Shown here piece after piece: positions 1-64,000 of a DNA stretch of 64,000 bases. The notes below the pieces were generated by a model. It was not told where the DNA came from and ran no database searches. It saw only the letters and a program-made list of their open reading frames with translations. Position 1 is the first letter of the stretch; each line of letters begins with the position of its first letter. Both the position numbers and the translations under genes were made by a program. Origin of the DNA: Candidatus Bathyarchaeota archaeon (lineage in GTDB: Archaea > Thermoproteota > Bathyarchaeia > Bathyarchaeales > Bathycorpusculaceae); the NCBI GenBank assembly GCA_022865885.1, contig JALHSQ010000134.1, positions 1 through 64,000 of the forward strand. The letters run 5' to 3'.

Positions 1-159
1 TGTTCAATTTTGGACTCTTCCATTACCTGAGCTTCATGAGAATCTCAACATTTCTGGTTGCTTCACTCTGTCGACAGCTTCTTTTTCAGTACAGTAATGT
101 CAAGCAGATTTTTGAAAGGAATTGCTATTGAAGCGCGCGCGGAGGTCTGATATGTTTAA

Positions 160-1152
160 ATGTCCTCTGACCTTGGTTGTATTGGTAATGCGTTGAAAGA
201 CAATATTGAGTCAATAGTTTTTCGATTGGTTAATACAAAAGCAACTTATGAAGTTGCATTGTCTCTTCTTACGAACCCCACTCCGATTGATGGTGGAATA
301 GCGTTGGTATTAGTTGACAACGCTCTGGAAGCTTTGCTAAAACTGCTTGTTGACAAGAAAGCTAAGTCCCCAAAGGAAAAAGCACGCGTTTATCTTATGG
401 ATTTAATTAATTGTTTGAGTCCCGATGTTGAATTCCTCGAAGGACAGAAACTATCCCTCTTAAGACTTCACAATGCTAGAAACGCATTTCAACATGATGG
501 AATAATCCCTAATCTAGATTCTGTTTTACATGAGTATATACCATTAGCAGAGGATACTTTAGGAGTTGTCTCTAAAGAGTTGGGACTACCTTGGGAAGAG
601 GTGTCGTTATCTCTCCTAATAAGAGATCAGAAGACTAAAGGATTATTTGAAAAAGCAGAAAAAGCATTTGAGAAAAAGGATTACCTTACTGCTACGGCTT
701 ACTCAGTTTATACTTTCGAGCATGTGAAGGATGATTCAAGAAATCGGATATCTGGATCAGGCATTGCTTTTAGCAGATTTTCTGTAACATATGGCGCTAC
801 AAGCCAAGCAGTTATAACCTATCTTACTAAATTGGACGAGGAGATTGAAACTTTCAAGCTTGGATTGGACTACATGGATCTGCGGAACTATTTGGATATG
901 GCTCGACTTGTAGGAATAGATAGTATTCTCTGCCAATTCCCAACAAGAGAGAAAGAAGAAGTTACCATTAATACCTATCGAGAAAAGCTAAAGAATGAAC
1001 TCAAGAACAATATATTAACTCAAGATTCCCTTCGGAATTGGTACGTTAAGATGAGAATTCCAATTTTGAAATTTGCATTGAGAACAGAAAGGGCATGGAG
1101 ATTATCCACTGAAATGCTCAATGAGGCTGTACGGCATGCACTGGAAGAGTAA
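160..1152 (+). CDS. HEPN-like helical protein of unknown role
   Basis: I do not recognise a characterised family. The 330-residue protein is soluble and mainly helical by composition. Around residues 107-112 it reads R-N-A-F-Q-H after a helical stretch, which fits the RX4-6H signature of HEPN domains (often RNases or nucleotidyl-transfer partners in toxin and defence systems). Residues 150-200 contain an FEKAEKAFEKKDYLTATAY segment that resembles a TPR-like helical pair. ATG at 160 is preceded by GGAGGT at 141-146, a rather long spacing. An alternating GCGCGCGC octamer lies just upstream at 133-140. No partner gene is visible because the window begins here. The HEPN assignment is inferred from one motif; the gene itself looks real from its length and RBS. 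Confidence 0.7.
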   Translation: MSSDLGCIGNALKDNIESIVFRLVNTKATYEVALSLLTNPTPIDGGIALVLVDNALEALLKLLVDKKAKSPKEKARVYLMDLINCLSPDVEFLEGQKLSLLRLHNARNAFQHDGIIPNLDSVLHEYIPLAEDTLGVVSKELGLPWEEVSLSLLIRDQKTKGLFEKAEKAFEKKDYLTATAYSVYTFEHVKDDSRNRISGSGIAFSRFSVTYGATSQAVITYLTKLDEEIETFKLGLDYMDLRNYLDMARLVGIDSILCQFPTREKEEVTINTYREKLKNELKNNILTQDSLRNWYVKMRIPILKFALRTERAWRLSTEMLNEAVRHALEE

Positions 1153-1318
1153 GACAATGTATCTCACAGTCTTGTTCTGTGAGCGCGCGCGTCAGGAACA
1201 TCCTCAATCAATAACCGCTGCGGTAGAAGTCAGAAACACCCTTGACCTAGAACGGGAAGAAACCGCTTGGAACTACGTCAGAAGATACTCAGCGCAAGAA
1301 ATCAAGAAAGAAACCTAG

Positions 1319-1635
1319 CGGATAATTCCACGTCGCGGAATCGAAATAAGGACTGAATACGCATGGAGCTGATATCTCCCGCACAATCCATCTTTTTTCT
1401 TTGAGGTAGCTAACATGCGCGCAAGTTGCTAATCTGGCTGGGTAAGAGCGATTCGTTTTGGGGAAATCGGGATTTTTATCTAACCAGTTCGAACATCTGA
1501 TTCACCATGAGCATCCAGCGGATTTTAATTGTCATAATTTGACATAAGAGCAACATTCACATTAACTGCCAATAATGATCTTCCGATGTACAGTTTAACT
1601 ACGTATACAAGACAGCGCATGCTTGCGTTACGGGG
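1319..1635. other. Intergenic region without a supported gene
   Basis: About 317 bases between the HEPN-like gene and the end of the IPK gene. It holds an 8-base palindrome TGCGCGCA at 1416-1423 and a T-rich run near 1391-1397 (TTTTTTCT). I see no tRNA, no convincing promoter and no open frame with a ribosome binding site. A short frame at 1157-1318 just before it could encode 53 residues but lacks support. Confidence 0.5.
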
Positions 1636-2430
1636 CTAACGACGGATTATTGTTCCCGTTACATGCTTCCCTTCTAGGCAATTCTTGAGTGCATCTGGCT
1701 TCGAGACATCCACGATCACGCATTCGATCTCGTCATTAGCCTTGGCTATCTCATAAAGAGTCAGGATCTTTGATCGCATTCCTCCGGTAACGTCAATCCC
1801 TGAAGAACCCTTCACCCATTCCAGAACACCCTTCAAGTTTGATTTGCTGACAACAGGAATCAATTTACCGTTTCTGTCGAGAACGCCTTTCTCCTTGATT
1901 CCTATCACTATTTTACTTACTGTGAGTCTAGTGGCAAGGTATCTTAGAATCTCTTCAGTTGACAGTATACAACATCCTTTTGCTTCATCGAACGCAACGT
2001 CGCCATATGGAACGGGTACTAATCCTGAGTCGAGGGCTTTCTCGAGGATGGTTGTATTCCACCTTATTATCCGCGAGTTTCTTGCTAGAACACATGCAGA
2101 GGGTTGAATCGAGATGGGGTTTTCTCCGATCTCCATCATACGTTCAACTACTAATCGATTAAGTCTTGCAGCGCTATTCTGAACTCGAGATACTCCTTCT
2201 GCGGTTTCATTGCTGTATCCCCCGAGATGAATTTTGTACTGTTTTGCATATACGTGAGGGAACGACCCTCCTCCGTGTGCTACTATTAGCTTTGTTCTAC
2301 TTCGGCCAACAAAGCAATGGATTTCTCGAGCTAATCGATCTATTACTTCATTTCTTGATGTGAATTCCCTTGATTTGTCAGTGATTACACTGCCACCTAG
2401 TTTTATCATAACGACGTTTTTTTCTGACAT
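1636..2430 (-). CDS. Isopentenyl phosphate kinase
   Basis: Amino-acid-kinase fold enzyme that phosphorylates isopentenyl phosphate to isopentenyl diphosphate with ATP, the last step of the archaeal (alternative) mevalonate pathway. Visible motifs: N-terminal MIKLGGSVITDK (nucleotide/phosphate loop), AHGGGSFPH around residues 51-59, whose last histidine matches the phosphate-binding His diagnostic of IPKs, and GSSGIDVTGGMRSKI near residue 210 with the family GIDVTGGM motif. Length of 264 aa is normal for the family. It follows a small unknown gene by 18 bases on the same strand, and a prenyl synthase lies divergently 400 bases away, so substrate production and use are genetically adjacent. Cytoplasmic. 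Assignment is firm on motifs. Confidence 0.93.
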   Translation of the reverse strand: MSEKNVVMIKLGGSVITDKSREFTSRNEVIDRLAREIHCFVGRSRTKLIVAHGGGSFPHVYAKQYKIHLGGYSNETAEGVSRVQNSAARLNRLVVERMMEIGENPISIQPSACVLARNSRIIRWNTTILEKALDSGLVPVPYGDVAFDEAKGCCILSTEEILRYLATRLTVSKIVIGIKEKGVLDRNGKLIPVVSKSNLKGVLEWVKGSSGIDVTGGMRSKILTLYEIAKANDEIECVIVDVSKPDALKNCLEGKHVTGTIIRR

Positions 2431-2448
2431 CTGTTACCTCAGGATAAT

Positions 2449-2718
2449 TTAGTCATTGTATCTGTCGAAGCATACATCATTCTCGAGTTTTTCGACCTTC
2501 TGCAGAATGGTTTCTTTGTTTTCTCCTTTGCTGATATCCTTGATTATCTGCCTTACATCATCAATTATATCCTTCTGAGTTGACGTGAAATAGACCATAT
2601 TGCTCGCCCACGTTTGAAGTTTGCTCACCAACGATTCCAAGTCGTTAATGTTCGAAACTTCCAGCCCGATAACACTACATACTTTGCGAGCTATTTCGCC
2701 ATAGCTGGCTTCATCCAA
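2449..2718 (-). CDS. Small unknown protein upstream of IPK
   Basis: An 89-residue acidic, probably all-helical protein with no cysteine pairs, signal peptide or membrane segment. The start is TTG at 2718; GAGGAG lies about 9 nt upstream, and a TATA-like TCTATAAAT (minus strand, about 2738-2746) precedes it. The stop is 18 bases before the IPK start, so the two are probably co-transcribed. I do not recognise the family; nothing visible links it to isoprenoid chemistry except position. Confidence 0.6.
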   Translation of the reverse strand: MDEASYGEIARKVCSVIGLEVSNINDLESLVSKLQTWASNMVYFTSTQKDIIDDVRQIIKDISKGENKETILQKVEKLENDVCFDRYND

Positions 2719-2892
2719 AGTTGTATCTCCTCAAGTTCATTTATAGAAACAGCTTTACCTAAAAAAACATTCGCAGTAACAGTTGTCTTTTTGAAACACT
2801 ACTTGTGATACCCAAATTGCTGGACAAGGATAAAAGCAGAAAAAGATAATAGGTTGCCTCACTTAACCAGAGCGAATTGTGGAGGTTGCAAC

Positions 2893-3966
2893 TTGTCTGG
2901 GATAGATAGCCTATTGGAAGAGAAGGCAAAGATCATTGACGAGGTCATTGAGAAGTACATACCACGCAAGTTCAAGAAGAACTCTGCCGTCTTCAAGGTG
3001 AATCTGCCACGTTTTTCATACAATCTTGAGGCGTTGAATGAAGCGATAGCGAAGCCTATATGGGAGTTTCTCGATCGCGGTGGAAAGAGATGGCGTCCTG
3101 CGATGTTTCTGCTCATATGCGAAGCGCTTGGCAAGAATCCAAAGGATTTCCTAGACTATGTCACAATTCCCGAGGTCGTGCACAATGGCACTTTACTGGT
3201 GGACGATCTTGAAGACAGCTCTGAGTCACGAAGAGGAAAACCTTGCACATACTTGGTGTTTGGCGTGGACATAGCAGTGAATGCTGGCAATGCTATGTAT
3301 TATTTGCCTCTGTTACCTTTAATGATGAATGAGGAAAAACTGCATCCTAAAGATCTAAGTAAGCTCTATCGTGTCTATTCTGAGGAGATGATCAATTTGC
3401 ATTTTGGGCAAGCTATGGATATTGCTTGGCATAAAGGGTTGGCAAATGCAGATGAAATAGATGAGAAGGACTATCTGCAGATGTGCGCCTACAAGACTGG
3501 AACTCTGGCACGAATGGCAGCGAAGCTTGCAGCGATATTGGCTGGTGCTGATTCTGGGTCGATTGACAAACTAGGTCATTTCGCAGAAACAATCGGAGTA
3601 GCTTTCCAAATCCAAGATGACATTCTAGACCTTACTAGTAGCGAGTTCGCCAAAGGAAAAGGAGGTCGCGGAATGGACATTACAGAAGGCAAACGCACTT
3701 TGATGGTTATTCACACCTTAAGAAAAGCGCAGTTGCCGGACAGAAAACGGCTAATAGCAATCCTAGACATGCACACAGACAAACAGGAACTTCGTGATGA
3801 AGCAATAAGAATTTTGGAGAAATATCGGGCGATACAATATGCAAAGCGATACGCAAAAAACATGGTAAAGCAAAGCTGGAACGAAATTAGTGGGCTGCTC
3901 AAGCCCTCCGATGCAAAGAATAAACTGCAGATGTTCGTGCAATATCTGGTCGAAAGGAGCACTTAG
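2893..3966 (+). CDS. Polyprenyl (geranylgeranyl-type) diphosphate synthase
   Basis: Trans-prenyltransferase that condenses isopentenyl diphosphate onto an allylic diphosphate to make the C20 (or longer) chains of archaeal membrane lipids. The first aspartate-rich motif is DDLED at about residues 104-108, followed by SRRGKP; GGKRWRP at 63-69 binds the diphosphate; the second motif QIQDDILD is near residue 240. I chose TTG at 2893 (357 aa) because a perfect GGAGGT at 2881-2886 sits 6 nt before it. A longer frame from TTG 2854 would add 13 residues and has no RBS. Divergent from the IPK operon. Chain length cannot be read from sequence by eye; geranylgeranyl diphosphate is the usual product. Confidence 0.92.
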   Translation: MSGIDSLLEEKAKIIDEVIEKYIPRKFKKNSAVFKVNLPRFSYNLEALNEAIAKPIWEFLDRGGKRWRPAMFLLICEALGKNPKDFLDYVTIPEVVHNGTLLVDDLEDSSESRRGKPCTYLVFGVDIAVNAGNAMYYLPLLPLMMNEEKLHPKDLSKLYRVYSEEMINLHFGQAMDIAWHKGLANADEIDEKDYLQMCAYKTGTLARMAAKLAAILAGADSGSIDKLGHFAETIGVAFQIQDDILDLTSSEFAKGKGGRGMDITEGKRTLMVIHTLRKAQLPDRKRLIAILDMHTDKQELRDEAIRILEKYRAIQYAKRYAKNMVKQSWNEISGLLKPSDAKNKLQMFVQYLVERST

Positions 3967-4059
3967 ACAATTCGTTTCGTTTGCTCATATGTCGGATTGA
4001 GCTTCAGGATGTACACTGCTTTATATAGGACCTGCGTTTAGTCACTTGCAAGATCTGGT

Positions 4060-4251
4060 ATGGACAACGTGAAAAAGAATGCTTTGACAGCCTTGTACCT
4101 CATAATTCTATGTTCTCTGAGCGGAGGAACTGGTGTAGCTGTATGGCTGTCGTTTCCGTTTGGTTGGGCATCATTCTTTGTAGGTCTTTTCTTCATCTTG
4201 GCAAGCATTGCCTTCTGGGGCTGGGCCTGCATTGGGCACAAATTCATCTAG
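4060..4251 (+). CDS. Small two-segment membrane protein
   Basis: A 63-residue protein with two hydrophobic segments (about residues 9-31 and 35-57) and a charged N-terminus. Start ATG at 4060, with TTATATAGG at 4021-4029 as a possible TATA box about 30 nt upstream, suggesting a leaderless or near-leaderless message. Its 3' end overlaps the beginning of the next open frame, which suggests translational coupling. Family not recognised. Confidence 0.55.
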   Translation: MDNVKKNALTALYLIILCSLSGGTGVAVWLSFPFGWASFFVGLFFILASIAFWGWACIGHKFI

Positions 4252-4762
4252 GAGAAATATAGTCCTTCTTGGTACTTTTCTTGTTATAATATTGATTCTT
4301 TTCTTTGCATCAATATTCTTTCTGTTGTCTTGCTATACTAGGGAATCGTTCTCGACCTTTGTGATTGCTGTAGCGATTGTCTCAGCGGCAACATTAGTGT
4401 GGGTAGGGTATGACGCGCACGTTCATGAAGAAGTGGTAGTCCATCTAAGCGCCTTTTGCCATGGAAAGAAGTCAGGAGATAAAGGACTTTGCCCTCGATG
4501 CAAAGGCTTTTACTTGGGTTTGTTAGTTTTTGGCGTAATCTCCTTGGCGAAGAGCACAATATTCATCGCCATATTGAACTACGTTGGAATACCAACCTAT
4601 TCCGTGCTTCTGATCTTGCTGTTGTCGCTTGCTCTTATGCATGTGACACTGAGACGGCTGAAAAAAATAGAGGGAGAAATCCTGCTGGGAATAACAGGTT
4701 TCATCTTTCCAATGATAATCTACATGCTCGGCAGTTTGATCGTTGCGTTGATGTCACTTTGA
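4208..4762 (+). CDS. Membrane protein with DUF2085-like CPRC motif
   Basis: A protein of up to 184 residues with about five hydrophobic segments. Between the second and third lies CHGKKSGDKGLCPRCKGFYLG, which resembles the C-H ... CxRCxGxYxG pattern of the DUF2085 membrane family of unknown function. The start is uncertain: TTG 4208 overlaps the previous gene by 44 bases, TTG 4232 is also possible, and an AGGAGA at about 4251-4256 precedes no standard start codon. Expected in the cytoplasmic membrane with the cysteine loop available for metal or disulfide chemistry. Third of a run of small membrane genes; function unknown. Confidence 0.65.
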   Translation: MPSGAGPALGTNSSRRNIVLLGTFLVIILILFFASIFFLLSCYTRESFSTFVIAVAIVSAATLVWVGYDAHVHEEVVVHLSAFCHGKKSGDKGLCPRCKGFYLGLLVFGVISLAKSTIFIAILNYVGIPTYSVLLILLLSLALMHVTLRRLKKIEGEILLGITGFIFPMIIYMLGSLIVALMSL

Positions 4763-4852
4763 GGAGTTATGGTGCGCCCATGAAAAGTGCATTCCTGGCA
4801 ACAAACAGCTACATCTCTGATCCTGCAAATTGTCTGAATAGGAGGTAGAACA

Positions 4853-5338
4853 ATGAAAAAAAGACTTGCCAAACCCTTTTCCAAACAGGACGAAAAAACT
4901 GATATACGGAAATTGGTTATTTTGCCAGTCGCGGTCATATGCTATTTAGTTTCGATAGTGCTTCCCATTTCGTTTGTTCTAATCACCCATGTTCCGTTAA
5001 ATCGAGAGTCAGACGCAGCAGTAGTTAATGGTTTAATAACAGTTTCTGCAATTCTGCTTGGTTTCTCAGCTATTCATGGACGTCAAAACGTAGGAACAAA
5101 ATCTATTCGTGACGCGCTTCCTCTGGCAGTTTTCTTCGTCCAGGTAATCCTTCTGGTGATCACGAGCTTTTCCTATTTTGTTGGATACTTGATGCTGTCT
5201 TATCCTCCTCTCAGCGCCGTTGTTGGCGCCACAACAAGCATCCTTGTCAATCTTTCTAGCTGGATCTTGATCCGTGTTCTAAATCTATTGTCAGACATCG
5301 AGTCCGAAGATGAAGAAGACAATGCAAATCAGAAATAG
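4853..5338 (+). CDS. Four-segment membrane protein, unknown function
   Basis: A 161-residue protein with a basic N-terminus and four predicted membrane segments (about 23-45, 57-76, 88-112 and 119-143), ending in a strongly acidic tail ESEDEEDNANQK. AGGAGG at 4841-4846 followed by ATG 4853 (6 nt spacing) makes the start secure. It stands 90 bases after the DUF2085-like gene on the same strand, so co-transcription is plausible. The family is not recognised and no catalytic motif is apparent. Confidence 0.68.
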   Translation: MKKRLAKPFSKQDEKTDIRKLVILPVAVICYLVSIVLPISFVLITHVPLNRESDAAVVNGLITVSAILLGFSAIHGRQNVGTKSIRDALPLAVFFVQVILLVITSFSYFVGYLMLSYPPLSAVVGATTSILVNLSSWILIRVLNLLSDIESEDEEDNANQK

Positions 5339-5405
5339 CTTGGCTCCTTTGACTCTAAAGGCAGGAGAGAACTAGCTAGGGCGAGGATGCCCTGCAAAAA
5401 ACCGC

Positions 5406-5415
5406 GCGCTAGCGC
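5406..5415. repeat. Palindrome GCGCTAGCGC
   Basis: Perfect 10-base palindrome in the intergenic region after the membrane-protein run, directly preceded by further CG alternation (CGCGC). It belongs to a set of GCGC-rich palindromes found between genes in this window. Could be a protein-binding site or part of a transcript end; no function can be assigned from sequence. Confidence 0.5.
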
Positions 5416-5559
5416 TTAATCAGGAGTGACTTAACCTTCATCCATGACTCTTTATGTTATAATGGGACATTGGGTTACCTTTCTCCGATTTCCAACTCAA
5501 ATCAGGTTCCGTTTGCCCTTGCTATTGATTTATACGCACAACTAACAGGAGGTTACGTC

Positions 5560-5745
5560 TTGACTGTCGACCAACATGACAAGATTGTCGTTTGGGAAGT
5601 TGTCTATAACAGGAAGTATACAATTCGCGTTAGGGATGACAAGCATGCAAAGTGGACTGATACATACGGCTCGCTGCTGCCGATTCAACCTCGCACTCGC
5701 AATCCAATCCTTCTTCAAAGTTATGCTGAACAAATCTCAGTGTGA
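5560..5745 (+). CDS. Small beta-rich protein, unknown
   Basis: A 61-residue frame starting at TTG 5560, which follows AGGAGG at 5547-5552 by 7 nt; the open frame extends upstream to TTG 5470 but without an RBS. The product alternates charged and hydrophobic residues (KIVVWEVVYNRKYTIRV), typical of a small beta-sheet protein. No family recognised. It stands alone, 160 bases before the end of the convergent recombinase gene, in what looks like an accessory stretch. Confidence 0.45.
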   Translation: MTVDQHDKIVVWEVVYNRKYTIRVRDDKHAKWTDTYGSLLPIQPRTRNPILLQSYAEQISV

Positions 5746-5909
5746 TTGAAAAATCGTAAATTGAACAAGAGAAAGGGCGGGCACTTCGTTGACGGCTACA
5801 GTTCAAGATTGATGCTGTCCTCTTGGGATGATGATAACGTTAGCCTTCTCAATTGGTTAGGCTAGGCTGGAGACTATGGAAAGTCGAGTGGTGCAAGAAA
5901 AAGAGGATG

Positions 5910-7067
5910 CTAACGCTCGATAACGATTTTCCCAGATGGCAGCGGCGCAGCGACTCTCCAACCTTCCCCCAGAAACCTAGCTAGATCCGCTTCGGCGACT
6001 ATCTGCTGGCAGTGCTCGCCGTCTGGGCAGTCAGTTGACTTTGGCTTTCTCAGTTTACTGCTTTGGCGAAGGTAGATACCGAATTTATCCATCTCCGCTT
6101 TAACGTCTGGTGGTAAGTTTTTGGTGATTTCCTCTATCTTCTTGATGCGGTCTTCCATTTCCGCAGCCCTCTTAAACGTGGTCTCTGCCATTGCTCTCTT
6201 GTAGTCTTCTCTCAGGCTGTCTGGACTCACATAAGCACTTTCGCTAATCGACTTTCCAACTATAAGCTTCCACTTCGATTCGCTCATAAAACTGCTCAAA
6301 TGATCGATTAGAAACTTTCGCATGCAGTGGAATCTAACCTGCTTGGAGCCGACGTTTAGGCCTGCTCTTTCCACTATGCGCCTAATAACTCTGCTGAGTT
6401 GCACTTCGTAGCCGTAAGGAAGCATTTTGTCAGTGGCCTTTGTTAGGCTGTCGCGTGCCATTTGGACGAGCTTGAGCTTAATAATCTCAAGAGCGTCAGT
6501 GTCGATGAATGGGTAGGCCGTGGTGCCCTCTTTCTGGGTTCTATAAGCGCCTATGCTTATCGGCGGTTCCCCCTTGTCAACATAAGGCTCTAAATCGCCG
6601 CGTGTAAGTCTGAGGAAATCCCCTGCTCTTAAGCCGAAAGATTTCCCAGCAGCTAAGACGTATTTTTCGTTAAGGTCGGCGACTGCCCACATCTTCGCCA
6701 GATCATCTAGGCTGAAGCGGTAGTCTTCCGTCAGGCGGGTTCTCTTGGCGATTTTGGAACTTTCTTGGCTTCGAAATTCCAAGTGGCACCTATGGAACTC
6801 GAACCAACTCCGTACCGCCATCGCTGCAGCCGTCGCCGTGTAAGGCGCGTAACCTTTCTCGGCCATCCAATTCTTGAACTCGATGACTTTCCGCTCCCAG
6901 CTAAAGTTCTTGTCTGCCTTGCGGCTCTCCAATACCTCGCCCCCCGTTAGACCTGTGAACTCGTGGAAACGCTTCCAATAAGACTGGTAAGGCCCACGCG
7001 TGCTAAGTTTCTGCGAGTTAAGCCATTCTTGAACTGGTGAGTCGTTCAGTGGATCATATTTTTGCAT
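5910..7067 (-). CDS. Tyrosine recombinase (phage-integrase family)
   Basis: Site-specific DNA recombinase of 385 aa. The N-terminal 120 residues resemble a SAM-like core-binding domain. The catalytic domain shows the first Arg in GLRAGDFLRLTRGDL, a Lys in YRTQKEGTTAYPF, HxxR as FHCMRKFLIDHL, and a candidate nucleophile Tyr in ISESAYVSPD. A C-terminal part with a coiled stretch (residues 305-340) and a CPDGEHC pair follows. The RBS GGAGG lies inside the end of a 33-codon gene directly upstream, and the two are separated by 2 bases, so they form one operon. Archaeal XerA proteins are shorter (about 285 aa), so an element-type integrase is more likely. No att repeat or tRNA target was found nearby. 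Confidence 0.85.
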   Translation of the reverse strand: MQKYDPLNDSPVQEWLNSQKLSTRGPYQSYWKRFHEFTGLTGGEVLESRKADKNFSWERKVIEFKNWMAEKGYAPYTATAAAMAVRSWFEFHRCHLEFRSQESSKIAKRTRLTEDYRFSLDDLAKMWAVADLNEKYVLAAGKSFGLRAGDFLRLTRGDLEPYVDKGEPPISIGAYRTQKEGTTAYPFIDTDALEIIKLKLVQMARDSLTKATDKMLPYGYEVQLSRVIRRIVERAGLNVGSKQVRFHCMRKFLIDHLSSFMSESKWKLIVGKSISESAYVSPDSLREDYKRAMAETTFKRAAEMEDRIKKIEEITKNLPPDVKAEMDKFGIYLRQSSKLRKPKSTDCPDGEHCQQIVAEADLARFLGEGWRVAAPLPSGKIVIER

Positions 7068-7069
7068 CT

Positions 7070-7171
7070 CTAAACCTCCAGCTCCTCAATTAACTCTTCT
7101 TCGCCGTGAACGATGACGACTCCCTTTCTGAGCCCAAGTTTCTCATTTTTCCTGCCTTTTCTTTCGCTCAT
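7070..7171 (-). CDS. 33-aa basic/acidic micro-protein upstream of recombinase
   Basis: Minus-strand frame ATG 7171 to TAG 7070: 33 residues, basic in the first half (SERKGRKNEKLGLRKG) and acidic at the end (EEELIEELEV). Its 3' end carries the GGAGG that serves the recombinase start at 7067. A TATA box TTTAAATAT (minus strand, 7203-7211) lies about 32-40 bases upstream. It may act as a leader peptide or as a small regulator of the recombinase, comparable in position to the small basic proteins beside other integrases; that role is inference. Confidence 0.5.
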   Translation of the reverse strand: MSERKGRKNEKLGLRKGVVIVHGEEELIEELEV

Positions 7172-7202
7172 CTGCTCTCATCATTAACCTGTAGGCAAGG
7201 CG

Positions 7203-7211
7203 ATATTTAAA
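7203..7211 (-). promoter_or_regulatory. TATA box of micro-gene/recombinase operon
   Basis: TTTAAATAT on the minus strand, about 36 nt from its centre to the ATG at 7171. It faces away from a plus-strand TATA-like ATTTAAAA at 7251-7258, so the two lie back to back. Confidence 0.5.
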
Positions 7212-7250
7212 CTATTGCCGAAAAATAACTTCTGAAATTCCGAAACAACT

Positions 7251-7258
7251 ATTTAAAA
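7251..7258 (+). promoter_or_regulatory. TATA-like box ahead of micro-ORF
   Basis: ATTTAAAA followed about 23 nt later by the TTG at 7277, the geometry expected for a leaderless archaeal transcript. Confidence 0.4.
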
Positions 7259-7276
7259 ACGCTGAAGGTCGAAGCT

Positions 7277-7375
7277 TTGCCTAGAGTAACCATACGACAA
7301 GCGACCATGTTTAGCTATTGGTCAGCATACAGACACGCCAGAAGGCAACTCTACAGATGGCGCGCAGACTTCTAA
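7277..7375 (+). CDS. Possible leaderless 32-aa basic aromatic peptide
   Basis: Open frame TTG 7277 to TAA 7373-7375 (32 residues; an internal ATG at 7307 would give 22). The product is strongly basic and aromatic, ending in SAYRHARRQLYRWRADF. Support is only the TATA-like box at the right distance and the composition; there is no RBS. It lies in the 333-base gap between the recombinase operon and the Lrp-type regulator, which otherwise contains nothing I can name. May be chance. Confidence 0.3.
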   Translation: MPRVTIRQATMFSYWSAYRHARRQLYRWRADF

Positions 7376-7504
7376 CCTAGTAGCAAGGCATTGACCACTG
7401 GTGTGATCAAACACTTGTTGACGACATGCATCGAAGCGTCATAAAATACTGCCAATGCCTTTTCGAGTTAGTATATTGATCAAAATTCAGTGTCAATTGT
7501 CGAT

Positions 7505-8008
7505 CTACAATGGGCCTTCAACATCGTCTGCCAAGTAGGTCATGTCGAGAGGCTTCCACAGCATTCCTGTTTTTAGGCTTACGATGAATGATTGAATATC
7601 AGAGAAGAACTCCGCAAAAGTGGTTGAGCACTCTCTCACAAAATCCGCATATTTCGAGTAGTTTTTGTGCAAAGAAACTATTACAGCGTCTTTTCCCAGT
7701 CCTTCTCCATTTGATGCAAAAATCACGCATGGTTGACTCATGACCCATTTCCTCGCCATGTCCATTCTCGCTTCATTTTCTTTCTTTTCATACCCCTTGG
7801 TTTTCGCAAACGTAATTGCTGCGATCTCATAGCCGATCTCGCCGAATTCTGGTACTATTGTGTAGCTTCTGATGTATTTCCCTAGGATTTTTCTATTTCT
7901 GGTGACTGTAGGCTGCGAAGTCTTAATGGCCTTAGCTAGTTCTCTATCGCTTCTCCTTGAATTCTGCAACAGCGCCTTCAGAAGTGTTAACAGTTTTTCT
8001 TCTTTCAT
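7505..8008 (-). CDS. Lrp/AsnC-family transcriptional regulator
   Basis: A 167-residue protein with an N-terminal winged helix-turn-helix (residues 5-50; SRRSDRELAKAIKTSQPTVTRNRKIL fits the AsnC-type HTH) followed by a weaker ligand-binding/oligomerisation half. Start ATG 8008; a TATA-like TTAAAAGG (minus strand, about 8036-8043) is about 30 nt upstream, so the message is probably leaderless. It is separated by 59 bases from the glmU-like gene that ends at 8068 and is its own unit. Ligand and targets unknown; local control of amino-sugar genes is possible but unsupported. Confidence 0.8.
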   Translation of the reverse strand: MKEEKLLTLLKALLQNSRRSDRELAKAIKTSQPTVTRNRKILGKYIRSYTIVPEFGEIGYEIAAITFAKTKGYEKKENEARMDMARKWVMSQPCVIFASNGEGLGKDAVIVSLHKNYSKYADFVRECSTTFAEFFSDIQSFIVSLKTGMLWKPLDMTYLADDVEGPL

Positions 8009-8067
8009 ATTGCCCCAAACGAAAAGCGTTCGTAAAACCTTTTAACATTTTCGGAAGTCTACAGCAA

Positions 8068-9348
8068 CTATAGTTTTCTTCCTCTTTTTTCGACATCTTG
8101 CTTCAATAACAATACGGTATCCGCGGGTATATCCCTCTCTACAATCAGGTTTGAACCGACCCAACTATTGTTTCCTACTCTTACACCTGGCATGAAAAGC
8201 GCGTTTATTCCCGTCTTAACGTTGTCACCTAAGACTGCTCCAAGCTTGGTTCTTCCGCTGTTCATCACCTTATCTTTTACCATCATTTTTACGGTTCCAG
8301 CGTCGAATCTATAATTAGCCGTTATCGTTCCAGCGCCCAAGTTGCATTTTTCACCTATAATGCTGTCACCAACGTATGCTAAGTGACCGACATGTGCGCC
8401 GTCCATTATTATGCTGTTTTTTACTTCACAAGCATTGCCCACGCGCACTTTCTTTCCTATGCTTGTGTACGGGCGAATGTAACAGTTCGGTCCGATGTCG
8501 CTTTCTTCGTCGATGAACGCCGGACCCTCAATGTATGCTCCTGAACGTATGCGTGCGTTCTCTGCAATGGTTACTGGCCCAATCAGGTGGGCGCCGTTTT
8601 CCACGAGTCCTACTGCTTTGTGATGTGTCCGTTTGAGTGCCCAGCGATTAGCCTCAAGCACGTCCCAAGGTCTTCCAATATCCAGCCAATCATCACGTGG
8701 GATTCTTGCTGCTAAAACTGTTTTTCCTTCTTTTAGCAGTAGCGAGATCGCGTCTGTAATTTCCCATTCACCCCTTGAGGAAGCGGAGATTTCCTTGATT
8801 TTGGCAAAAATCTCTGTTGAGAAAAAGTATATGCCAGCATTAGCCAAGTTTGTGGGAGCTTCTTGGGCACTTGGCTTCTCAATCAGGCGTTTAACGTGCG
8901 TCTCGTTCTCAAGCTCTATGATACCGTAGCTTTCAGGTTTTTCAACGGGAACAACGGCCATGGTTGCAGCAGCTTTCTCTCTATTGTGTACTTCGATGAC
9001 ACTCTTCACAGCTTCCGCAGTGAACAACATGTCACCATTAACCAAAACAAACTCTTCTTTCACGTAAGGTTCAACGACGCTTGCAGCGTTGCCTGTACCG
9101 ATAGTCACTTCCTGCTTTACGTACTCAATATTCAAGCCAAGTTTCTTACCATCCTCGAAATATCGTTGGATCGAGTCAGCCATGTAGTGAACCACGATCA
9201 GCGCGTCGCTTATGCCAGAGGCTTTTAGTGAATTCAGACAATGTTCAAGTATGGGTTTTCCGCCCACTTTTATTAGGGGTTTTGGTCTGGTTGACGTGAT
9301 TGGTTGAAGTCTTACTCCTTCACCTGCAGCTAGAATGACGGCCTTCAT
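8068..9348 (-). CDS. Bifunctional sugar-1-phosphate nucleotidylyltransferase/acetyltransferase (archaeal GlmU-like)
   Basis: A 426-residue two-domain enzyme. Residues 1-235 form a nucleotidyltransferase: LAAGEGVRLQPITSTRPKPL is the signature loop, VNGDML carries the metal-binding Asp. Residues 250-415 are a left-handed beta helix with hexapeptide repeats and GAGTITANYRFD, the pattern of GlmU-type acetyltransferases. In archaea such proteins make UDP-GlcNAc (or related UDP/dTDP sugars) from glucosamine-1-phosphate or hexose-1-phosphates. Its ATG overlaps the stop of the phosphomutase gene by 4 bases (ATGA), so the two are translationally coupled. The likely pathway is GlcN-6-P to GlcN-1-P to UDP-GlcNAc, supplying surface glycans. 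Exact sugar specificity is inferred from context. Confidence 0.88.
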   Translation of the reverse strand: MKAVILAAGEGVRLQPITSTRPKPLIKVGGKPILEHCLNSLKASGISDALIVVHYMADSIQRYFEDGKKLGLNIEYVKQEVTIGTGNAASVVEPYVKEEFVLVNGDMLFTAEAVKSVIEVHNREKAAATMAVVPVEKPESYGIIELENETHVKRLIEKPSAQEAPTNLANAGIYFFSTEIFAKIKEISASSRGEWEITDAISLLLKEGKTVLAARIPRDDWLDIGRPWDVLEANRWALKRTHHKAVGLVENGAHLIGPVTIAENARIRSGAYIEGPAFIDEESDIGPNCYIRPYTSIGKKVRVGNACEVKNSIIMDGAHVGHLAYVGDSIIGEKCNLGAGTITANYRFDAGTVKMMVKDKVMNSGRTKLGAVLGDNVKTGINALFMPGVRVGNNSWVGSNLIVERDIPADTVLLLKQDVEKRGRKL

Positions 9349-10748
9349 TGTTGTTTTCCCTCAATGAATCTTTTGGCTAGTTTTTGGCTTTCTTCCATTA
9401 TTCTCTTTGCGGCTTTTAACGATTCACCTTCCACTGTTAGCCTTACCAGTGGTTCTGTGCCTGAAGCTCTTATCAAAACCCACCCATTCTCAAGGGTCAA
9501 GCGCACACCATCAACTTTCGAGGAATCTTTGAGGTTTGTTAAGACAGACCCTAAGCGTTCTCCAACTTTCTCTACTATCGCGTCTTTTTCCTCATTTTTG
9601 CAGGCAATGTTTTTTCTTAGGGTTGGGTATTGGGGTATTCTGGAGGTAAATTCAGACAGTGTCTTCTTCTCCTCTTCTAAAGCTTTCAGAAGTAGTGCCG
9701 AGGAGAGTATTCCGTCCGGGCAATAATGGAATTTCGGGTGTACCCACGCGCCGCATGGTTCCCCACCAAAAGCACCATGTCCTTCTTGTAATGCTTTTGA
9801 AACGTATACGTCGCCAACCTTGGTTCTGACAACCCTTCCACCAACACTTTTTACCATTTTCTCGACGCACATTGACGCCTCAACGTTAGTCACTATGATC
9901 CCATCGCCTTCTTTCTTCACGACAAATGCAGCATACCCGGCCAAGGCACGATCAAAGTCGACAAAAGCTCCTTTTTCATCGACGAAAGCCACTCTATCTC
10001 CATCACCGTCGTAACCTAAACCAACGTCTGCGTCAAGCTCCTTGACAACTCTGGCTAAAGATGCTAGAGATTCGGCGTTCGGTTCCGGACTCCTAGCTGG
10101 AAAGAATCCGTCCGGTTGTGCGTTTAGAACTGTCACCTTGCATCCTAGGCTTCCGAAAATTGACGGTGCAAGTTTGTATGTTGCCCCGCAACCCGGATCG
10201 ATTACGACATGCCATTTCTTACCGAGTTTTATGTTTTCCTTTATCGTTTCGACGTATTGGTGGCTTACGTCGATCTGCCTTGCCTTACCCACATTCTGCC
10301 AATCTGCAAAGCGAAAATTGTTGTCTGTGACAATTTCCTCTATTCTATCTTGGTCTTTCTCATCATATGCTGTACTATCCCCGTTGAAGATCTTTATGCC
10401 GTTATATTGAGGTGGATTATGCGAAGCAGTGATCATTATGCCGGAACTGGCACGCGTTTTCTTGGTTAGGAAAGCTAAGACAGGGGTTGGGACTATGCCT
10501 AGACAATCAACTGTTGCCCCGCCTGCCAAGATCCCAGAGACTAGTGCATCCTGTAGCATCTCGCCCGAAATCCTTGTATCTCGAGCTACTACAATTCTTT
10601 TTGTTTTGGCAAGAGTCGCAACAGCCAAACCTATCTTTGCCGCTAAAGATGGCGTTAAATCAACGTTTACGAGGCCGCGAACTCCTGAACTTCCAAATAG
10701 CTTCTTTTTCAAATCGCTTGGCCTCTCCTCTCGCTTGTCACTTCTCAT
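9345..10748 (-). CDS. glmM: Phosphoglucosamine mutase-like phosphohexomutase
   Basis: A 467-residue alpha-D-phosphohexomutase that moves phosphate between C6 and C1 of a hexose or hexosamine. Domain 1 starts KKLFGSSGVRGLVN; the active-site phosphoserine loop is MITASHNPPQYNG; the metal loop is GYDGDGDRVAF; the sugar-binding loop is FGGEPCGAWV; and the phosphate loop is RASGTEPLVRL. GEPCG in the sugar loop is closer to archaeal GlmM than to phosphomannomutases, which usually have GEMSG. It is first in a two-gene operon with the GlmU-like enzyme. ATG 10748 gives a normal length with about 15 extra residues before the conserved core. Confidence 0.9.
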   Translation of the reverse strand: MRSDKREERPSDLKKKLFGSSGVRGLVNVDLTPSLAAKIGLAVATLAKTKRIVVARDTRISGEMLQDALVSGILAGGATVDCLGIVPTPVLAFLTKKTRASSGIMITASHNPPQYNGIKIFNGDSTAYDEKDQDRIEEIVTDNNFRFADWQNVGKARQIDVSHQYVETIKENIKLGKKWHVVIDPGCGATYKLAPSIFGSLGCKVTVLNAQPDGFFPARSPEPNAESLASLARVVKELDADVGLGYDGDGDRVAFVDEKGAFVDFDRALAGYAAFVVKKEGDGIIVTNVEASMCVEKMVKSVGGRVVRTKVGDVYVSKALQEGHGAFGGEPCGAWVHPKFHYCPDGILSSALLLKALEEEKKTLSEFTSRIPQYPTLRKNIACKNEEKDAIVEKVGERLGSVLTNLKDSSKVDGVRLTLENGWVLIRASGTEPLVRLTVEGESLKAAKRIMEESQKLAKRFIEGKQQ

Positions 10749-10853
10749 GGTTAGACTGTTTACTGCTTTTAAATGAATTTAAAGTAGCTTTCAAGATAGT
10801 CTGACTCTTTGATGCAGATCGTCAAGATATGGGCATCCTAGCGCAACAGGTTT

Positions 10854-11936
10854 TCATGTTTTGCTTGTTTTCAGAAACTTTGCCAGTTTCTTTCGCGTAG
10901 GATGTTCTCCTTCGGGGTTCGAGACGTAGTAGGCTGCAATTGCGTTAGCCAGTGTTAATCTACAACCGTTTGAAAGCCCATAGGCGTCTCCAACAATGTT
11001 TCCGGCGTTCCACGCGTCTCCCGCACCAGTCGCCCTCAACACTGGTACTCTGAATGCTGGAACGGTGGTTTCAGCTTTCTTGGTGAACGTCGTCGAGAAA
11101 CTTGTCGTGTGCAAGTCAATCCTTGCTGGGAGATGTGCTGCTAGGATTTTTGCAGCTTTGCCAGCTGTCTCTTCAAACCGCTGGTCTTTCCGAAGTTTCC
11201 CTGCATTCTTGTCTAGCTGGTTTGCATAGCATATTGCTTCATTCTCATTCAAGCTCAAGACATCTAAGTGCTTGTCCTGTAGAACCGTTTTCATTAGTTC
11301 CGGAATCTTGGGGCTATTTGGGGTCGGGTCTGCGGTATCGTAGTATGTCTTGCCTTTTCCCTTATTCTTGTTTCTTCGGAAGACTGTTTGAGCTAAGCTG
11401 GTTCCAAAGCGTCTGGTGCCAGCCCAATTGAAAAGGCAAACGTAATTTGCGTTCTCTATTGCTGCCCAGTCGCTGTCGTTCAGATCCTGTGGTCCAAAAT
11501 CGGACAGTGAACCGAGACTTCTAATCATTACATTTGCTTTGCCATTTTCTGTTTCAAACTCCATTGCTGTTGTTATGGAAGCTCTGTCACGGATCTTAAC
11601 ATGGGAAAGATCAGTTTTGTTGGGATCAAGGTAGAGCTGGAGGATTTGCAGTCCAAGCTTGTCAGTGCATACTATAGGCGTGACTTTTGCACCTAACATT
11701 GACAAAGCAGAAGCCGTGTTGACGGCGTTTCCACCTCTGAACTCTCTTTGCTTTATGCCGTCTATGCTGCCTCCTTTCTTCCTAGTCGCACTTCTGAGGT
11801 TTCTGGCAAAAGCATTTACATCTCGATCTAGATTCATGAATCGGTCAAGAAAAAAGTCTGGCATAGCAACAATGCTTCGTTCTTCGAGTTCGCCTTTGAG
11901 GAATTCCTGCAGTTCTCTGATGTGGTTTTTGTGCAT
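10854..11936 (-). CDS. PfkB-family carbohydrate/nucleoside kinase
   Basis: A 360-residue ribokinase-fold kinase. The N-terminal signature is seen as REFRGGNAVNTASALSMLGA (residues about 63-82) and the C-terminal signature as RATGAGDAWNAGNI with the catalytic Asp of GAGD. About 50 residues longer than typical ribokinases, with an extended N-terminus that includes FFLDRF. The phosphoryl acceptor cannot be read from motifs. Nothing overlaps it; the phosphomutase gene follows after 105 bases on the same strand, so a link to sugar phosphate metabolism is reasonable but unproven. Confidence 0.82.
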   Translation of the reverse strand: MHKNHIRELQEFLKGELEERSIVAMPDFFLDRFMNLDRDVNAFARNLRSATRKKGGSIDGIKQREFRGGNAVNTASALSMLGAKVTPIVCTDKLGLQILQLYLDPNKTDLSHVKIRDRASITTAMEFETENGKANVMIRSLGSLSDFGPQDLNDSDWAAIENANYVCLFNWAGTRRFGTSLAQTVFRRNKNKGKGKTYYDTADPTPNSPKIPELMKTVLQDKHLDVLSLNENEAICYANQLDKNAGKLRKDQRFEETAGKAAKILAAHLPARIDLHTTSFSTTFTKKAETTVPAFRVPVLRATGAGDAWNAGNIVGDAYGLSNGCRLTLANAIAAYYVSNPEGEHPTRKKLAKFLKTSKT

Positions 11937-12085
11937 CGCTCAAGTCTCGATTGGATTGTTATGTGGCAAAGCTCAGATAACTCTTTTTGAATGACATTTC
12001 GGTCTTTCAATCAAGGTTGGTGAAATTCGTCTTGATACTTTGACTATTACAGTAGGGTTTCGAGATTGTGTATATGTCCTTCTTC

Positions 12086-12895
12086 TCATCTGAACATTAG
12101 GCTTACGAGAGTCCAAATGATGTCACCGGAGAATAGGGCAACGATCAGACCTACTGTGATCAGGATGAGCATCGGTAGACCGGGGCTTGCCCAGACACCA
12201 TCTTCGATTGCTCCGCTCTTTACTGCATTTGCTAGTCTATCCACTATTGCGTTTCTGCCTTGATCCTTTGGTAGGACAATCAGCTTTCTTTTTGGATTGT
12301 TCTGAACGTTTTCTTCGATGTCTTCCAGGGGGTATACGTGCCATTTTTCCTCTAGTTTGTTGATTGGAACCTTGTAGCCGGTGATCAAGACTAGAATTTT
12401 CTTTCCGACGGATTCTTTTGACTGGTTTCCTTCAAAGAGTCTCCTGCTTGTCTTCCAGCGCCAGTATATGTTGCGTGAGACTATCCATACTACAAGCGCT
12501 ACGACGAGGATTACGGCGTTGCTGAAGACTGTGAGTGGGAATAACATTCGTGAGATCGGCGAGACTTCCCAGAGTTTTGGCAGGAAAATGTTCTTAGGGT
12601 AGAACGGTAAGGCAAGGGCGAGGCACATGAGGGCTTTTGCGTCTGCTCCTCCAAATCCTCCGGAGTAGAAGAGTACTATTGCAAAAACGGCGGTTAGGCC
12701 GAAGCTTATGCCGTAGGGTACTAGTTGTGAAGGTTCATAGAGAAATAACCCTGTGAATGTGATAGCAAAGGCTGAAGGCGCAAGAAGAATCCAAACATGG
12801 TTGCTGACTTCGCGGGTTTTGTGGTCGCTCCAAGAAGCATAGATGAAGAAGATGAGGCAGAGAATTGTGGATGCGCTTTCGAGGATTTGCTGCAG
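12086..12895 (-). CDS. Archaeal prepilin peptidase (FlaK/EppA type), unusual start
   Basis: Membrane aspartyl protease that removes the basic leader of type IV prepilins. The frame encodes about 269 aa: a first membrane segment, SDHKTREVSN with Asp 24, then SGGFGGADAKALM with Asp 85. The 61-residue spacing equals that of the catalytic pair in Methanococcus FlaK (D18/D79). A cytoplasmic/linker part and a final membrane segment (about 240-262) follow. The first ATG of the frame is at 12628, after both catalytic residues, and no ATG, GTG or TTG precedes it before the in-frame TGA at 12902-12904. I place the start at CTG 12895, which has GGTGA about 7 nt upstream. Deleting one C from the CCCC run at 12898-12901 would instead bring GTG 12905 into frame. 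Last gene of the pilus locus. Confidence 0.82.
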   Translation of the reverse strand: MQQILESASTILCLIFFIYASWSDHKTREVSNHVWILLAPSAFAITFTGLFLYEPSQLVPYGISFGLTAVFAIVLFYSGGFGGADAKALMCLALALPFYPKNIFLPKLWEVSPISRMLFPLTVFSNAVILVVALVVWIVSRNIYWRWKTSRRLFEGNQSKESVGKKILVLITGYKVPINKLEEKWHVYPLEDIEENVQNNPKRKLIVLPKDQGRNAIVDRLANAVKSGAIEDGVWASPGLPMLILITVGLIVALFSGDIIWTLVSLMFR

Positions 12896-12934
12896 ACGGG
12901 GTCACCGGTGAGATGGAATGTACGTGTAGACGTT

Positions 12935-13360
12935 TTAAGGTTGTTCGTTGATCAGCATGGCGTAGCCTGATTCTGTTATGATTTTGAAGTAGTATCTTGT
13001 TCCGCTTGTCCATGATTGGGTGATGGTGAAGGTGTTTGATGAGTGTGATGCGACTAGTTGTGGGAGTTGTGGTGATACTGTTGCTGTTGTGAGGTTTGTT
13101 TGTGAGGTTCCTATGTATATTGCGACGATTTTTGAGTCTGATGTGCCTGTGCTCCTTAGCACTACGGTTATTTTGTCTCCTTGGTTGAATGTGACGAGTT
13201 CTACTACTAGTTCTTCGCCTGCTTTTTGTGTGAGGCTGCCCATGTAGGTCATTATCCAAGCGTAGGTGACGGTTATGGCTGCGACCGCTATAACGATTAA
13301 CAGTAGCGTGGCTAGAATCGGAGATATTCCTTTCGTGGGTCTTAATGCTCTTTTAGTCAA
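12935..13360 (-). CDS. Archaeal type IV pilin
   Basis: A 141-residue prepilin. The N-terminus has a short basic leader ending in KG, followed by ISPILATLLLIVIAV, the classic archaeal pilin class III signal with cleavage after Gly 12 and a hydrophobic helix that packs the filament core. The remainder is a small beta-rich, Thr/Ser-rich head. ATG 13360; a TATA-like TTAAATAA (minus strand, about 13402-13410) lies about 45 nt upstream, giving this gene its own promoter. The prepilin peptidase frame begins about 40 bases downstream. Probably the major pilin because it is smallest and separately promoted; that is inference. Confidence 0.88.
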   Translation of the reverse strand: MTKRALRPTKGISPILATLLLIVIAVAAITVTYAWIMTYMGSLTQKAGEELVVELVTFNQGDKITVVLRSTGTSDSKIVAIYIGTSQTNLTTATVSPQLPQLVASHSSNTFTITQSWTSGTRYYFKIITESGYAMLINEQP

Positions 13361-13711
13361 CGCGTGTCCACCTTGGCTATCTATGAAATCTTCAGATTGA
13401 TTATTTAACCTGTATGAATCGAGAATCCGCCTCTCGAATAAGTCAGCATGATGTTTTCATCAGCAGTCAGTCGTAATGGTTGGGTTGGCGTAGTGACTAG
13501 TGAAAGCGCAGGCCAGTTTCAAATGTGCTTAGCACAACTGCTCCAGCACCGTAATTCAGGGCACTCTAATGCACGTGTTTAGCGTGTAGAGCTTTGCGAA
13601 ACGGGATTTCGATGCTACGAGTGGTTGGCACGTTAGTAGAGATTCACAATGACTAACGATCAGTCAACGTTAACGAGTTTTTTTATGGAGGTTCATGATG
13701 TCTACGCGAAT
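13361..13711. other. Intergenic region between pilin genes
   Basis: About 350 bases containing the probable promoter of the 141-aa pilin (TTAAATAA on the minus strand near 13402-13410). The rest has no gene I can support: a plus-strand frame at 13649-13837 is a shadow of the pilin gene on the other strand. Confidence 0.5.
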
Positions 13712-14770
13712 CTAGTTGACTACCTCGATGGCAACGAAAGGTATGTTCTGTCCGAAGGGGATGCTGCTAGTAATGTTTCCTATTGCTCCTGTGAGAGCAA
13801 GATTGACGGGACAGGTTCCTGTGAAAGTGGCTTGTGAGAAAGGAGTGTATGTGCCTGACACGCTTGAGGCAAAATAAACCGGTGTTGCTACATTGTACAC
13901 GAGAGTGACAGGCGTATATGAATTGGAAATTGCTCCAGTTCCGTTTACATTGACAACATACCAAGCGGTGCCTTGGAAGGCCGATGTTGGAGTTGGAAAT
14001 ATTGAAAATAACACTGAACCAGCAGCCAAAGTGATATCCATTTGGCTTTGATCAAGGTTAGTAATGACAACTCTAAAAGCAAACTGGCCTTTTGGTGGTC
14101 CTTTCGCCCCTTGAACATAATAGCCACTGGCACCAGTTGGATACCCAATTAAACCATACGGACTGGACTGGGATACATTATAGTATGTGAAGTTTTGGAA
14201 GTTCATCATAAGGGAGCCTATGCCTTGGGTCGTGTTTGACGTTACTATGTTTGTTAATGACGAAGTAACCTTTTGCAGCGACACAACATTTCCTCTGCCC
14301 GTTATGAGCCATGAAGCAAAGCTGTAAGTGCCAGTCAGACTTAGGCCTTGAACAGTCACGTTGACGCTGAGGGGTGTGGTTGCTCCGCCTCGAACATTAA
14401 CGTTTGATAGCGCGGTGAAGTTGTAGCCAGTGTAGGTTGCATTGTTCGCATAAGCCCAAAGGGTGGTGAATTGAACACTTAGAGAACCTATGTTGTTGAT
14501 AGTGGTTGAAACATTGACTTTGTTGTTCGCATTGACAACGTACGTTGTACTGGTTACTTGTATGTCCTCCGATTGGACGTCGGATTCAAGTTGGTTTTTT
14601 TCTCTAATGGCGACATTGTACCCTGTATTCTGTGCGAGTGTCCAGATGAAGGTAGAGGCCAGGATTGACATTATGATAACCATAAATATAGCACCAATAA
14701 TTGAAGAGAAACCTCTATTTCTTACTCTTAGCCTGTTTCTCCTGATCCTATGCCACGAACATGTTTGCAA
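13712..14770 (-). CDS. Large pilin-like protein (352 aa)
   Basis: The N-terminus is basic and reaches NRGFSSIIGAIFMVIIMSIL, a prepilin-type leader with probable processing after the Gly of NRG and a hydrophobic helix of about 25 residues. The remaining 300 residues are Thr/Asn/Ser-rich with many N-x-S/T sequons, as expected for a glycosylated extracellular head. The size suggests a minor or tip pilin rather than the bulk subunit. ATG 14770 lies inside the end of the upstream pilin gene (23-base overlap), so expression is probably coupled. No homologous family beyond the N-terminal signal recognised. Confidence 0.78.
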   Translation of the reverse strand: MQTCSWHRIRRNRLRVRNRGFSSIIGAIFMVIIMSILASTFIWTLAQNTGYNVAIREKNQLESDVQSEDIQVTSTTYVVNANNKVNVSTTINNIGSLSVQFTTLWAYANNATYTGYNFTALSNVNVRGGATTPLSVNVTVQGLSLTGTYSFASWLITGRGNVVSLQKVTSSLTNIVTSNTTQGIGSLMMNFQNFTYYNVSQSSPYGLIGYPTGASGYYVQGAKGPPKGQFAFRVVITNLDQSQMDITLAAGSVLFSIFPTPTSAFQGTAWYVVNVNGTGAISNSYTPVTLVYNVATPVYFASSVSGTYTPFSQATFTGTCPVNLALTGAIGNITSSIPFGQNIPFVAIEVVN

Positions 14771-15245
14771 AAGAGGAACCCCTCCGCGTTACAACTTTGA
14801 CTGTGTAAGTGCTATTTTGTTGCAGGGTAATTGAAGACAAAGCGAAATATCCTTCTTGACTCACGCCCAAATCAGGAGTAGGCGTTCCGTTCAGAAATTT
14901 CAATTGAATACTAGTAAAGGTGACGGGCGGCGACGCATTGCTACTGACGTAAACTGTCGTAAAGTTCATGTGATCTGCTTTTCCCGAGTTCATCAGGTAA
15001 ACGGACAAGTTTTTTGCAGCATCATTGTAGAAAACGTATTCGAAGGACACTCTTTCTCTGAGTTTGTCAACATCTGAGTTTATTGATTCACTGTATTGCG
15101 TTATATATGCGTTAGACCGGGAATTCGTCCAAGCTACGACAGTAAAACCGCTTGCTATGACGGCACCAACAAGAATCACGTTTGAAATGACCGCGCTGAC
15201 GCCGCCTCTGTCTCTGAGCAGCTTCTGAATTCCTCTGAGCTTCAT
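14748..15245 (-). CDS. Pilin-like protein (165 aa)
   Basis: The leader RDRGGVSAVISNVILVGAVIASG fits a class III signal, with likely cleavage after one of the two Gly residues and a hydrophobic helix ending near residue 40. The rest is a beta-rich head with N-x-S/T sites. ATG 15245 is preceded by GGAGGT about 11 nt upstream. Its 3' end overlaps the next pilin-like gene by 23 bases. It is the first pilin after the secretion ATPase/platform genes, from which it is separated by 374 bases. Confidence 0.78.
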   Translation of the reverse strand: MKLRGIQKLLRDRGGVSAVISNVILVGAVIASGFTVVAWTNSRSNAYITQYSESINSDVDKLRERVSFEYVFYNDAAKNLSVYLMNSGKADHMNFTTVYVSSNASPPVTFTSIQLKFLNGTPTPDLGVSQEGYFALSSITLQQNSTYTVKVVTRRGSSFANMFVA

Positions 15246-15307
15246 CCCAGATCGTTACCTCCCACTTCAAGCAAGCGTATAAGGACTTGGACTTGTGCTT
15301 TATGAAG

Positions 15308-15317
15308 AGCGCGCGCT
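15308..15317. repeat. Palindrome AGCGCGCGCT
   Basis: Perfect 10-base palindrome upstream of the first pilin; contains the octamer GCGCGCGC that also occurs between genes at 133, 1183, 29432 and 60666. Confidence 0.6.
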
Positions 15318-15411
15318 GGGCTGACTGTTCTTCTGTTTCTTATCAGGTTGTGCGGCAAGCTTCTGCTCTCCATTTCTGACTCACGTCATCTAGTATTGTA
15401 ACCTTACCCAC

Positions 15412-15437
15412 ATTCTTAAGTCTTGCTATTTAAGAAT
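15412..15437. repeat. Inverted repeat ATTCTTAA-n10-TTAAGAAT
   Basis: Eight-base perfect arms with a 10-base spacer. The minus-strand reading overlaps a TATA-like CTTAAATAG, so it could be an operator covering the promoter of the downstream pilin genes. Function inferred from position only. Confidence 0.45.
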
Positions 15438-15619
15438 CAAGGCAACGCGTTTCCTGAGACGGCTTTATGAGTGCTTGTGGACGCGGCTCAAACGTATTGA
15501 CAGTGTTTGATCCACCTGTTTGGGTGGTGATTGGCAGTGACTACAAGGATTCGTATCGCAAGCTTGGCTTTCTTGCTGTAGTCTGCTGACGTTTTTGAAA
15601 CGTGAGTCCGTTTTAGACG

Positions 15620-17317
15620 TTAGAAGCTCACTAGCAACGGGAGTGCTTTGGCTGCTAGCACGGCTATTATGACTAGTATGGCTGAGTGTTTGAAGCCTGC
15701 TGATATTGATTCTTCTGCTATTTTTCCTCCTACAAGCCCTATGAGGTAGCTGTGAAAGATTGTGGCTGTGGTGAAGGTTGTGATCATTGATGCCATGTTG
15801 CCGGTAGGACTGGTGCCTCCTACGATTAGGGTTTTTCCCGTGAACGTGATGATCATTATTGTTGTTGTGACGAGCATGATTGAAGCGAAATAGGGCATAA
15901 ACACATATGGGCGAACTGCCATTTTCTTCTCTCTATCAACCTCTTGAGTTAGGTTGTTGAATCTTGCAATAGACTCAATCATTTCAATAGTGCCGCCGCC
16001 GACGTCAATCGTTTCCACGAGGAGGAACATTACTAGCTGTGCCATCCAGCTTTTCGTTCTTTTTACGAAATCCATTATGACTTTCTTTGCTGGGATTCCC
16101 CAAGAGATGTCTGAGCTTATTTTGCGTAGTTCCTTGCTGAATGCTGAATAGTCGCGGTCTGAAAGGCTTTCGATGCACTTCTCAGGAGACAGACCTGTTT
16201 TTCTGACTTCGGTAAGGTCTCTCAGAAAGCTGTTGATGCCTTGCTCCGTGCCTTGTTTCTTGGCGGCAACTTTGCTGTTCACTGCCGCAGCTGGCGCTAC
16301 CGTTATGAAGAGGGCTATTGCGGTTGCCACTGGTAGGTCAATGACTGACCTGAGCGAACTGAAGAAGGGTACCTCTATGAAGCCGACGAAGTTCGTCATT
16401 AAGAGGAATAGTGGAAAGGCTATTGCGATGCATGCTCCGAAGATTTTGTATGGTCGCATTTCTACTAGGGGAGTCTTGGGTTGCATGCCGTGAGCCATGT
16501 AGATGAACATTAGTGAGAGCATTGGCATCAGCAAGTACGTGTAGAGGATTATGCTTGAGGACATTGAGATGCCTGTGCTGTAGAGAGAGTCAACGCTGAA
16601 TAGGATGTAGAAGCATAGCGACATTAGCACCATTACGATTATGAAGGTTTCCAATAGCATGCCAAGTCGTTCAGCTGCAGCCTTAACACGCATTGCTCTT
16701 ATTCTGAAAATATCTTCAGATTTTCGTTCGAGAAAGTGGCTGATGTCTCCTCCTATGATGACTGTTGAGGCGTATCCTGACAGGAAATCCTTGAATATGT
16801 CTAGCGGGTTTCGCTTTGCTGCATTGCCGATTGCTGTTAATGGGTCTGTTCCGAAGATTTCGACATCCTTTGTAATATCTCTTGCCTCAACTTGTACTGC
16901 AGGCATGAGGTCTATTTCTGAGAGTCGCTTGAAGCTTGTGTATGGAGAGATGCCTCCGGAGGCCATTACGCTGATGTAGGCGGTTGCGAATGGGACTTCC
17001 CGTTCCAGGTTGCTGGCTCTTTCACCTGCTCTTGACATTGGAACTAATAGAAATCCTATCATCACGTAGGATGGTAGTGGGATCAGGAAGATGATGGGGA
17101 TGAAGAAGTAGAAGTATAGGACTACTATGGATATTATTGAGACGGGAACTGTTAGTGCTGCAATGAAGAACATTAGAGAGACGTATGTCTCTGGGTAAAT
17201 CTTGATTCGTGCTCTATCAAGGTAAATCCTGAATCCTGTCACGCGTTTCAGAAAGGAGGGTGCTATACCCCCGAAGATTCGAAAGGCTAGAGTTTCAAGG
17301 GTGTTGAGCAAGGGCAA
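15620..17317 (-). CDS. Archaeal TadC/FlaJ-type pilus platform protein
   Basis: A 565-residue polytopic protein of the type II/IV secretion F family, the inner-membrane platform around which the ATPase drives pilin assembly. Two copies of the T2SSF-like cytoplasmic domain are visible: residues about 100-215 (GDISHFLERKSEDIFRIR near 190) and 360-470 (GIPAKKVIMDF, ETIDVGGGTIEMIESIARF). Hydrophobic segments occur at about 50-95, 220-285, 300-350 and 480-565. The start ATG 17317 lies 23 bases inside the ATPase gene, so the two are coupled. Standard length for archaeal FlaJ/PilC-like proteins. Confidence 0.9.
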   Translation of the reverse strand: MPLLNTLETLAFRIFGGIAPSFLKRVTGFRIYLDRARIKIYPETYVSLMFFIAALTVPVSIISIVVLYFYFFIPIIFLIPLPSYVMIGFLLVPMSRAGERASNLEREVPFATAYISVMASGGISPYTSFKRLSEIDLMPAVQVEARDITKDVEIFGTDPLTAIGNAAKRNPLDIFKDFLSGYASTVIIGGDISHFLERKSEDIFRIRAMRVKAAAERLGMLLETFIIVMVLMSLCFYILFSVDSLYSTGISMSSSIILYTYLLMPMLSLMFIYMAHGMQPKTPLVEMRPYKIFGACIAIAFPLFLLMTNFVGFIEVPFFSSLRSVIDLPVATAIALFITVAPAAAVNSKVAAKKQGTEQGINSFLRDLTEVRKTGLSPEKCIESLSDRDYSAFSKELRKISSDISWGIPAKKVIMDFVKRTKSWMAQLVMFLLVETIDVGGGTIEMIESIARFNNLTQEVDREKKMAVRPYVFMPYFASIMLVTTTIMIITFTGKTLIVGGTSPTGNMASMITTFTTATIFHSYLIGLVGGKIAEESISAGFKHSAILVIIAVLAAKALPLLVSF

Positions 17318-18920
17318 TAGCCATTACCTCCTCTCCAGCGACAACTCTCTCGTAAATCTGGCTTGGTTTAGCGTAATACTCGGCAATTATTGCTGCAACG
17401 TCCTTGTAGCTTCTGATGTTGCGTTCTCGCATCCAGTGCAGAACCTCTTTGCGCCTCCCTATTTCTTCAAGCAGTTCCTTCTTGCTTACTCCTGTGAGAT
17501 CAGAGATTGACGCAAGCATCACGCTTTTGTCAATCGTTTCCACGTATTCGTCTTTTGTCGGGTGCCACTTGAAAATGCTCTTGTAATCTTCGTAATCGGC
17601 GATCTCGCTGACGGCGATCACACGTCTATAGGCTTTTCTTTCGCCACGTTTGATGAGGTGAACCCTTTGAATCGACAACATAACATTCATCAGAGGTAGA
17701 TAAGCTGGCGATATGTCCATAGGCTTCTGGGTTAAACGCTTTATGGCTGAGTCCATATTCTCAGCGTGCATGGTGCACATGCCACCGTGGCCTGTGGCTA
17801 AGGCCTGGAAGAGTACGTATGCTTCTTGTCCTCTAACCTCGCCCACGATCAGTACGTCTGGTCTGTGTCTCATTGAGGTTTTTACAAGGTCGAATAATGG
17901 CACTTCGCCGATTGTGTTTCCTAGGCCGTAGCTTTGTCTGGCGATTAGGGAAACCCAGTTGTCGTGAGGCAAGTTGAGCTCGGCTGTTTCTTCTATTGTG
18001 ATTATTTTGCTTCCAGGCTTGATTAGGCAGGCTAGGGCGTTTAGAGCTGTTGTTTTTCCTGCGGCTGTTCCACCGAGGATCATTATTGATGCTCTGTTTT
18101 CGAGGCACATCCAGAAGTAGGCTGCCATTTCTTCTGAGAAGGTGCCTATGTTTATCAAGTCGATTATTGAGTATGGATCTTCTCTGAATTTTCTGATGGT
18201 GAAGGCGGTTCCGAAAGGTGTGACTTCACGTCTGTAGCATACTGCTAGTCTGTGCTTTCCTGGTAGTGAAGCGTCTACTATGGGGAAGGCTGAGCTGACG
18301 TGTTTTCTCGCCATGTGGACGAGTTTGACAACAATGTTGTCTAGTTCTTCGTCGCTTTCCATTTCGATGTTTGTTTCGATGCTTTCGTAGTTTCTGTGCC
18401 AAATGTAGATGGGTTTCTTTACCCCGTCGCAGGAGATGTCTTCGATGTTGGGATCTCGCATTAGTGCGTCGATTTTGCCGGAGCCGACGAGGTCTCGTTC
18501 GGCGTGGTAGAGGATTTTGTACCATGAGACGTCTGGCAGCCAGCCTAGGCTTATGCGGTATTTGTCCACGATTTTTTTTGCTTCCCTTGTGAAGAATCCT
18601 CTGGGGTCGTCAACTTCTCCTTTTGGGGCTTCTATTTCTGCGAGAAGTATGTCGAGTACTCGTTTGTAGATGGTTTTTTCAAGCGAGTCTAGTTGCAACT
18701 CGTCCAGTATGTATTTGTATTCGCCTGTTTTTGGGTTTTGGGCTATTACGACGTGTGCGAATGGCTCGAAGAGGGGGTATTTTTCGATGACTTTGTAGCC
18801 TCTGGGTATGGGTCTTGAGGGGGCTGCTGGGATCGTTGCCTGCTTTTGTTTTGGGCGGTTGACCTTAATTCTGGTCTTCTTTAGCTTGGCAAGCGTTTCT
18901 TTGAGTCGCAGCTTTGGCAT
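17295..18920 (-). CDS. Type II/IV secretion ATPase (TadA/FlaI/GspE family)
   Basis: A 541-residue cytoplasmic hexameric motor for pilus assembly. Walker A GGTAAGKT at about residues 283-290, Walker B DVLIVGEVRG at 355-364, an aspartate-box region ITIEETAELNLPHDNWV at 307-323, and a histidine box GHGGMCTMHAE near 378-387. The first 120 residues are basic and Pro-rich, then an N-terminal domain that contacts the platform. The next gene overlaps by 23 bases. The upstream neighbour is the large surface protein, 74 bases away on the same strand, so one transcription unit is likely. Confidence 0.93.
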   Translation of the reverse strand: MPKLRLKETLAKLKKTRIKVNRPKQKQATIPAAPSRPIPRGYKVIEKYPLFEPFAHVVIAQNPKTGEYKYILDELQLDSLEKTIYKRVLDILLAEIEAPKGEVDDPRGFFTREAKKIVDKYRISLGWLPDVSWYKILYHAERDLVGSGKIDALMRDPNIEDISCDGVKKPIYIWHRNYESIETNIEMESDEELDNIVVKLVHMARKHVSSAFPIVDASLPGKHRLAVCYRREVTPFGTAFTIRKFREDPYSIIDLINIGTFSEEMAAYFWMCLENRASIMILGGTAAGKTTALNALACLIKPGSKIITIEETAELNLPHDNWVSLIARQSYGLGNTIGEVPLFDLVKTSMRHRPDVLIVGEVRGQEAYVLFQALATGHGGMCTMHAENMDSAIKRLTQKPMDISPAYLPLMNVMLSIQRVHLIKRGERKAYRRVIAVSEIADYEDYKSIFKWHPTKDEYVETIDKSVMLASISDLTGVSKKELLEEIGRRKEVLHWMRERNIRSYKDVAAIIAEYYAKPSQIYERVVAGEEVMAIALAQHP

Positions 18921-18994
18921 CGCTTTTCTCCTTTTGGTTTTTATGATGTGGCAGTCTATTAAATATTACGTCTCACTAAACAATTCTCTCATCC

Positions 18995-21952
18995 TCAATC
19001 TCCGAAGGAGACTGAGATAATCTTCAACTTGATGAGCACGGCAACTATGCTCACGATCACTATCGGTATGACCGCAATCAGCAGCACCATTGTCAAAGGC
19101 CAGCCTTCACTTTTTGGGGCAGTCACCGTTATCGTTGTTTGGCTCATCCCAGACGCGTACCCGTTCTTGGTCACGTTCGCCATTAGAGTAAGAGTTAAGT
19201 CGCTTGAAGTCTTTGGAGTGGCGAATTCAAAGACACACGTACCTTCCGGATCCGTGTTTCTCGTCGCGTAGTTGCCGTCAAAGGACAATATTGTAACAGT
19301 TGTTCCATTCACAGGCGTTGAATCCTCTGCACATTTTACAAGCAACGTTACTGTCGCTATTTCTTCGGATTGAACCGTTGGCGCAGTCATTTGCACGTTG
19401 AACGTCCTAGGCATCACTGTCATTTCTAGTAGGCTTCTGTATTCGAGGTAGCCTTCTGCATTGACTATTGTAGTGATGCTGATGTTGGTTTGCTCGTTGA
19501 CCGCAGGCGTTTCAAAAACAATCACGACTTCGCCGTCTGTTCCTGTGAATCCTTTCACTGTATTCGCGTTTTCTGACGTTATTTCAACGTTTGCATCTTG
19601 AATGGGTCTGCCTTGATATTGGACGCGGAAAGTGATGTTGAGCATTTTCTCCGAGTATGTTGCGTTGGATTCAGAAGTGATTTGGGCAGAGAGCGCTTTT
19701 GGCTTCACGGCGACTAGTGTGCTGTTCTCGCTGGACACGTAGCCGCTTAGAGTAGCCTTCGCAAATATGGTTGTGTTGATTCCGTCTTCGCTTGTTGTTC
19801 TTGGAGCCACAAAATTGAAGCTTGTAAAACCGTTTGAATCCGTAGTTGCTGTTGCAGGTGCAAAGTTCCCGCCAGAATCTGACGTCAATGTTACCGCTAC
19901 ATCGCTGACTGCAACAGTGTCGCATGTTACGTGGACAGTCACATTAGAGTTTGTCTCAGACAAGATTTGGGCAGGATAAGCTGTTACGTCGGCGATGAGG
20001 ATCTTCGGCGTTACAGTTATGTTTCCTTCGCCGTATGCCGGGTCGTACCCTGTCTTGTTGGCGATGACGTTGACGAGGATGGTGATTTCGGTTAGTGTCT
20101 GAGGGGCTGCAACGTTGAATGCTGCTGTTCCGTTTGCATCTGTGGTGCCGCTTGAGTATGACAGGACTGTTCCGTTGTCCAGAGACAGTGTGAGGCTTAG
20201 GAGTGCCTCTGTGATGGGTTCGAGTAGACTGTTCTTGACACTGATTGTCAGCGTGGTTGTCTCTTCTGATCTGACTACTGCAGGTTCAGCGATCACGTTG
20301 ACCGTGAGAGGCGGAAGGATTTTTACGTAGGCGTAGTTTGAGCCGTCGACATGGTTAGGTGAAGAGACTCTTGCGATGATTCTTAGGTCCCTTATTTCGG
20401 TGACGTTAGGTGTAGTGAATGTCGCGTGGAAGTCGCCGTTTGATTGGGTTAAGCCTGATATTGGGGCGTGTTTTTCTCCCTTTAGTACGAAGAATATTCC
20501 GACGTTTGCGTTTCCTACTATGCCGGTGCTGTCTGAAGCGTGGACTGTAACGTTGACTTCATGGTTAGAGCCAATGGTTTCGATACTGAGGGTAATCTGT
20601 GCGTCTAGGGCAGGCAGGTCCTGTACGTTTACTTGCGATAGGACTTCGTTGCTTTCGGCGCCGAAATCGTCCATCACTATTAGGCTGGCGTTATATGTTC
20701 CTGTGGTAGTGTAGGCGTGGTTGACGAGCGACAGTGTTGTCCAAGAAGGTTCCTCTCCTTCTCCAAAATTGAACAAGTATTGGTCGACTCTGCCGTTGCC
20801 ATATGCGTCAGTGTCGTTTGAATCAGTGCCTATGAACGTGACGTTTTGGTTGGGGGCGACTGTGATTTTGTCTGTCCAGAGAACGGCTCTTGGTGGTGTG
20901 TTGTTGTAGTCGATGGGGGCAGTGAGCCAGTATATGAAGTCTAGGCTCGTGGGGCCTGCTTCTAAGTGGTCTCCTTTGCCATTTGGGTTAAGTGACGGGT
21001 GGTTTGGTCCGGTCTTGTCTCCCCAGTAGTTGCGGGTCGCGTCTACAGTTCCATTGGTTGCGACCTCGATACCTAGGCTGTTGCCGTACATGTCGTTGAA
21101 GTTGGCTGCGTGGTTTGTGCCGCCTTCGTAGTAGATTCCTGCGTCGTTGTTTAGGATGTAGTTGTGTGTGACGTTTGTGCTTGAGTTAGTTGAGACGTGG
21201 AAACCGTGACCGTTGGCTGAGACCGTGTTGTTGCGGATGTCGATGTTGTCGTAGTTTTCTGCTTCGAGGACTATTCCGTTGGTGTTGTTGAGGATTCTGT
21301 TCTGGCCCAGAGTCATGGTTGAGGTGAGGTTTCCGGTTAGGGCTATGCCGTTTCCGTTTGACTCTATGATGTTGTTTTGTATGGTGAGTTGGTTGCTGCC
21401 GGCTGTTTGGATGCCTGCGAGGGTGTTGTTTGCTATTATGCTGTTTTCGATTTGTGCGGTTGCGTTTTCCGCTGAGATTCCGTTTTCGGAGTTAAATCTG
21501 ACCAGGCTGTTTTGAATTGTTATTATGCTGTTTTCCACTGTTATTCCAGTCAGTCCATACTCTGCAACACAGTTGCTCATGCTTGATGGCTGGATTCCGT
21601 TGAAGGTTATTGTATCCCAGTCTCCAGCAGCGGGCGTGTTCCTGTTTGACGTGAATTTTATCATTTTGTTCGGTTCGCCTATTGCGATTAGGGCTCCTTC
21701 AACTGTCAGTGAGAGGTTCTCTCCGAATCTCACTTCGACTTGCGGCTCTATGGTCAGAGTCGCGTCTGGACCAATTATGAGGTTTTTGGAAACGACGAAT
21801 GGGCTGTCTACCAGCGTCCATATTGTGTTCTGTGTGATCGTTCCTTCAACGTATGTTGCCTTGGCTACTCGAAGCATGGTTGCGCCTTGAAGCGTGAAGT
21901 AGCCGAAGACCAATGTGAGCAATATAAGTAGGGATTTGGATGTTTTTTTCAT
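18995..21952 (-). CDS. Large anchored surface protein: beta-helix, PKD and tandem Ig-like domains
   Basis: A 985-residue secreted protein. Residues 1-30 are an N-terminal signal or anchor. About 100-320 are right-handed beta-helix repeats (recurring N-x-I-x-x-N-x-G-I patterns, ending with ATRNYWGDKTGP, typical of NosD/PbH1 proteins). About 350-440 are PKD-like (FIGTDSNDTDAYGNGRVDQY ... GTYNASLIVMD). About 445-940 contain five approximately 100-residue Ig-like repeats with the Big_1/invasin pattern (ATTDSNGFTSFNFVAP, GTTDANGTAAFNVAAP, NTDPEGTCVFEFATP). A C-terminal membrane helix (about 955-977) ends in a short basic tail. It heads the pilus locus and may be an adhesin displayed with, or anchored beside, the pilus. 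Rich in N-x-S/T sequons. Confidence 0.85.
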   Translation of the reverse strand: MKKTSKSLLILLTLVFGYFTLQGATMLRVAKATYVEGTITQNTIWTLVDSPFVVSKNLIIGPDATLTIEPQVEVRFGENLSLTVEGALIAIGEPNKMIKFTSNRNTPAAGDWDTITFNGIQPSSMSNCVAEYGLTGITVENSIITIQNSLVRFNSENGISAENATAQIENSIIANNTLAGIQTAGSNQLTIQNNIIESNGNGIALTGNLTSTMTLGQNRILNNTNGIVLEAENYDNIDIRNNTVSANGHGFHVSTNSSTNVTHNYILNNDAGIYYEGGTNHAANFNDMYGNSLGIEVATNGTVDATRNYWGDKTGPNHPSLNPNGKGDHLEAGPTSLDFIYWLTAPIDYNNTPPRAVLWTDKITVAPNQNVTFIGTDSNDTDAYGNGRVDQYLFNFGEGEEPSWTTLSLVNHAYTTTGTYNASLIVMDDFGAESNEVLSQVNVQDLPALDAQITLSIETIGSNHEVNVTVHASDSTGIVGNANVGIFFVLKGEKHAPISGLTQSNGDFHATFTTPNVTEIRDLRIIARVSSPNHVDGSNYAYVKILPPLTVNVIAEPAVVRSEETTTLTISVKNSLLEPITEALLSLTLSLDNGTVLSYSSGTTDANGTAAFNVAAPQTLTEITILVNVIANKTGYDPAYGEGNITVTPKILIADVTAYPAQILSETNSNVTVHVTCDTVAVSDVAVTLTSDSGGNFAPATATTDSNGFTSFNFVAPRTTSEDGINTTIFAKATLSGYVSSENSTLVAVKPKALSAQITSESNATYSEKMLNITFRVQYQGRPIQDANVEITSENANTVKGFTGTDGEVVIVFETPAVNEQTNISITTIVNAEGYLEYRSLLEMTVMPRTFNVQMTAPTVQSEEIATVTLLVKCAEDSTPVNGTTVTILSFDGNYATRNTDPEGTCVFEFATPKTSSDLTLTLMANVTKNGYASGMSQTTITVTAPKSEGWPLTMVLLIAVIPIVIVSIVAVLIKLKIISVSFGD

Positions 21953-22531
21953 ACGTAAACGTCCGGTTAAATGTCAAATCTACAGTATTCCTCTGCCTAG
22001 TGCTAGTTTAAGCGTTATGAATCCAGAATTAAACTTGAAAATCTGAACCTGTAGCTGAACCGCAGAATCCGCGATGCGTCTCGCGTGGAGACCCGACATG
22101 GTTCCGCATAGCAGCCTTGGGAATGTCTAGGATTTGGGTTTCGAAGGATATTGTCAAGTTATTTGTGATAATTTATGTATGCGTTGAGTCTTCCACTTTC
22201 CAATCTATCAATTCTTGTGCAGTGCGTAACATGATTTCTAGTTCATCTTCGTTTTTGGCTTTCGCTACTTCTTAATTAGTGTGTTTTACGAAAGAATAGT
22301 CACGATGAAACCTTTCTTCCTGTTTATTCTATGCATAGCTGTCTAAGCTGTCTCCGATATTTCTGCCAGCATTGTCGCCTTGTTGTTAAGTGAACAACAA
22401 GAATATTGCACTCATCACATTCGACCTGTCTGCTATTCAATTAATGGTGTTCACCGCAAGAGATATGGGCTAGGCTTTCATAACATTATTATACGTGGTT
22501 TCAGAATACTCGATGCTGAGAGGAATGGTGA
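21953..22531. other. Long intergenic region with GC-rich structured island
   Basis: About 580 bases between divergent genes. Most is AT-rich with no supported frame. The segment 22040-22110 is much richer in G+C and has nested complementary segments (see separate entry). A TATA-like TTATTATACG near 22484-22493 could serve the downstream two-gene operon. Confidence 0.55.
22045..22104. ncRNA. Candidate structured RNA island
   Basis: GAACC at 22045-22049 can pair with GGTTC at 22100-22104; inside, GTCTC (22078-22082) and GAGAC (22088-22092) form a perfect 5-bp stem with loop GCGTG. ATGC at 22074-22077 can also pair with the GCAT just after 22104. The GC content is well above the surrounding region. 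It matches no RNA family I know (not SRP RNA, not RNase P RNA). Strand and boundaries are unknown. Confidence 0.25.
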
Positions 22532-23065
22532 ATGTTTAATTACGTCGGAGGTTGTGAAAGATTGCGTAAAATGCTCAACGCCTTCTTGGTGAGTGGTATT
22601 GATGAGGCTCACTTAGAGCCTATAGATGCTTTGGTAAAGTCGTCTCAAATTGATGAAGTTAAAGTATTGAACTCATATCTGCCTCTGCCTCAGCAAAGAA
22701 TCTTGTTTGGAGCATTAAGAAACATATATGGCACAACTGACGAAATGCGGGCAAAGCTTAGAATTGCACATGCAATTAACGAAAACCCCAAAACAGTTGA
22801 ACGCGCCTTAGAGTTGATGGATAGCCTTTGCGTTATTGCGCCATACATTGATGAGTTCTTGACTCAAGGCGGAACAAGAGAAAGTGATAAGATAAACGAG
22901 CTTTCAAGAGCATTATACAGAAAAGCCAATCGTCTTGGTTTTTACCAGACTCTTGATGCTCAGTTGAAACACGCTCAGATACATGAGAGTGAAGTTGAGA
23001 ATTTTGTCAAGAAATTAACTGAAAACATGGAAATAGAAGTGGAGACTACGGATGAGACCTTATAA
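22532..23065 (+). CDS. Helical protein encoded with PIN-like nuclease
   Basis: Up to 177 residues, predicted all-helical and acidic, no membrane segment. I do not recognise a family. ATG 22532 has GAGAGG about 10 nt upstream; an alternative start TTG 22562 lies 9 nt after a perfect GGAGGT (22547-22552) and would give 167 aa. The stop TAA shares its last A with the ATG of the downstream nuclease gene (TAATG), a strong sign of coupled synthesis and likely physical partnership. It could be an antitoxin or adaptor, but it is larger than usual VapB/Phd antitoxins and has no visible DNA-binding motif. Confidence 0.75.
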   Translation: MFNYVGGCERLRKMLNAFLVSGIDEAHLEPIDALVKSSQIDEVKVLNSYLPLPQQRILFGALRNIYGTTDEMRAKLRIAHAINENPKTVERALELMDSLCVIAPYIDEFLTQGGTRESDKINELSRALYRKANRLGFYQTLDAQLKHAQIHESEVENFVKKLTENMEIEVETTDETL

Positions 23066-23859
23066 TGAAAATAGTGGTCGAAACATCAGTTCTTATTGAA
23101 GCCTCTATTTTTTGGAAATGTGATGGGCAATCCGTAAAGGGATTCAGTTTCGATAAATGCAACGGTTTGCTTTTTTTCCTTAAGGAACATCCAGAATTTG
23201 GAGTAATTACCAAAACAATCGAAGATGAAGCAAGGAACGCACTGGACAAAGCAGTTCTGAGGACAATTCGACAAACCTATTTTACTGATATAAAGGAGAA
23301 AATCAGAGCGATGACAATGCAGCACATAGTAAGCAACTATTGCCTTGACAGACTCGACAAATTTGTTGAAGAATGCTCTAGTAGGTTGCCTGTAGACACA
23401 AAAGAGCGAGACAGAATCAAAAATGACGAAATCGAACCGTTCTTAAAAGAACTCGTCATGAGAACTGTGCGGTATGTTCAACCTAGAATCCCAGTCTTCG
23501 TCAAGAATGTAGAGGTCAGGGAAGAACTAACAGATGTAATTGTGAAGTCCTTACCATCTAAAGGCATTGTTTACAAAGGAATGCCCTCGGATAGAGACTT
23601 GACGATAATGGCAGAGGCTACTTTCATTTGTCGAAAACACAAGAATCAGGAAAAAATCTATGTTGCGTCAATAGATAATCATTTCATACCCAACAAAGTG
23701 CAAGTGGGCTCTTATCTTTCTGGATACAAGAAATACTTGGAAAATGAGCTAGATTCAGCGGTGCGTGACAAACTTGCTATGCAATTTGGGTTCATAGGTG
23801 AAGAACCTACGAGGCTCTTGGGAGTCGCTAAACAGGAATTGTCTGGTCAAGAACCTTAA
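23065..23859 (+). CDS. PIN-like domain nuclease (264 aa)
   Basis: Acidic residues occur in the order expected of PIN-fold RNases: MKIVVETSVLIEAS with Glu 6 where most PIN domains have Asp, acidic IEDEARNAL at 52-60, PSDRDLTIMAEATFI with Asp 176/178, and YVASIDNHF with Asp 204. The last motif (VASxDxHF) is typical of PIN proteins. At 264 aa it is about twice the size of VapC toxins, with a basic helical insert at about 65-160. Encoded overlapping by one base with the preceding helical protein gene. Possible roles: toxin of a large toxin-antitoxin pair, defence RNase, or RNA-processing enzyme; the sequence cannot decide. Confidence 0.72.
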   Translation: MKIVVETSVLIEASIFWKCDGQSVKGFSFDKCNGLLFFLKEHPEFGVITKTIEDEARNALDKAVLRTIRQTYFTDIKEKIRAMTMQHIVSNYCLDRLDKFVEECSSRLPVDTKERDRIKNDEIEPFLKELVMRTVRYVQPRIPVFVKNVEVREELTDVIVKSLPSKGIVYKGMPSDRDLTIMAEATFICRKHKNQEKIYVASIDNHFIPNKVQVGSYLSGYKKYLENELDSAVRDKLAMQFGFIGEEPTRLLGVAKQELSGQEP

Positions 23860-24094
23860 TGATGCCTGAGAAACTTGGCCGAGATCAAGCAGTTTTGAGT
23901 CATCAGAAATAACTTGACAATATCGCCTAAGCCGAGATTCAGCTTCGTGTGGTAGCGCAAACACAGTAGCGTTCGGATACTTGTAGGTTCATCATTGACG
24001 CTCGCGATCCAAGTTGGTTTGTTCGTGGAGGAATTGGGCGGCATGCTTTAATGGGTTGAGGTCACAACCTAGGATGCATTTGAGGCGGTAATGT

Positions 24095-24868
24095 TTGAAA
24101 AGCTTCGTGGCGTTTGCGTTGGAAGGTTTTCCTTTGGTGCAAGCGGGCGACGACATAGCGATGCTGATCGTTGAGACGGCGGGGAAAGAGGGATTTGAGA
24201 TTGAGGATGGCGATGTGATCGTGATTGCGCAGAAGGTTTTCTCGAAAGCGGAAAGCAGGGTGGTCAGGTTGGAGGAAGTTGTTGCTTCCAAGAGAGCGTT
24301 TGAGCTTGCTGAGAAGACGGCGAAGGATCCGCGGTTTATCGAGTTGGTTCTGCGAGAAACGAGGAGAATATTGAAGGTCTCTCGAGACATACTGTTGGTT
24401 GAGGATAGGCGCGGCTTGGTTTGTATTAATGCTGGGATTGATAAGTCGAATATTGAGGGTAAGGATTGTTATGCTTTGTTGCCGGAGAACCCTGATGTGT
24501 CCGCAGAGAAGTGCCGCGTTAGGATTGGTGAGTTGACTGGGAAGAGTGTTGGGGTTGTTATGTGTGATACTTATAGTCGCCCGTTTAGGCGGGGGCAGGT
24601 GAATTTTGCGATTGGTGTGGCTGGTGTTGGTTTGTTTAGGGATTATAGGGGTCGGGAGGACTTGTTTGGTCAGGTTCTTAGGGTGAAGAATGTTGCGGTT
24701 GTGGACGAGTTTGCGGCGGCTGCTGAACTGCTTATGGGTCAAGCTGCTGAAGCAAGACCCGTCATAGTTTTGAGGGGGTTGAGAGATGTGGTAATTAGAT
24801 ATTCGAGGCAAGGCGTGGATGAATTGAGGATTTCAAATGAAGAAGACCTGTTTAAGGACGTTTTGTAA
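24095..24868 (+). CDS. cofE: Coenzyme F420-0:L-glutamate ligase
   Basis: GTP-dependent ligase that adds glutamates to F420-0, finishing the hydride carrier F420. Characteristic stretches are LVQAGDDIAMLI, DGDVIVIAQKVFSKAES, CINAGIDKSN around residue 110, CDTYSRPFRRGQVNFAIG around 157-174, and the C-terminal DEFAAAAELLMGQAAEARP. Length of 257 aa is normal for the archaeal enzyme. The frame starts with TTG 24095; GAGGCGG about 10 nt upstream is a reasonable RBS. It stands alone. Base composition is GT-rich on the coding strand, unlike the A/C-rich surface-protein gene that follows. Implies F420-dependent redox metabolism. Confidence 0.93.
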   Translation: MKSFVAFALEGFPLVQAGDDIAMLIVETAGKEGFEIEDGDVIVIAQKVFSKAESRVVRLEEVVASKRAFELAEKTAKDPRFIELVLRETRRILKVSRDILLVEDRRGLVCINAGIDKSNIEGKDCYALLPENPDVSAEKCRVRIGELTGKSVGVVMCDTYSRPFRRGQVNFAIGVAGVGLFRDYRGREDLFGQVLRVKNVAVVDEFAAAAELLMGQAAEARPVIVLRGLRDVVIRYSRQGVDELRISNEEDLFKDVL

Positions 24869-25009
24869 TCGCAGTTGCCATAATACGCGATGCGGATTTT
24901 CATCGTATGCATGGCTGAAAGAGCGATTGGAGTAGACTGTAGCCCTGCCCTCGTGAGCGTCTGTTGGGTGTGATGAATCAGTTTTCCTCTTGCTTCTCTA
25001 TGGAAAAGC

Positions 25010-25017
25010 TTTTAAAT
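25010..25017 (+). promoter_or_regulatory. TATA box of first S-layer-like gene
   Basis: TTTTAAAT about 55 nt before the ATG at 25070, in the context AAAAGCTTTTAAATG. The second paralog has the same core TTTTAAAT at 41624-41631 about 50 nt before its start, in a similar A-rich context. Consistent with a strong archaeal promoter and a short leader of about 30 nt that includes a good RBS. Confidence 0.65.
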
Positions 25018-25018
25018 G

Positions 25019-25039
25019 TTCTATAGGGAACATATAGAA
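25019..25039 (+). promoter_or_regulatory. Dyad TTCTATA-n7-TATAGAA at transcription start region
   Basis: Perfect 7-base inverted repeat with a 7-base spacer, beginning directly after the TATA box. It may be an operator, or if transcription starts within it, a partial 5' stem. Absent from the paralog's promoter, so the two large surface genes may be regulated differently. Confidence 0.4.
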
Positions 25040-25069
25040 GCGAACTAAATATTTGAGAGGAAAAATGAA

Positions 25070-28000
25070 ATGAAATCAAAGAATATGGCTATAATTCTAG
25101 GGACGATAGTGATTCTAACGGTTTTAACAACGACATTATTCCTTGCACCATTCGAAGCTCAAGCAGCAACATTTACCTACACACCGGACAACGCAAACAT
25201 TGAGGGAGTATTAGCAAGCGACAGCTACGTGCTCTTCCCATACTTGAAGAAGAATCTGAAGATCGGTTTCTCCAAGTACGGAGAAATGATCGACCAAGTA
25301 GCGAAGATAGGCTTGCTCTACGATGGAAACGACACTTTTGCTCCCGCTTATGGGGTTCCAGAGAAAGAGTGGGTTGAAGGATGGGTTCTCAACATCACCT
25401 ACGACAACGGCGGAAGCTACGCGAACGTTTGGGCATTCGCCCTACACAGCGACTACTACAACGAAAGCAGCATAGGCGGAGACTGGAAGGAAGGCGTTAC
25501 TGGCGGATCAGCGACAATTAATCCTCTTGGTGGAAGAAAGACCAGCGGTGGCGCCTTTACAGACCCGATTCAGGTTCTGTACAACGGTCCAAGAAGATTT
25601 GTCGCTCTACTGAAGACAACGATTTACGAAGCACCAGATCAAGACACACCCTTAGTGAGTTTGACCTTTACGATAGTCTTCAACAAGGACAAGAAGCAAG
25701 TCATCATACTGAAAGACGTGAAGCGTATCGATGAAGGAAAGGGTCACGGGGACATGCAGATCGAATTCGGTGACAGAGGCGAATTTGACTTAGGCAGAAG
25801 CGCATCGGGCCAAGCCCCACTATCATATGCCCGCTGGTTCACTAACGAAGGCACAGTCTATGATGGTGACTACCAAGATTGGTACGAAGGAGCACCAGGC
25901 AACTACGAAGGGACATACGATGTCTGCCAAATCGTAGATGACGAGTACAAGTGGACAGCATGGGCAGCCTACTGGCCTAAGCCAATCGGAAGATGGGTCG
26001 GTTCGACCCAGCACGAGATCTCTCGAGGCACCGGACTACTCGACACCATAACGACCAAAACAGAAGTCATAAACTGGACTGACACATACAGAGCAAACAA
26101 CAACTACACTCTCGCAAACATTAATGTCACGAAGTATCCACAGAGAATTGCAGGCGCAGTGTATTGGCAGTCAGTTCCAATGGTGTTCGTGAACGACATA
26201 ATGCAGACTCAGGATGAGGATTTCGAATACAGTGAGACATATCACAACGTGACATTTACAACTGGAAACAATCCATCAGCCGGCTCCACGATCAAGTTCG
26301 TCTACAAGATCGAAGTAGAGAAACTAGAGATGGGAACGCCAACTCAAGCACACTCACCATTCGTCATCGGAGAATGGGCATTCAGGATGGACACCCCACT
26401 GCAACAATTCCGCGGAGTAACGATCTACGGTGAAACCGACAGAAACAATGGCAACAGCACCACAGGTTCAGGCTACATCTTGGACAGAGAGATCTCCTAC
26501 TACCTCAATGAGACTTTCAATCCCTTTGACCTATACGATGCTGTACACAAGCAAGACAGTAGATGGGTAGAGATAGATGAGTCAACGTCTTCAACAGCAA
26601 GCCAGTTTAACCTTACACGAGGCTTAGACGACCAAATATACTACGACTACGACTACTCATGGGCCGGAGAAGGCGACCATCTTTTCAGCTGGACAGGATA
26701 CTACAATCAGATTGACCACACGGGTGGGGCAAATTCTACTTGGGTGAACGAGTTCCAGAATACTGGCGATGTCGCGCACAAAAAGAACTGGGCCATGAAA
26801 CTGAATGGATCTCTAACCGGAGACGAGATGCTGAAGGTCACCCCCACAGTTGGTACACCGACTAGCGCTGCGCCGCTTACACTACAATTCAAGGACCTAG
26901 TTGACTTCGGCTTCTGGTACAAAATGGTGAGCGGTAACCAAGGTCCACACGTAGAGATCGAGCTATTTCCGTATGCTAACGCAACCGGAGATTTTATAGT
27001 CATCAGTGCACATAAGCACAATCTAAATGTATCCACTTCTGTATGGCAGCACTACACTCTGAACGCAATACGAGACTTTATTGACCCGCCAGGTCAGCAT
27101 CCAGACAACGCCTTCACTAACGGCACTGATGGTATATGGCACTCATTCGAGTGGTGGACCTCTGCGTATCCCAACTACTACGTCGGCAGTGTCTGCGCTC
27201 AAATCCAAGCGGGTAACAGCTCCTACGTCGACGACCTAAGCGTAGCTTATCTTAACAAAGCCTCTGGCATACGCTACGAACGCGTGTACAACATGGAAGA
27301 GGACAAGATGGTACCAAGCGACTTTGGTGAATACTGCACATTCGCAGAGAGAGTTCTGGTCAACGGCACTCTGATAAAGAGGTACGGCTACCACAACTCA
27401 ACAGCCCACGAATCATACTACACGATAGACTTCGCCGACGGAACGATAACATTCTACCACTATGACAGCGGCTACAAACTATGGACGCTTGGAATTGGCA
27501 CTCACATCAAAGTACTCTACTCGACCATTGAAGAAAACGAAAAAGGACGCTACGAATGGATAGTCGTTGGCAAACCAGCGGCAACCGTAGACTCCTTGGC
27601 CACAGCATACGTAACACAGGCCTTCGACTCAATAAAGGCAATTCACGTCTCGAGAGCAGGCATGGACTACAGAGACACAACTTGGGGACCAAACATACCC
27701 TTCGTGATCTCTGGACCAGGCACTGGCACACGAGGTGCCTACGTCGACTCGCTTGATAGACCACACCTCAGAGACGACTGGTGCACAACCTGGCCAGTAG
27801 CCAGCAGCAACATGATCTTCATGGCAGGACCACGAGCAAACCTCGGCACAGAATACCTCAACGAATTCACAAACGCGTTCTACCCGAGAAGCGAATACGT
27901 AGTGAATAACACAGGACACGCAAACACAATCATGGGGTTGACTTGCTGGAACAAGTACAACTACACAAGCGGTTACGGCGTAATATCTGTCTACAAGGAC

Positions 28001-28282
28001 TTGAACGGAACAATCGGATTATCTTTCTGGGGCCTTGAAGCACAGGACTTCTACTACGCATGTCAATGGTTCTGGAACTACCCCGCCGGGATAACATGCC
28101 CAGATGGAGCAGTAGTGTACTCAGGCATCGAATACCTGCAACACGAGAACCACGGAGTCACCGACATAATCCTACATATAGACTACGAGGATCCTACACA
28201 CCCAACAGTCTCTACCAACGACTTTATCCATCTTGGAGAGCGTCTCGGAACAATTAGCGAGAAAGGTCAGCACGACCCATAA
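25070..28282 (+). CDS. Very large secreted surface protein, S-layer candidate 1
   Basis: A 1070-residue protein with a Sec signal (residues 1-32, cleavage probably after AQA) and no other membrane segment. It is rich in Tyr, Trp, Asp, Thr and N-x-S/T sites. It is clearly paralogous to the protein at 41679-44810: both share an N-terminal block (SDSYVLFPYLKKN... IGFSKYGE), a block around GGRKTSGGAFTDPIQVLYNG, IGEWAFRM...LQQFRGV, a C-terminal block DDWCTTWPVASSN...GPRANL, and end in HDP. ATG 25070 has GAGAGG 9 nt upstream. The strong TATA, T-run terminator, C-rich codon choice and size fit an abundant S-layer protein. No C-terminal anchor is visible, so attachment would rest on a partner or glycans. 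Family name unknown to me. Confidence 0.82.
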   Translation: MKSKNMAIILGTIVILTVLTTTLFLAPFEAQAATFTYTPDNANIEGVLASDSYVLFPYLKKNLKIGFSKYGEMIDQVAKIGLLYDGNDTFAPAYGVPEKEWVEGWVLNITYDNGGSYANVWAFALHSDYYNESSIGGDWKEGVTGGSATINPLGGRKTSGGAFTDPIQVLYNGPRRFVALLKTTIYEAPDQDTPLVSLTFTIVFNKDKKQVIILKDVKRIDEGKGHGDMQIEFGDRGEFDLGRSASGQAPLSYARWFTNEGTVYDGDYQDWYEGAPGNYEGTYDVCQIVDDEYKWTAWAAYWPKPIGRWVGSTQHEISRGTGLLDTITTKTEVINWTDTYRANNNYTLANINVTKYPQRIAGAVYWQSVPMVFVNDIMQTQDEDFEYSETYHNVTFTTGNNPSAGSTIKFVYKIEVEKLEMGTPTQAHSPFVIGEWAFRMDTPLQQFRGVTIYGETDRNNGNSTTGSGYILDREISYYLNETFNPFDLYDAVHKQDSRWVEIDESTSSTASQFNLTRGLDDQIYYDYDYSWAGEGDHLFSWTGYYNQIDHTGGANSTWVNEFQNTGDVAHKKNWAMKLNGSLTGDEMLKVTPTVGTPTSAAPLTLQFKDLVDFGFWYKMVSGNQGPHVEIELFPYANATGDFIVISAHKHNLNVSTSVWQHYTLNAIRDFIDPPGQHPDNAFTNGTDGIWHSFEWWTSAYPNYYVGSVCAQIQAGNSSYVDDLSVAYLNKASGIRYERVYNMEEDKMVPSDFGEYCTFAERVLVNGTLIKRYGYHNSTAHESYYTIDFADGTITFYHYDSGYKLWTLGIGTHIKVLYSTIEENEKGRYEWIVVGKPAATVDSLATAYVTQAFDSIKAIHVSRAGMDYRDTTWGPNIPFVISGPGTGTRGAYVDSLDRPHLRDDWCTTWPVASSNMIFMAGPRANLGTEYLNEFTNAFYPRSEYVVNNTGHANTIMGLTCWNKYNYTSGYGVISVYKDLNGTIGLSFWGLEAQDFYYACQWFWNYPAGITCPDGAVVYSGIEYLQHENHGVTDIILHIDYEDPTHPTVSTNDFIHLGERLGTISEKGQHDP

Positions 28283-28293
28283 CTCGCCCAAAC

Positions 28294-28322
28294 CTTTTTT
28301 TCTTTCTTGTTCTCGTTTTTTT
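28294..28322 (+). terminator. T-rich terminator after S-layer candidate 1
   Basis: Eleven bases after the stop codon comes TTTTTTTCTTTCTTG followed by GTTTTTTTCG: two T-runs without a preceding hairpin, the usual archaeal termination signal. Confidence 0.6.
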
Positions 28323-28432
28323 CGTGTGAATGAACTGCAACCGAACCTTAGTCTCCTAACCACCAAGTATACTGCTGGAAGGGTGGCACCGAGAGGATCT
28401 GCATCACATGCAAGTCGCTTAACGTGTAGTGT

Positions 28433-29176
28433 CTACGGCTTCTTCAGGAGGACCTCTACTGTCTCATAACCGGGAACTGGCAACCGCAGAGGTCTTAGCC
28501 TGCTCATGTTTTGGCGTTTCAAGTAGTATCTGGAATCTGGGTTTCTTAGGCCGATTCTTACTAGCAGTCGTATGAGCAGGTCTGTAACAGAATATGCAAC
28601 ATGATTCGTCGTTAAGCTGACTGTCACAAAGCCTTCGCGTGAGAATGAGTCAACAAACTCCTCTTTTGACGAGTACTCTCTTACGTGCGTGGGATCCAGC
28701 CTAACCGAGCCGTCTCTGAAATACACGTATACTCCCCACCGTTTCTTGACTACGGAAGTAACGTACGCGAAGCCTTCATGTTTCAGGAGGCGTCTTATCT
28801 CTGTAACCAGCGCTCTTGCGTTTTCGACGTGTTCTATCACTTGTGTGCAAATCACCAAGTCGAATGAAGCGTCTGGCTGTTTTAGATTAGAAGCATCTGC
28901 GGCTATTCCCTTGGCGAAAGGGAGATTTGTTCTCAGCCGATCTATTCTGTCTTGGGAGGCATCTACGCCAACGATTTCTTCCGCATTCTCTAGGAACTTC
29001 CTCTTATGCAGAGCAAAGATGAACTTGCCATCTCCGCATCCAATATCGAGCATTCGAAACTTCTGACCACGCTTGCCAAGCCCAATGAGGACTGATTCGA
29101 GCAGTCTGGGGACATCCTCGTCGTAGAACTGAAAGCACGTCTTCGAATATCTCTCAAACAACTCGTTTTTTACCAT
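28433..29176 (-). CDS. Class I SAM-dependent methyltransferase
   Basis: A 247-residue Rossmann-fold methyltransferase. Motif I is MLDIGCGDGKFIFAL (residues about 42-56), the acidic residue after strand 2 is in VGVDASQDRIDRL, and motif IV is FDLVICTQVIEHV, the pattern of small-molecule/lipid/sugar methyltransferases of the UbiE/COQ5 type. The N-terminal residues FERYSKTCFQFYDEDVPRLLES form the substrate cap. Isolated on the minus strand between the first large surface protein and the protease; a possible promoter TCTATAAATC (minus) is near 29274-29283. The methyl acceptor is unknown; a glycan or lipid is suggested only by the neighbourhood. Confidence 0.85.
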   Translation of the reverse strand: MVKNELFERYSKTCFQFYDEDVPRLLESVLIGLGKRGQKFRMLDIGCGDGKFIFALHKRKFLENAEEIVGVDASQDRIDRLRTNLPFAKGIAADASNLKQPDASFDLVICTQVIEHVENARALVTEIRRLLKHEGFAYVTSVVKKRWGVYVYFRDGSVRLDPTHVREYSSKEEFVDSFSREGFVTVSLTTNHVAYSVTDLLIRLLVRIGLRNPDSRYYLKRQNMSRLRPLRLPVPGYETVEVLLKKP

Positions 29177-29644
29177 TCACATCTTCTCATAGAGATCTAG
29201 TGCAAGAGTCACGTACTCGGTGCGCGCTAAAGCCAGTAGCTTTCTCGCAGACTTCTCTTGAAAGCGAGTTTGATTTATAGATTTAGCTAGCAGCAATTGA
29301 AATGAGGTGTCAGCGTTCGTTCGGGGATGCCTCCCGCAGAAGCGCCTCTTCTTTCCTGTTTTCCCATGTTGGCAGGCCATCAGTCCCGTTTCGCACGCTT
29401 GTATTATTTGAGTTAACGGTGACTTTACGGTGCGCGCGCTGAAACTGCTAGAGGTGCGTAATTCTGTTTCAACACATACGGGGATCCACGATTGAATATG
29501 TATGTTTAGCGCGTGCCAACACTTCATTGCCTTTCCCAAACATGTCAATCATTAGTCTGGGCAACCTTTGTTCAGTGATGCGCACACGGATTGCCCCAAA
29601 AATCAATAAGGAGATTGAGCTTATTGAGAATCGGAGAATCAGAG
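29177..29644. other. Intergenic region
   Basis: About 470 bases between divergent methyltransferase and protease genes. It contains the octamer GCGCGCGC at 29432-29439 and a minus-strand TATA-like TCTATAAATC near 29274-29283. A minus-strand open frame of 123 codons fills most of it, but its product is Cys/His/Ser-scattered without protein-like pattern and I do not accept it as a gene. Confidence 0.5.
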
Positions 29645-32611
29645 ATGATTAGGAACAAGGTAACAAGAAGAAGAACAGTCATTGCATCTGGAATAGTATG
29701 CCTGGTCGTCCTAGCCAGCGTAGGGGTGGCGATTTCAAATTACGCAACCTCGATCAGCAACAAACTGAACATCAGCCCACATGAGCCGGAGTGCCTGGGA
29801 GGCGAGGACAGGATGCCTGCAAGCACAAGCGACAAGCACGACACTGGAACGAAGGAATTCAAACCAGATGAGTTGTTGGTCAGATTTAGAAGAACAGTGA
29901 GCGTAGGAGTTGCTGAAAATACAGTCGCAAAACTTAACGCAAAGATCCTCCGGCATTTCCCAAAAACAGATGTGTATCACCTCCGTTTGGGCGGAGACCT
30001 CTCCATTACAAGCGCGTTGGAGACGCTCAAGAAGAATTCGGACATTGAATATGCTGAGCCAGACTACGTATACAGGGCTGGTTCGCTAATCATACCAAAC
30101 GATGATTACTTTTCCCTTCAATGGGGTCTCCATAATACTGGTCAGACAGGAGGTACGCCTGACGCAGACATAGACGCTCCAGAAGCGTGGGATGTGACAA
30201 CTGGTAGCAACGCCACCGTGGTGGCCGTGATTGACACGGGGATAGACTATACGCATGCGGACTTGACCGCTAACATATGGAGAAACCCAGGGGAAATCCC
30301 CGGAAACGGAATTGATGATGATGGCAACGGATATGTCGATGACGTCTACGGGATGGATGCGTTTAACCATGATTCAGACCCACGTGATGACTTTGGCCAT
30401 GGAACCCATTGTGCTGGAATCATAGGAGCGGTTGGAAACAACAGTATCGGAGTAGCAGGGGTCAATTGGAATGCAAGCATAATGGCGCTCAAGTTTCTAA
30501 ACAGTGAAGGTTACGGCTACACCGACGGCGCAATTGAATGCATTGAGTATGCCGTTATGATGAAGGTAGCCTACGGCGTGAATGTCAGAGTCCTCAGCAA
30601 TAGCTGGGGCGGCGGAGGCTACTCCCTAGCTTTGTACGACGCAATTGCCGCGGCAGGCGCCCAAAACATACTCTTCATCGCCTCAGCAGGAAACAGCGCT
30701 TCAGACATTGATGAAATGCCATCTTATCCTGCCAGCTACGACCTCAACAACATAGTATCCGTGGCCGCAACAGACTACAACGACAACTTGGCCTATTTTT
30801 CGAATTGGGGGGCCTCTACGGTTGACGTAGGAGCTCCTGGGGTCAGCATACTCTCAACAATGCCCATGTACCACGTGACAATGAATGATCAGGGGTACAC
30901 CTTGAATTACAGCTACATGAGCGGCACTTCCATGGCCTGTCCGCATGTCTCAGGGCTTTCAGCGTTGATCTTGGCTTTGCATCCGAGCTATTCTTACGTT
31001 CAGGCAAAGACTCGAATTCTCTCGACAGTCGACGTGCTACCAAGCCTTAACGGCAGCATTCTGACTGATGGTCGAATAAATGCTTGGCGAGCTCTAACAA
31101 CGACTGAGACGTCAATGTGCATCAACATAATGGAGCCGACCGCAAGCTTCACAGCTATCGAAGGCGTGCAATACAACATCAGTGCATGGGTCCATACAGT
31201 AACCGACCCGATATTGGGCGCTTCTGTGACGGCGAATTTCACAACTGGAGAGCCTAGTATAGCTCTTAAGGATGATGGGGTTGCACCTGACAAGTCTGCT
31301 AGTGATGGAATCTACACCGCTTCCTACACTCCAAGCGTCACGGGAAGCCTTGTGATCACAGTTAACGCGTCAGCCCCAAGTTTCGCCCCAACTTCGTCAT
31401 CAGTTTCTGGAAGCGTCAAGAGTGTACCCAACTACGTCTTCAACGAAGGAACATATCAATGGGTTGAACTAGACGAACAAACTGTAGGACTATGCTTAGG
31501 CGACGATGACATGTTAACAATAACGTCACCATTTCCAATCAATTTCTACGGGGACCTCTACTCGAACCTGACGATTAGCTCAAATGGAAACATAAACTTC
31601 GAGAACAAACACCTTGGACTCCAGAACTACCCAATCCCCTCTGCAAACGGCTACGCGGTAAAACGACTTATCGGAGTCTTCTGGGATGACTTGAACATGA
31701 GAACCTCTATTAATCATGGAGAAGTCCTCTGTAATATAGTTGGTTCGTCACCAAATCGAACGCTTGTTATAGAATGGAAGGATGTGGCCCACTACTTCAA
31801 CGAAGGCAGCGCCACTTTCGAGATTCTTTTCTATGAAAACAGCAGTGATATAGTCCTTCAATATCAAAATGTCATTTTCGAAAATCCAAACTATGACTAC
31901 GGTGCAAGTGCTACCATAGGAATTCAATATGACCCGCAATGGGGCACACAATACAGCTACAACACGCCTTCACTCAGCAATGGACTTGCACTCCGATTTC
32001 GCAGTAGCCAAGCCTCTTCGTTACACTCTTTGGCTTCAGGAATTATGGGCGCCCCTGAGAATACCGTGTATTATGTGAGGACGGGCAATGTATTCGACGA
32101 CTCTGCTTTAGGCTTTGTCTACGGCAAGTCCGCACGTGGCCAGAACATTGTCAGCCAATGGAATGGAACCCATGTTAACCAAACGACAGGCAAGCCTCTG
32201 TTCTCGGAAAACATAGTCACGTTCGGTGGAAGAATAGCAAACAAGGTCACGAAGTATTATGAAGACTACGGCCTGGCTAAGATCGGGTTCGATGAGAACG
32301 CAACGCACTATATGTTCAAATATATCGGAACAGGGTCGATCGTGTATGCAGTTGCGAAGTCAACCTATAACCCTAACGGTAAAGATTACTTTGCAGTCCA
32401 AGCGTTCATGGATGGGAGCAGGACAGTTCTCATTTTCACGGGTATGGCTTCGGCAGTGGGGACTTATGCAAGTGGAATATGCTTTGCGGACCTGGTGTGG
32501 CCTCACATTGCTGACTTTGGAGAGTCGTACTACATCTATTGTTGGGAGGATCTCAATGGCGATGGAGTACAATCATCAAACGAAATGTCGCTGAAAGCCT
32601 CAGGGAACTAG
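29645..32611 (+). CDS. Secreted subtilisin-like serine protease (S8)
   Basis: A 988-residue extracellular protease. An N-terminal signal anchor (about 11-31) precedes an inhibitor-like propeptide (about 72-145, PDELLVRFRRTV ... IEYAEPDYVYR). The catalytic domain shows VVAVIDTGIDYTHADL (Asp 197), DFGHGTHCAGI (His 252), SNSWGG with Asn 319, the oxyanion Asn 350 in SAGN, and SGTSMACPHVSG (Ser 429). Residues 480-560 look like an Ig-type domain, then about 430 beta-rich residues without a recognised family. I start at ATG 29645 (GGAG upstream); the frame opens at TTG 29591 but that would put 18 extra residues ahead of the signal. Follows S-layer candidate 1; may process surface proteins or degrade external protein. 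Confidence 0.92.
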   Translation: MIRNKVTRRRTVIASGIVCLVVLASVGVAISNYATSISNKLNISPHEPECLGGEDRMPASTSDKHDTGTKEFKPDELLVRFRRTVSVGVAENTVAKLNAKILRHFPKTDVYHLRLGGDLSITSALETLKKNSDIEYAEPDYVYRAGSLIIPNDDYFSLQWGLHNTGQTGGTPDADIDAPEAWDVTTGSNATVVAVIDTGIDYTHADLTANIWRNPGEIPGNGIDDDGNGYVDDVYGMDAFNHDSDPRDDFGHGTHCAGIIGAVGNNSIGVAGVNWNASIMALKFLNSEGYGYTDGAIECIEYAVMMKVAYGVNVRVLSNSWGGGGYSLALYDAIAAAGAQNILFIASAGNSASDIDEMPSYPASYDLNNIVSVAATDYNDNLAYFSNWGASTVDVGAPGVSILSTMPMYHVTMNDQGYTLNYSYMSGTSMACPHVSGLSALILALHPSYSYVQAKTRILSTVDVLPSLNGSILTDGRINAWRALTTTETSMCINIMEPTASFTAIEGVQYNISAWVHTVTDPILGASVTANFTTGEPSIALKDDGVAPDKSASDGIYTASYTPSVTGSLVITVNASAPSFAPTSSSVSGSVKSVPNYVFNEGTYQWVELDEQTVGLCLGDDDMLTITSPFPINFYGDLYSNLTISSNGNINFENKHLGLQNYPIPSANGYAVKRLIGVFWDDLNMRTSINHGEVLCNIVGSSPNRTLVIEWKDVAHYFNEGSATFEILFYENSSDIVLQYQNVIFENPNYDYGASATIGIQYDPQWGTQYSYNTPSLSNGLALRFRSSQASSLHSLASGIMGAPENTVYYVRTGNVFDDSALGFVYGKSARGQNIVSQWNGTHVNQTTGKPLFSENIVTFGGRIANKVTKYYEDYGLAKIGFDENATHYMFKYIGTGSIVYAVAKSTYNPNGKDYFAVQAFMDGSRTVLIFTGMASAVGTYASGICFADLVWPHIADFGESYYIYCWEDLNGDGVQSSNEMSLKASGN

Positions 32612-32633
32612 CTTGCTGCAAGCTAGAATAATC

Positions 32634-32645
32634 CTTTTTTCTATT
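32634..32645 (+). terminator. T-run after protease gene
   Basis: CCTTTTTTCTATTT about 20 bases after the stop codon of the protease gene. Confidence 0.45.
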
Positions 32646-32790
32646 TAGCGCGTGCCCCCCTTTTTCTTAAGTATTCCCCAACGTCGAGTTTCCCGTGCAT
32701 ACACGTGCTCTAGCTGCTAGAGGGTGAATAAGGCATCTTTGAGATTGTTAGCGCAAGGGCTAAAGATACTCTAGGCGATCTCGGCGAGGT

Positions 32791-35700
32791 TCATCGGCGA
32801 CGACTGACTCTGCTTCTTCTCAAATCCCACACCACATATACGAGACATCCAAGAATCGTTGTAGCAGAGACTATTGATCCGTAGTAAAGCATTTTCTGTG
32901 GTTCGTACTCGATGGTGATTTCCAGCTGTCCAGTTTGGTTAATCCAGAAGCCATTTATCAAAGAGTAGAGGGGGGTTGATTCTATTCTTTGACCATTGAC
33001 ATGTGCAACCCAAGACTGGTCATATGGTTCTGCTAACGAAAGAACAAAGGGCTTAGTTGCATTAACCGTAACCACGTAATTTGTTGGATTGTTTCTCTTG
33101 AATCCGGTTACTATCGCGGGGGGCTGATCTGCCAGAAGTAGGTTCTCAAGAGTCGTATTCTCTTCTTTGCTCTCCATAACCGTCAACATATCGATCTCTA
33201 GCGGTTTCTCAGAAGACAGTTCTAGCGTGTAGTTGCCCGAAGAAAGATGGAATTGAGGAGAGTAGAAGAAATCTAGAGAGTTTGGTTCGATCAGCACGTC
33301 GGTGCTTTGCGAGTGGTCGCGGTCGTAGAGTCTTGCTTTCACCGTGCTCTCTTCAATTGAAAACGCTCTTAAACCTATTCTGTAGTCTGAGGCATTCACT
33401 GAGGCGATCTCTATTCTAGCTGTTTCCCATAGAGGGAAGGCTTTGGCATTGCTGAATGAGACGTTGAGGGTGGATAGTGGTGTGATGGTAATGTTGTCGA
33501 ACAGTGTTGTGGCGTTTCCCATCGATTGATCCATGACCCATCCGGCGTTCAGTATCACTTTGATCTTGGTGATATTCTTTGGGGATTGCCAGAAGAACTC
33601 GTTGTGGGTCCAGTTGAGTGTTCCATCTGTTCCCCAAGGCAACCCGCAGATCGTTTCCCATTCATCAGTGAAATTGCTGAAGCCAAGGATCTTGATGTGG
33701 GACTGCTGGGCGTTAATCAGTTTCATGTCAGCACTAAACTGGTAAGTCGTATCTGGAAGCACAGCTAAATCCTCACTTGAGATCGAGCTCCAACTGTAGG
33801 AAGCATTGCAGTTCGTAGTAGCTTCCAGACCTTTTTCGCGTTCGGTTGAGTCTCCGCTTACCCCAAAGGAGAAGGCGCTGCTTCCCAAGCTCCAGTTTGC
33901 CAGCCCGTCTTCAAATGAGTAGTTGGGCACAATGCTCTTTTCGTTTCGAACTAGCTTCTCTCCTTCAGCAAAATACAACAATCTAGTCTCGCCCCCGATC
34001 CTTCCCAGAAGGTTGTTTGCCGCAGTTGGCTGGTCTATTGGTATTGCCACGATCAGCGTGGACGTGCTAGCCATATCGTTGGCCAGCGTAACTATCCTAT
34101 CTACATCACTAGAAGAGTAGTTCCCGGAATCTGTATACAGAAGAAGAGGCAGAATGTCATCAGAAAGGAAGTTTAGGCTTGGCGCAGTGTGAATCAAGTC
34201 TCCGAGTACTAGCATGGGATTTGAAGAAGGAATTGTGGCATAGGAGTTTGCGTACTCGTTCTCGTAGACCTGCCACTTGCCTGACTCGAAAACCTTCAAC
34301 ATGTGGCACTGATGCTCGAAGACCTCCTGCAGTTTTGACGGAGGATACGCGTTTTCAGCCCATTTGGGTCTTGCATCTAGTCTTACTACAACGTATTTCA
34401 CCGCCAAAGGCGCAAGCAGTTTCCCCAGATATAGGTCATAGCAATCTTCGTACATGGACGACTGCAAGTATTTTAGATAGCTTCCTACGAATGGGTCTCG
34501 GGATTTTGGAGACAGCGCATATGAGGATAACAAGTATTCGTCTGCAGGGTCAACACCAGAGACGTTGGACCATTCATAATGCAATTCGAGAAACGGCGGC
34601 GCCCACATCACTCGTGAATAGCTGTCATTTCTTCCGACAAGAAAATCTTTGACATCAAACCAGTATGAAGGTGGGTTTGTAGCGTTCAGTTGACCCATGT
34701 AGTCACCTGACAGCATGTTGGGGATGGAATAAATCAGAACAACGCTCAAGATCAGGATTATAGAAATACATGCTGCTAGAGTTCTCGTATGTCTTCTGAG
34801 ACGGAAGCGCCCAAGAATGTGCGCACTCTCGGTGTCATGCTTCGAACGCAGCGCCAACAGCATCTCCAAGAGACTTCCCATTAAAATGCTATACGACAAA
34901 CCAACGACTGCAATGAACTTGTAGGAGTCCCGGAATAAGGCCATAGGGGGAAAGCAGTCGATCAATTTCTTGTAGTCGTAAGGAGAAAAATTAGCGATCG
35001 TTGGTGGCAGCAGAAAGACCAGCGCCGCAAGTCCAAAGAAAACAGTGAATCTATCCTTTTTCACATACAGAGCTACAAATGAAAGAATAGGAATCATGAA
35101 AGAAGAAGCGATCCAAATCGTTGAGAATGGCCCCAAGCTGTCAATAGAACCTCGGAAATAGGGCAGCCAATAACCTGTGAGACGCAGAGTATTCAGCGTG
35201 CTCAGTTGACCATTCACGACCTCAATAATCGAGCTCTCGACAGCAGGGGCTATCATCGTTGTTTCTACAACATTATAACGGGTGAAGGTCGGGAGTAACC
35301 ATGAGAAATTGAGTGCCAAAGGCAACCCGAAAAACAATAGCAAACCCAAAATGCGCCTCTTGTCGAAGCTTCTCGATGAGACACTTTCGAAAATCGCATG
35401 CAAAAGAACCAAAAAAAGCACCAACACATAGGTATGCATCGTAAAGCTCAGTATTAATCCCAGAGTCAATGTGGCCAACATGAATTTCGAATCGATTTTC
35501 CATTTGGAATTGAGAATGACTGCAAGGGGAATAGGTATAAGGCTATAACCCCACAATAGATTGAGATGGCCAGAAGCTAGACGGTCAAACGTCCACGGGT
35601 TGAAAACATAAAGCAAGGAAGCAAGTAGACTAGGCAACCCCGACATCATTCTTCTTGAGAACACGAACATGGAACAACCAGCTATGATAAAGGGTATCAT

Positions 35701-36000
35701 GATGAAGAGCTTGGTCAAGATGTCAGGACTTGCCAGCAAGCCAAACAGGTTGTATAGAGACCAAAAAGGTATACTGGATGAAAGGACCGGGTCGAAACCA
35801 CCCCCAACCTTCCCGTACCATACATAAAATCTGTTTGCCAATGACTCCCTGATTTGTTCTCTCGTGAAAGGAAAGGTCATGTCATCCTTAGATATGAATC
35901 CACTTCCAAGCAGTACAGCTCTCAGGCTTACGATGACAGCTAGAAGAATCAGCACCAATGACACTACGTCCAATAGCTCATTCTTCTTCAGCATTCTCAT
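32791..36000 (-). CDS. Large multi-membrane GT-C-like glycosyltransferase
   Basis: About 1070 residues. Roughly the first 480 contain about twelve hydrophobic segments; the first external loop reads GSGFISKDDMTFPFTREQI, the place where GT-C lipid-linked glycosyltransferases have their catalytic acidic pair. A long extracellular part of about 560 residues follows (beta-rich, N-x-S/T sites, carbohydrate-binding-like YSFEDGLANWSLGSSAF segment near 720), and one last membrane helix near the C-terminus with a basic tail. It lacks the WWDYG motif of AglB, so it is not the oligosaccharyltransferase. The frame opens at 36057, but ATG 36000 or 35994 directly after GAGGG fits better. Gene family resembles archaeal YfhO-type membrane proteins. 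Confidence 0.72.
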   Translation of the reverse strand: MRMLKKNELLDVVSLVLILLAVIVSLRAVLLGSGFISKDDMTFPFTREQIRESLANRFYVWYGKVGGGFDPVLSSSIPFWSLYNLFGLLASPDILTKLFIMIPFIIAGCSMFVFSRRMMSGLPSLLASLLYVFNPWTFDRLASGHLNLLWGYSLIPIPLAVILNSKWKIDSKFMLATLTLGLILSFTMHTYVLVLFLVLLHAIFESVSSRSFDKRRILGLLLFFGLPLALNFSWLLPTFTRYNVVETTMIAPAVESSIIEVVNGQLSTLNTLRLTGYWLPYFRGSIDSLGPFSTIWIASSFMIPILSFVALYVKKDRFTVFFGLAALVFLLPPTIANFSPYDYKKLIDCFPPMALFRDSYKFIAVVGLSYSILMGSLLEMLLALRSKHDTESAHILGRFRLRRHTRTLAACISIILILSVVLIYSIPNMLSGDYMGQLNATNPPSYWFDVKDFLVGRNDSYSRVMWAPPFLELHYEWSNVSGVDPADEYLLSSYALSPKSRDPFVGSYLKYLQSSMYEDCYDLYLGKLLAPLAVKYVVVRLDARPKWAENAYPPSKLQEVFEHQCHMLKVFESGKWQVYENEYANSYATIPSSNPMLVLGDLIHTAPSLNFLSDDILPLLLYTDSGNYSSSDVDRIVTLANDMASTSTLIVAIPIDQPTAANNLLGRIGGETRLLYFAEGEKLVRNEKSIVPNYSFEDGLANWSLGSSAFSFGVSGDSTEREKGLEATTNCNASYSWSSISSEDLAVLPDTTYQFSADMKLINAQQSHIKILGFSNFTDEWETICGLPWGTDGTLNWTHNEFFWQSPKNITKIKVILNAGWVMDQSMGNATTLFDNITITPLSTLNVSFSNAKAFPLWETARIEIASVNASDYRIGLRAFSIEESTVKARLYDRDHSQSTDVLIEPNSLDFFYSPQFHLSSGNYTLELSSEKPLEIDMLTVMESKEENTTLENLLLADQPPAIVTGFKRNNPTNYVVTVNATKPFVLSLAEPYDQSWVAHVNGQRIESTPLYSLINGFWINQTGQLEITIEYEPQKMLYYGSIVSATTILGCLVYVVWDLRRSRVSRRR

Positions 36001-36057
36001 CCCTCGTAGGCCCCACGTATGTTCTTCCCAGTTGAGGTGGATGGATGGTTGTGGCAT

Positions 36058-36727
36058 TCTTTCATGACGCAGTTACATTCCGTCGGGAGTGAACAAAGAC
36101 TGAGAAAGCGTGCAAGAATATTGAAACCGTTATCCAAAGATTCCGGTCCAATCCTTGCTCGGGTTAACCATAGTTCGCGTAAGCCAACGTTATTTGTCAT
36201 TTCCTGCAAAACCCCACGAGAACCTACAGCAAAAATCGCCTCAGTCACAACGTCACCTTGATCGTCTTGCAGGAGATGTGTTTTGAGGACAGAGAACGTT
36301 ATATCAGGTCACCAACGGTTCCTTAATAACATGCCGCGAGTGATGCAGTTTTGCATGAGAATCATAGTCTCTGCGTTATGCGTGGAACACGATGTCCCAT
36401 AAATCATGGCTATCCCCCAATGGCCTTCTACTTGACCAACAAGCGCTATTATGTCGAGATCGCTACTGAGGAGCATGTGGACTCCTTCCTTGATCCTGAA
36501 TATATAATTTCACCTATTCTTGCTCTGAGGCAACACTTTTTGAGGCGCCTTCAGCTTCGTTTTGATTTGACGTTTCCTAGTCTGAAAAACGTGATTAGGG
36601 GAATGCATGTTGCTTGCGAATCCGCCCTAGCTTGGCTCTGGAATCTTGTGTCTTCTGAACGTATGCTGCTTATGCAGCATCTAGCAAGCAACTGACTTGA
36701 TGCTTTACGCAAAATGCGGTCTCGTGA
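36058..36727. other. Intergenic region with one doubtful frame
   Basis: About 670 bases. The left part is the upstream region of the GT-C-like gene. The right part has a plus-strand frame (listed separately) whose amino-acid pattern is partly protein-like. No RNA gene or mobile-element end seen. Confidence 0.45.
36420..36695 (+). CDS. Doubtful 91-aa protein
   Basis: Frame from ATG 36420 to TGA 36693-36695, hydrophilic with a plausible amino-acid balance (NKRYYVEIATEEHVDSFLD). The same frame opens at 36351, but no RBS is visible at either start. Convergent with the next glycosyltransferase gene. It could be a gene remnant; no family recognised. Confidence 0.25.
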   Translation: MAFYLTNKRYYVEIATEEHVDSFLDPEYIISPILALRQHFLRRLQLRFDLTFPSLKNVIRGMHVACESALAWLWNLVSSERMLLMQHLASN

Positions 36728-37837
36728 TCAATTAGGTGGTGTGCTTGAGATCCGGAGGCTGTCGGCAAGTTTGGACACGTGAGCATCCCACGAGTGCTTC
36801 CCCGCTTTTGTCCATGCCCTTTTCCCCAGTTGGCAAGCGTATTTCGCATCCTCACTTAGGATCTGTATCGCCTCCGTAAATCCTCTAGTATCTCCTTCGT
36901 TTAGAGCAAGAATTTCATTTCCTTCTTCGAGAATTTCCAAGACGCCTGATCCCCTAGCTACAACAGAAGGGCATCCGTTTGCAGCGGCTTCCAATGGCGA
37001 AAGACCGAAATTTTCCATTTCCGGGAAAATCAGTCCACGAGCACGTTGATATAGCCTTGCTAGTTCTGTTTCTGTGGGCTCAAAAATGAATTTAACCTTG
37101 TTGCCAAATCCGCGATAAGATTCAAAGACCTTCTCCCATCCTCGTCTTCTTCCACCAGCAATGACGAGGTTGAAGCTCTCTTTTCTCAAGAGGTCAGCAA
37201 GGAACCTGAAGGCATTCCTTGGAGAAATAAAATGAACAAACAGGAAAAAATCGTCTTTGTCATCATTGACCTGTTCTGTCCGGACGCAGCCAGGATACAG
37301 CGGCAAGCCGTCTATTGCGTACTGTTTCCTAAGCTCTTTGAGCGTTTTCAAGGAGTTCGTAAATATGCTTGCCGAATTGTCAAGGGCCTTCTTGATTTTA
37401 TCGTGTCTAAATAAGGGAAGGCTTCCCGGGATTCTTTTGAATCCTGCATCATGAATATAGGCGATGTAGGAACCCTTGTTCTTCTTGGCCAACCTGTTTG
37501 CCAACACTGTTGCGGGTATGTTATGAGATACTATTGTGTTGGATTCCAGTTCCATAAACCGAGCAAGAAACATGTACAGAACTCTAGAGACTACCTCAAA
37601 CTTGGAAGCGTATCTGACCTTCAGATTATCTAGGAGTTCCCTGAAGCATTGGTTCTCTCTTATCAGGCTTACTATTTCAACATCGTAGCCAAACTGGGTT
37701 CTAAGCAAGCTGGCTTCCATTAGACCAACCTTCGCCACTCCTTCGTACGAGATCTTGGGCAGTATGAACGTCAGCTTCCTGTCAGCGTTGGGTCTCAGAA
37801 CTCTTGCTTTATTGCGATCGCTTGACCTCTTCTTCAT
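36728..37837 (-). CDS. GT4-type glycosyltransferase
   Basis: A 369-residue GT-B fold retaining glycosyltransferase. The N-terminal domain includes LTFILPKISYEGVAKVGLMEASLL. The C-terminal nucleotide-sugar half has LVIAGGRRRGWEKVFESY, IFEPTETELARLYQRARGLIFP and the donor-binding motif EMENFGLSPLEAAANGCP with both Glu residues of the EX7E element. Cytoplasmic, acting on a lipid-linked glycan or a surface polysaccharide. Its start overlaps the end of the GT2 gene upstream by 4 bases, so the two probably act in the same pathway. Confidence 0.87.
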   Translation of the reverse strand: MKKRSSDRNKARVLRPNADRKLTFILPKISYEGVAKVGLMEASLLRTQFGYDVEIVSLIRENQCFRELLDNLKVRYASKFEVVSRVLYMFLARFMELESNTIVSHNIPATVLANRLAKKNKGSYIAYIHDAGFKRIPGSLPLFRHDKIKKALDNSASIFTNSLKTLKELRKQYAIDGLPLYPGCVRTEQVNDDKDDFFLFVHFISPRNAFRFLADLLRKESFNLVIAGGRRRGWEKVFESYRGFGNKVKFIFEPTETELARLYQRARGLIFPEMENFGLSPLEAAANGCPSVVARGSGVLEILEEGNEILALNEGDTRGFTEAIQILSEDAKYACQLGKRAWTKAGKHSWDAHVSKLADSLRISSTPPN

Positions 37838-38679
37838 GATCCATCACGAGCAAGACTTCGATTTTGGATACTTGGAGTTGGGGTTAATATGCTGGACATG
37901 ACCCCAAGAAGAGCCGCCGTGTATCTCACGAACTGATAGAGAGCAAAACCGACGGGCAGAATCGGATCGCAGAGCAAGTTTCGCAAGGCCTTGGAATGGC
38001 TTCTTCTCAGTGGACTTAGCTGTAGTAATGCTCTGTTCGGATTCTTCCTGAGGAAGACTCTAATACTTTTGCCGTAGTAGTAGTGTGTCCGAGCAACTTG
38101 AGCCAAAGTCTTGGGTTCTCGAATGTGGATTTCTTCGGCCTTGATTTGACCGATTCTAGATCCTCGGTTGATGAGTCTATTGTGCAGGTCATAATCCTCA
38201 GCGGCTGAAAGGTTCTCATCAAATCCTCCTATCTCCTCGAATACTTCCTTCTTCCAAAACCGGGATGCGACATTAAGCATGTCGTTCCTGTAACAGTCTC
38301 TCTCTATTTTTCGAATCCTTGCCCAAAGACTTACGGTTGGATCAGAAGTGTTGTGAATGATGATTGCATCGTAGTTGTTACTCTCGGAGCTTTCGACTGC
38401 TTCCTGAATGACGTTGCGCTGAACTACGAAGTCGGAGTCAACTCTATAAAGGTATTTTCCAGCAGCCTTCCCAGCCCCGAAATTAACTTGAGCGCTTCTT
38501 TCGGGTCCTTTCAAGAAGACTTTAGCACTGTGTTTTACACTGATGTCTCGAGTTCTATCCCTTGAATAGTTGTCAACAAGGATGATCTCGATGTTTCTGT
38601 AGCTCTGTCTTAGGATGGATTTCAGGCATCTCTCAATAGTCGCTTCCGAATCTCTTGCCGGGATTATGACTGAGACCAA
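37834..38679 (-). CDS. GT2 family glycosyltransferase
   Basis: A 281-residue GT-A enzyme. VSVIIPARDSEATIERCLKS opens the domain, ILVDNYSRDRT follows, the metal-binding motif is YRVDSDFVV (DSD), and FDENLSAAEDYDLHNRL supplies the ED acceptor-site motif. A hydrophobic C-terminal stretch (about 243-262) may attach it to the membrane. The start is TTG at 38679; no in-frame ATG lies upstream and no clear RBS was seen. It overlaps the next GT gene by 4 bases (ATGA). It transfers a sugar in surface glycan assembly; donor unknown. Confidence 0.86.
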   Translation of the reverse strand: MVSVIIPARDSEATIERCLKSILRQSYRNIEIILVDNYSRDRTRDISVKHSAKVFLKGPERSAQVNFGAGKAAGKYLYRVDSDFVVQRNVIQEAVESSESNNYDAIIIHNTSDPTVSLWARIRKIERDCYRNDMLNVASRFWKKEVFEEIGGFDENLSAAEDYDLHNRLINRGSRIGQIKAEEIHIREPKTLAQVARTHYYYGKSIRVFLRKNPNRALLQLSPLRRSHSKALRNLLCDPILPVGFALYQFVRYTAALLGVMSSILTPTPSIQNRSLARDGS

Positions 38680-38948
38680 TGGCTGAGCATTTGCGATTTT
38701 CTCGCACGCACCTTTTGGCTGTTCTATTGATGTCAGTTGATTTATAGTTTTCAGTCCAACTGGGCGCTTGGGCGGTTAGTCTGCAGAATGTCTGCTGAGG
38801 ATCTTGTGTGTAGCAAGCGATTCAAGTGGCGATCTGTTACATGGCTTGTCCTGAGGAACTCGTCTCGAGTCGTACTACACACATTCGTTTGGGCGAGGAG
38901 ATGCCCTTGATTGCTCGTCGGATCCAGTCTTTTCTTGACAGACTATGA

Positions 38949-40067
38949 CTAGGTTTTGGCAACAGTCGCCAGGAGCTTGATGAATTCCTTCGCTGTATCA
39001 TCCCAGTCGAATTTCGTTGCCCACCTTCGTGCATCTTGTGAGAGTTCCTTTTCGAGCAATTGGTTGGATAGAACTGTGATAATTGCGTTAGCAAGCTGCT
39101 CAACGTTTCCATATGGAACCAAAAGACCTGTCTTTCCGTTGATCACTGAATCTCTTAGCCCTGGCACATTGTAACCGACAACAGGGGTTCCGCATGCCAT
39201 TGCTTCCATTGCCGTCAACCCCCATCCTTCGCGAATGGAAGTTGTCACGTAAATCTGAGCGCTTTGGAGCAGTCCAACTTTCTCTTGGTCACTTATCTCT
39301 CCTAAGAATTCCACATGATCGTCTATGCCGAGTCTTCCAGCAAGCTTTTTCAGCGATGAGCAATCACCTCGACCCGCAATCGTTAGTCTTATTCTATTTC
39401 TCGCTTCCTTCTGCAAGAGATTTACCACAATATTAAGCACCTTAAGCAATTGATCCAGATTCTTGTACCGCTTGATCCTGCCTACATAGACTAAGTGAGG
39501 GTAGGGACTCTTGAATTCAGGCTTCGGTTTAAGGAATTGTTGGTCGATGCCATTATGAATAATCCTTATATTAGCTTCGGGTATTCCAGATTGCACAAGA
39601 TCTCTTTTTGTGCTTTCCGAGACGGTAACGAATGGGATGTTGTGGTAGATAAATGGAATCATCTTCTCAGCTGTATAACCAACGATCGCTTTGTCCCAGG
39701 AAAGCTCTTTGAAAAATATGTCTTTCACCAGATGGTGTACCAAAGCGATCTTTGGCTTTTCTACGTAGAGCGGTGTGAAAAACGGTACACCATTTATGTC
39801 GTCTATCACTACGTCATATTCCCTTTTCTTCAAGCTACGCAGATATTGTTTTGCAGCCCACAGGTATACGGTGTAAGGGTGTCCTTTTCTAATGATTTCC
39901 ACTCCGTCTGATTCCTCATGATCAATACACCCGTCATATTTCCCGCAAAAAAGCGTAACCCTATGTCCAAGCTTAACCCACCTCTTGGCAACTTCCCTAA
40001 CATGGACTTCAGCTCCCCCAGCCTGTGGATTAAACCAGCAACGCCAATTGAACCATAGTACGTGCAA
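38949..40067 (-). CDS. GT4-type glycosyltransferase
   Basis: A 372-residue GT-B enzyme. The acceptor domain opens HVLWFNWRCWFNPQAGGAEVHV, with the glycine loop. The donor domain shows PHLVYVGRIKRYKNLDQLLKVL, TIAGRGDCSSLKKLAGRLGI, and TSIREGWGLTAMEAMACGTPVV with the EX7E pair. All features point to an active enzyme of the glycogen-synthase/mannosyltransferase superfamily. It is followed by 269 bases without a gene before the GT2/GT4 pair on the same strand. Likely cytoplasmic, adding hexoses to a lipid-linked glycan. Confidence 0.9.
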   Translation of the reverse strand: MHVLWFNWRCWFNPQAGGAEVHVREVAKRWVKLGHRVTLFCGKYDGCIDHEESDGVEIIRKGHPYTVYLWAAKQYLRSLKKREYDVVIDDINGVPFFTPLYVEKPKIALVHHLVKDIFFKELSWDKAIVGYTAEKMIPFIYHNIPFVTVSESTKRDLVQSGIPEANIRIIHNGIDQQFLKPKPEFKSPYPHLVYVGRIKRYKNLDQLLKVLNIVVNLLQKEARNRIRLTIAGRGDCSSLKKLAGRLGIDDHVEFLGEISDQEKVGLLQSAQIYVTTSIREGWGLTAMEAMACGTPVVGYNVPGLRDSVINGKTGLLVPYGNVEQLANAIITVLSNQLLEKELSQDARRWATKFDWDDTAKEFIKLLATVAKT

Positions 40068-40320
40068 CAGCTCTAACCTCCCTGATTCTTGACACGTGAG
40101 CTAGAAAGTCAGATTCCTACTTGTCCTATATCAGTCTGTTACTTGGGTATCGCTTTTCTGAATCAATAGGCATATGCCGCATCATATTCTGCATGGGAAC
40201 AGTTGCAAAATCTGAGAAACTCGACGGCGTACTAGCGTGGTTCCATCGCAGAGAATTGCTACGCGCAACGAGAGTGTCTGGCTGACTGCTTAGAGATAGT
40301 GATTGCTAACTTGGCCCATT

Positions 40321-41106
40321 CTAAACATGACGTGAAGCAAACCATGCCCTGTCCCTGAGTCTGAATCTCAGTCTAAGCAACTTGAAAACCATAATGGCTC
40401 CATCAGGGATCAGCCTGAACTTCGAATTTCTCTCTCCAGTTTCTGTCCATCTTACAGGAATCTCGATCATTCGCAACCTCTTCAGCTTCAATCTCAGTAT
40501 CAGCTCTGTGTCGAACAGGAAACCATTCTCAGCAGTCTCATCAAGCACATCGTTCAACACTTGACGATTGAATCCCTTGAAACCGCATTGGTGGTCCAAA
40601 ACACTGTCCCTGAATAGGAACCTTACAAGGACATTGTAGGTTCTGCTTGCTATGGCTCTGAACAGCGGTCGCCTTGTGCAGGATCCCCGAGAGTGCCTTG
40701 ACCCTATCACAACGTCATAGCCATTATCCACAAGCTTAACCACGTCATGAAGATGATCTAGACTAGTGGACAAGTCTGCGTCCATGAACGTCACAATTCT
40801 ACCTTCACAGGCCTTCAACGCTCTCTTCAGAGCTAATCCCTTGCCAAGACGCCGATCAGAGTGAAGATGAATCACCCTTGAAGAATTCACAGACAAGTCC
40901 GCCGCGATCCTTGATGTCTCATCGGAGCATCCATCTTCAGCTATAATTATCTCGTAGTCACGAGTTATCTGCGAAGCTACTTTCTCAATGGATTCCACGT
41001 TTTGCCTAAGTATAGAAGCCTCGTTGTAAACTGGGAGCACAATAGACAATCTCGGTTCATATGCAGACGATAGAACCGGTGAAACGAGTTCATTATCTTC
41101 AGTCAT
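40321..41106 (-). CDS. Dolichyl-phosphate glycosyltransferase (GT2, DPG/DPM type)
   Basis: About 261 residues from ATG 41106. LSIVLPVYNEASILRQNVES opens a GT-A domain; IIAEDGCSDET and MDADLSTSLDHLHDVV supply the metal-binding acidic residues; GSRHSRGSCTRRP and DHQCGFKGFNRQV are typical of enzymes that load a sugar onto dolichyl phosphate on the cytoplasmic face, giving the donor used by GT-C enzymes outside. The open frame extends 45 codons further up, but that part overlaps the small membrane gene. ATG 41106 has GGTGTGAG in front and lies 2 bases after the stop of that gene. Confidence 0.88.
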   Translation of the reverse strand: MTEDNELVSPVLSSAYEPRLSIVLPVYNEASILRQNVESIEKVASQITRDYEIIIAEDGCSDETSRIAADLSVNSSRVIHLHSDRRLGKGLALKRALKACEGRIVTFMDADLSTSLDHLHDVVKLVDNGYDVVIGSRHSRGSCTRRPLFRAIASRTYNVLVRFLFRDSVLDHQCGFKGFNRQVLNDVLDETAENGFLFDTELILRLKLKRLRMIEIPVRWTETGERNSKFRLIPDGAIMVFKLLRLRFRLRDRAWFASRHV

Positions 41107-41108
41107 TC

Positions 41109-41357
41109 TCACACCCCATTTTCTTTGTTTCTCAGAAAAGAAATGACTTGAAGGATGACTCCCGTGACCAGCAACCAGTAAGCGTACGCCGCAACGTCGC
41201 TGGCCACTGCTGGTTTTCCTTGGACCAGCAGGCCTGCACATGTCAAGAGAAGCGTTTGGAATGCTACTATGAAAACTGCTCCAGGATTCTTGACCAAATA
41301 TCCTTTCACTCTAGAAGCTCTGGATCGCGACCGTTTCATCAGACTATTTTCCATCAT
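41109..41357 (-). CDS. Small membrane protein coupled to dolichyl-phosphate GT
   Basis: About 82 residues with a strongly basic N-terminal part (MKRSRSRASRVKGYLVKNPG) and two membrane segments (about 28-47 and 52-75). ATG 41357 follows GAGG by 8 nt; longer readings up to 41495 exist without an RBS. The stop is 2 bases before the glycosyltransferase start (TGAGAATG), so the two are made together. Two-helix basic proteins next to GT2 enzymes may serve as membrane anchors or flippase subunits; here this is only inference. Confidence 0.6.
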   Translation of the reverse strand: MMENSLMKRSRSRASRVKGYLVKNPGAVFIVAFQTLLLTCAGLLVQGKPAVASDVAAYAYWLLVTGVILQVISFLRNKENGV

Positions 41358-41623
41358 TAAGTTGTCCTCAGCTGTAAACATGCGATCCAACATCAACTTA
41401 TGCCGTAGAGTTTGAAACGCTCGAAATATAAAACTTCCCCAACACCCTTGCCCCTTCGATCGAAACAGTGAACAACAAGTATTTCCTAAGAACACTCAAT
41501 GACATGACGAACTCGATCCTAACACACGTAGAGAGAACCCACTTAGAGCTGGTTTTCACTCTCTAGAATCATCGAATCCATAGCACACATTTCTTATGTT
41601 CTCTCCTTCTCGGATGAAAAACC

Positions 41624-41631
41624 TTTTAAAT
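41624..41631 (+). promoter_or_regulatory. TATA box of second S-layer-like gene
   Basis: TTTTAAAT in the context AAAACCTTTTAAATC, closely matching the box ahead of the paralog at 25010-25017. Leader of about 25 nt includes GAGG. Confidence 0.65.
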
Positions 41632-41678
41632 CGGAGCCTTACACACTATAAAAAGATAATGTAAATTGAGGAATGAAA

Positions 41679-44600
41679 ATGAAAAAATCTGTAAGTGCAA
41701 TAATGACGACAATTGTGATTTTACTATCTTTCCTAGGATCAGCATTAATGACACAAACAGTTGGAGCAGCAGATCCATCATCATGGTACAAAACCAAGAA
41801 CGGCGTTCTCACCTCTGACTATTACTCACTATATCCATACACAGCCAACAGCATCGACATCGGCATCTCAAAATTCGGTGAATTGATCAGTGACAACGGA
41901 GCTACTAGCGTTGGCCTGCAATATCCAGGCTACGACGTCGTAGGAACATATGACCAAAGCCTAGAGACTTCACGCGACCCCTTTGCAAATGAGGGTGTTG
42001 AGAAGAAACTCTGGTTGAACGGATGGGTTATGGAAGTCCGTTACACGCACAGAACCTTGAGAGACAGACAGATTCTTGCAATGGCTATGTTCGCTGACAT
42101 GGCAGTTTATGGAGGAGACTGGATTACAGGATTCCCACATGACGATCTTTCTAGAAGCCCACACGGCGGAAGAAAGACAACAGGATACGCAACCACAGAC
42201 CCGTTGCTAGTGCTCTATGACGGACCAAGAAGATACATAGCACTCTCTGTAACACACATATTCGACTGGAACGATGATAACGACAATGGAGTCGTTAACC
42301 ACCCAGACGAGACATGGCCTGTTCTCGACATAAGAATTACATTCATATTCGACAAGGTCTCGAAGCAGGTCATAATACTCAAAGACATAAAACTCTTAAT
42401 GAGCGGCAAAGAACTAGCTTCTCCAGTAGATATCCAGTTCAGTGACCGCGAAGAATGGGACCTCGGACCAGCACCAGAATGGCCAAGCTACGCACACTTC
42501 TACCACCAACAACTAACAACATGCTATGGCCCAGAATGGCACATGGCAACAGCCATACTGCGCGAATATGAGTACAAAGGACCAGGCAACATAGACTCAG
42601 TAGCAGTAACGGACAGTCGAGACCCATACGGTCCACCAATAGCCACTGGCTCAGTAAGAGTATACGTTAATGGCGTGTTCAAGGAAGAAGGCCTAGACTA
42701 CGACATTAACTATCAAACAGGAGCAATCACATGGCACATAGCTCGCCCAACCAGCTTAGATGAAGTAATAGTAATCTACAAGCTTCACAAGTACGACATG
42801 ACAACCCGAGCGCCATTCACCGGCGTTCCCCATTTGTACGATGTAGCCCAAATAATCAGTGCTGACGTGGATGCAGATGGTGACCCCTATCCACAATACG
42901 TAGGCTGGAAAGCCTTCTGGCCAGTACTGTCCGACTACACAGTAGACGGATGGACAAATTCACTCAAACCGTTGCTCAATGTAAGCCAACCTGACTTCTT
43001 AGCGGGCGAGCCTGACATTCCATTCACAATAGGCGAATGGGACTTCATGCTCGGCAAAGGATACCCGCTACAATTCAGAGGAGTTGAAGTGGTTGGATTG
43101 ACTGACTACCACGACGCAAGCGATACTCAGATGCTGGGATGGAACCAACTTGACAGTGAAGTGATGTACCAGCTTAACCAAGTTTTCAACCCATTAGATC
43201 TAGTGACAGCAGTTCACAAGCCTAGCGCAAGATGGGTTGACTTCACAACGTACATAGACGGCTTAACAATATATGACGACTGGAACACTAACATAGAAAA
43301 TGTGCCAGTAGTAGTGAGACCAGACCCGTACAGCAATTACATTCAGATAGGACCAAACGAATGGATGCCTGATCCGACTAACTGGAACCAGTATGACGTC
43401 TACTCAGAGCGGATTGAAAACTTGGACACAGGCGAGCTTCTAGTCAGAGGACTAGACTACGAGATAGAGCTACTGGCAAACGGTCAAGCACACATAGACT
43501 TCTCTTGGTGGGTCTACGGATACATGAAGATTCTCTACTCAACAATGGGTATGTATTCCACAGCGGAAGACAACGAGAACAATGCTCTGGCCGGCGTGCC
43601 CGATTACGACATGAATGTGCCTATTAGTGCAGCATCAGCCAACGATCCAATAGAGTTCAACATATTCACACCAGCTTTCGGCCTCAATGGAGATGTAACC
43701 CAAGAGGAAACAGCGTTGTACTACGCAAAGCTGAAGATCAAAGCTCTTAACGTCAATAGACAGCCTCTAGCGCCTGAAACAGATGCAGTGTACCTGAACG
43801 GCAGATTCTGCGGAATACTCACTGGAACTGGCAACTATGGCATTCCAATAGTAGACAATTGGACAATATCAGAGTTCAATGTGCCACCAAACTATCTGAA
43901 TCCAAACGGAAAACAACTAGTCCAAATATTCGTTGACTGCACTCACCAGGCCCTACCAGAACAAATAACACCCTCGGACTCAAAGACATGGCCCACCACC
44001 GGCGCAGCCAGTTGGGTTGTCGAAGTCGCTTCGGGTCAACTGGTGTTCCAACACTCGCTATATGTTCCTGGAGCACGCTATGAATGGGTAGCTTATGGAA
44101 GAGATTCTGCCTCAGTCGACGTAGGAGGTTCAATATTGGTTACTGCAGCTTTCAAGGACAAACAGGTTGAGATAGGCAACTTTGGTCTTGACATGGAATT
44201 CCAAGAGTACGGCAAGACATCCGTTCCATACATCATGAACAAATTCACTGGAACAGCACCTGGATGGAGACCAAACTACCACGACACCAAGAGCAGAACT
44301 GCATTTGTCGACGACTGGTGTACGAGATGGCCTGTGGCCAGCTCAAGCATAATCGTCGAGGGTGGACCTTTGGCTAACCTAGCTGCACTCTACTTCAACG
44401 ACTTCACAGACGGCTTCTACGGCATAAACTCAGTCGAAGACGGCTACACACCATATGCGCCATGGCAAAACAAGCTCGCCGGTGTAACCTGCTGGAACAA
44501 GAATGCTTACGCAGGTAGCGCCACCATAGGATACGGGCTGATTTCAACCTACTTAGACTTGAACGGGACAGCAGGATTCATAGTGTACGGACTTGCCGCA

Positions 44601-44810
44601 AGAGACACGACCTACACCAGCCAGTGGTTCCAAAACGGTGGGATACACCAACTCCAAGACGCTCCAAAATGCCTGACATCAATAATCCTAAAGATCAACT
44701 ACACAGACGCAAAGCACCCAACATTCAGCATCGCCGAATGCCTAGGAACGATAACCGAGAGACAATGGATTCACGGCACAGAGATTAAGGGCGGAATACA
44801 CGACCCATAG
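41679..44810 (+). CDS. Very large secreted surface protein, S-layer candidate 2
   Basis: About 1043 residues; the paralog of the 1070-aa protein 16 kb upstream. Sec signal residues 1-31 ending in VGA/ADP. Shared blocks: SDYYSLYPYTANSIDIGISKFGE near the mature N-terminus, HGGRKTTGYATTDPLLVLYDG, FTIGEWDFMLGKGYPLQFRGVE, DDWCTRWPVASSSIIVEGGPLANL with a conserved Trp-Cys, AGVTCWNK, and a C-terminus ending in IHDP. ATG 41679 is preferred over ATG 41673 because GAGG then has 7 nt spacing. No C-terminal anchor. Strong promoter and T-run terminator indicate high expression. Surrounded by glycosyltransferase genes, fitting a glycosylated S-layer. Confidence 0.82.
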   Translation: MKKSVSAIMTTIVILLSFLGSALMTQTVGAADPSSWYKTKNGVLTSDYYSLYPYTANSIDIGISKFGELISDNGATSVGLQYPGYDVVGTYDQSLETSRDPFANEGVEKKLWLNGWVMEVRYTHRTLRDRQILAMAMFADMAVYGGDWITGFPHDDLSRSPHGGRKTTGYATTDPLLVLYDGPRRYIALSVTHIFDWNDDNDNGVVNHPDETWPVLDIRITFIFDKVSKQVIILKDIKLLMSGKELASPVDIQFSDREEWDLGPAPEWPSYAHFYHQQLTTCYGPEWHMATAILREYEYKGPGNIDSVAVTDSRDPYGPPIATGSVRVYVNGVFKEEGLDYDINYQTGAITWHIARPTSLDEVIVIYKLHKYDMTTRAPFTGVPHLYDVAQIISADVDADGDPYPQYVGWKAFWPVLSDYTVDGWTNSLKPLLNVSQPDFLAGEPDIPFTIGEWDFMLGKGYPLQFRGVEVVGLTDYHDASDTQMLGWNQLDSEVMYQLNQVFNPLDLVTAVHKPSARWVDFTTYIDGLTIYDDWNTNIENVPVVVRPDPYSNYIQIGPNEWMPDPTNWNQYDVYSERIENLDTGELLVRGLDYEIELLANGQAHIDFSWWVYGYMKILYSTMGMYSTAEDNENNALAGVPDYDMNVPISAASANDPIEFNIFTPAFGLNGDVTQEETALYYAKLKIKALNVNRQPLAPETDAVYLNGRFCGILTGTGNYGIPIVDNWTISEFNVPPNYLNPNGKQLVQIFVDCTHQALPEQITPSDSKTWPTTGAASWVVEVASGQLVFQHSLYVPGARYEWVAYGRDSASVDVGGSILVTAAFKDKQVEIGNFGLDMEFQEYGKTSVPYIMNKFTGTAPGWRPNYHDTKSRTAFVDDWCTRWPVASSSIIVEGGPLANLAALYFNDFTDGFYGINSVEDGYTPYAPWQNKLAGVTCWNKNAYAGSATIGYGLISTYLDLNGTAGFIVYGLAARDTTYTSQWFQNGGIHQLQDAPKCLTSIILKINYTDAKHPTFSIAECLGTITERQWIHGTEIKGGIHDP

Positions 44811-44818
44811 AACTACTC

Positions 44819-44837
44819 TCTTTTTCTTTTTTTGTTT
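44819..44837 (+). terminator. T-rich terminator after S-layer candidate 2
   Basis: CTTTTTCTTTTTTTGTTT starts 8 bases after the stop codon, comparable with the signal after the paralog. Confidence 0.6.
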
Positions 44838-44934
44838 AGGGTTTTCGCAGATCATCGAAGATACTGACTCGTTCCTAGCTGGAAACTGGTCAGAACTCAG
44901 CTCCCCGAAATCACTTCTGAATTTACACGGTCGT

Positions 44935-46092
44935 TTAAAAGAATGAATTGTAGACTCCGAGCAGAGATGCTGCAACGGAATCCCATGAACAGTGCTTCTT
45001 CACGAACTCCCTTCCGCCCACTCCTATCTTGACCCAATTTTCCGCGGTCCCCGCACAGGATCCGAGAATCTTTGCTGCAAGCTCTGGTTTCGGGGGGAGC
45101 AGCAGTCCGAATCTGCTCAGGGCTTCCGTTGCATCTTTAACCGCATTGCTGAAGCCGATTACCGGCGTCTCACACGCCAGAGATTCTTTCAAGGCACCAT
45201 CCCAAAAAGGATCAATGGTCTGCATCGAAACCGGGACGAAAGAATACCAGCATTTAGAGTAGATCTCTGGGAGCCGCTCATGCGGTACATGACCTAGAAA
45301 ACTCACGTGCTCATCGAGTCCTCTCGCCTTACAGAAGGTCTTCAAGTCCAGCAAGCCGGGGCCGTCTCCGACCATCAGAATCCTGAAATTGCCAAGATAG
45401 TTCTTCAGTTGATCCGCGATCTCTACGACGAGCCAAGGGTTCTTCTCATTCATCGTCCTCGGTCTTGACGTCATTCTCCCAACGTAGACGAAAAGAGGCG
45501 TGCGCTCGTAGTCAGCCACTTTTCTGAAGCAACCGACATCCACACCGACATTAGGCACCCTGACGATTTTTCTGGCAGACACTCCGAGTCTAGAAAGCCA
45601 CATTTCCTCTTTACTAGTGGAGACCAAGAGCTTATCAGGGAACTGTAACCATGGGCTGTGAACGAGTTTCCCAAGGCTCTGCAACTCTGGCTCACCATGA
45701 TACTGACCAACAAGCTTCCATGAAGACCCTTTCCTCGCCAACGCAACTGGAACAAGAGACCATAAATAATAGTTGTGAAAATGCACAACGTCGAAATCTC
45801 CACGCAACTCCCCAAATATCCCAGCATTGTGGGAGGCACCTATCGATACGAAAGGCGGAAACCTAAATGAAACCGGCAGGGCTCTAACCGAGTACCCCTG
45901 CACATGATAGTCCTCCACGCGCAATAAGCCTTCATACATGACGAAAAGAGTGACTTCATGGCCCAGCATGCTCATTCTTCTTGCATATTCCTTTGCAAAA
46001 TGATATCGAGAGTACAGAAACTCCTGCAGCGTCCAGCCTGAGAATCTCTGATCATGAAGCAGCATGAATGCGATGCGCATGCAGTCCGCCAT
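44935..46092 (-). CDS. GT4-type glycosyltransferase
   Basis: About 385 residues from ATG 46092. The N-terminal part RIAFMLLHDQRFSGWTLQEFLYSRYHFAKEYARR is an acceptor-side domain; the donor half has PLFVYVGRMTSRPRTMNEKNP, FRILMVGDGPGLLDLKTF, and FWDGALKESLACETPVIGFSNAV where the EX7E motif is only partly kept (ALKESLA). The open frame reaches up to 46329, but that extension is a poor protein and would overlap the divergent gene; the TATA box TTATATATTTATC (minus, 46113-46126) sits 26 nt before ATG 46092, so a leaderless start there is best supported. Confidence 0.85.
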   Translation of the reverse strand: MADCMRIAFMLLHDQRFSGWTLQEFLYSRYHFAKEYARRMSMLGHEVTLFVMYEGLLRVEDYHVQGYSVRALPVSFRFPPFVSIGASHNAGIFGELRGDFDVVHFHNYYLWSLVPVALARKGSSWKLVGQYHGEPELQSLGKLVHSPWLQFPDKLLVSTSKEEMWLSRLGVSARKIVRVPNVGVDVGCFRKVADYERTPLFVYVGRMTSRPRTMNEKNPWLVVEIADQLKNYLGNFRILMVGDGPGLLDLKTFCKARGLDEHVSFLGHVPHERLPEIYSKCWYSFVPVSMQTIDPFWDGALKESLACETPVIGFSNAVKDATEALSRFGLLLPPKPELAAKILGSCAGTAENWVKIGVGGREFVKKHCSWDSVAASLLGVYNSFF

Positions 46093-46112
46093 AGGTAGAT
46101 TGTGATCTTGGT

Positions 46113-46126
46113 GATAAATATATAAC
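46113..46126. promoter_or_regulatory. Two-way TATA element GATAAATATATAAC
   Basis: Between divergent genes. On the minus strand it lies 26 nt before the GT4 start at 46092. On the plus strand ATAAATATATAA lies about 60 nt before the ATG at 46178. The symmetrical A/T core can be read as a TATA box either way. Confidence 0.5.
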
Positions 46127-46177
46127 ATCAGAACCAGCCATAGAGTTCGCTTGGCGCCACAGTGGAGTTGGTAGAGA

Positions 46178-47575
46178 ATGGAAGGGACAAGTCTCATACA
46201 AATGCTTAAGAAGACAGTGAAAGGGCTGAAGCCGAAGCTGTTGCTGATCATCTTGGTTGGCTTTTCAATTCGCTTTGCCGTGGCCCCGTTCACCGAGCAC
46301 AGATACGACATGCACATTTGGCGCGTCAACCAAGCGCTCGTCTACGAATACCACACAAACCCCTTCTTCCCACCACCAGGCACAAACGCGACGGCATATG
46401 TCTTGTTCTGGAGCTATACACCATTCTGGCTCTTCACACTTCTTCCATTATACCCAATCTACGCGTCCATTGCCCACCCAGTCTACGACCCTGACCCTCA
46501 AGAACTGTGGCAGAACGGACTTGACGTGAATAGCATTTCCGAATCATACCACTCGTTCATCCCATCAAACCTCCCCCTACTAACCACACTAATCAAGCTT
46601 CCAATCATAATGTCTGACCTTCTCATTGCATTACTGGTGTTCAAGATAGTGGAGGAGCTGGCAGGTGAGAAGAAAGCCTACTATGCTTCGTTGATATGGC
46701 TTCTAAACCCCTACGTCATATGGATATCATCAATCTGGGGAATGTTCGACTCAATCCCAACCCTATTCACAGTCCTGGCCTTTTACTTCTTCGTCAAAGC
46801 CAAATACGAGAAATCCGCAGTCAGCCTTGCAGTAGCCACGTTGTTCAAGATATACCCAATCATGCTTGCACCGGTTCTCGCGTTGACATACTATAAACAG
46901 AAGAGAAGCGCTACTGCTTCATTCAGATACTGCGCTATTTGCGGCGGCACCGTACTTCTGGTCTCCTTTCTATCCTATTTTGGCTTCGCCCTAGCATTCG
47001 GACAGGAACCGTTCAGCAACGCAGCAACGCTGCTGCTACAACTTTTCCGAGGAAGGGCGTCGCCAGATTGGTATGGGAAAAACCTGTTCTTTGGGTTAAC
47101 GCCTCTAGGCATCCTTGGAACCGTCTTCGATCAGCTCCACCTTGACCTGAACATCCCAGTGGTACCCTTATTGATTATCTTGGCAACCGTCGTCCTGCTG
47201 GCTATGATAGCAAGAAAGAAAGAGTTCGCAACCTCAGACGTCCTCTCCTACGTCATACTAACCCATCTGGCAATATACCTAACTTACTCGGTCGTCAACG
47301 AGCAATACCTGATATGGATACTACCATTCCTGCTTGTAATGGCAGCGATACAGAAGAAACCGTTCATGGAGTACTTCTACTGGGGTGTGAGTATCCTAGC
47401 CATGCTCTACATCGTCTATCACTACGCAAACCTGACTTACTTCGTCTCACCATACTTCATACCAAGACCAGAAGAGCACGGACTATACATCCCCCTAGAA
47501 ACGGCGGCAATCTCACTAGGCCTTGCTCTCTTCTACATCGTAGGAATGAAGATCGCTTTGAGACGAGAAAGCTGA
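46178..47575 (+). CDS. GT-C-like membrane mannosyltransferase-type protein
   Basis: A 465-residue polytopic protein with about ten membrane segments. The first external loop EHRYDMHIWRVNQALVYEYH carries an Asp-containing motif as in GT-C (GT39/GT87-type) enzymes using dolichyl-phosphate sugars. The motif SSIWGMFDSIPTLFTVLAFYF recurs in the next gene as SSVWGMFDSVAIFFTLLSVWF, so the two are tandem paralogs. Followed after 7 bases by that gene. Likely adds sugars to lipid-linked or protein-linked glycan on the outer face of the membrane; substrate unknown. Confidence 0.78.
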   Translation: MEGTSLIQMLKKTVKGLKPKLLLIILVGFSIRFAVAPFTEHRYDMHIWRVNQALVYEYHTNPFFPPPGTNATAYVLFWSYTPFWLFTLLPLYPIYASIAHPVYDPDPQELWQNGLDVNSISESYHSFIPSNLPLLTTLIKLPIIMSDLLIALLVFKIVEELAGEKKAYYASLIWLLNPYVIWISSIWGMFDSIPTLFTVLAFYFFVKAKYEKSAVSLAVATLFKIYPIMLAPVLALTYYKQKRSATASFRYCAICGGTVLLVSFLSYFGFALAFGQEPFSNAATLLLQLFRGRASPDWYGKNLFFGLTPLGILGTVFDQLHLDLNIPVVPLLIILATVVLLAMIARKKEFATSDVLSYVILTHLAIYLTYSVVNEQYLIWILPFLLVMAAIQKKPFMEYFYWGVSILAMLYIVYHYANLTYFVSPYFIPRPEEHGLYIPLETAAISLGLALFYIVGMKIALRRES

Positions 47576-47582
47576 TCCCAAA

Positions 47583-48893
47583 ATGAACTTGCACAGCCGA
47601 CTTCGCGAACTAAGCACACTGTTTGCACTTGGAACACTGATCAGATTTCTCTTCAGTTTCTGGACCGGACATCCATGGGACTTCGAAGTGTTCATACGAG
47701 TCGGCTACTACATCGCTCACGGCGCAAGCCTTTACCAAAGCGTGTTCTATCCAGTCGCAGGTTTGGGGCAGCCAATCCACCCGTTCGTGTCCGGGCTGGG
47801 ATACCTTCCAATATGGGGTCTATACTTGGCTCTTGTCTACAAGATCTACAGTCTGGCTCCATTGTCACCGTTCCTCTATTATGCTCTCATCAAAGCGCTA
47901 CCGATACTCGGCGACGCCGGATCGACATACATCCTATACGACCTAATCCGATCAAAACAGACTGTGAACGAAGCCAAGAAAAAGGCAATCATGGTTTTTC
48001 TGTGTCCGTTCATAATCTTCATAAGCTCAGTCTGGGGGATGTTCGATTCAGTAGCCATATTCTTCACGCTGCTCTCCGTGTGGTTTCTGCTAAGAAACAG
48101 AATATACTCAAGCTCTTTCTCGTTGGGCGTGGGGATATTCTTCAAAATCATTCCCGCACTATACCTGCCGATTCAGGTGATTTTCGTCAGCAGGAAACAC
48201 GACCTGTTCAAGGGGGCAATGCACCTTCTGATCGCCTTTCTGACACCCTTGGCGTTCACACTATTGCCAACGGGACTGCTGGGATGGAACATATCCAAGG
48301 CATTCGTCCCAGTTCTGAGTCAAACCGACAAGCTAGGTGATTCACTGACCTACTGGAACTTCAGACCTCTCATCAAAGCCCTCTCAACAACCGACATTTC
48401 AACAGAACTTGATGCGTTCTTCTCATTCCCATTGATCAGGTACATGTGGCTGCTAGGTCTGTTAGTGTGCTACGTTTCATTCCTCGCAAACGAATACAAT
48501 GATCCGAAAAGCCTAAAAGCAAACGACGACTTGAAGATCTTGGCAAAATGGTTCTTCTTCGTAACCATAAGCTTCCTACTAACCCGAGTTTTCATTCCGG
48601 AGCAATTCGTCATCTACCTGCTCTTCCCCATGGTAATCCTAGTAGGCAATCATCTTTCAACCAGAGACTTCAATGTCCTATGGATTCTAACGCTGGCATT
48701 TGCCCTCGTCAACACCTTCCCAACAGCCTTTGCCTACCTAGTCAAGCCGGACTACTGGTACACCTTCAGCTTCTACTCGAACACGGCGCCTTTCTCCACC
48801 TGGCGGTACCTAGCCCGGTTCATTATCGCCGCCTTGTTCGATCTCTATCTCGCAAGAATCCTCCTTAGAGGTAACAAATCATGGGAAAAATAG
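47583..48893 (+). CDS. GT-C-like membrane protein, paralog of preceding gene
   Basis: A 436-residue polytopic protein, about ten segments. First external loop GHPWDFEVFIRVGYYIAHG again has an Asp; SSVWGMFDSVAIFFTLLSVWF and LGVGIFFKIIPALYLPIQ parallel the first paralog's SSIWGMFDSIPTLF and VATLFKIYPIMLAPVLAL. Start ATG 47583, seven bases after the previous stop; the stop lies 13 bases inside the next gene. The three-gene unit 46178-50389 is one operon. Same general role as its paralog; the order suggests successive extracytoplasmic sugar transfers. Confidence 0.76.
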   Translation: MNLHSRLRELSTLFALGTLIRFLFSFWTGHPWDFEVFIRVGYYIAHGASLYQSVFYPVAGLGQPIHPFVSGLGYLPIWGLYLALVYKIYSLAPLSPFLYYALIKALPILGDAGSTYILYDLIRSKQTVNEAKKKAIMVFLCPFIIFISSVWGMFDSVAIFFTLLSVWFLLRNRIYSSSFSLGVGIFFKIIPALYLPIQVIFVSRKHDLFKGAMHLLIAFLTPLAFTLLPTGLLGWNISKAFVPVLSQTDKLGDSLTYWNFRPLIKALSTTDISTELDAFFSFPLIRYMWLLGLLVCYVSFLANEYNDPKSLKANDDLKILAKWFFFVTISFLLTRVFIPEQFVIYLLFPMVILVGNHLSTRDFNVLWILTLAFALVNTFPTAFAYLVKPDYWYTFSFYSNTAPFSTWRYLARFIIAALFDLYLARILLRGNKSWEK

Positions 48894-50389
48894 TTACAGT
48901 ACTCAAGGACAGAAGAACGCAATACCTAATCATAATCTATGTCCTTCTCGTCAAAACCATTGAGATTTGCATAAGTCTGTCTTCAAACGCTGAGTACCTT
49001 GGTTTCGCCGCAACATTGGGCTTTGAGCATCTTTCCCCAGAGCACAGACTCGCTTGGGACGCGATTGTGGTTCTAACCACTTTCTGGCTCATCTGCAGAC
49101 TGCTCAAGGATCAGTTCAGCGTCTCCATCAGTCTACGTCCACTATCCAGAAAGAGACTTGCGTTCTTGACGATGCTTCTAACATGGGTTCTTGCCACACT
49201 AGTCACCGCGCTGCAGGTCACAATGATTGCCACGGCACCTCCAGCGGACCCAAGGCTAGAGATCTATCGCTACGTCACGCCTTCAAACGCGATCAGGGGA
49301 GGTCTACATGCATCTGTTACGTTCAATGACTCAAAAGTCAAGGAAGTAACAGTTGACCTCTCCACATCCATCTTCGAAAAACCTTTCTCGGCAAGCGCAT
49401 CAGGAGAAATCTCCCAATACGGGACAAACGTGGGCTCCAGCTACTTCACGGTTCAGAATTCATCTCTCGGCCAGAAGATAATGAAACTGAAGTTCCATGG
49501 AAACGGGAGTGACCACATCAAAGGATGGTTCGCAAACCAAGTTACTTTCGAAAACCCATTGTCAACAGATGAGAACACCACATTTATTCTCCTCCTCAAA
49601 CTTGATCAATCCACTGACGGCACAGGATGGACCTACGTAAGGATGGACTTCCTATCCAAGGAAAACAAGACTGATTCGATTACCTGGAAGTTCCACGACG
49701 TACCCATGAACTACGAATACTCAAGCCAGAATGGAACGATGAAGACCTATCTTCTTGGAAGCGTAACCGAGTGGAGCTTATTTCAATTCGATCTCAACGC
49801 AATATTCTACGACAGCTTCTCCGACAGTCCAAGCTACATAACCAGTATCGAATACGGAGTAGGCGCTGAGGCGAACAATGACATCGCCGCGCAGTTTCTC
49901 ATTGCCCGAATCACTCCGCAACCACTAGAAATCAATGACGAGTTAGTGGAAAACACAAAGCCAATAATCATACTTGCAGAAGACCACGATGTCCGTCTGA
50001 GTGGTCTCCCTATTGACCAGCTTTCGATAATAATCATGCCTGAAGCCGACGAGAAAAGCGTAACCACTCAAGTGTCCATGATGAAAGCCTCGAAAACAGA
50101 ATCACACTGTTGGAACATCAACAACTCTCCAAACACCACAAGGATTAGACTATACTTCACCATAAGCAGCAACCAAACAAGAGTGCTCCTCAACGGCGAA
50201 GACCTTCTCCTTGCCCCGAGTGGCCTGCAGTCCATTGCTAGCGAGCTTGACGTTCAAGAGGATCAGGTGAGCTTAGTCACAATCAATGAGACCAGCCTGT
50301 ACTTGACGCCTTTGGTTGCGACAATACCTGTTGCAGTTCTTCTGTTGTACCTCTCAATTGGAAAAAGGAGATGCCATTCCCAAACTTAA
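48881..50389 (+). CDS. Membrane protein with large external beta-rich domain
   Basis: A 502-residue protein. Three membrane segments occur in the first 130 residues (about 14-32, 59-75, 89-115). Then come about 340 extracytoplasmic residues with many N-x-S/T sites and a beta-sandwich-like composition, and one C-terminal segment (about 475-492) with a short basic tail. It overlaps the GT-C paralog gene upstream by 13 bases. Family not recognised. It may be an accessory of the GT-C enzymes (chaperone or acceptor-holding domain), judged only from the coupling. Confidence 0.7.
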   Translation: MGKIVTVLKDRRTQYLIIIYVLLVKTIEICISLSSNAEYLGFAATLGFEHLSPEHRLAWDAIVVLTTFWLICRLLKDQFSVSISLRPLSRKRLAFLTMLLTWVLATLVTALQVTMIATAPPADPRLEIYRYVTPSNAIRGGLHASVTFNDSKVKEVTVDLSTSIFEKPFSASASGEISQYGTNVGSSYFTVQNSSLGQKIMKLKFHGNGSDHIKGWFANQVTFENPLSTDENTTFILLLKLDQSTDGTGWTYVRMDFLSKENKTDSITWKFHDVPMNYEYSSQNGTMKTYLLGSVTEWSLFQFDLNAIFYDSFSDSPSYITSIEYGVGAEANNDIAAQFLIARITPQPLEINDELVENTKPIIILAEDHDVRLSGLPIDQLSIIIMPEADEKSVTTQVSMMKASKTESHCWNINNSPNTTRIRLYFTISSNQTRVLLNGEDLLLAPSGLQSIASELDVQEDQVSLVTINETSLYLTPLVATIPVAVLLLYLSIGKRRCHSQT

Positions 50390-50414
50390 GACGTTGAGAA
50401 CGGTGATTCGCCTA

Positions 50415-50424
50415 TAGCGCGCTA
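50415..50424. repeat. Palindrome TAGCGCGCTA
   Basis: Perfect 10-base palindrome in the 235-base convergent intergenic region after the GT-C operon. Its core GCGC-rich type recurs between genes elsewhere in the window. Confidence 0.5.
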
Positions 50425-50624
50425 GTGTGTTCCCAAATTCCCTTTTTCCAGTGTGATAGAGCTAGGTCGCGCCTTCTGAGTGATGCTTCTCGTATCCCAA
50501 GGCACATCACCATCCGTTAACGAAGCAGAAACAGAAGCACAAATCACTTCACAAACGAATTTAGGAACAAGCATGCGCGCTATTGGTAAACGATCTTGGT
50601 CACTGATTCTGCAAGATGAGCGCT

Positions 50625-51551
50625 CTACAGCTTGTTCTTTGTCGTAGTTGCGATTTTCCACACCTTGTGGATATTCTTCTTCTTGGCCAAGTCGAACCTA
50701 GCCATCACATTCACAACAGCTTCCAAGAAGACTGCCGCGAGCAAGTAATGAGCAAGCCTCCAATTCTCCTTGAGCCAACGAGAGAGAATCAAGACCTTAT
50801 CGCGAAGCGGACTGGCCTCCAGAACCATCGGCGATATTGTAGTTTCCTTCTTCACCCTTAGGTGCCCATAAACAACTCTTCTTCTTTGATTCACATAGTC
50901 AAACACGGTCTCAGGCCCCCGGAACGCAGCAACAGCGTTCTTCTCGAATGCCACCTTATACCTTCTTGCCCTGCAAACCACTCCCATATACGCGTCGTCG
51001 TTCACGATGTCTTCAGGAACCCGGTCGCACACACCTCGCTTGATTGCAAATAAGACTCCGCCAAGATGCTGCGCTTCGCCCTTTCGATCGTAGTAAGACT
51101 GTGTTTCATTGTGTAATCCCCATATGACCCTGCATATTTTCCCCATGAAGCTGTCAAGTTGGACAGGTATCTGGTGCCCTGAAACAGCGCCTACCTCTGG
51201 ATCTCGAAAATGCTTCAACAGCAAGCCGAGAGCACCTGGCTCAGGGATATGATCAGCGTCTAGATGGACAAAGATCTTGCCGTCATAAATGCTAAGAATC
51301 CGGTTAAGAGCTGGAGCCTTCCCTGTTCTCTCTCTTTCCAAGATTAGCCTTACCCTTTTGTCTTTTCGCATGAATCCCTCTACGATCTCTGGAGTCCTGT
51401 CTGTGCATCCTGAGCAAGCCACTATGATTTCTGATCTTTCAGGCAGGTTTTGCTTACAGAGCAGATTCTCAAGCAAGGATCCGATGTTCTTCTCTTCATT
51501 GTAAGCACATATCCCTATGCTAATAGAGCTCTGCTCAGGATCCCAATTCAT
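50625..51551 (-). CDS. GT2 glycosyltransferase, processive-synthase-like
   Basis: A 308-residue GT-A enzyme. ISIGICAYNEEKNIGSLLEN opens it; FVHLDADHIPEPGAL holds the DxD; VNDDAYMGVVCRARRYKVAFE carries the acidic acceptor motif; QRRRVVYGHLR resembles the QxxRW element of processive GT2 synthases (cellulose, hyaluronan and N-acetylglucosaminyl types). Only one weak hydrophobic stretch near the C-terminus (HYLLAAVFLEAVVNVMA), so it lacks a synthase channel. Separate unit facing left between the GT-C operon and the dolichyl-phosphate mannosyltransferase-like gene. Confidence 0.85.
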   Translation of the reverse strand: MNWDPEQSSISIGICAYNEEKNIGSLLENLLCKQNLPERSEIIVACSGCTDRTPEIVEGFMRKDKRVRLILERERTGKAPALNRILSIYDGKIFVHLDADHIPEPGALGLLLKHFRDPEVGAVSGHQIPVQLDSFMGKICRVIWGLHNETQSYYDRKGEAQHLGGVLFAIKRGVCDRVPEDIVNDDAYMGVVCRARRYKVAFEKNAVAAFRGPETVFDYVNQRRRVVYGHLRVKKETTISPMVLEASPLRDKVLILSRWLKENWRLAHYLLAAVFLEAVVNVMARFDLAKKKNIHKVWKIATTTKNKL

Positions 51552-51867
51552 GTAGGAAAGCGACCTTCTCCAATTACTCTGAGAAGAATGCTATTTTAAC
51601 TTTCCAGCACTGGCCATTTGAACCACACCTCGTTCAACCTCAAGCTTCAACATAAATGCGGATTTTCCTTAGTTGTCAGAAAGATCGTAATCTTAGCTAG
51701 CTGTCAGTCCAAGGCAGGAAGCTCACGCCCGCTCAACCCATCATTTTTGTCGTTTTCGACAAGTTCTCCTCCCACCAATAGACTGGATTTGACACATCCG
51801 GAGACCGCATCAAGCAAAGTACTCATCAACTGTTACGAAAGTTTCATAAACCAAGCGTCAATAACAA
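51552..51867. other. Intergenic region between divergent glycosyltransferases
   Basis: About 316 bases. Expected to hold the promoters of both neighbours. A plus-strand frame at 51618-51914 has no RBS and reads as low-complexity Ser/Pro/Leu; I do not accept it. Confidence 0.45.
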
Positions 51868-51888
51868 TTGGACATTCATTGTCTGAGG

Positions 51889-52659
51889 ATGACGCGAATA
51901 GTGAGTGTAGTTGAGGTAGTCAATGACCCAAGTTCCAACGTTGCGGTAATATTGCCAACATACTGTGAAGCAGAAAACATAGAAAGGCTAGTGCACACCA
52001 TCGAGGATCTGGATTTTCGCCCAACAATAGTAGTCATGGATGATTCAAGCCCAGACGGAACAGGAGAAATTGTCAAGAAGCTGCAAGAAGCATACCCGAA
52101 TGTAATATTGCTGTGCAGACCAGCTAAAGCTGGACTTGGAACCGCGATCACTGACTGCTTCCGCTTCATTCTAACCCAACCAAACCCTCCAAAACACATC
52201 ATAACAATGGATGCTGACTACTCACATAACCCTCAAGACATCCCAAGACTGCTTCAGGAAGCCAGCGAACACTGTGATGTCGTTATCGGTAGCCGATACT
52301 GCAAGGGAGGCAAAGTCAAAGGCTGGAATCTCAGGCGGCTAGTGATAAGCAAGGTTGCCAACAAGCTGACAGCAAGACTTGTCGCACTTCCAATAAACGA
52401 CCTCACAAGCGGCTTCAGATGCTACTCACGTGAATACATTCAGAGAATACTGCCAGAACTACACAGCGAAACATACGAAATCCAAATAGAAACCCTCAGA
52501 CAGGCAAGCATTCGCAAGGCAAAGGTCACAGAAATTCCAATAACATTCACAAACAGAAAAATGGGAAAATCAAAGCTCACAAAAAACGAAATACTGAGCT
52601 TCTTCCTATACGTGTTAAAAACAGCGACAAAGAACTCTAGACGCTCAACAACTCCATAA
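51889..52659 (+). CDS. Dolichol-phosphate mannosyltransferase-like GT2
   Basis: About 257 residues related to DPM1 (polyprenol monophosphomannose synthase). AVILPTYCEAENIERLVHTI starts the catalytic domain; VMDDSSPDGT and ITMDADYSHNPQDIP supply the metal-binding acidic residues; GSRYCKGGKVKGW and PINDLTSGFRCYSREYI are family hallmarks. No C-terminal membrane helices, the short DPM1-like form. The frame opens at TTG 51868; ATG 51889 or GTG 51901 are the candidate starts, with GAGG at 51884-51887. It would make the lipid-linked sugar donor for the GT-C proteins nearby. Confidence 0.9.
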   Translation: MTRIVSVVEVVNDPSSNVAVILPTYCEAENIERLVHTIEDLDFRPTIVVMDDSSPDGTGEIVKKLQEAYPNVILLCRPAKAGLGTAITDCFRFILTQPNPPKHIITMDADYSHNPQDIPRLLQEASEHCDVVIGSRYCKGGKVKGWNLRRLVISKVANKLTARLVALPINDLTSGFRCYSREYIQRILPELHSETYEIQIETLRQASIRKAKVTEIPITFTNRKMGKSKLTKNEILSFFLYVLKTATKNSRRSTTP

Positions 52660-52745
52660 AGGAGCAAGTCCGCAATCCAGCTCAATCCTCGATCCGTTGC
52701 AGGCTCGAAGAAGACGAAAGATTCCAATAACCTTTTTCTACCTCT

Positions 52746-52760
52746 GTAGTACTCTACTAC
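52746..52760. promoter_or_regulatory. Dyad GTAGTA-CTC-TACTAC upstream of protease gene
   Basis: Perfect 6-base arms with a 3-base spacer, 22 bases before the ATG at 52783. Position near the expected transcription start makes it a possible operator. Confidence 0.4.
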
Positions 52761-52782
52761 GAAACTAAAGGAAAAGAGGGTC

Positions 52783-53862
52783 ATGACAGAGACACCAGGC
52801 GGAGCAGAATTACCGTTCATCCAGCAAAGCGACTATGACAGAATAACCCAAATGGTGTCAGCAGAATTCCAGCTGGAAGAATCGTTGCTAGAACACGGCA
52901 TCCCCACATACTACTTGAAGCAGCCACAACAGACAAAACAGCAATTCCTAAGACTCCTGAAAAACTTGGAAGCAGTCAACCTGATCGCGTTCCTGCGAAA
53001 AATGGATAGAAGAGTAGTCTTAAGAGTCGTCCCAAAGCCACAAGTGAAACCAAGCAACCTGCTACTCAATCTGGTACTGTTCCTAGCGACCATCGCAACA
53101 ACCTTCGTAACAGGCTACATGCTCTCACCAAGCATGATCAGCCCCCTCATCGGCGGCACCACCTTCACCATAGCCATCATAGCAGTACTAGGCACCCACG
53201 AAATGGGCCACAAACTAACAGCAGACAGAAAAGGCATGGCAGCCACACCACCATACTTCATTCCAGGACCACCCCCATTCGGAACATTCGGCGCAGTAAT
53301 CATGCAGAAGTCGCTTCCTCCGAACAAGGACTCCCTATTTGACATTGGAGCTGACGGACCAATCGCAGGCTTCATAATAGCCACAATCGTCAGCATCATC
53401 GGCTTGACCCTACTTGTCCCCTCAAAACCACCAGAAGGCACAACATCCTTACAAATACCCTTCATCTGGACCTTCCTGTTCCAACTCATGGAACGCCTAA
53501 ACCTTATGCCACATGCTGTAGAGGGAGAAGTCCTGCTTATACATCCAATAGCGTTTGCAGGCTGGGTGGGAATGATAGTAACAATGCTCAACCTGCTACC
53601 AGCCGGAATGCTAGACGGAGGCCACGTGGCAAGATCAATAATGGGCGACAAAGCCAGAATGGTACTAAGCGCCCTCTCGATAATCTACCTGATTCTTGAA
53701 GGATTCTACCCCATGGCCATACTGGTCCTTTTCATGTCAATGGCCAAACACCCAGGCCCACTAGACGACGTTTCAAGCCTATCCCGAAGCAGAAAACTGA
53801 TGGCACTAGTTCTGGTAGCCATCTTCTTGCTATGCACATTCCCACAGCCACCAAATCTCTAA
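52783..53862 (+). CDS. Site-2-protease-type membrane metalloprotease (M50)
   Basis: A 359-residue intramembrane zinc protease. HEMGH at residues 139-143 gives the metal ligands and Glu 140 the base; NLLPAGMLDGGHV at about 270-282 supplies the third ligand Asp 278. Membrane segments are at about 95-115, 125-145, 195-212, 256-276 and 335-350; a soluble N-terminal domain of about 90 residues precedes them. The inserted PYFIPGPPPFGTFGAVI after the HExxH helix is the membrane-associated loop also seen in plant EGY-type and archaeal S2P relatives. Such proteases cut membrane-bound regulators or leftover signal peptides. GAGGG lies just before ATG 52783. Confidence 0.9.
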   Translation: MTETPGGAELPFIQQSDYDRITQMVSAEFQLEESLLEHGIPTYYLKQPQQTKQQFLRLLKNLEAVNLIAFLRKMDRRVVLRVVPKPQVKPSNLLLNLVLFLATIATTFVTGYMLSPSMISPLIGGTTFTIAIIAVLGTHEMGHKLTADRKGMAATPPYFIPGPPPFGTFGAVIMQKSLPPNKDSLFDIGADGPIAGFIIATIVSIIGLTLLVPSKPPEGTTSLQIPFIWTFLFQLMERLNLMPHAVEGEVLLIHPIAFAGWVGMIVTMLNLLPAGMLDGGHVARSIMGDKARMVLSALSIIYLILEGFYPMAILVLFMSMAKHPGPLDDVSSLSRSRKLMALVLVAIFLLCTFPQPPNL

Positions 53863-54081
53863 ACCCTAACGCCACATAATGCAACACGAATTCACAAGGT
53901 TCATCCTAAAACAAGTCCTCAACGGTCGCAGACGCGACAAGCGACGCATCACATTCCATTGATTTCCAAAAGAGACATTAACCCGACTGACCTGCCACCC
54001 TTCCACGCCGCCTTGTTTGATTATGTTTCATAAACGGGACAGAGAATGAATAAGAGAGACGCACAACGGGCATTGTTGTTT

Positions 54082-54390
54082 CTAGTCTTCTTGCTGCGAC
54101 AAAAAGCCTGTAAGTCTAATCGTGCTGTCGCACTTGTTGCACGTCAATAGCAGTTCTACCAGTTCGTCCTTCTCAACCTTCGTATCCACGACCTGGTAGG
54201 TTTTATTTGTTTCATCATCAGGAGATATCAGTGTCCCACACTTTGGGCATGAGAAAGCTCCATCTCCATCAATCTCAGTCAAGTCAATCGTGTATACCAT
54301 ATCTCTTTTCACCGTAGCTTTTTTCATCATGTTCATACACATCTTTTTCCTTTCTAGTTTGATTGTTGAACCTTGGTTGGGCTGAAACAT
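54082..54390 (-). CDS. Small zinc-ribbon protein
   Basis: Up to 102 residues with two CxxC pairs: CPKCGTLISPDDE around residues 48-51 and CNKCDSTIRLTG around 84-87, expected to bind one zinc. The start is unclear: several Met codons lie within the first 30 residues, and ATG 54390 or those encoding MMKKATVKRD are candidates. TATA-like TTCATATAG (minus) is about 40 nt upstream of 54390. Zinc ribbons of this size act in transcription or translation or as regulators; no specific family recognised. Flanked by long intergenic regions. Confidence 0.65.
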   Translation of the reverse strand: MFQPNQGSTIKLERKKMCMNMMKKATVKRDMVYTIDLTEIDGDGAFSCPKCGTLISPDDETNKTYQVVDTKVEKDELVELLLTCNKCDSTIRLTGFLSQQED

Positions 54391-54951
54391 AATTAACCAT
54401 TATGAATTAGCTATATGAATTTCAAATACACCTCAGCCTTCGATCATGATCTGTGCTGTTTTCTTTCTAGGAGAGCACTATCACGTCAAGAATGAACATT
54501 TGAAGTCGCAAACTAGCAGATTATTAGATGGGGGGATGGTAACGAGGGGGAGACGAGAGAAGGGAGAATACCCCGAGAATTAATCGTACCACCACCCTCC
54601 CGAGTTAGTCGCTTAGTTGCCCTCAGTATTTAGCTTTTGTGGATATTTCTTTCATGGGGTAGCCAACGAGATCTACGAGAAAGTGGTCTCTAACCATCGC
54701 GTGTGCTTTACTACCCCGCCGATGATTCTTGCTGCCTTTCCTTTGTCACCTAACGAGAGCACTAGCATCACAGGCGTTTCTTTGAGCATACGGTCACACA
54801 AGATTCAGCACATCCCACTTTTCTTGACGATTATCTCATGAATACGCATTACAAATTTTGGTTTCCAAACACTATTGCTAATAATAATTTGCATTTAATA
54901 ACCCTTAAAATACACGGCGCATTTACGATGGTAGATTAATGGTTCTGCACT
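54391..54951. other. Long intergenic region holding a strong hairpin
   Basis: About 560 bases between divergent genes. It contains a G-rich/C-rich hairpin at 54530-54601 (separate entry), and a TATA-like CTTAAAATAC near 54903-54912 that could serve the coiled-coil gene. A plus-strand frame at 54617-54841 has no RBS and is not supported. Confidence 0.55.
54530..54601. ncRNA. Candidate structured RNA: long G-rich hairpin
   Basis: GGGGGGATGGT at 54530-54540 pairs with ACCACCCTCCC at 54591-54601 (10 of 11 positions, one G-T wobble, one mismatch). Inside, ACGA at 54542-54545 pairs with TCGT at 54584-54587, and GGGG at 54547-54550 with CCCC at 54571-54574, leaving a purine-only loop of about 20 nt. 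Such nested pairing in an intergenic region suggests an RNA gene or a very strong transcript end. The GGGGGG, GGGGG and GGG tracts could also form a quadruplex on the plus strand. Not a family I recognise. Confidence 0.35.
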
Positions 54952-54961
54952 CGGAGGTGAA

Positions 54962-55348
54962 ATGATGGAAACAGCTTCAAAAGAAAGAATGATGACAGTC
55001 GCCATGGTAGGACTATGCATAGTCATCGGTGTAATGTCATTCCTTGCCGTCGTGTATTATACGCAGGCGGCTAACAACCAGAATCAAGTGAACACTCAAG
55101 TAGCCAATCTTCAATCAGAAAAAACAGCACTTCAAAACCAAGTCGCATCTCTCAACGCACAGATCACATCACTTAATGCTCAATTATCAGACCTGAACAG
55201 TCAAGTCAACACTCTGACAGGTGACAAACAAAACCTCAACACACAGATAAACAATCTCAACAACCAAATCACGCAACTAGAGCAACTAAGAGACCTGCTA
55301 GTACCCAAAACCCCTTACGCTCACCCAAACGGTGTCTTTCCTCGTTAA
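54962..55348 (+). CDS. Membrane-anchored coiled-coil protein
   Basis: A 128-residue protein: one membrane segment at about residues 11-36, then about 75 residues of near-perfect heptad repeats dominated by Asn, Gln and Leu (LNAQITSLNAQLSDLNSQV and onward) forming a long coiled coil outside the membrane, ending in a Pro-rich tail (TPYAHPNGVFPR). GGAGGTGA at 54953-54960 precedes ATG 54962 and ATG 54965; the second has the better spacing. The low-charge Asn/Gln core is like phage-tail or surface-stalk coiled coils. May be a spacer or multimerisation stalk on the cell surface. Family not recognised. Confidence 0.75.
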   Translation: MMETASKERMMTVAMVGLCIVIGVMSFLAVVYYTQAANNQNQVNTQVANLQSEKTALQNQVASLNAQITSLNAQLSDLNSQVNTLTGDKQNLNTQINNLNNQITQLEQLRDLLVPKTPYAHPNGVFPR

Positions 55349-55570
55349 GAGACTTACATACCGTAAGCCTCTCCCATTTTCCACACTCAACTTTCATCTA
55401 CAGCTTGTAGCGAGAATCGTTTAGACTATACCTTTTCGGTTTTTTAGCCTGTGAACATGAACGGGTTACATGCAGGTTTGCGTTAACAAAGATTCCTAGA
55501 CGAAAACAACCGCCTAATCCATCATTCGCTGATGCATTACGGAATATAAGAGATTATTAGATGCCGCGCT

Positions 55571-56017
55571 CTAAACAGTGTTCGAGGAAGCTGGATCACT
55601 TGAGTAGTACAACAATGGCAGTGCCAACAGCACGGTGTTCCTCCCCTTTTCAGTAAGACCGTACTCTACCCTCACCAAAGGCTCAGTTTTCACCACTCTC
55701 TCAACGTACCCATGCCGTCTTAGACTCTTCAACTTGTCCGACAAAGTTCGCGAGTTTACCCCCAAAGCCTTCTTCAACTCACTGAAGTTCATAATCTTTC
55801 TCAGGAACAGCGTGTAAAGTATCTCAAGGTTCCATTTCTGCGACAACAAGCTGAAGCTTTTCTCCAAGCTCTGAACGTTCTCCCTAAGATCTTCCAGACT
55901 AACCTCCTGCTTCTCAACTATGCACTGCAACGTTTCCTCTACCCCTTTGAGCGTGCGATCTATGCGAGCTTCAACAAGCTTGCGAAGCTCACTGCCTAGG
56001 GCAAGTTGACGAACCAT
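55571..56017 (-). CDS. HxlR/PadR-type winged-helix transcriptional regulator
   Basis: About 148 residues from ATG 56017 (a longer reading starts at ATG 56044, too near the TATA box). The N-terminal 60 residues form a helical/coiled part; the winged helix follows at about 62-130 with KWNLEILYTLFLRKIMNFSELKKAL, SRTLSDKLKSLRRHGYVER and a wing VRVEYGLTEKGR, the HxlR pattern. Divergent from geranylgeranyl reductase with a shared palindromic TATA element, so control of that gene and of itself is the obvious hypothesis. HxlR proteins often sense redox or aldehydes; no ligand can be inferred here. Confidence 0.82.
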   Translation of the reverse strand: MVRQLALGSELRKLVEARIDRTLKGVEETLQCIVEKQEVSLEDLRENVQSLEKSFSLLSQKWNLEILYTLFLRKIMNFSELKKALGVNSRTLSDKLKSLRRHGYVERVVKTEPLVRVEYGLTEKGRNTVLLALPLLYYSSDPASSNTV

Positions 56018-56053
56018 TGGAATACACTTGGTGTGGAGCAACATACTTCACAA

Positions 56054-56061
56054 TTTATAAA
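56054..56061. promoter_or_regulatory. Palindromic TATA element TTTATAAA between divergent genes
   Basis: Self-complementary, so usable in both directions. Leftward, the ATG at 56017 is about 40 nt away; rightward, the TTG at 56119 is about 60 nt away, with GGTGA at 56107-56111 as RBS. A second TATA-like stretch GTATACAAAATATATC follows at 56081-56096. Confidence 0.5.
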
Positions 56062-56118
56062 GGTTTACTCATACAACAAAGTATACAAAATATATCGCCT
56101 CACAGTGGTGAAAACTCG

Positions 56119-57477
56119 TTGAAGCTTGACGTGATCGTGATTGGTGCTGGCACAGCAGGATGCCTAGCGGCAAAGACAATAGCAGAAGCAGGCTTGAACG
56201 TTTGTCTCGTTGAAAGAAAACGAAGAGAAGAAATCGGCGAGAAAATCTGCGGAGACGCTCTCGGCGAACACCATCTCAAGACGCTGGGCCTAGAGAAGCC
56301 TCAGAGCGGTGAACTCGAGAAAAGAATAGAAGGCATAAAAATCTACTCGCCAAATCTGGAAACAGTCTTCACTATCCAACATGAGGATTTCGTCGGCAAC
56401 TTACTTAATAGACGCCTATTTGGCCAATGGCTACTAAAGAAAGCTCTTGACAGCGGCACAGAGCTCTATGACCTAACACAGTGCACGAAACCGATATTCG
56501 AAAAAGGCTACGTGACCGGAATAACGGCCAAAAAACTGAAAACTGGCGAAAACATCGAGTTGAAAGGCAAAGTGATCGTAGACGCAAGCGGATTTCTCGC
56601 AACAATTAGGCACAAACTCCCCAAACAGATGGAGATAGAAAACGAGATCGCAAATGAAGACGTTGAAGCATGCTACCGCGAAATCAGGCAACTCAAACAG
56701 GAAACTGCAGAATCAAAATACTGCGAAATCTACCTGAACCAGAAAGCAACCCCGGGCGGATACACATGGATCTTCCCAAAGAACGGGGCTAAAGTCAACA
56801 CTGGCATGGGAATCTGCATGCGACCAAACTTTCCAAACCCCAAGAACCAGTTCTACAAACACGTCTTAACCAGACCGCTCTTCGAAGGATCTCTCCTTCT
56901 AGATGGCGGCTCATGGTATGACCCGACACGCAGGCCTCTAGACAACATGGTTGGAAACGGAGTAGCCATCCTAGGCGACGCAGCAAGCCTAGTGAACCCA
57001 ATTCACGGAGGCGGAATAGGACCATCAATGCTCAGCGGTCACCTGGCCGGGAAAACAATCGTTGAAGCAATGGAGAAAGGTGACGTCAGCAAAAAATCGT
57101 TATGGCCTTACAACTGCAAATACATGGAGATTTACGGAGGAAAGCAAGCCAGATTGGACATTTTCCGCCTACTGCTCATCACAAGCAAAGACGAGGACTT
57201 GAACTACGGAATGAACTTCAAGCTCCTGACGGAAGAAGACGTTCTGAAAGCCGGCTTGGGCGAGGATTTCCACCTGAACATAACTGAAACCGCAAAACGT
57301 GTTTTCAGAGGAATGAGAAGAGTGCGGTTCCTGAACAAGCTCAGACTTACGGTAAACATCATGAAGCAAGTCAAAATCCACTACGAAAACTACCCAAAGA
57401 CTCCAAATCACTTCGAAGAATGGAAAACCGAAACGGAAACCCTATTCAGACTGGCCAGGTCAAAAATCGGAAACTAG
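56119..57477 (+). CDS. Geranylgeranyl reductase family FAD-dependent oxidoreductase
   Basis: A 452-residue flavoprotein that saturates the isoprenoid double bonds of archaeal membrane lipids (or related prenyl groups). The FAD ADP-binding motif is VIVIGAGTAGCLAAKTIAEAG at the N-terminus, followed by VERKRREEIGEKICGD; the second FAD motif GDAASLVNPIHGGGIGPSMLSG is near residue 310-330. I start at TTG 56119, 7 nt after GGTGA; the frame opens at 56017, but that extension crosses the divergent promoter. It forms, with IPK and the prenyl synthase at the left of the window, part of the lipid pathway. Divergent HxlR regulator. Confidence 0.9.
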   Translation: MKLDVIVIGAGTAGCLAAKTIAEAGLNVCLVERKRREEIGEKICGDALGEHHLKTLGLEKPQSGELEKRIEGIKIYSPNLETVFTIQHEDFVGNLLNRRLFGQWLLKKALDSGTELYDLTQCTKPIFEKGYVTGITAKKLKTGENIELKGKVIVDASGFLATIRHKLPKQMEIENEIANEDVEACYREIRQLKQETAESKYCEIYLNQKATPGGYTWIFPKNGAKVNTGMGICMRPNFPNPKNQFYKHVLTRPLFEGSLLLDGGSWYDPTRRPLDNMVGNGVAILGDAASLVNPIHGGGIGPSMLSGHLAGKTIVEAMEKGDVSKKSLWPYNCKYMEIYGGKQARLDIFRLLLITSKDEDLNYGMNFKLLTEEDVLKAGLGEDFHLNITETAKRVFRGMRRVRFLNKLRLTVNIMKQVKIHYENYPKTPNHFEEWKTETETLFRLARSKIGN

Positions 57478-57612
57478 ACATGCTGATCGCAACTCTTTCG
57501 AATAAACAAGCTCACGCTCTCTGCCCTCAAGAACCACACAAAAACAGGCACGATCGTTTCACGTTCAGGAAAGGTTTATTTTGCAGCCTGAAGCTATGAG
57601 TCAAGCTACTAG

Positions 57613-57648
57613 CGGACTAACAGTCCGTTGGGATGTGGCCGAAAGGCT
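57613..57648 (+). promoter_or_regulatory. Two hairpins in the leader of the L15e gene
   Basis: CGGACT (57613-57618) and AGTCCG (57622-57627) are perfect complements around AAC. GCC-GAAA-GGC (57638-57647) is a GNRA-type hairpin extended by a G-T pair. They lie between a TATA-like TTTATTTT (57574-57581) and the ATG at 57682, thus inside the expected 5' leader. CAGCC at 57584-57588 could compete for GGCTG at 57645-57649 if transcription starts earlier. Possible autoregulatory site for a ribosomal protein. Confidence 0.4.
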
Positions 57649-57681
57649 GAACCATAAAACCTAAGGAGCAAACGAAAAAGA

Positions 57682-58260
57682 ATGGCATACAAGTATATTG
57701 CCGAAGCTTGGGCCAAACCTGAAAAATCCTTCGTGAAGGAGTTGATGCGCAAGAGGCTAGTAGAATGGCGCAGGCAATCAACAATAATCCGCGTAGACAA
57801 ACCGACACGCTTGGACCGAGCCAGAAAACTTGGCTACAAGGCAAAACAAGGCTTCGTCATAGCACGCGTCAAAGTCAGAAGAGGCGGATCAAGAAAAGAA
57901 AGACCCAGATCCGGAAGAAGACCCAAACGCATGGGCGTAAAGAAATTCAAGCCGGGAAAGAGCATCAGGCTTATCGCCGAAGAGAGAACAGCAAGAAAGT
58001 TTCCAAATCTTGAGGTTCTAAACTCCTATTGGGTTGGTGAAGATGGACGCTCCAAATGGTTCGAAGTGATACTGATTGACCCTAGCCACCCAGTAATCAA
58101 GACAGATGGAGACGTCAACTGGATATGCCAGAAGCAACACCATAGAAGAGTCTTCAGAAGCCTGACAAGTGCGGGCAAAAAAGTAAGAAGCCTAAGAACA
58201 AGAGGCCGTGGCGCAGAGAAGTTCAGACCAAGCAGAAAAGCCGGCAGAGGAGCAACATAG
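57682..58260 (+). CDS. rpl15e: Ribosomal protein L15e
   Basis: A 192-residue, strongly basic protein of the large ribosomal subunit, found only in Archaea and Eukarya. The N-terminus [43 protein letters not shown], and the C-terminal [20 protein letters not shown] are family-typical. AAGGAG at 57663-57668 lies 13 bases before ATG 57682. First gene of the operon L15e-L13e-COG1325-Rpp30-Pop5, whose members are packed with 4-base gaps or overlaps. The leader contains two hairpins. Confidence 0.96.
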
Positions 58261-58264
58261 TCTC

Positions 58265-58498
58265 ATGACAACAGTCGAACCGAAAGTGTACAAAAGGGAC
58301 GGCAACAAACGCCGCGGAAAAGGATTCAGCCTCGGCGAACTAGAGAAAGCTGGATCAAACCAAAAAGAAGCCCTCAAATCAGGCCTTCACACCGATTCAA
58401 AGCGAAGAACAGTTCATGAAGAAAACGTTGAAACTCTAACCAACTTCTTCAAAAACAGGAAAGCTACGCCGAAACCAAAGAGAAAATCTAAAAGTTAA
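58265..58498 (+). CDS. rpl13e: Ribosomal protein L13e
   Basis: A 77-residue basic protein matching archaeal L13e: KRRGKGFSLGELEKAGSNQKEA, then DSKRRTVHEENVETL. It is much shorter than the eukaryotic protein, as in other archaea that have it. I start at ATG 58265, four bases after the L15e stop; an upstream ATG at 58208 in the same frame would run through L15e and is rejected. L13e is known mainly from Crenarchaeota and related TACK lineages, so it is a useful marker for placing this organism. Confidence 0.88.
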   Translation: MTTVEPKVYKRDGNKRRGKGFSLGELEKAGSNQKEALKSGLHTDSKRRTVHEENVETLTNFFKNRKATPKPKRKSKS

Positions 58499-58518
58499 TT
58501 CCCACATTATCCCACATA

Positions 58519-58974
58519 GTGAATAGCTTGTCTTCAAAGGTTCCCGTGGCATACGTTGAAATGAGAGCATTTGCACATGCAACTGAAGATGAAGCTAAGG
58601 TTATGGAAGCTTTGCACAACACTCTGCCAACAGAATCAATCGGCACAGTCAATTTCGGCAAGACCAGCTTGACGGGCCATTATGGCAATCCGATTGTTCT
58701 TTTCGAAGCAAGAATCAAAGGTAGAAACACCACTCAAGCCCTTCTTCACAAGATCTCTTCAGGCCTAAGCATAATGGACAAGCAGTTCCTTGACAGCGAA
58801 ATCCAACAACACATAGACAAGGGAAACCTTTACCTCAGACTTGACAAGCAAAGCGCTTACACGAATGAACTCAAGCTATGCCAAATAGACCCAATACGTC
58901 TCAGACTGCACTTCAAAAAACATGGCACAGAAGAAGTGGTTGAGATCTGCAGAGAATTCGGGTTACTCCCATGA
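58519..58974 (+). CDS. RNA-binding protein, COG1325 (exosome-associated type)
   Basis: A 151-residue protein of the archaeal COG1325 family, predicted RNA-binding and repeatedly found next to exosome or RNase P genes. VAYVEMRAFAHATEDEAKVMEAL opens an alpha/beta domain, and HYGNPIVLFEARIKGR with FLDSEIQQHIDKGNLYLRLDKQSAY is characteristic. Start GTG 58519; the stop overlaps the Rpp30 gene start by 4 bases (ATGA). Presumed to act in RNA processing with its neighbours; the biochemical role in Archaea is not settled. Confidence 0.85.
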   Translation: MNSLSSKVPVAYVEMRAFAHATEDEAKVMEALHNTLPTESIGTVNFGKTSLTGHYGNPIVLFEARIKGRNTTQALLHKISSGLSIMDKQFLDSEIQQHIDKGNLYLRLDKQSAYTNELKLCQIDPIRLRLHFKKHGTEEVVEICREFGLLP

Positions 58975-59708
58975 AAACGCCTTATTCAGACTTACACCTG
59001 TGTCCAAACCTGAGAGACCTCAAACAAACCGCCAGCTTGGTTAACAGAGCCTGCGAACTAGGATACCGCCAAATAGGCATCACGTTTCCGTCAAACTGCA
59101 CCGAAGAAGAGTTTCAACACACACGGAGCACTCTACGAGAGACTGGAGCGGATATCGTCACCCGCGCTGACCTCAAACCCAACACGACAAACGACCTTAT
59201 TCGCAGCCTCAGAAAACTCAGAAGAAGATTCGAAATACTTGCAGTAATGTGTGACTCCAAAACCGTTTCCCGACAAGCGGCAAAAGACAGGCGAGTCGAC
59301 CTTCTAAACTTCCCGTCAAACGACTATCGCAAGAGATTCTTCGATCTAGCAGAGGCTGAGCTAGCCTCAAATTCTCTTTCTTCACTTGAAATAGATTCAA
59401 AGCAATTACTCGTTACAGAAAACCACGCAAGAATCAGACTTCTCTCAAACCTGCGCAAGGAGGCTGCAGTCGCCAAAGCTTTCCACGTTCCAATAGTCTT
59501 CTCAAGCGGAGTTTCTAATGCATTGTTAATTCGGAAACCACTAGAGCTAGCTGCTGCCATGGCTTCACTCTTTGACTTGGATAAAGAATCGGCCACGAAG
59601 ACAATCTCACTAAACCCTGCAGCAATCGTTAGAAGAAACAGAGAGAAACTAGACCCAAAGTTTGTCGCGCCAGGCATACGCGTGATCCGAAGGGGAAAAG
59701 ATTGCTGA
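58971..59708 (+). CDS. rnp3: Ribonuclease P protein subunit Rpp30
   Basis: A 245-residue TIM-barrel-like (PHP-fold) protein subunit of archaeal RNase P, which with the RNA trims tRNA 5' ends. SDLHLCPN at the N-terminus, ELGYRQIGITFP, DLLNFPSN near residue 107, and VAKAFHVPIVFSSG followed by IRKPLELAAAMASLF are recognisable Rpp30 features. Overlaps the gene before it by 4 bases and the Pop5 gene after it by 7. No RNase P RNA was recognised in this window. Confidence 0.9.
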   Translation: MKTPYSDLHLCPNLRDLKQTASLVNRACELGYRQIGITFPSNCTEEEFQHTRSTLRETGADIVTRADLKPNTTNDLIRSLRKLRRRFEILAVMCDSKTVSRQAAKDRRVDLLNFPSNDYRKRFFDLAEAELASNSLSSLEIDSKQLLVTENHARIRLLSNLRKEAAVAKAFHVPIVFSSGVSNALLIRKPLELAAAMASLFDLDKESATKTISLNPAAIVRRNREKLDPKFVAPGIRVIRRGKDC

Positions 59709-60013
59709 AGAAGACTAAACGTCGCTACTTGGCCTTGGAAATAGACACTGTTGACGCCGTCGACTTCAACGAATTCGCTGACGGAATATGGAGTGCCCTA
59801 GTGAAGCTCTATGGAGAGCAGGGTGCGAGCCGAGCAGGTTTAACCATAATCCACCACAGTCCAAGCCTCGCCATAATACGCGTAGCAAATGCAGCTATTG
59901 ACATGGTGCGCGCCGCGTTGGCTCTAACAACAAAGATTGGAGACAAACCCGTCGCTATACACGTCTTAGCAGTTTCAGGCACCATAAAGGCACTACGAAA
60001 GAAAGTGGGATAA
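59702..60013 (+). CDS. rnp2: Ribonuclease P protein subunit Pop5
   Basis: A 103-residue protein: KKTKRRYLALEIDT at the start, a central FNEFADGIWSALVKLYGEQGASRAG, then LTIIHHSPSLAIIRVANAA and a final helix. This is the Pop5/Rpp14 alpha-beta sandwich that pairs with Rpp30 in archaeal RNase P to activate the catalytic domain of the RNA. Start TTG 59702 after AAGGGG, overlapping the Rpp30 gene by 7 bases. Last gene of the ribosomal/RNA-processing operon. Confidence 0.9.
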   Translation: MLKKTKRRYLALEIDTVDAVDFNEFADGIWSALVKLYGEQGASRAGLTIIHHSPSLAIIRVANAAIDMVRAALALTTKIGDKPVAIHVLAVSGTIKALRKKVG

Positions 60014-60167
60014 CAGTTTCCGATTCACATCTGTCAGGGTCAGGATCTTGGCTGATCGTGGAAAACGCCCGCTATCCGCCTTCTAACGTCTGGTAACAGC
60101 AAAAATGGGAACCAATCGTGATAAATAGAAAACAGCCCAGTGCAAGTATGCTTAAGGAGAATCACAT

Positions 60168-60599
60168 ATGGAAAAGGCAAATAGTGAATTGAAGAAGGAA
60201 ATATCATCTAGCTTCGTGGAACAGCAGAATGTCTACTTGGCAACTGCGAACAGAGATCAGCCTAAAGTGAGACCAGTGACACTCATTCACGCCAAGAACA
60301 GACTGTTTGTCGCCACTTCAACCAACGACGCCAAGGTCAAACAGATAGTGCAAAACCCGAAAACAGAGTTCTGTCTATTGCTTGAGAAAGGAGAGGCAAA
60401 GGGAACTCTGCGGGCAGAATGCATGGCTACAATCGTGAAAGATACAAAGATCAAATCGGAACTTCACGAGAAGATACCTTTCATGAAGGAATTCTGGAAG
60501 ACCCCAAGTGACCCAGCTTACACTCTCATAGAGTTCCAGCCCTCCACCTTTGAATACATGAAGCCAGGCACAATGGCAGCCGTCAAAGTAAAGGCCTAG
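60168..60599 (+). CDS. Pyridoxamine 5'-phosphate oxidase-like flavin protein
   Basis: A 143-residue split-barrel protein with FVEQQNVYLATANRDQPKVRPVTLIHAKNRLFVATS, the FMN- or F420-binding barrel pattern, and a C-terminal YTLIEFQPSTFEYM. Members of this clan oxidise or reduce small substrates with FMN, F420 or heme; with cofE present, an F420-dependent enzyme is possible, but the cofactor cannot be fixed by eye. ATG 60168; the TATA-like GATAAATAG at 60121-60129 is about 40 nt upstream. Single-gene unit. Confidence 0.82.
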   Translation: MEKANSELKKEISSSFVEQQNVYLATANRDQPKVRPVTLIHAKNRLFVATSTNDAKVKQIVQNPKTEFCLLLEKGEAKGTLRAECMATIVKDTKIKSELHEKIPFMKEFWKTPSDPAYTLIEFQPSTFEYMKPGTMAAVKVKA

Positions 60600-60665
60600 A
60601 TCTCAGAGACTCACAAGTTCAAGCCTGATATCAGGGAAGCAACGCAGATGAAAGCCATGAACACA

Positions 60666-60673
60666 GCGCGCGC
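60666..60673. repeat. GCGCGCGC octamer between convergent genes
   Basis: Fifth copy of the alternating octamer in this window, here in the short region between two convergent genes. Confidence 0.5.
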
Positions 60674-60744
60674 ACATGATTCTTCATCATCGGCCTATCT
60701 CGTGTGCGCCACGCGCTTGCAAGGCCTGCGTTAAAAGCTTTGGT

Positions 60745-61890
60745 TTATGCGTTGGACTCGAAAATCCAAACAACTCGGCTGAGAATCATCCTGATTGGCA
60801 GCTTCTGCGGGCAAAGTTCCTCGCATTTTCCACACCGAACGCATTTCTTGGCCTTGCTGTCTTGAGTAATGTTGGCCTGATATTTCTTCTGTACTTCATC
60901 GCTTCTGTCTTTCATGAAATACTCGTTGAATAAGGCGATTATTTCTGGTATGTTCACTCCTTCCGGGCAGGGCGTGCAATACTTGCAACCTGTGCATTCA
61001 ACGAAGCCAACCTCCTTGTACTTCTGCATGACTCGACTGATAAGCTCCAGTTCTTTCTTGTTCAGGATTCCAATGCTAGAACGGTTTGCGCTCTCCACGT
61101 TCTCTTTCACTTGTTCCATGGTGCTCATGCCACTGAGGACAACAGATACTTCCGGCTGGTTCCAGACCCATTGGAGGGCCCATTCCGCAGGCGTTCTCTT
61201 GACCTCTGCTTCATCCCAGATTGCCTGAATCTCTTTTGGAGGTTTCACGCTTAGTCTTCCGCCGGCTATAGGCTCCATTACGACGACTGCTAATCCCTTG
61301 GAGGCAGCGTACTTTAGTCCTCTCACACCAGCTTGATAGTCGGCATCGGCATAGTTATACTGAATCTGGCAGAACGTCCACCCGTCATAATTATCCACGA
61401 TCTCCTTAAACGCGTTGAACTCGTCATGAAAACTGAAGCCAAAATAGCATATCTTTCCTTCGTCGATCTTCCTCTCAGCCCATGCACATACGTCCAGTTC
61501 CTTCAGCTTTTGCCATCGCTCCTTTCCAAGGCCATGGAGTAGATAGAAATCCACGCAGTCCACCTGTAGTCTTTGGAGCTGTTCATCAAAATATTTGTCC
61601 AAGTCCTGCTTGGAATTGACAAGCCAGGTCGGCATCTTTGTAGCCAGCTTCACTTTCTCTCGATAACCATTCTTCAAGACCTTGCCAACAAGAACTTCGC
61701 TGTTACCTCTGTGATAAGGATAAGCCGTATCCACATAGTTCACGCCGTGATCGATGGCATACCTCATCATCTTGAATGCTTCAGGCTCATCGATTTTCCC
61801 GTAGTCACTTCCAACAGTAGGCAACCTCATCGCCCCAAACCCTAGAGCTGACACCTTCCACGTCAATTTCCCGAAGTCCCTATACTTCAT
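60745..61890 (-). CDS. Aldo/keto reductase with C-terminal 2[4Fe-4S] ferredoxin domain
   Basis: A 381-residue oxidoreductase. The TIM-barrel reductase part (1-280) has MKYRDFGKLTWKVSALGFGAMRLP, the catalytic Asp/Tyr in NYVDTAYPYHRGNSE, Lys in VKLATKMP, and His in DFYLLHGLG. The C-terminal 100 residues carry CTGCKYCTPCPEGVNIP and CVRCGKCEELCPQ, two cluster-binding motifs. This fused architecture is common in anaerobic archaea and bacteria; it probably reduces or oxidises aldehydes or sugars with electrons linked to ferredoxin. Convergent with the flavin-protein gene. The true substrate is unknown. Confidence 0.9.
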   Translation of the reverse strand: MKYRDFGKLTWKVSALGFGAMRLPTVGSDYGKIDEPEAFKMMRYAIDHGVNYVDTAYPYHRGNSEVLVGKVLKNGYREKVKLATKMPTWLVNSKQDLDKYFDEQLQRLQVDCVDFYLLHGLGKERWQKLKELDVCAWAERKIDEGKICYFGFSFHDEFNAFKEIVDNYDGWTFCQIQYNYADADYQAGVRGLKYAASKGLAVVVMEPIAGGRLSVKPPKEIQAIWDEAEVKRTPAEWALQWVWNQPEVSVVLSGMSTMEQVKENVESANRSSIGILNKKELELISRVMQKYKEVGFVECTGCKYCTPCPEGVNIPEIIALFNEYFMKDRSDEVQKKYQANITQDSKAKKCVRCGKCEELCPQKLPIRMILSRVVWIFESNA

Positions 61891-62067
61891 GATGTCGCCT
61901 CACACGTTTGAATAACAGAGAAAATCTCCTTATAGACGTTCTGGGCCAGCCCCAGCAATGACTAAACAAGAAGTCAAACCCGACTTTGTCTGCCAAATCG
62001 TTTTCACGTTTCATGTCAACAATCCTTTTACTGTCGGAAACCCTTTACTTCGAAAAGGTGAGAATCC

Positions 62068-63978
62068 ATGAGCCTATCATCGCTGAGCGACACAGTAAAG
62101 CGAGCCAGCGATGTCCTCAGATCTGGAGCCTCAACACAAGTCCTAGATTATGAACAACGTTTCTCCTCACTCAAGAACTTTTACGACAGCCTGCTTGTAG
62201 ACTTCATAAGAATGAGATTTGACCCCAAAGAAGCTTCTGAAACAGCAAAAAGATTCTTTGGAAGATTAACCGTTCGCTTTGCCGGTATAGACGGTACAAT
62301 GTACTCGCGGCCACTATTCGACTTGGTGATTTTCTTTGGCGGCGCATACGCCTCAACCGGAACCATAACTTTCTCAGAAAACAGCACACCCAAAGTCGAA
62401 TATGACGAAAGAACCCTCAAACAAGCCGCAGGAATATCAAGTGTCGTACCCGTCTACATCAATGACATTCCAGAAGTAGACCAAACCTTTTTTGAAACGA
62501 CACAACCAGAAGAGATTAACCCCAATAAATTATTAACAGATGAATCGATAATAAACAACGCTACAATTGCCAACTGGATAATGACCTTTGCCGAATATTA
62601 CCTTGCGTACAAGTTTGCCACAGACCCTGATGAAAACACCCGCATAATCCTTCTGGATAGGAGCTTGTCTATCGAACGGGCCAGCTTGATCTACGACACG
62701 GCAAAACCCAATCTGTGGAAAGCGAGATCCAGCATAATCGGATACAAGATTGACGACGAGACTATCGACACGAATGACTTGATCATTGCGCGCCAATGTG
62801 TGTGCAATGAAGCATTAGGATTGCCGCCTCCGAGAGCAGATTATCTGAGATATGCAATCATCGAACTAGTCAAGCAGAAGGGACCGTTGGCAGAGGAGCA
62901 AATTCTATCGGGACTAGGCATTGCAGACGACAAGCGAGCCAAGAGAGCAACACGATACCTCAAGCGTTCAGTGGACGAAGGCATTCTATGCGAGAAGGAC
63001 AAGAGATACACGATAAACCACAAGTACGCAACAACCTCTGAGCGCATCAGAAAGCTTGTAAAAAGCCTAGGTGACCACTTCTTCTTCACGAAAACAGCGG
63101 ATGCCACAACCGCGAGCCTAATGAAGATTCTGAAAGACGGAAAAGAACACTGGTTAACTACTATCGATATTGCTTTCTTAACACTTTTCACGCTACACAT
63201 GTTAATGGAGGAATGCTGGAAAAGAAACATCCTCCTCATAGGCATAACAAAGGACACTGCCGCAAGAGATTTCAAACGTCAATTAGTCCCAATCATGTGC
63301 AACGAAGGCTTACTGAGAAAGCCTCTTCCTCGCGAAGAATTTGAGAAACTACCGAACACCGACCGCATGATACTACAATCAGCCAGCATCCTTAACCCAG
63401 CAAAGATAAAACCCCCATGGAGCCTAGTCGAATATGATTCAGCCTTCAGAACCATGGTCACAGACAAGCAAAACCGTAAAGGCTATGTTTCAGGTGCAAT
63501 TAAGAACAAAATTAGCCTCGAAAAAACTTTCGTCAAAACGTACGTGCAGCTCACCCAAGCCCGATCAGATTCAATGTTACGCAGCAATGTCCTTCTCACA
63601 GACCGACTAGTCTATCCAGAATACGATTACAAACCTGAAAACGTCGTGGAATTTCGCAACGAATACAGTGGCGCAAATGAACCAGTCCAAATCATCCTAT
63701 TCAAAGACAAGGACAGACTGAACAAACTCCAAGACTTGGCAATGAGCATCATGACCGCCATGGCTCCATCCAGCATCCCCGAGGCCTTCGGCCACAACAA
63801 ACCACTGTTCATAGCTGACAAAATCGCAAAATGGAATTACAGCCAATTCAAACGTGTCGTAGACACAACAGCAGAATGGATAGTTAATAACCATAAATTG
63901 AGAAGCTTTGTATTCTACATGAGCACGTTCAGAGAAAGGAGGGCCACAATTGAAGCCGCAAGAAGAGAACAAGCTTAA
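62068..63978 (+). CDS. NurA-like nuclease with internal winged-helix insertion
   Basis: A 636-residue protein. RNase H-like NurA motifs can be seen: VRFAGIDGTMYSRP with Asp 75 (family DGS), IILLDRSLSIERA with Asp 197 (family LDGxL), GITKDTAARDF at about 392-402 (family SK/D motif), and KPLFIADKIAKWN near 590 (C-terminal metal residue). NurA proteins process DNA ends with the helicase HerA and are usually 340-450 aa; here about 190 extra residues lie between the second and third motif, including a winged-helix-like part (258-320, LVKQKGPLAEEQILSGLGI ... YLKRSVDEGILCEKDKRY). No herA is in the window. AAAAGGTGAG precedes ATG 62068. Confidence 0.78.
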   Translation: MSLSSLSDTVKRASDVLRSGASTQVLDYEQRFSSLKNFYDSLLVDFIRMRFDPKEASETAKRFFGRLTVRFAGIDGTMYSRPLFDLVIFFGGAYASTGTITFSENSTPKVEYDERTLKQAAGISSVVPVYINDIPEVDQTFFETTQPEEINPNKLLTDESIINNATIANWIMTFAEYYLAYKFATDPDENTRIILLDRSLSIERASLIYDTAKPNLWKARSSIIGYKIDDETIDTNDLIIARQCVCNEALGLPPPRADYLRYAIIELVKQKGPLAEEQILSGLGIADDKRAKRATRYLKRSVDEGILCEKDKRYTINHKYATTSERIRKLVKSLGDHFFFTKTADATTASLMKILKDGKEHWLTTIDIAFLTLFTLHMLMEECWKRNILLIGITKDTAARDFKRQLVPIMCNEGLLRKPLPREEFEKLPNTDRMILQSASILNPAKIKPPWSLVEYDSAFRTMVTDKQNRKGYVSGAIKNKISLEKTFVKTYVQLTQARSDSMLRSNVLLTDRLVYPEYDYKPENVVEFRNEYSGANEPVQIILFKDKDRLNKLQDLAMSIMTAMAPSSIPEAFGHNKPLFIADKIAKWNYSQFKRVVDTTAEWIVNNHKLRSFVFYMSTFRERRATIEAARREQA

Positions 63979-64000
63979 CGACTCCTGCTTCACAGACTTC

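Follow-up and report, generated by a model that had tools for sequence, protein, structure and literature searches.

A prepilin peptidase gene of Bathyarchaeia that probably starts at CUG, in a family where near-cognate start codons appear to recur

The window analysed here, a 64,000-nucleotide stretch from a Candidatus Bathyarchaeota archaeon, carries what appears to be an intact archaeal prepilin peptidase gene whose translation would start at the CUG codon at 12895 on the minus strand, by near-cognate initiation of low efficiency. We assign this reading a probability of about 0.88. The reading frame, the position of the start codon within its family, the Shine-Dalgarno sequence and the recurrence of the arrangement in other genomes are all read directly from the nucleotide sequences. 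CUG appears in three lineages, and the use of AUA, AUC or AUU (AUH) in one further genus, g12, would be an unexpected recurrence of near-cognate initiation in the same gene.

Judged from its sequence, the peptidase (269 aa, 12086..12895, minus strand, with the stop codon TGA at 12086-12088) is an ordinary member of the FlaK/PibD-type archaeal prepilin peptidases and is predicted to cleave prepilins. It matches the Pfam families PF01478 Peptidase_A24 (2.6e-12, 47.6 bits, cut-off 26.5) and PF06847 Arc_PepC_II (2.3e-19, 70.2 bits, cut-off 29.9), as well as FlaK in the PDB (3S0X, 1.2e-10), where the aligned catalytic aspartates are chain residues 25 and 86. The first catalytic residue, Asp24 (in SDHKTRE, codon at 12824..12826, minus strand), stands in a column that is invariant in 113/113 homologues, while the second, Asp85 (in GFGGAD, codon at 12641..12643, minus strand), is invariant in alignment A1, aligns with the GGGD of FlaK and lies in a GxGD-type motif, here GGAD. 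The initial annotation had pointed to this pair and to a spacing of 61 residues as in FlaK, and the alignment to 3S0X confirms both. Similar to FlaK, PibD and EppA (Peptidase_A24, MEROPS A24B) in its domains, its aspartate pair at 61 residues and its type of locus with pilins, T2SSE and T2SSF, the window peptidase differs from them only in the initiation codon. The gene is present as a single copy in the genome of 2.64 Mb (240 contigs).

The peptidase is encoded together with pilus genes. Upstream of it lies a pilin-like gene with a TTG start (12935..13360, minus strand), which has no Pfam match but whose N-terminus, MTKRALRPTKGISPILATLLLIVIAVAAITV, resembles a class III signal peptide; its product is a probable substrate of the peptidase. 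A T2SSF/TadC-like pilus platform protein with a TTG start (15620..17317, minus strand; PF00482, 3.7e-25) and a T2SSE/PilB3-like secretion ATPase (17295..18920, minus strand; PF00437, 7.9e-36) are also present in the window, and many relatives likewise have T2SSF close to the peptidase. In the T2SSF genes of the window and of the loci L201-L224, the same AGGAGGT stands at the same spacing in most cases, and the TTG start, weak as it is, is kept unusually strictly. The T2SSF frame of locus L270 (genome G072) contains an in-frame TAG, and its match is limited to residues 77-563.

The peptidase frame, which begins LQQILESASTILCLIFFIYASWSDHK (12895-12086, minus strand), is bounded upstream by an in-frame TGA at 12904-12902, followed by the codons CCC CGT CTG CAG CAA ATC. 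No ATG, GTG or TTG occurs in frame between this TGA and the internal ATG at 12626..12628 (minus strand), as had been stated in the initial annotation. A protein starting at this ATG would be a fragment of 180 aa, and this is the only standard open reading frame of the frame in the window according to a mechanical list, and the truncation to 180 aa that the annotation had expected would indeed be made by gene callers accepting only ATG, GTG and TTG. Since Asp24 and Asp85 both precede the internal ATG, the fragment contains neither catalytic residue. Alignment of related loci, which the same annotation had proposed as a check, showed that the first catalytic aspartate is included in each of the 113 homologues, and a start at the internal ATG 12628 is thereby ruled out.

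The homologue set comprised 113 Bathyarchaeia loci, almost all of the window's order and none of its genus, and each locus was positioned by its first catalytic aspartate, which aligned in every one of them. The codon 23 positions before this aspartate was ATG in 40 loci, TTG in 20, GTG in 14 and CTG in five (n = 113), and it is precisely here that the window has its CTG (12893..12895, minus strand). Standard start codons thus fall at the CTG column in 74/113 homologues, and NTG codons in 79/113, a concentration that other columns come nowhere near. As CTG accounts for 2.3% of nearby codons, its background frequency is low, and its position exactly at the start column of the family is not a matter of chance. 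In the window's own family, the start column is usually followed by CAG or CAA, and GGTG often stands about 6-7 nt upstream. The window itself has GGTGA at 12902..12906 (minus strand), 6 nt before the CTG and at a position conserved in relatives; the 3' end of the 16S rRNA of the same genome, GGATCACCTCCT, is complementary to it, which makes GGTGA a five-base Shine-Dalgarno sequence. A ribosome-binding site here had been suspected at a spacing of about 7 nt. Both the in-frame TGA and an out-of-frame GTG (12905) lie within this GGTGA. The AUC codon three codons past the CTG is ruled out as a start by its distance from the Shine-Dalgarno sequence (about 15 nt) and by the start column. On these alignments, CTG 12895 is almost certainly the start of the peptidase.

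A usable standard start is missing from 9/113 genomes on a strict count that includes the window, and from 11/113 when the loci L132 and L127 are added. Two of these genomes share the CTG arrangement, namely G005 (JdFR-07, MTLU01000019.1; 56% identity, different genus), which reads GGTGA CTATCC CTG, and G155 (different family, a single contig of 1.9 Mb), which reads GTGTGA CCAGAA CTG. In both, two codons separate a TGA from the CTG, whose distance to the aspartate equals that in the window. G005 has no standard codon at all before the aspartate, and the sole one in G155 is a TTG seven codons ahead of it, within the first membrane helix. The protein tree pairs G005 with G014 as sisters (TTG start, locus L014; support 100/99) and places the window on a separate branch, while the loci of the same family as G155, L177 and L172, have ATG. 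Because close relatives of G005 and G155 have standard starts, the CTG start would most simply have arisen three times independently. The remaining CTG codons at the column belong to L120 and L132, g12 loci that start three codons upstream.

In genus g12, the loci L120, L121, L125, L128, L133 and L136 have no ATG, GTG or TTG from 32 to 16 codons before the aspartate, while L132 and L127 each have only a poor standard candidate, an ATG within the conserved region and a GTG overlapping its own ribosome-binding site, respectively. All eight genomes carry an AUH codon 26 codons before the aspartate, three codons upstream of the CTG column (ATA in L120, L132 and L136; ATT in L121 and L125; ATC in L127, L128 and L133), and AGGAG, GGTG, GAGGT or GGAGG precedes it at an aligned spacing of 6-8 nt. 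From this codon onward the peptide is conserved, mostly as I-Q/E-T-L-Q, with freely varying third bases, and the codons preceding it are unconserved. The assignment of the AUH codon as the start is supported by L135 (sister to L132) and L126, which have GTG and ATG, respectively, at the same codon. A block resembling ACCGACAAAATCTTAT, conserved in six g12 loci (L120, L125, L128, L132, L133 and L136), lies about 45-60 nt ahead of the AUH codon and probably represents the BRE/TATA promoter from which the peptidase is transcribed. Some g12 genomes (G011, G066, G068, G069, G077, G078, G091 and G095) are without a close peptidase match and carry instead one to three distant A24-like relatives of about 30% identity.

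The near-cognate effect is largely specific to the peptidase gene. Across 21 stretches, 20 from relatives and one a part of the window, a standard start at the conserved N-terminus was missing from 10/21 peptidases versus 5/194 other conserved frames, counted after removal of shadow ORFs (Fisher 1.8e-8), a test that compares genes within genomes and estimates no rate, because the sample is enriched for affected genomes. The five other frames comprise one pseudogene, two borderline cases and two pilins. In 28 genomes picked to cover all affected ones, T2SSF has TTG at its start column in 24/24 with an alignable N-terminus, and the start of GlmM is standard in 27/27. Among distant relatives (haloarchaea, Methanosarcinales, Archaeoglobaceae and others), a standard start is available to the peptidase in 57/57, and it is often GTG. 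As for pilin genes, one in G014 (L273:3843-4701, plus strand) is without a standard start and carries ATA behind GGGGGGAAGTAAA; at that place the G006 relative has ATG. The orthologous pilin of G087 (L267:5099-5966, plus strand) has no ATG, GTG or TTG before the class III cleavage motif and might start at ACG behind GGGGGAT; the peptidase of the same genome appears to start at ATA.

In the mechanism that we propose, the GGUGA sequence would recruit the 30S subunit to the peptidase mRNA, and the initiator Met-tRNA would pair imperfectly with CUG, which is presumably read as methionine. The product would probably be Met-QQILES... in low yield, and low output, tolerated or even favoured, may suit a catalytic enzyme that serves abundant pilins. 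The same gene seems to have taken near-cognate starts repeatedly. Switches of this kind are very rare in annotated prokaryote genes (PMC5622118), yet several occur in one gene, suggesting either selection for weak initiation or a relaxed need for strong initiation, and we regard these two as near even.

One account, to which we give slightly less than an even chance, keeps the CTG start but makes its spread neutral: Bathyarchaeia would tolerate near-cognate codons behind a good Shine-Dalgarno sequence, and such codons would drift in where little protein is needed. General tolerance could indeed explain part of the pattern, given the TTG of T2SSF and the two pilin genes that may start at ATA and ACG, and the g12 start codons end variably in A, C or T, as codons at a free isoleucine site do. 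However, the 194 neighbouring frames almost always retain a standard start, and G at the third base occurs in 0/8 of the AUH genomes, although AUG is one base change away. A further proposal is that near-cognate codons hold the gene under weak translation as a selected dial which keeps the protease scarce relative to its pilins. This dial, possibly sensitive to aIF1/aIF2 levels, would be an archaeal counterpart of infC and sigR control, and we regard it as rather unlikely.

Initiation at CTG was one of two options raised in the initial annotation, and the start column, the Shine-Dalgarno sequence and the two further lineages speak for it; the other, a GTG at 12905 hidden by an error or a frameshift, did not hold up. 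If an extra base had been called in the CCCC run at 12898-12901, one C fewer would bring this GTG into frame (MTRLQQIL...), and the window does rest on a single metagenome-assembled genome. But the CCCC run is absent from the leaders of G005 and G155, where the CTG-only arrangement persists, GTG 12905 sits within the Shine-Dalgarno sequence and would be without one of its own at the usual spacing, and relatives with ordinary TTG or GTG starts (L002, L003, L026 and L130) likewise hold an out-of-frame GTG 10 nt upstream. A miscall is therefore very improbable. A programmed +1 frameshift, in which a leader begun at GTG is joined to the peptidase frame, is more improbable still. In its favour, a GTG precedes the CTG by 10 nt in each of the three CTG lineages, but these have no slippery sequence in common (ACCCCGT, ACTATCC and ACCAGAA), and the ATA, ATC and ATT members would need another explanation. 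In relatives with ordinary starts the GTG stands at 8, 9, 10, 11 or more nt and in all three frames, so it is most plausibly a piece of the ribosome-binding site. Together with this variable frame of GGTG, the CTG loci without CCCC (L018 and L170) led us to reject error or frameshift at the run. Decay of the gene, in which the true start has disappeared and the product is at most the 180-aa fragment, would account for the missing standard start but is equally remote, as the full-length frame is free of stops with all catalytic and conserved residues intact, the single copy adjoins a pilus locus, and the same state is kept in several divergent lineages.

Evolutionarily maintained near-cognate starts are known from a handful of bacterial genes. 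The gene infC, encoding IF3, starts at ATT in E. coli and at ATC in Streptomyces (PMC5472188); like the g12 peptidase, it has kept a near-cognate start whose third base varies between lineages, but it is autoregulated by bacterial IF3. Archaeal aIF1 resembles the C-terminal domain of IF3 (PMC7531240). In Streptomyces, sigR starts at GTC in 32/34 species and at GTT in two, and its annotated GTG sat inside the AGGAGGTG ribosome-binding site that precedes the actual GTC start (PMC5472188). The peptidase is similar in that its rare start follows a strong ribosome-binding site with a GTG inside it, here GTG 12905 in GGTGA. Unlike sigR, which is bacterial, experimentally proven and confined to one genus, it is archaeal, appears to have several independent origins and is deduced from sequence. 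Switches to CUG and AUU have been recorded before but are extremely rare, with two CUG and one AUU among 61,358 ancestral AUG starts (Belinky 2017, PMC5622118), whereas the peptidase family alone has CUG in three lineages and AUH in one clade. As with infC and sigR, we found no usable standard start, a Shine-Dalgarno sequence (here at 6 nt) and recurrence across species.

No archaeal case of a maintained near-cognate start was found in the open-access papers searched and, as far as these show, what is new here is the recurrence of near-cognate initiation in an archaeal gene family, of both the CUG and the AUH type. Gene callers restricted to ATG, GTG and TTG would drop or truncate a protease that is predicted to be functional. 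If real, the family would offer a natural series of AUG, GUG, UUG, CUG and AUH at or near one site, by which the fidelity of archaeal start selection would become testable.
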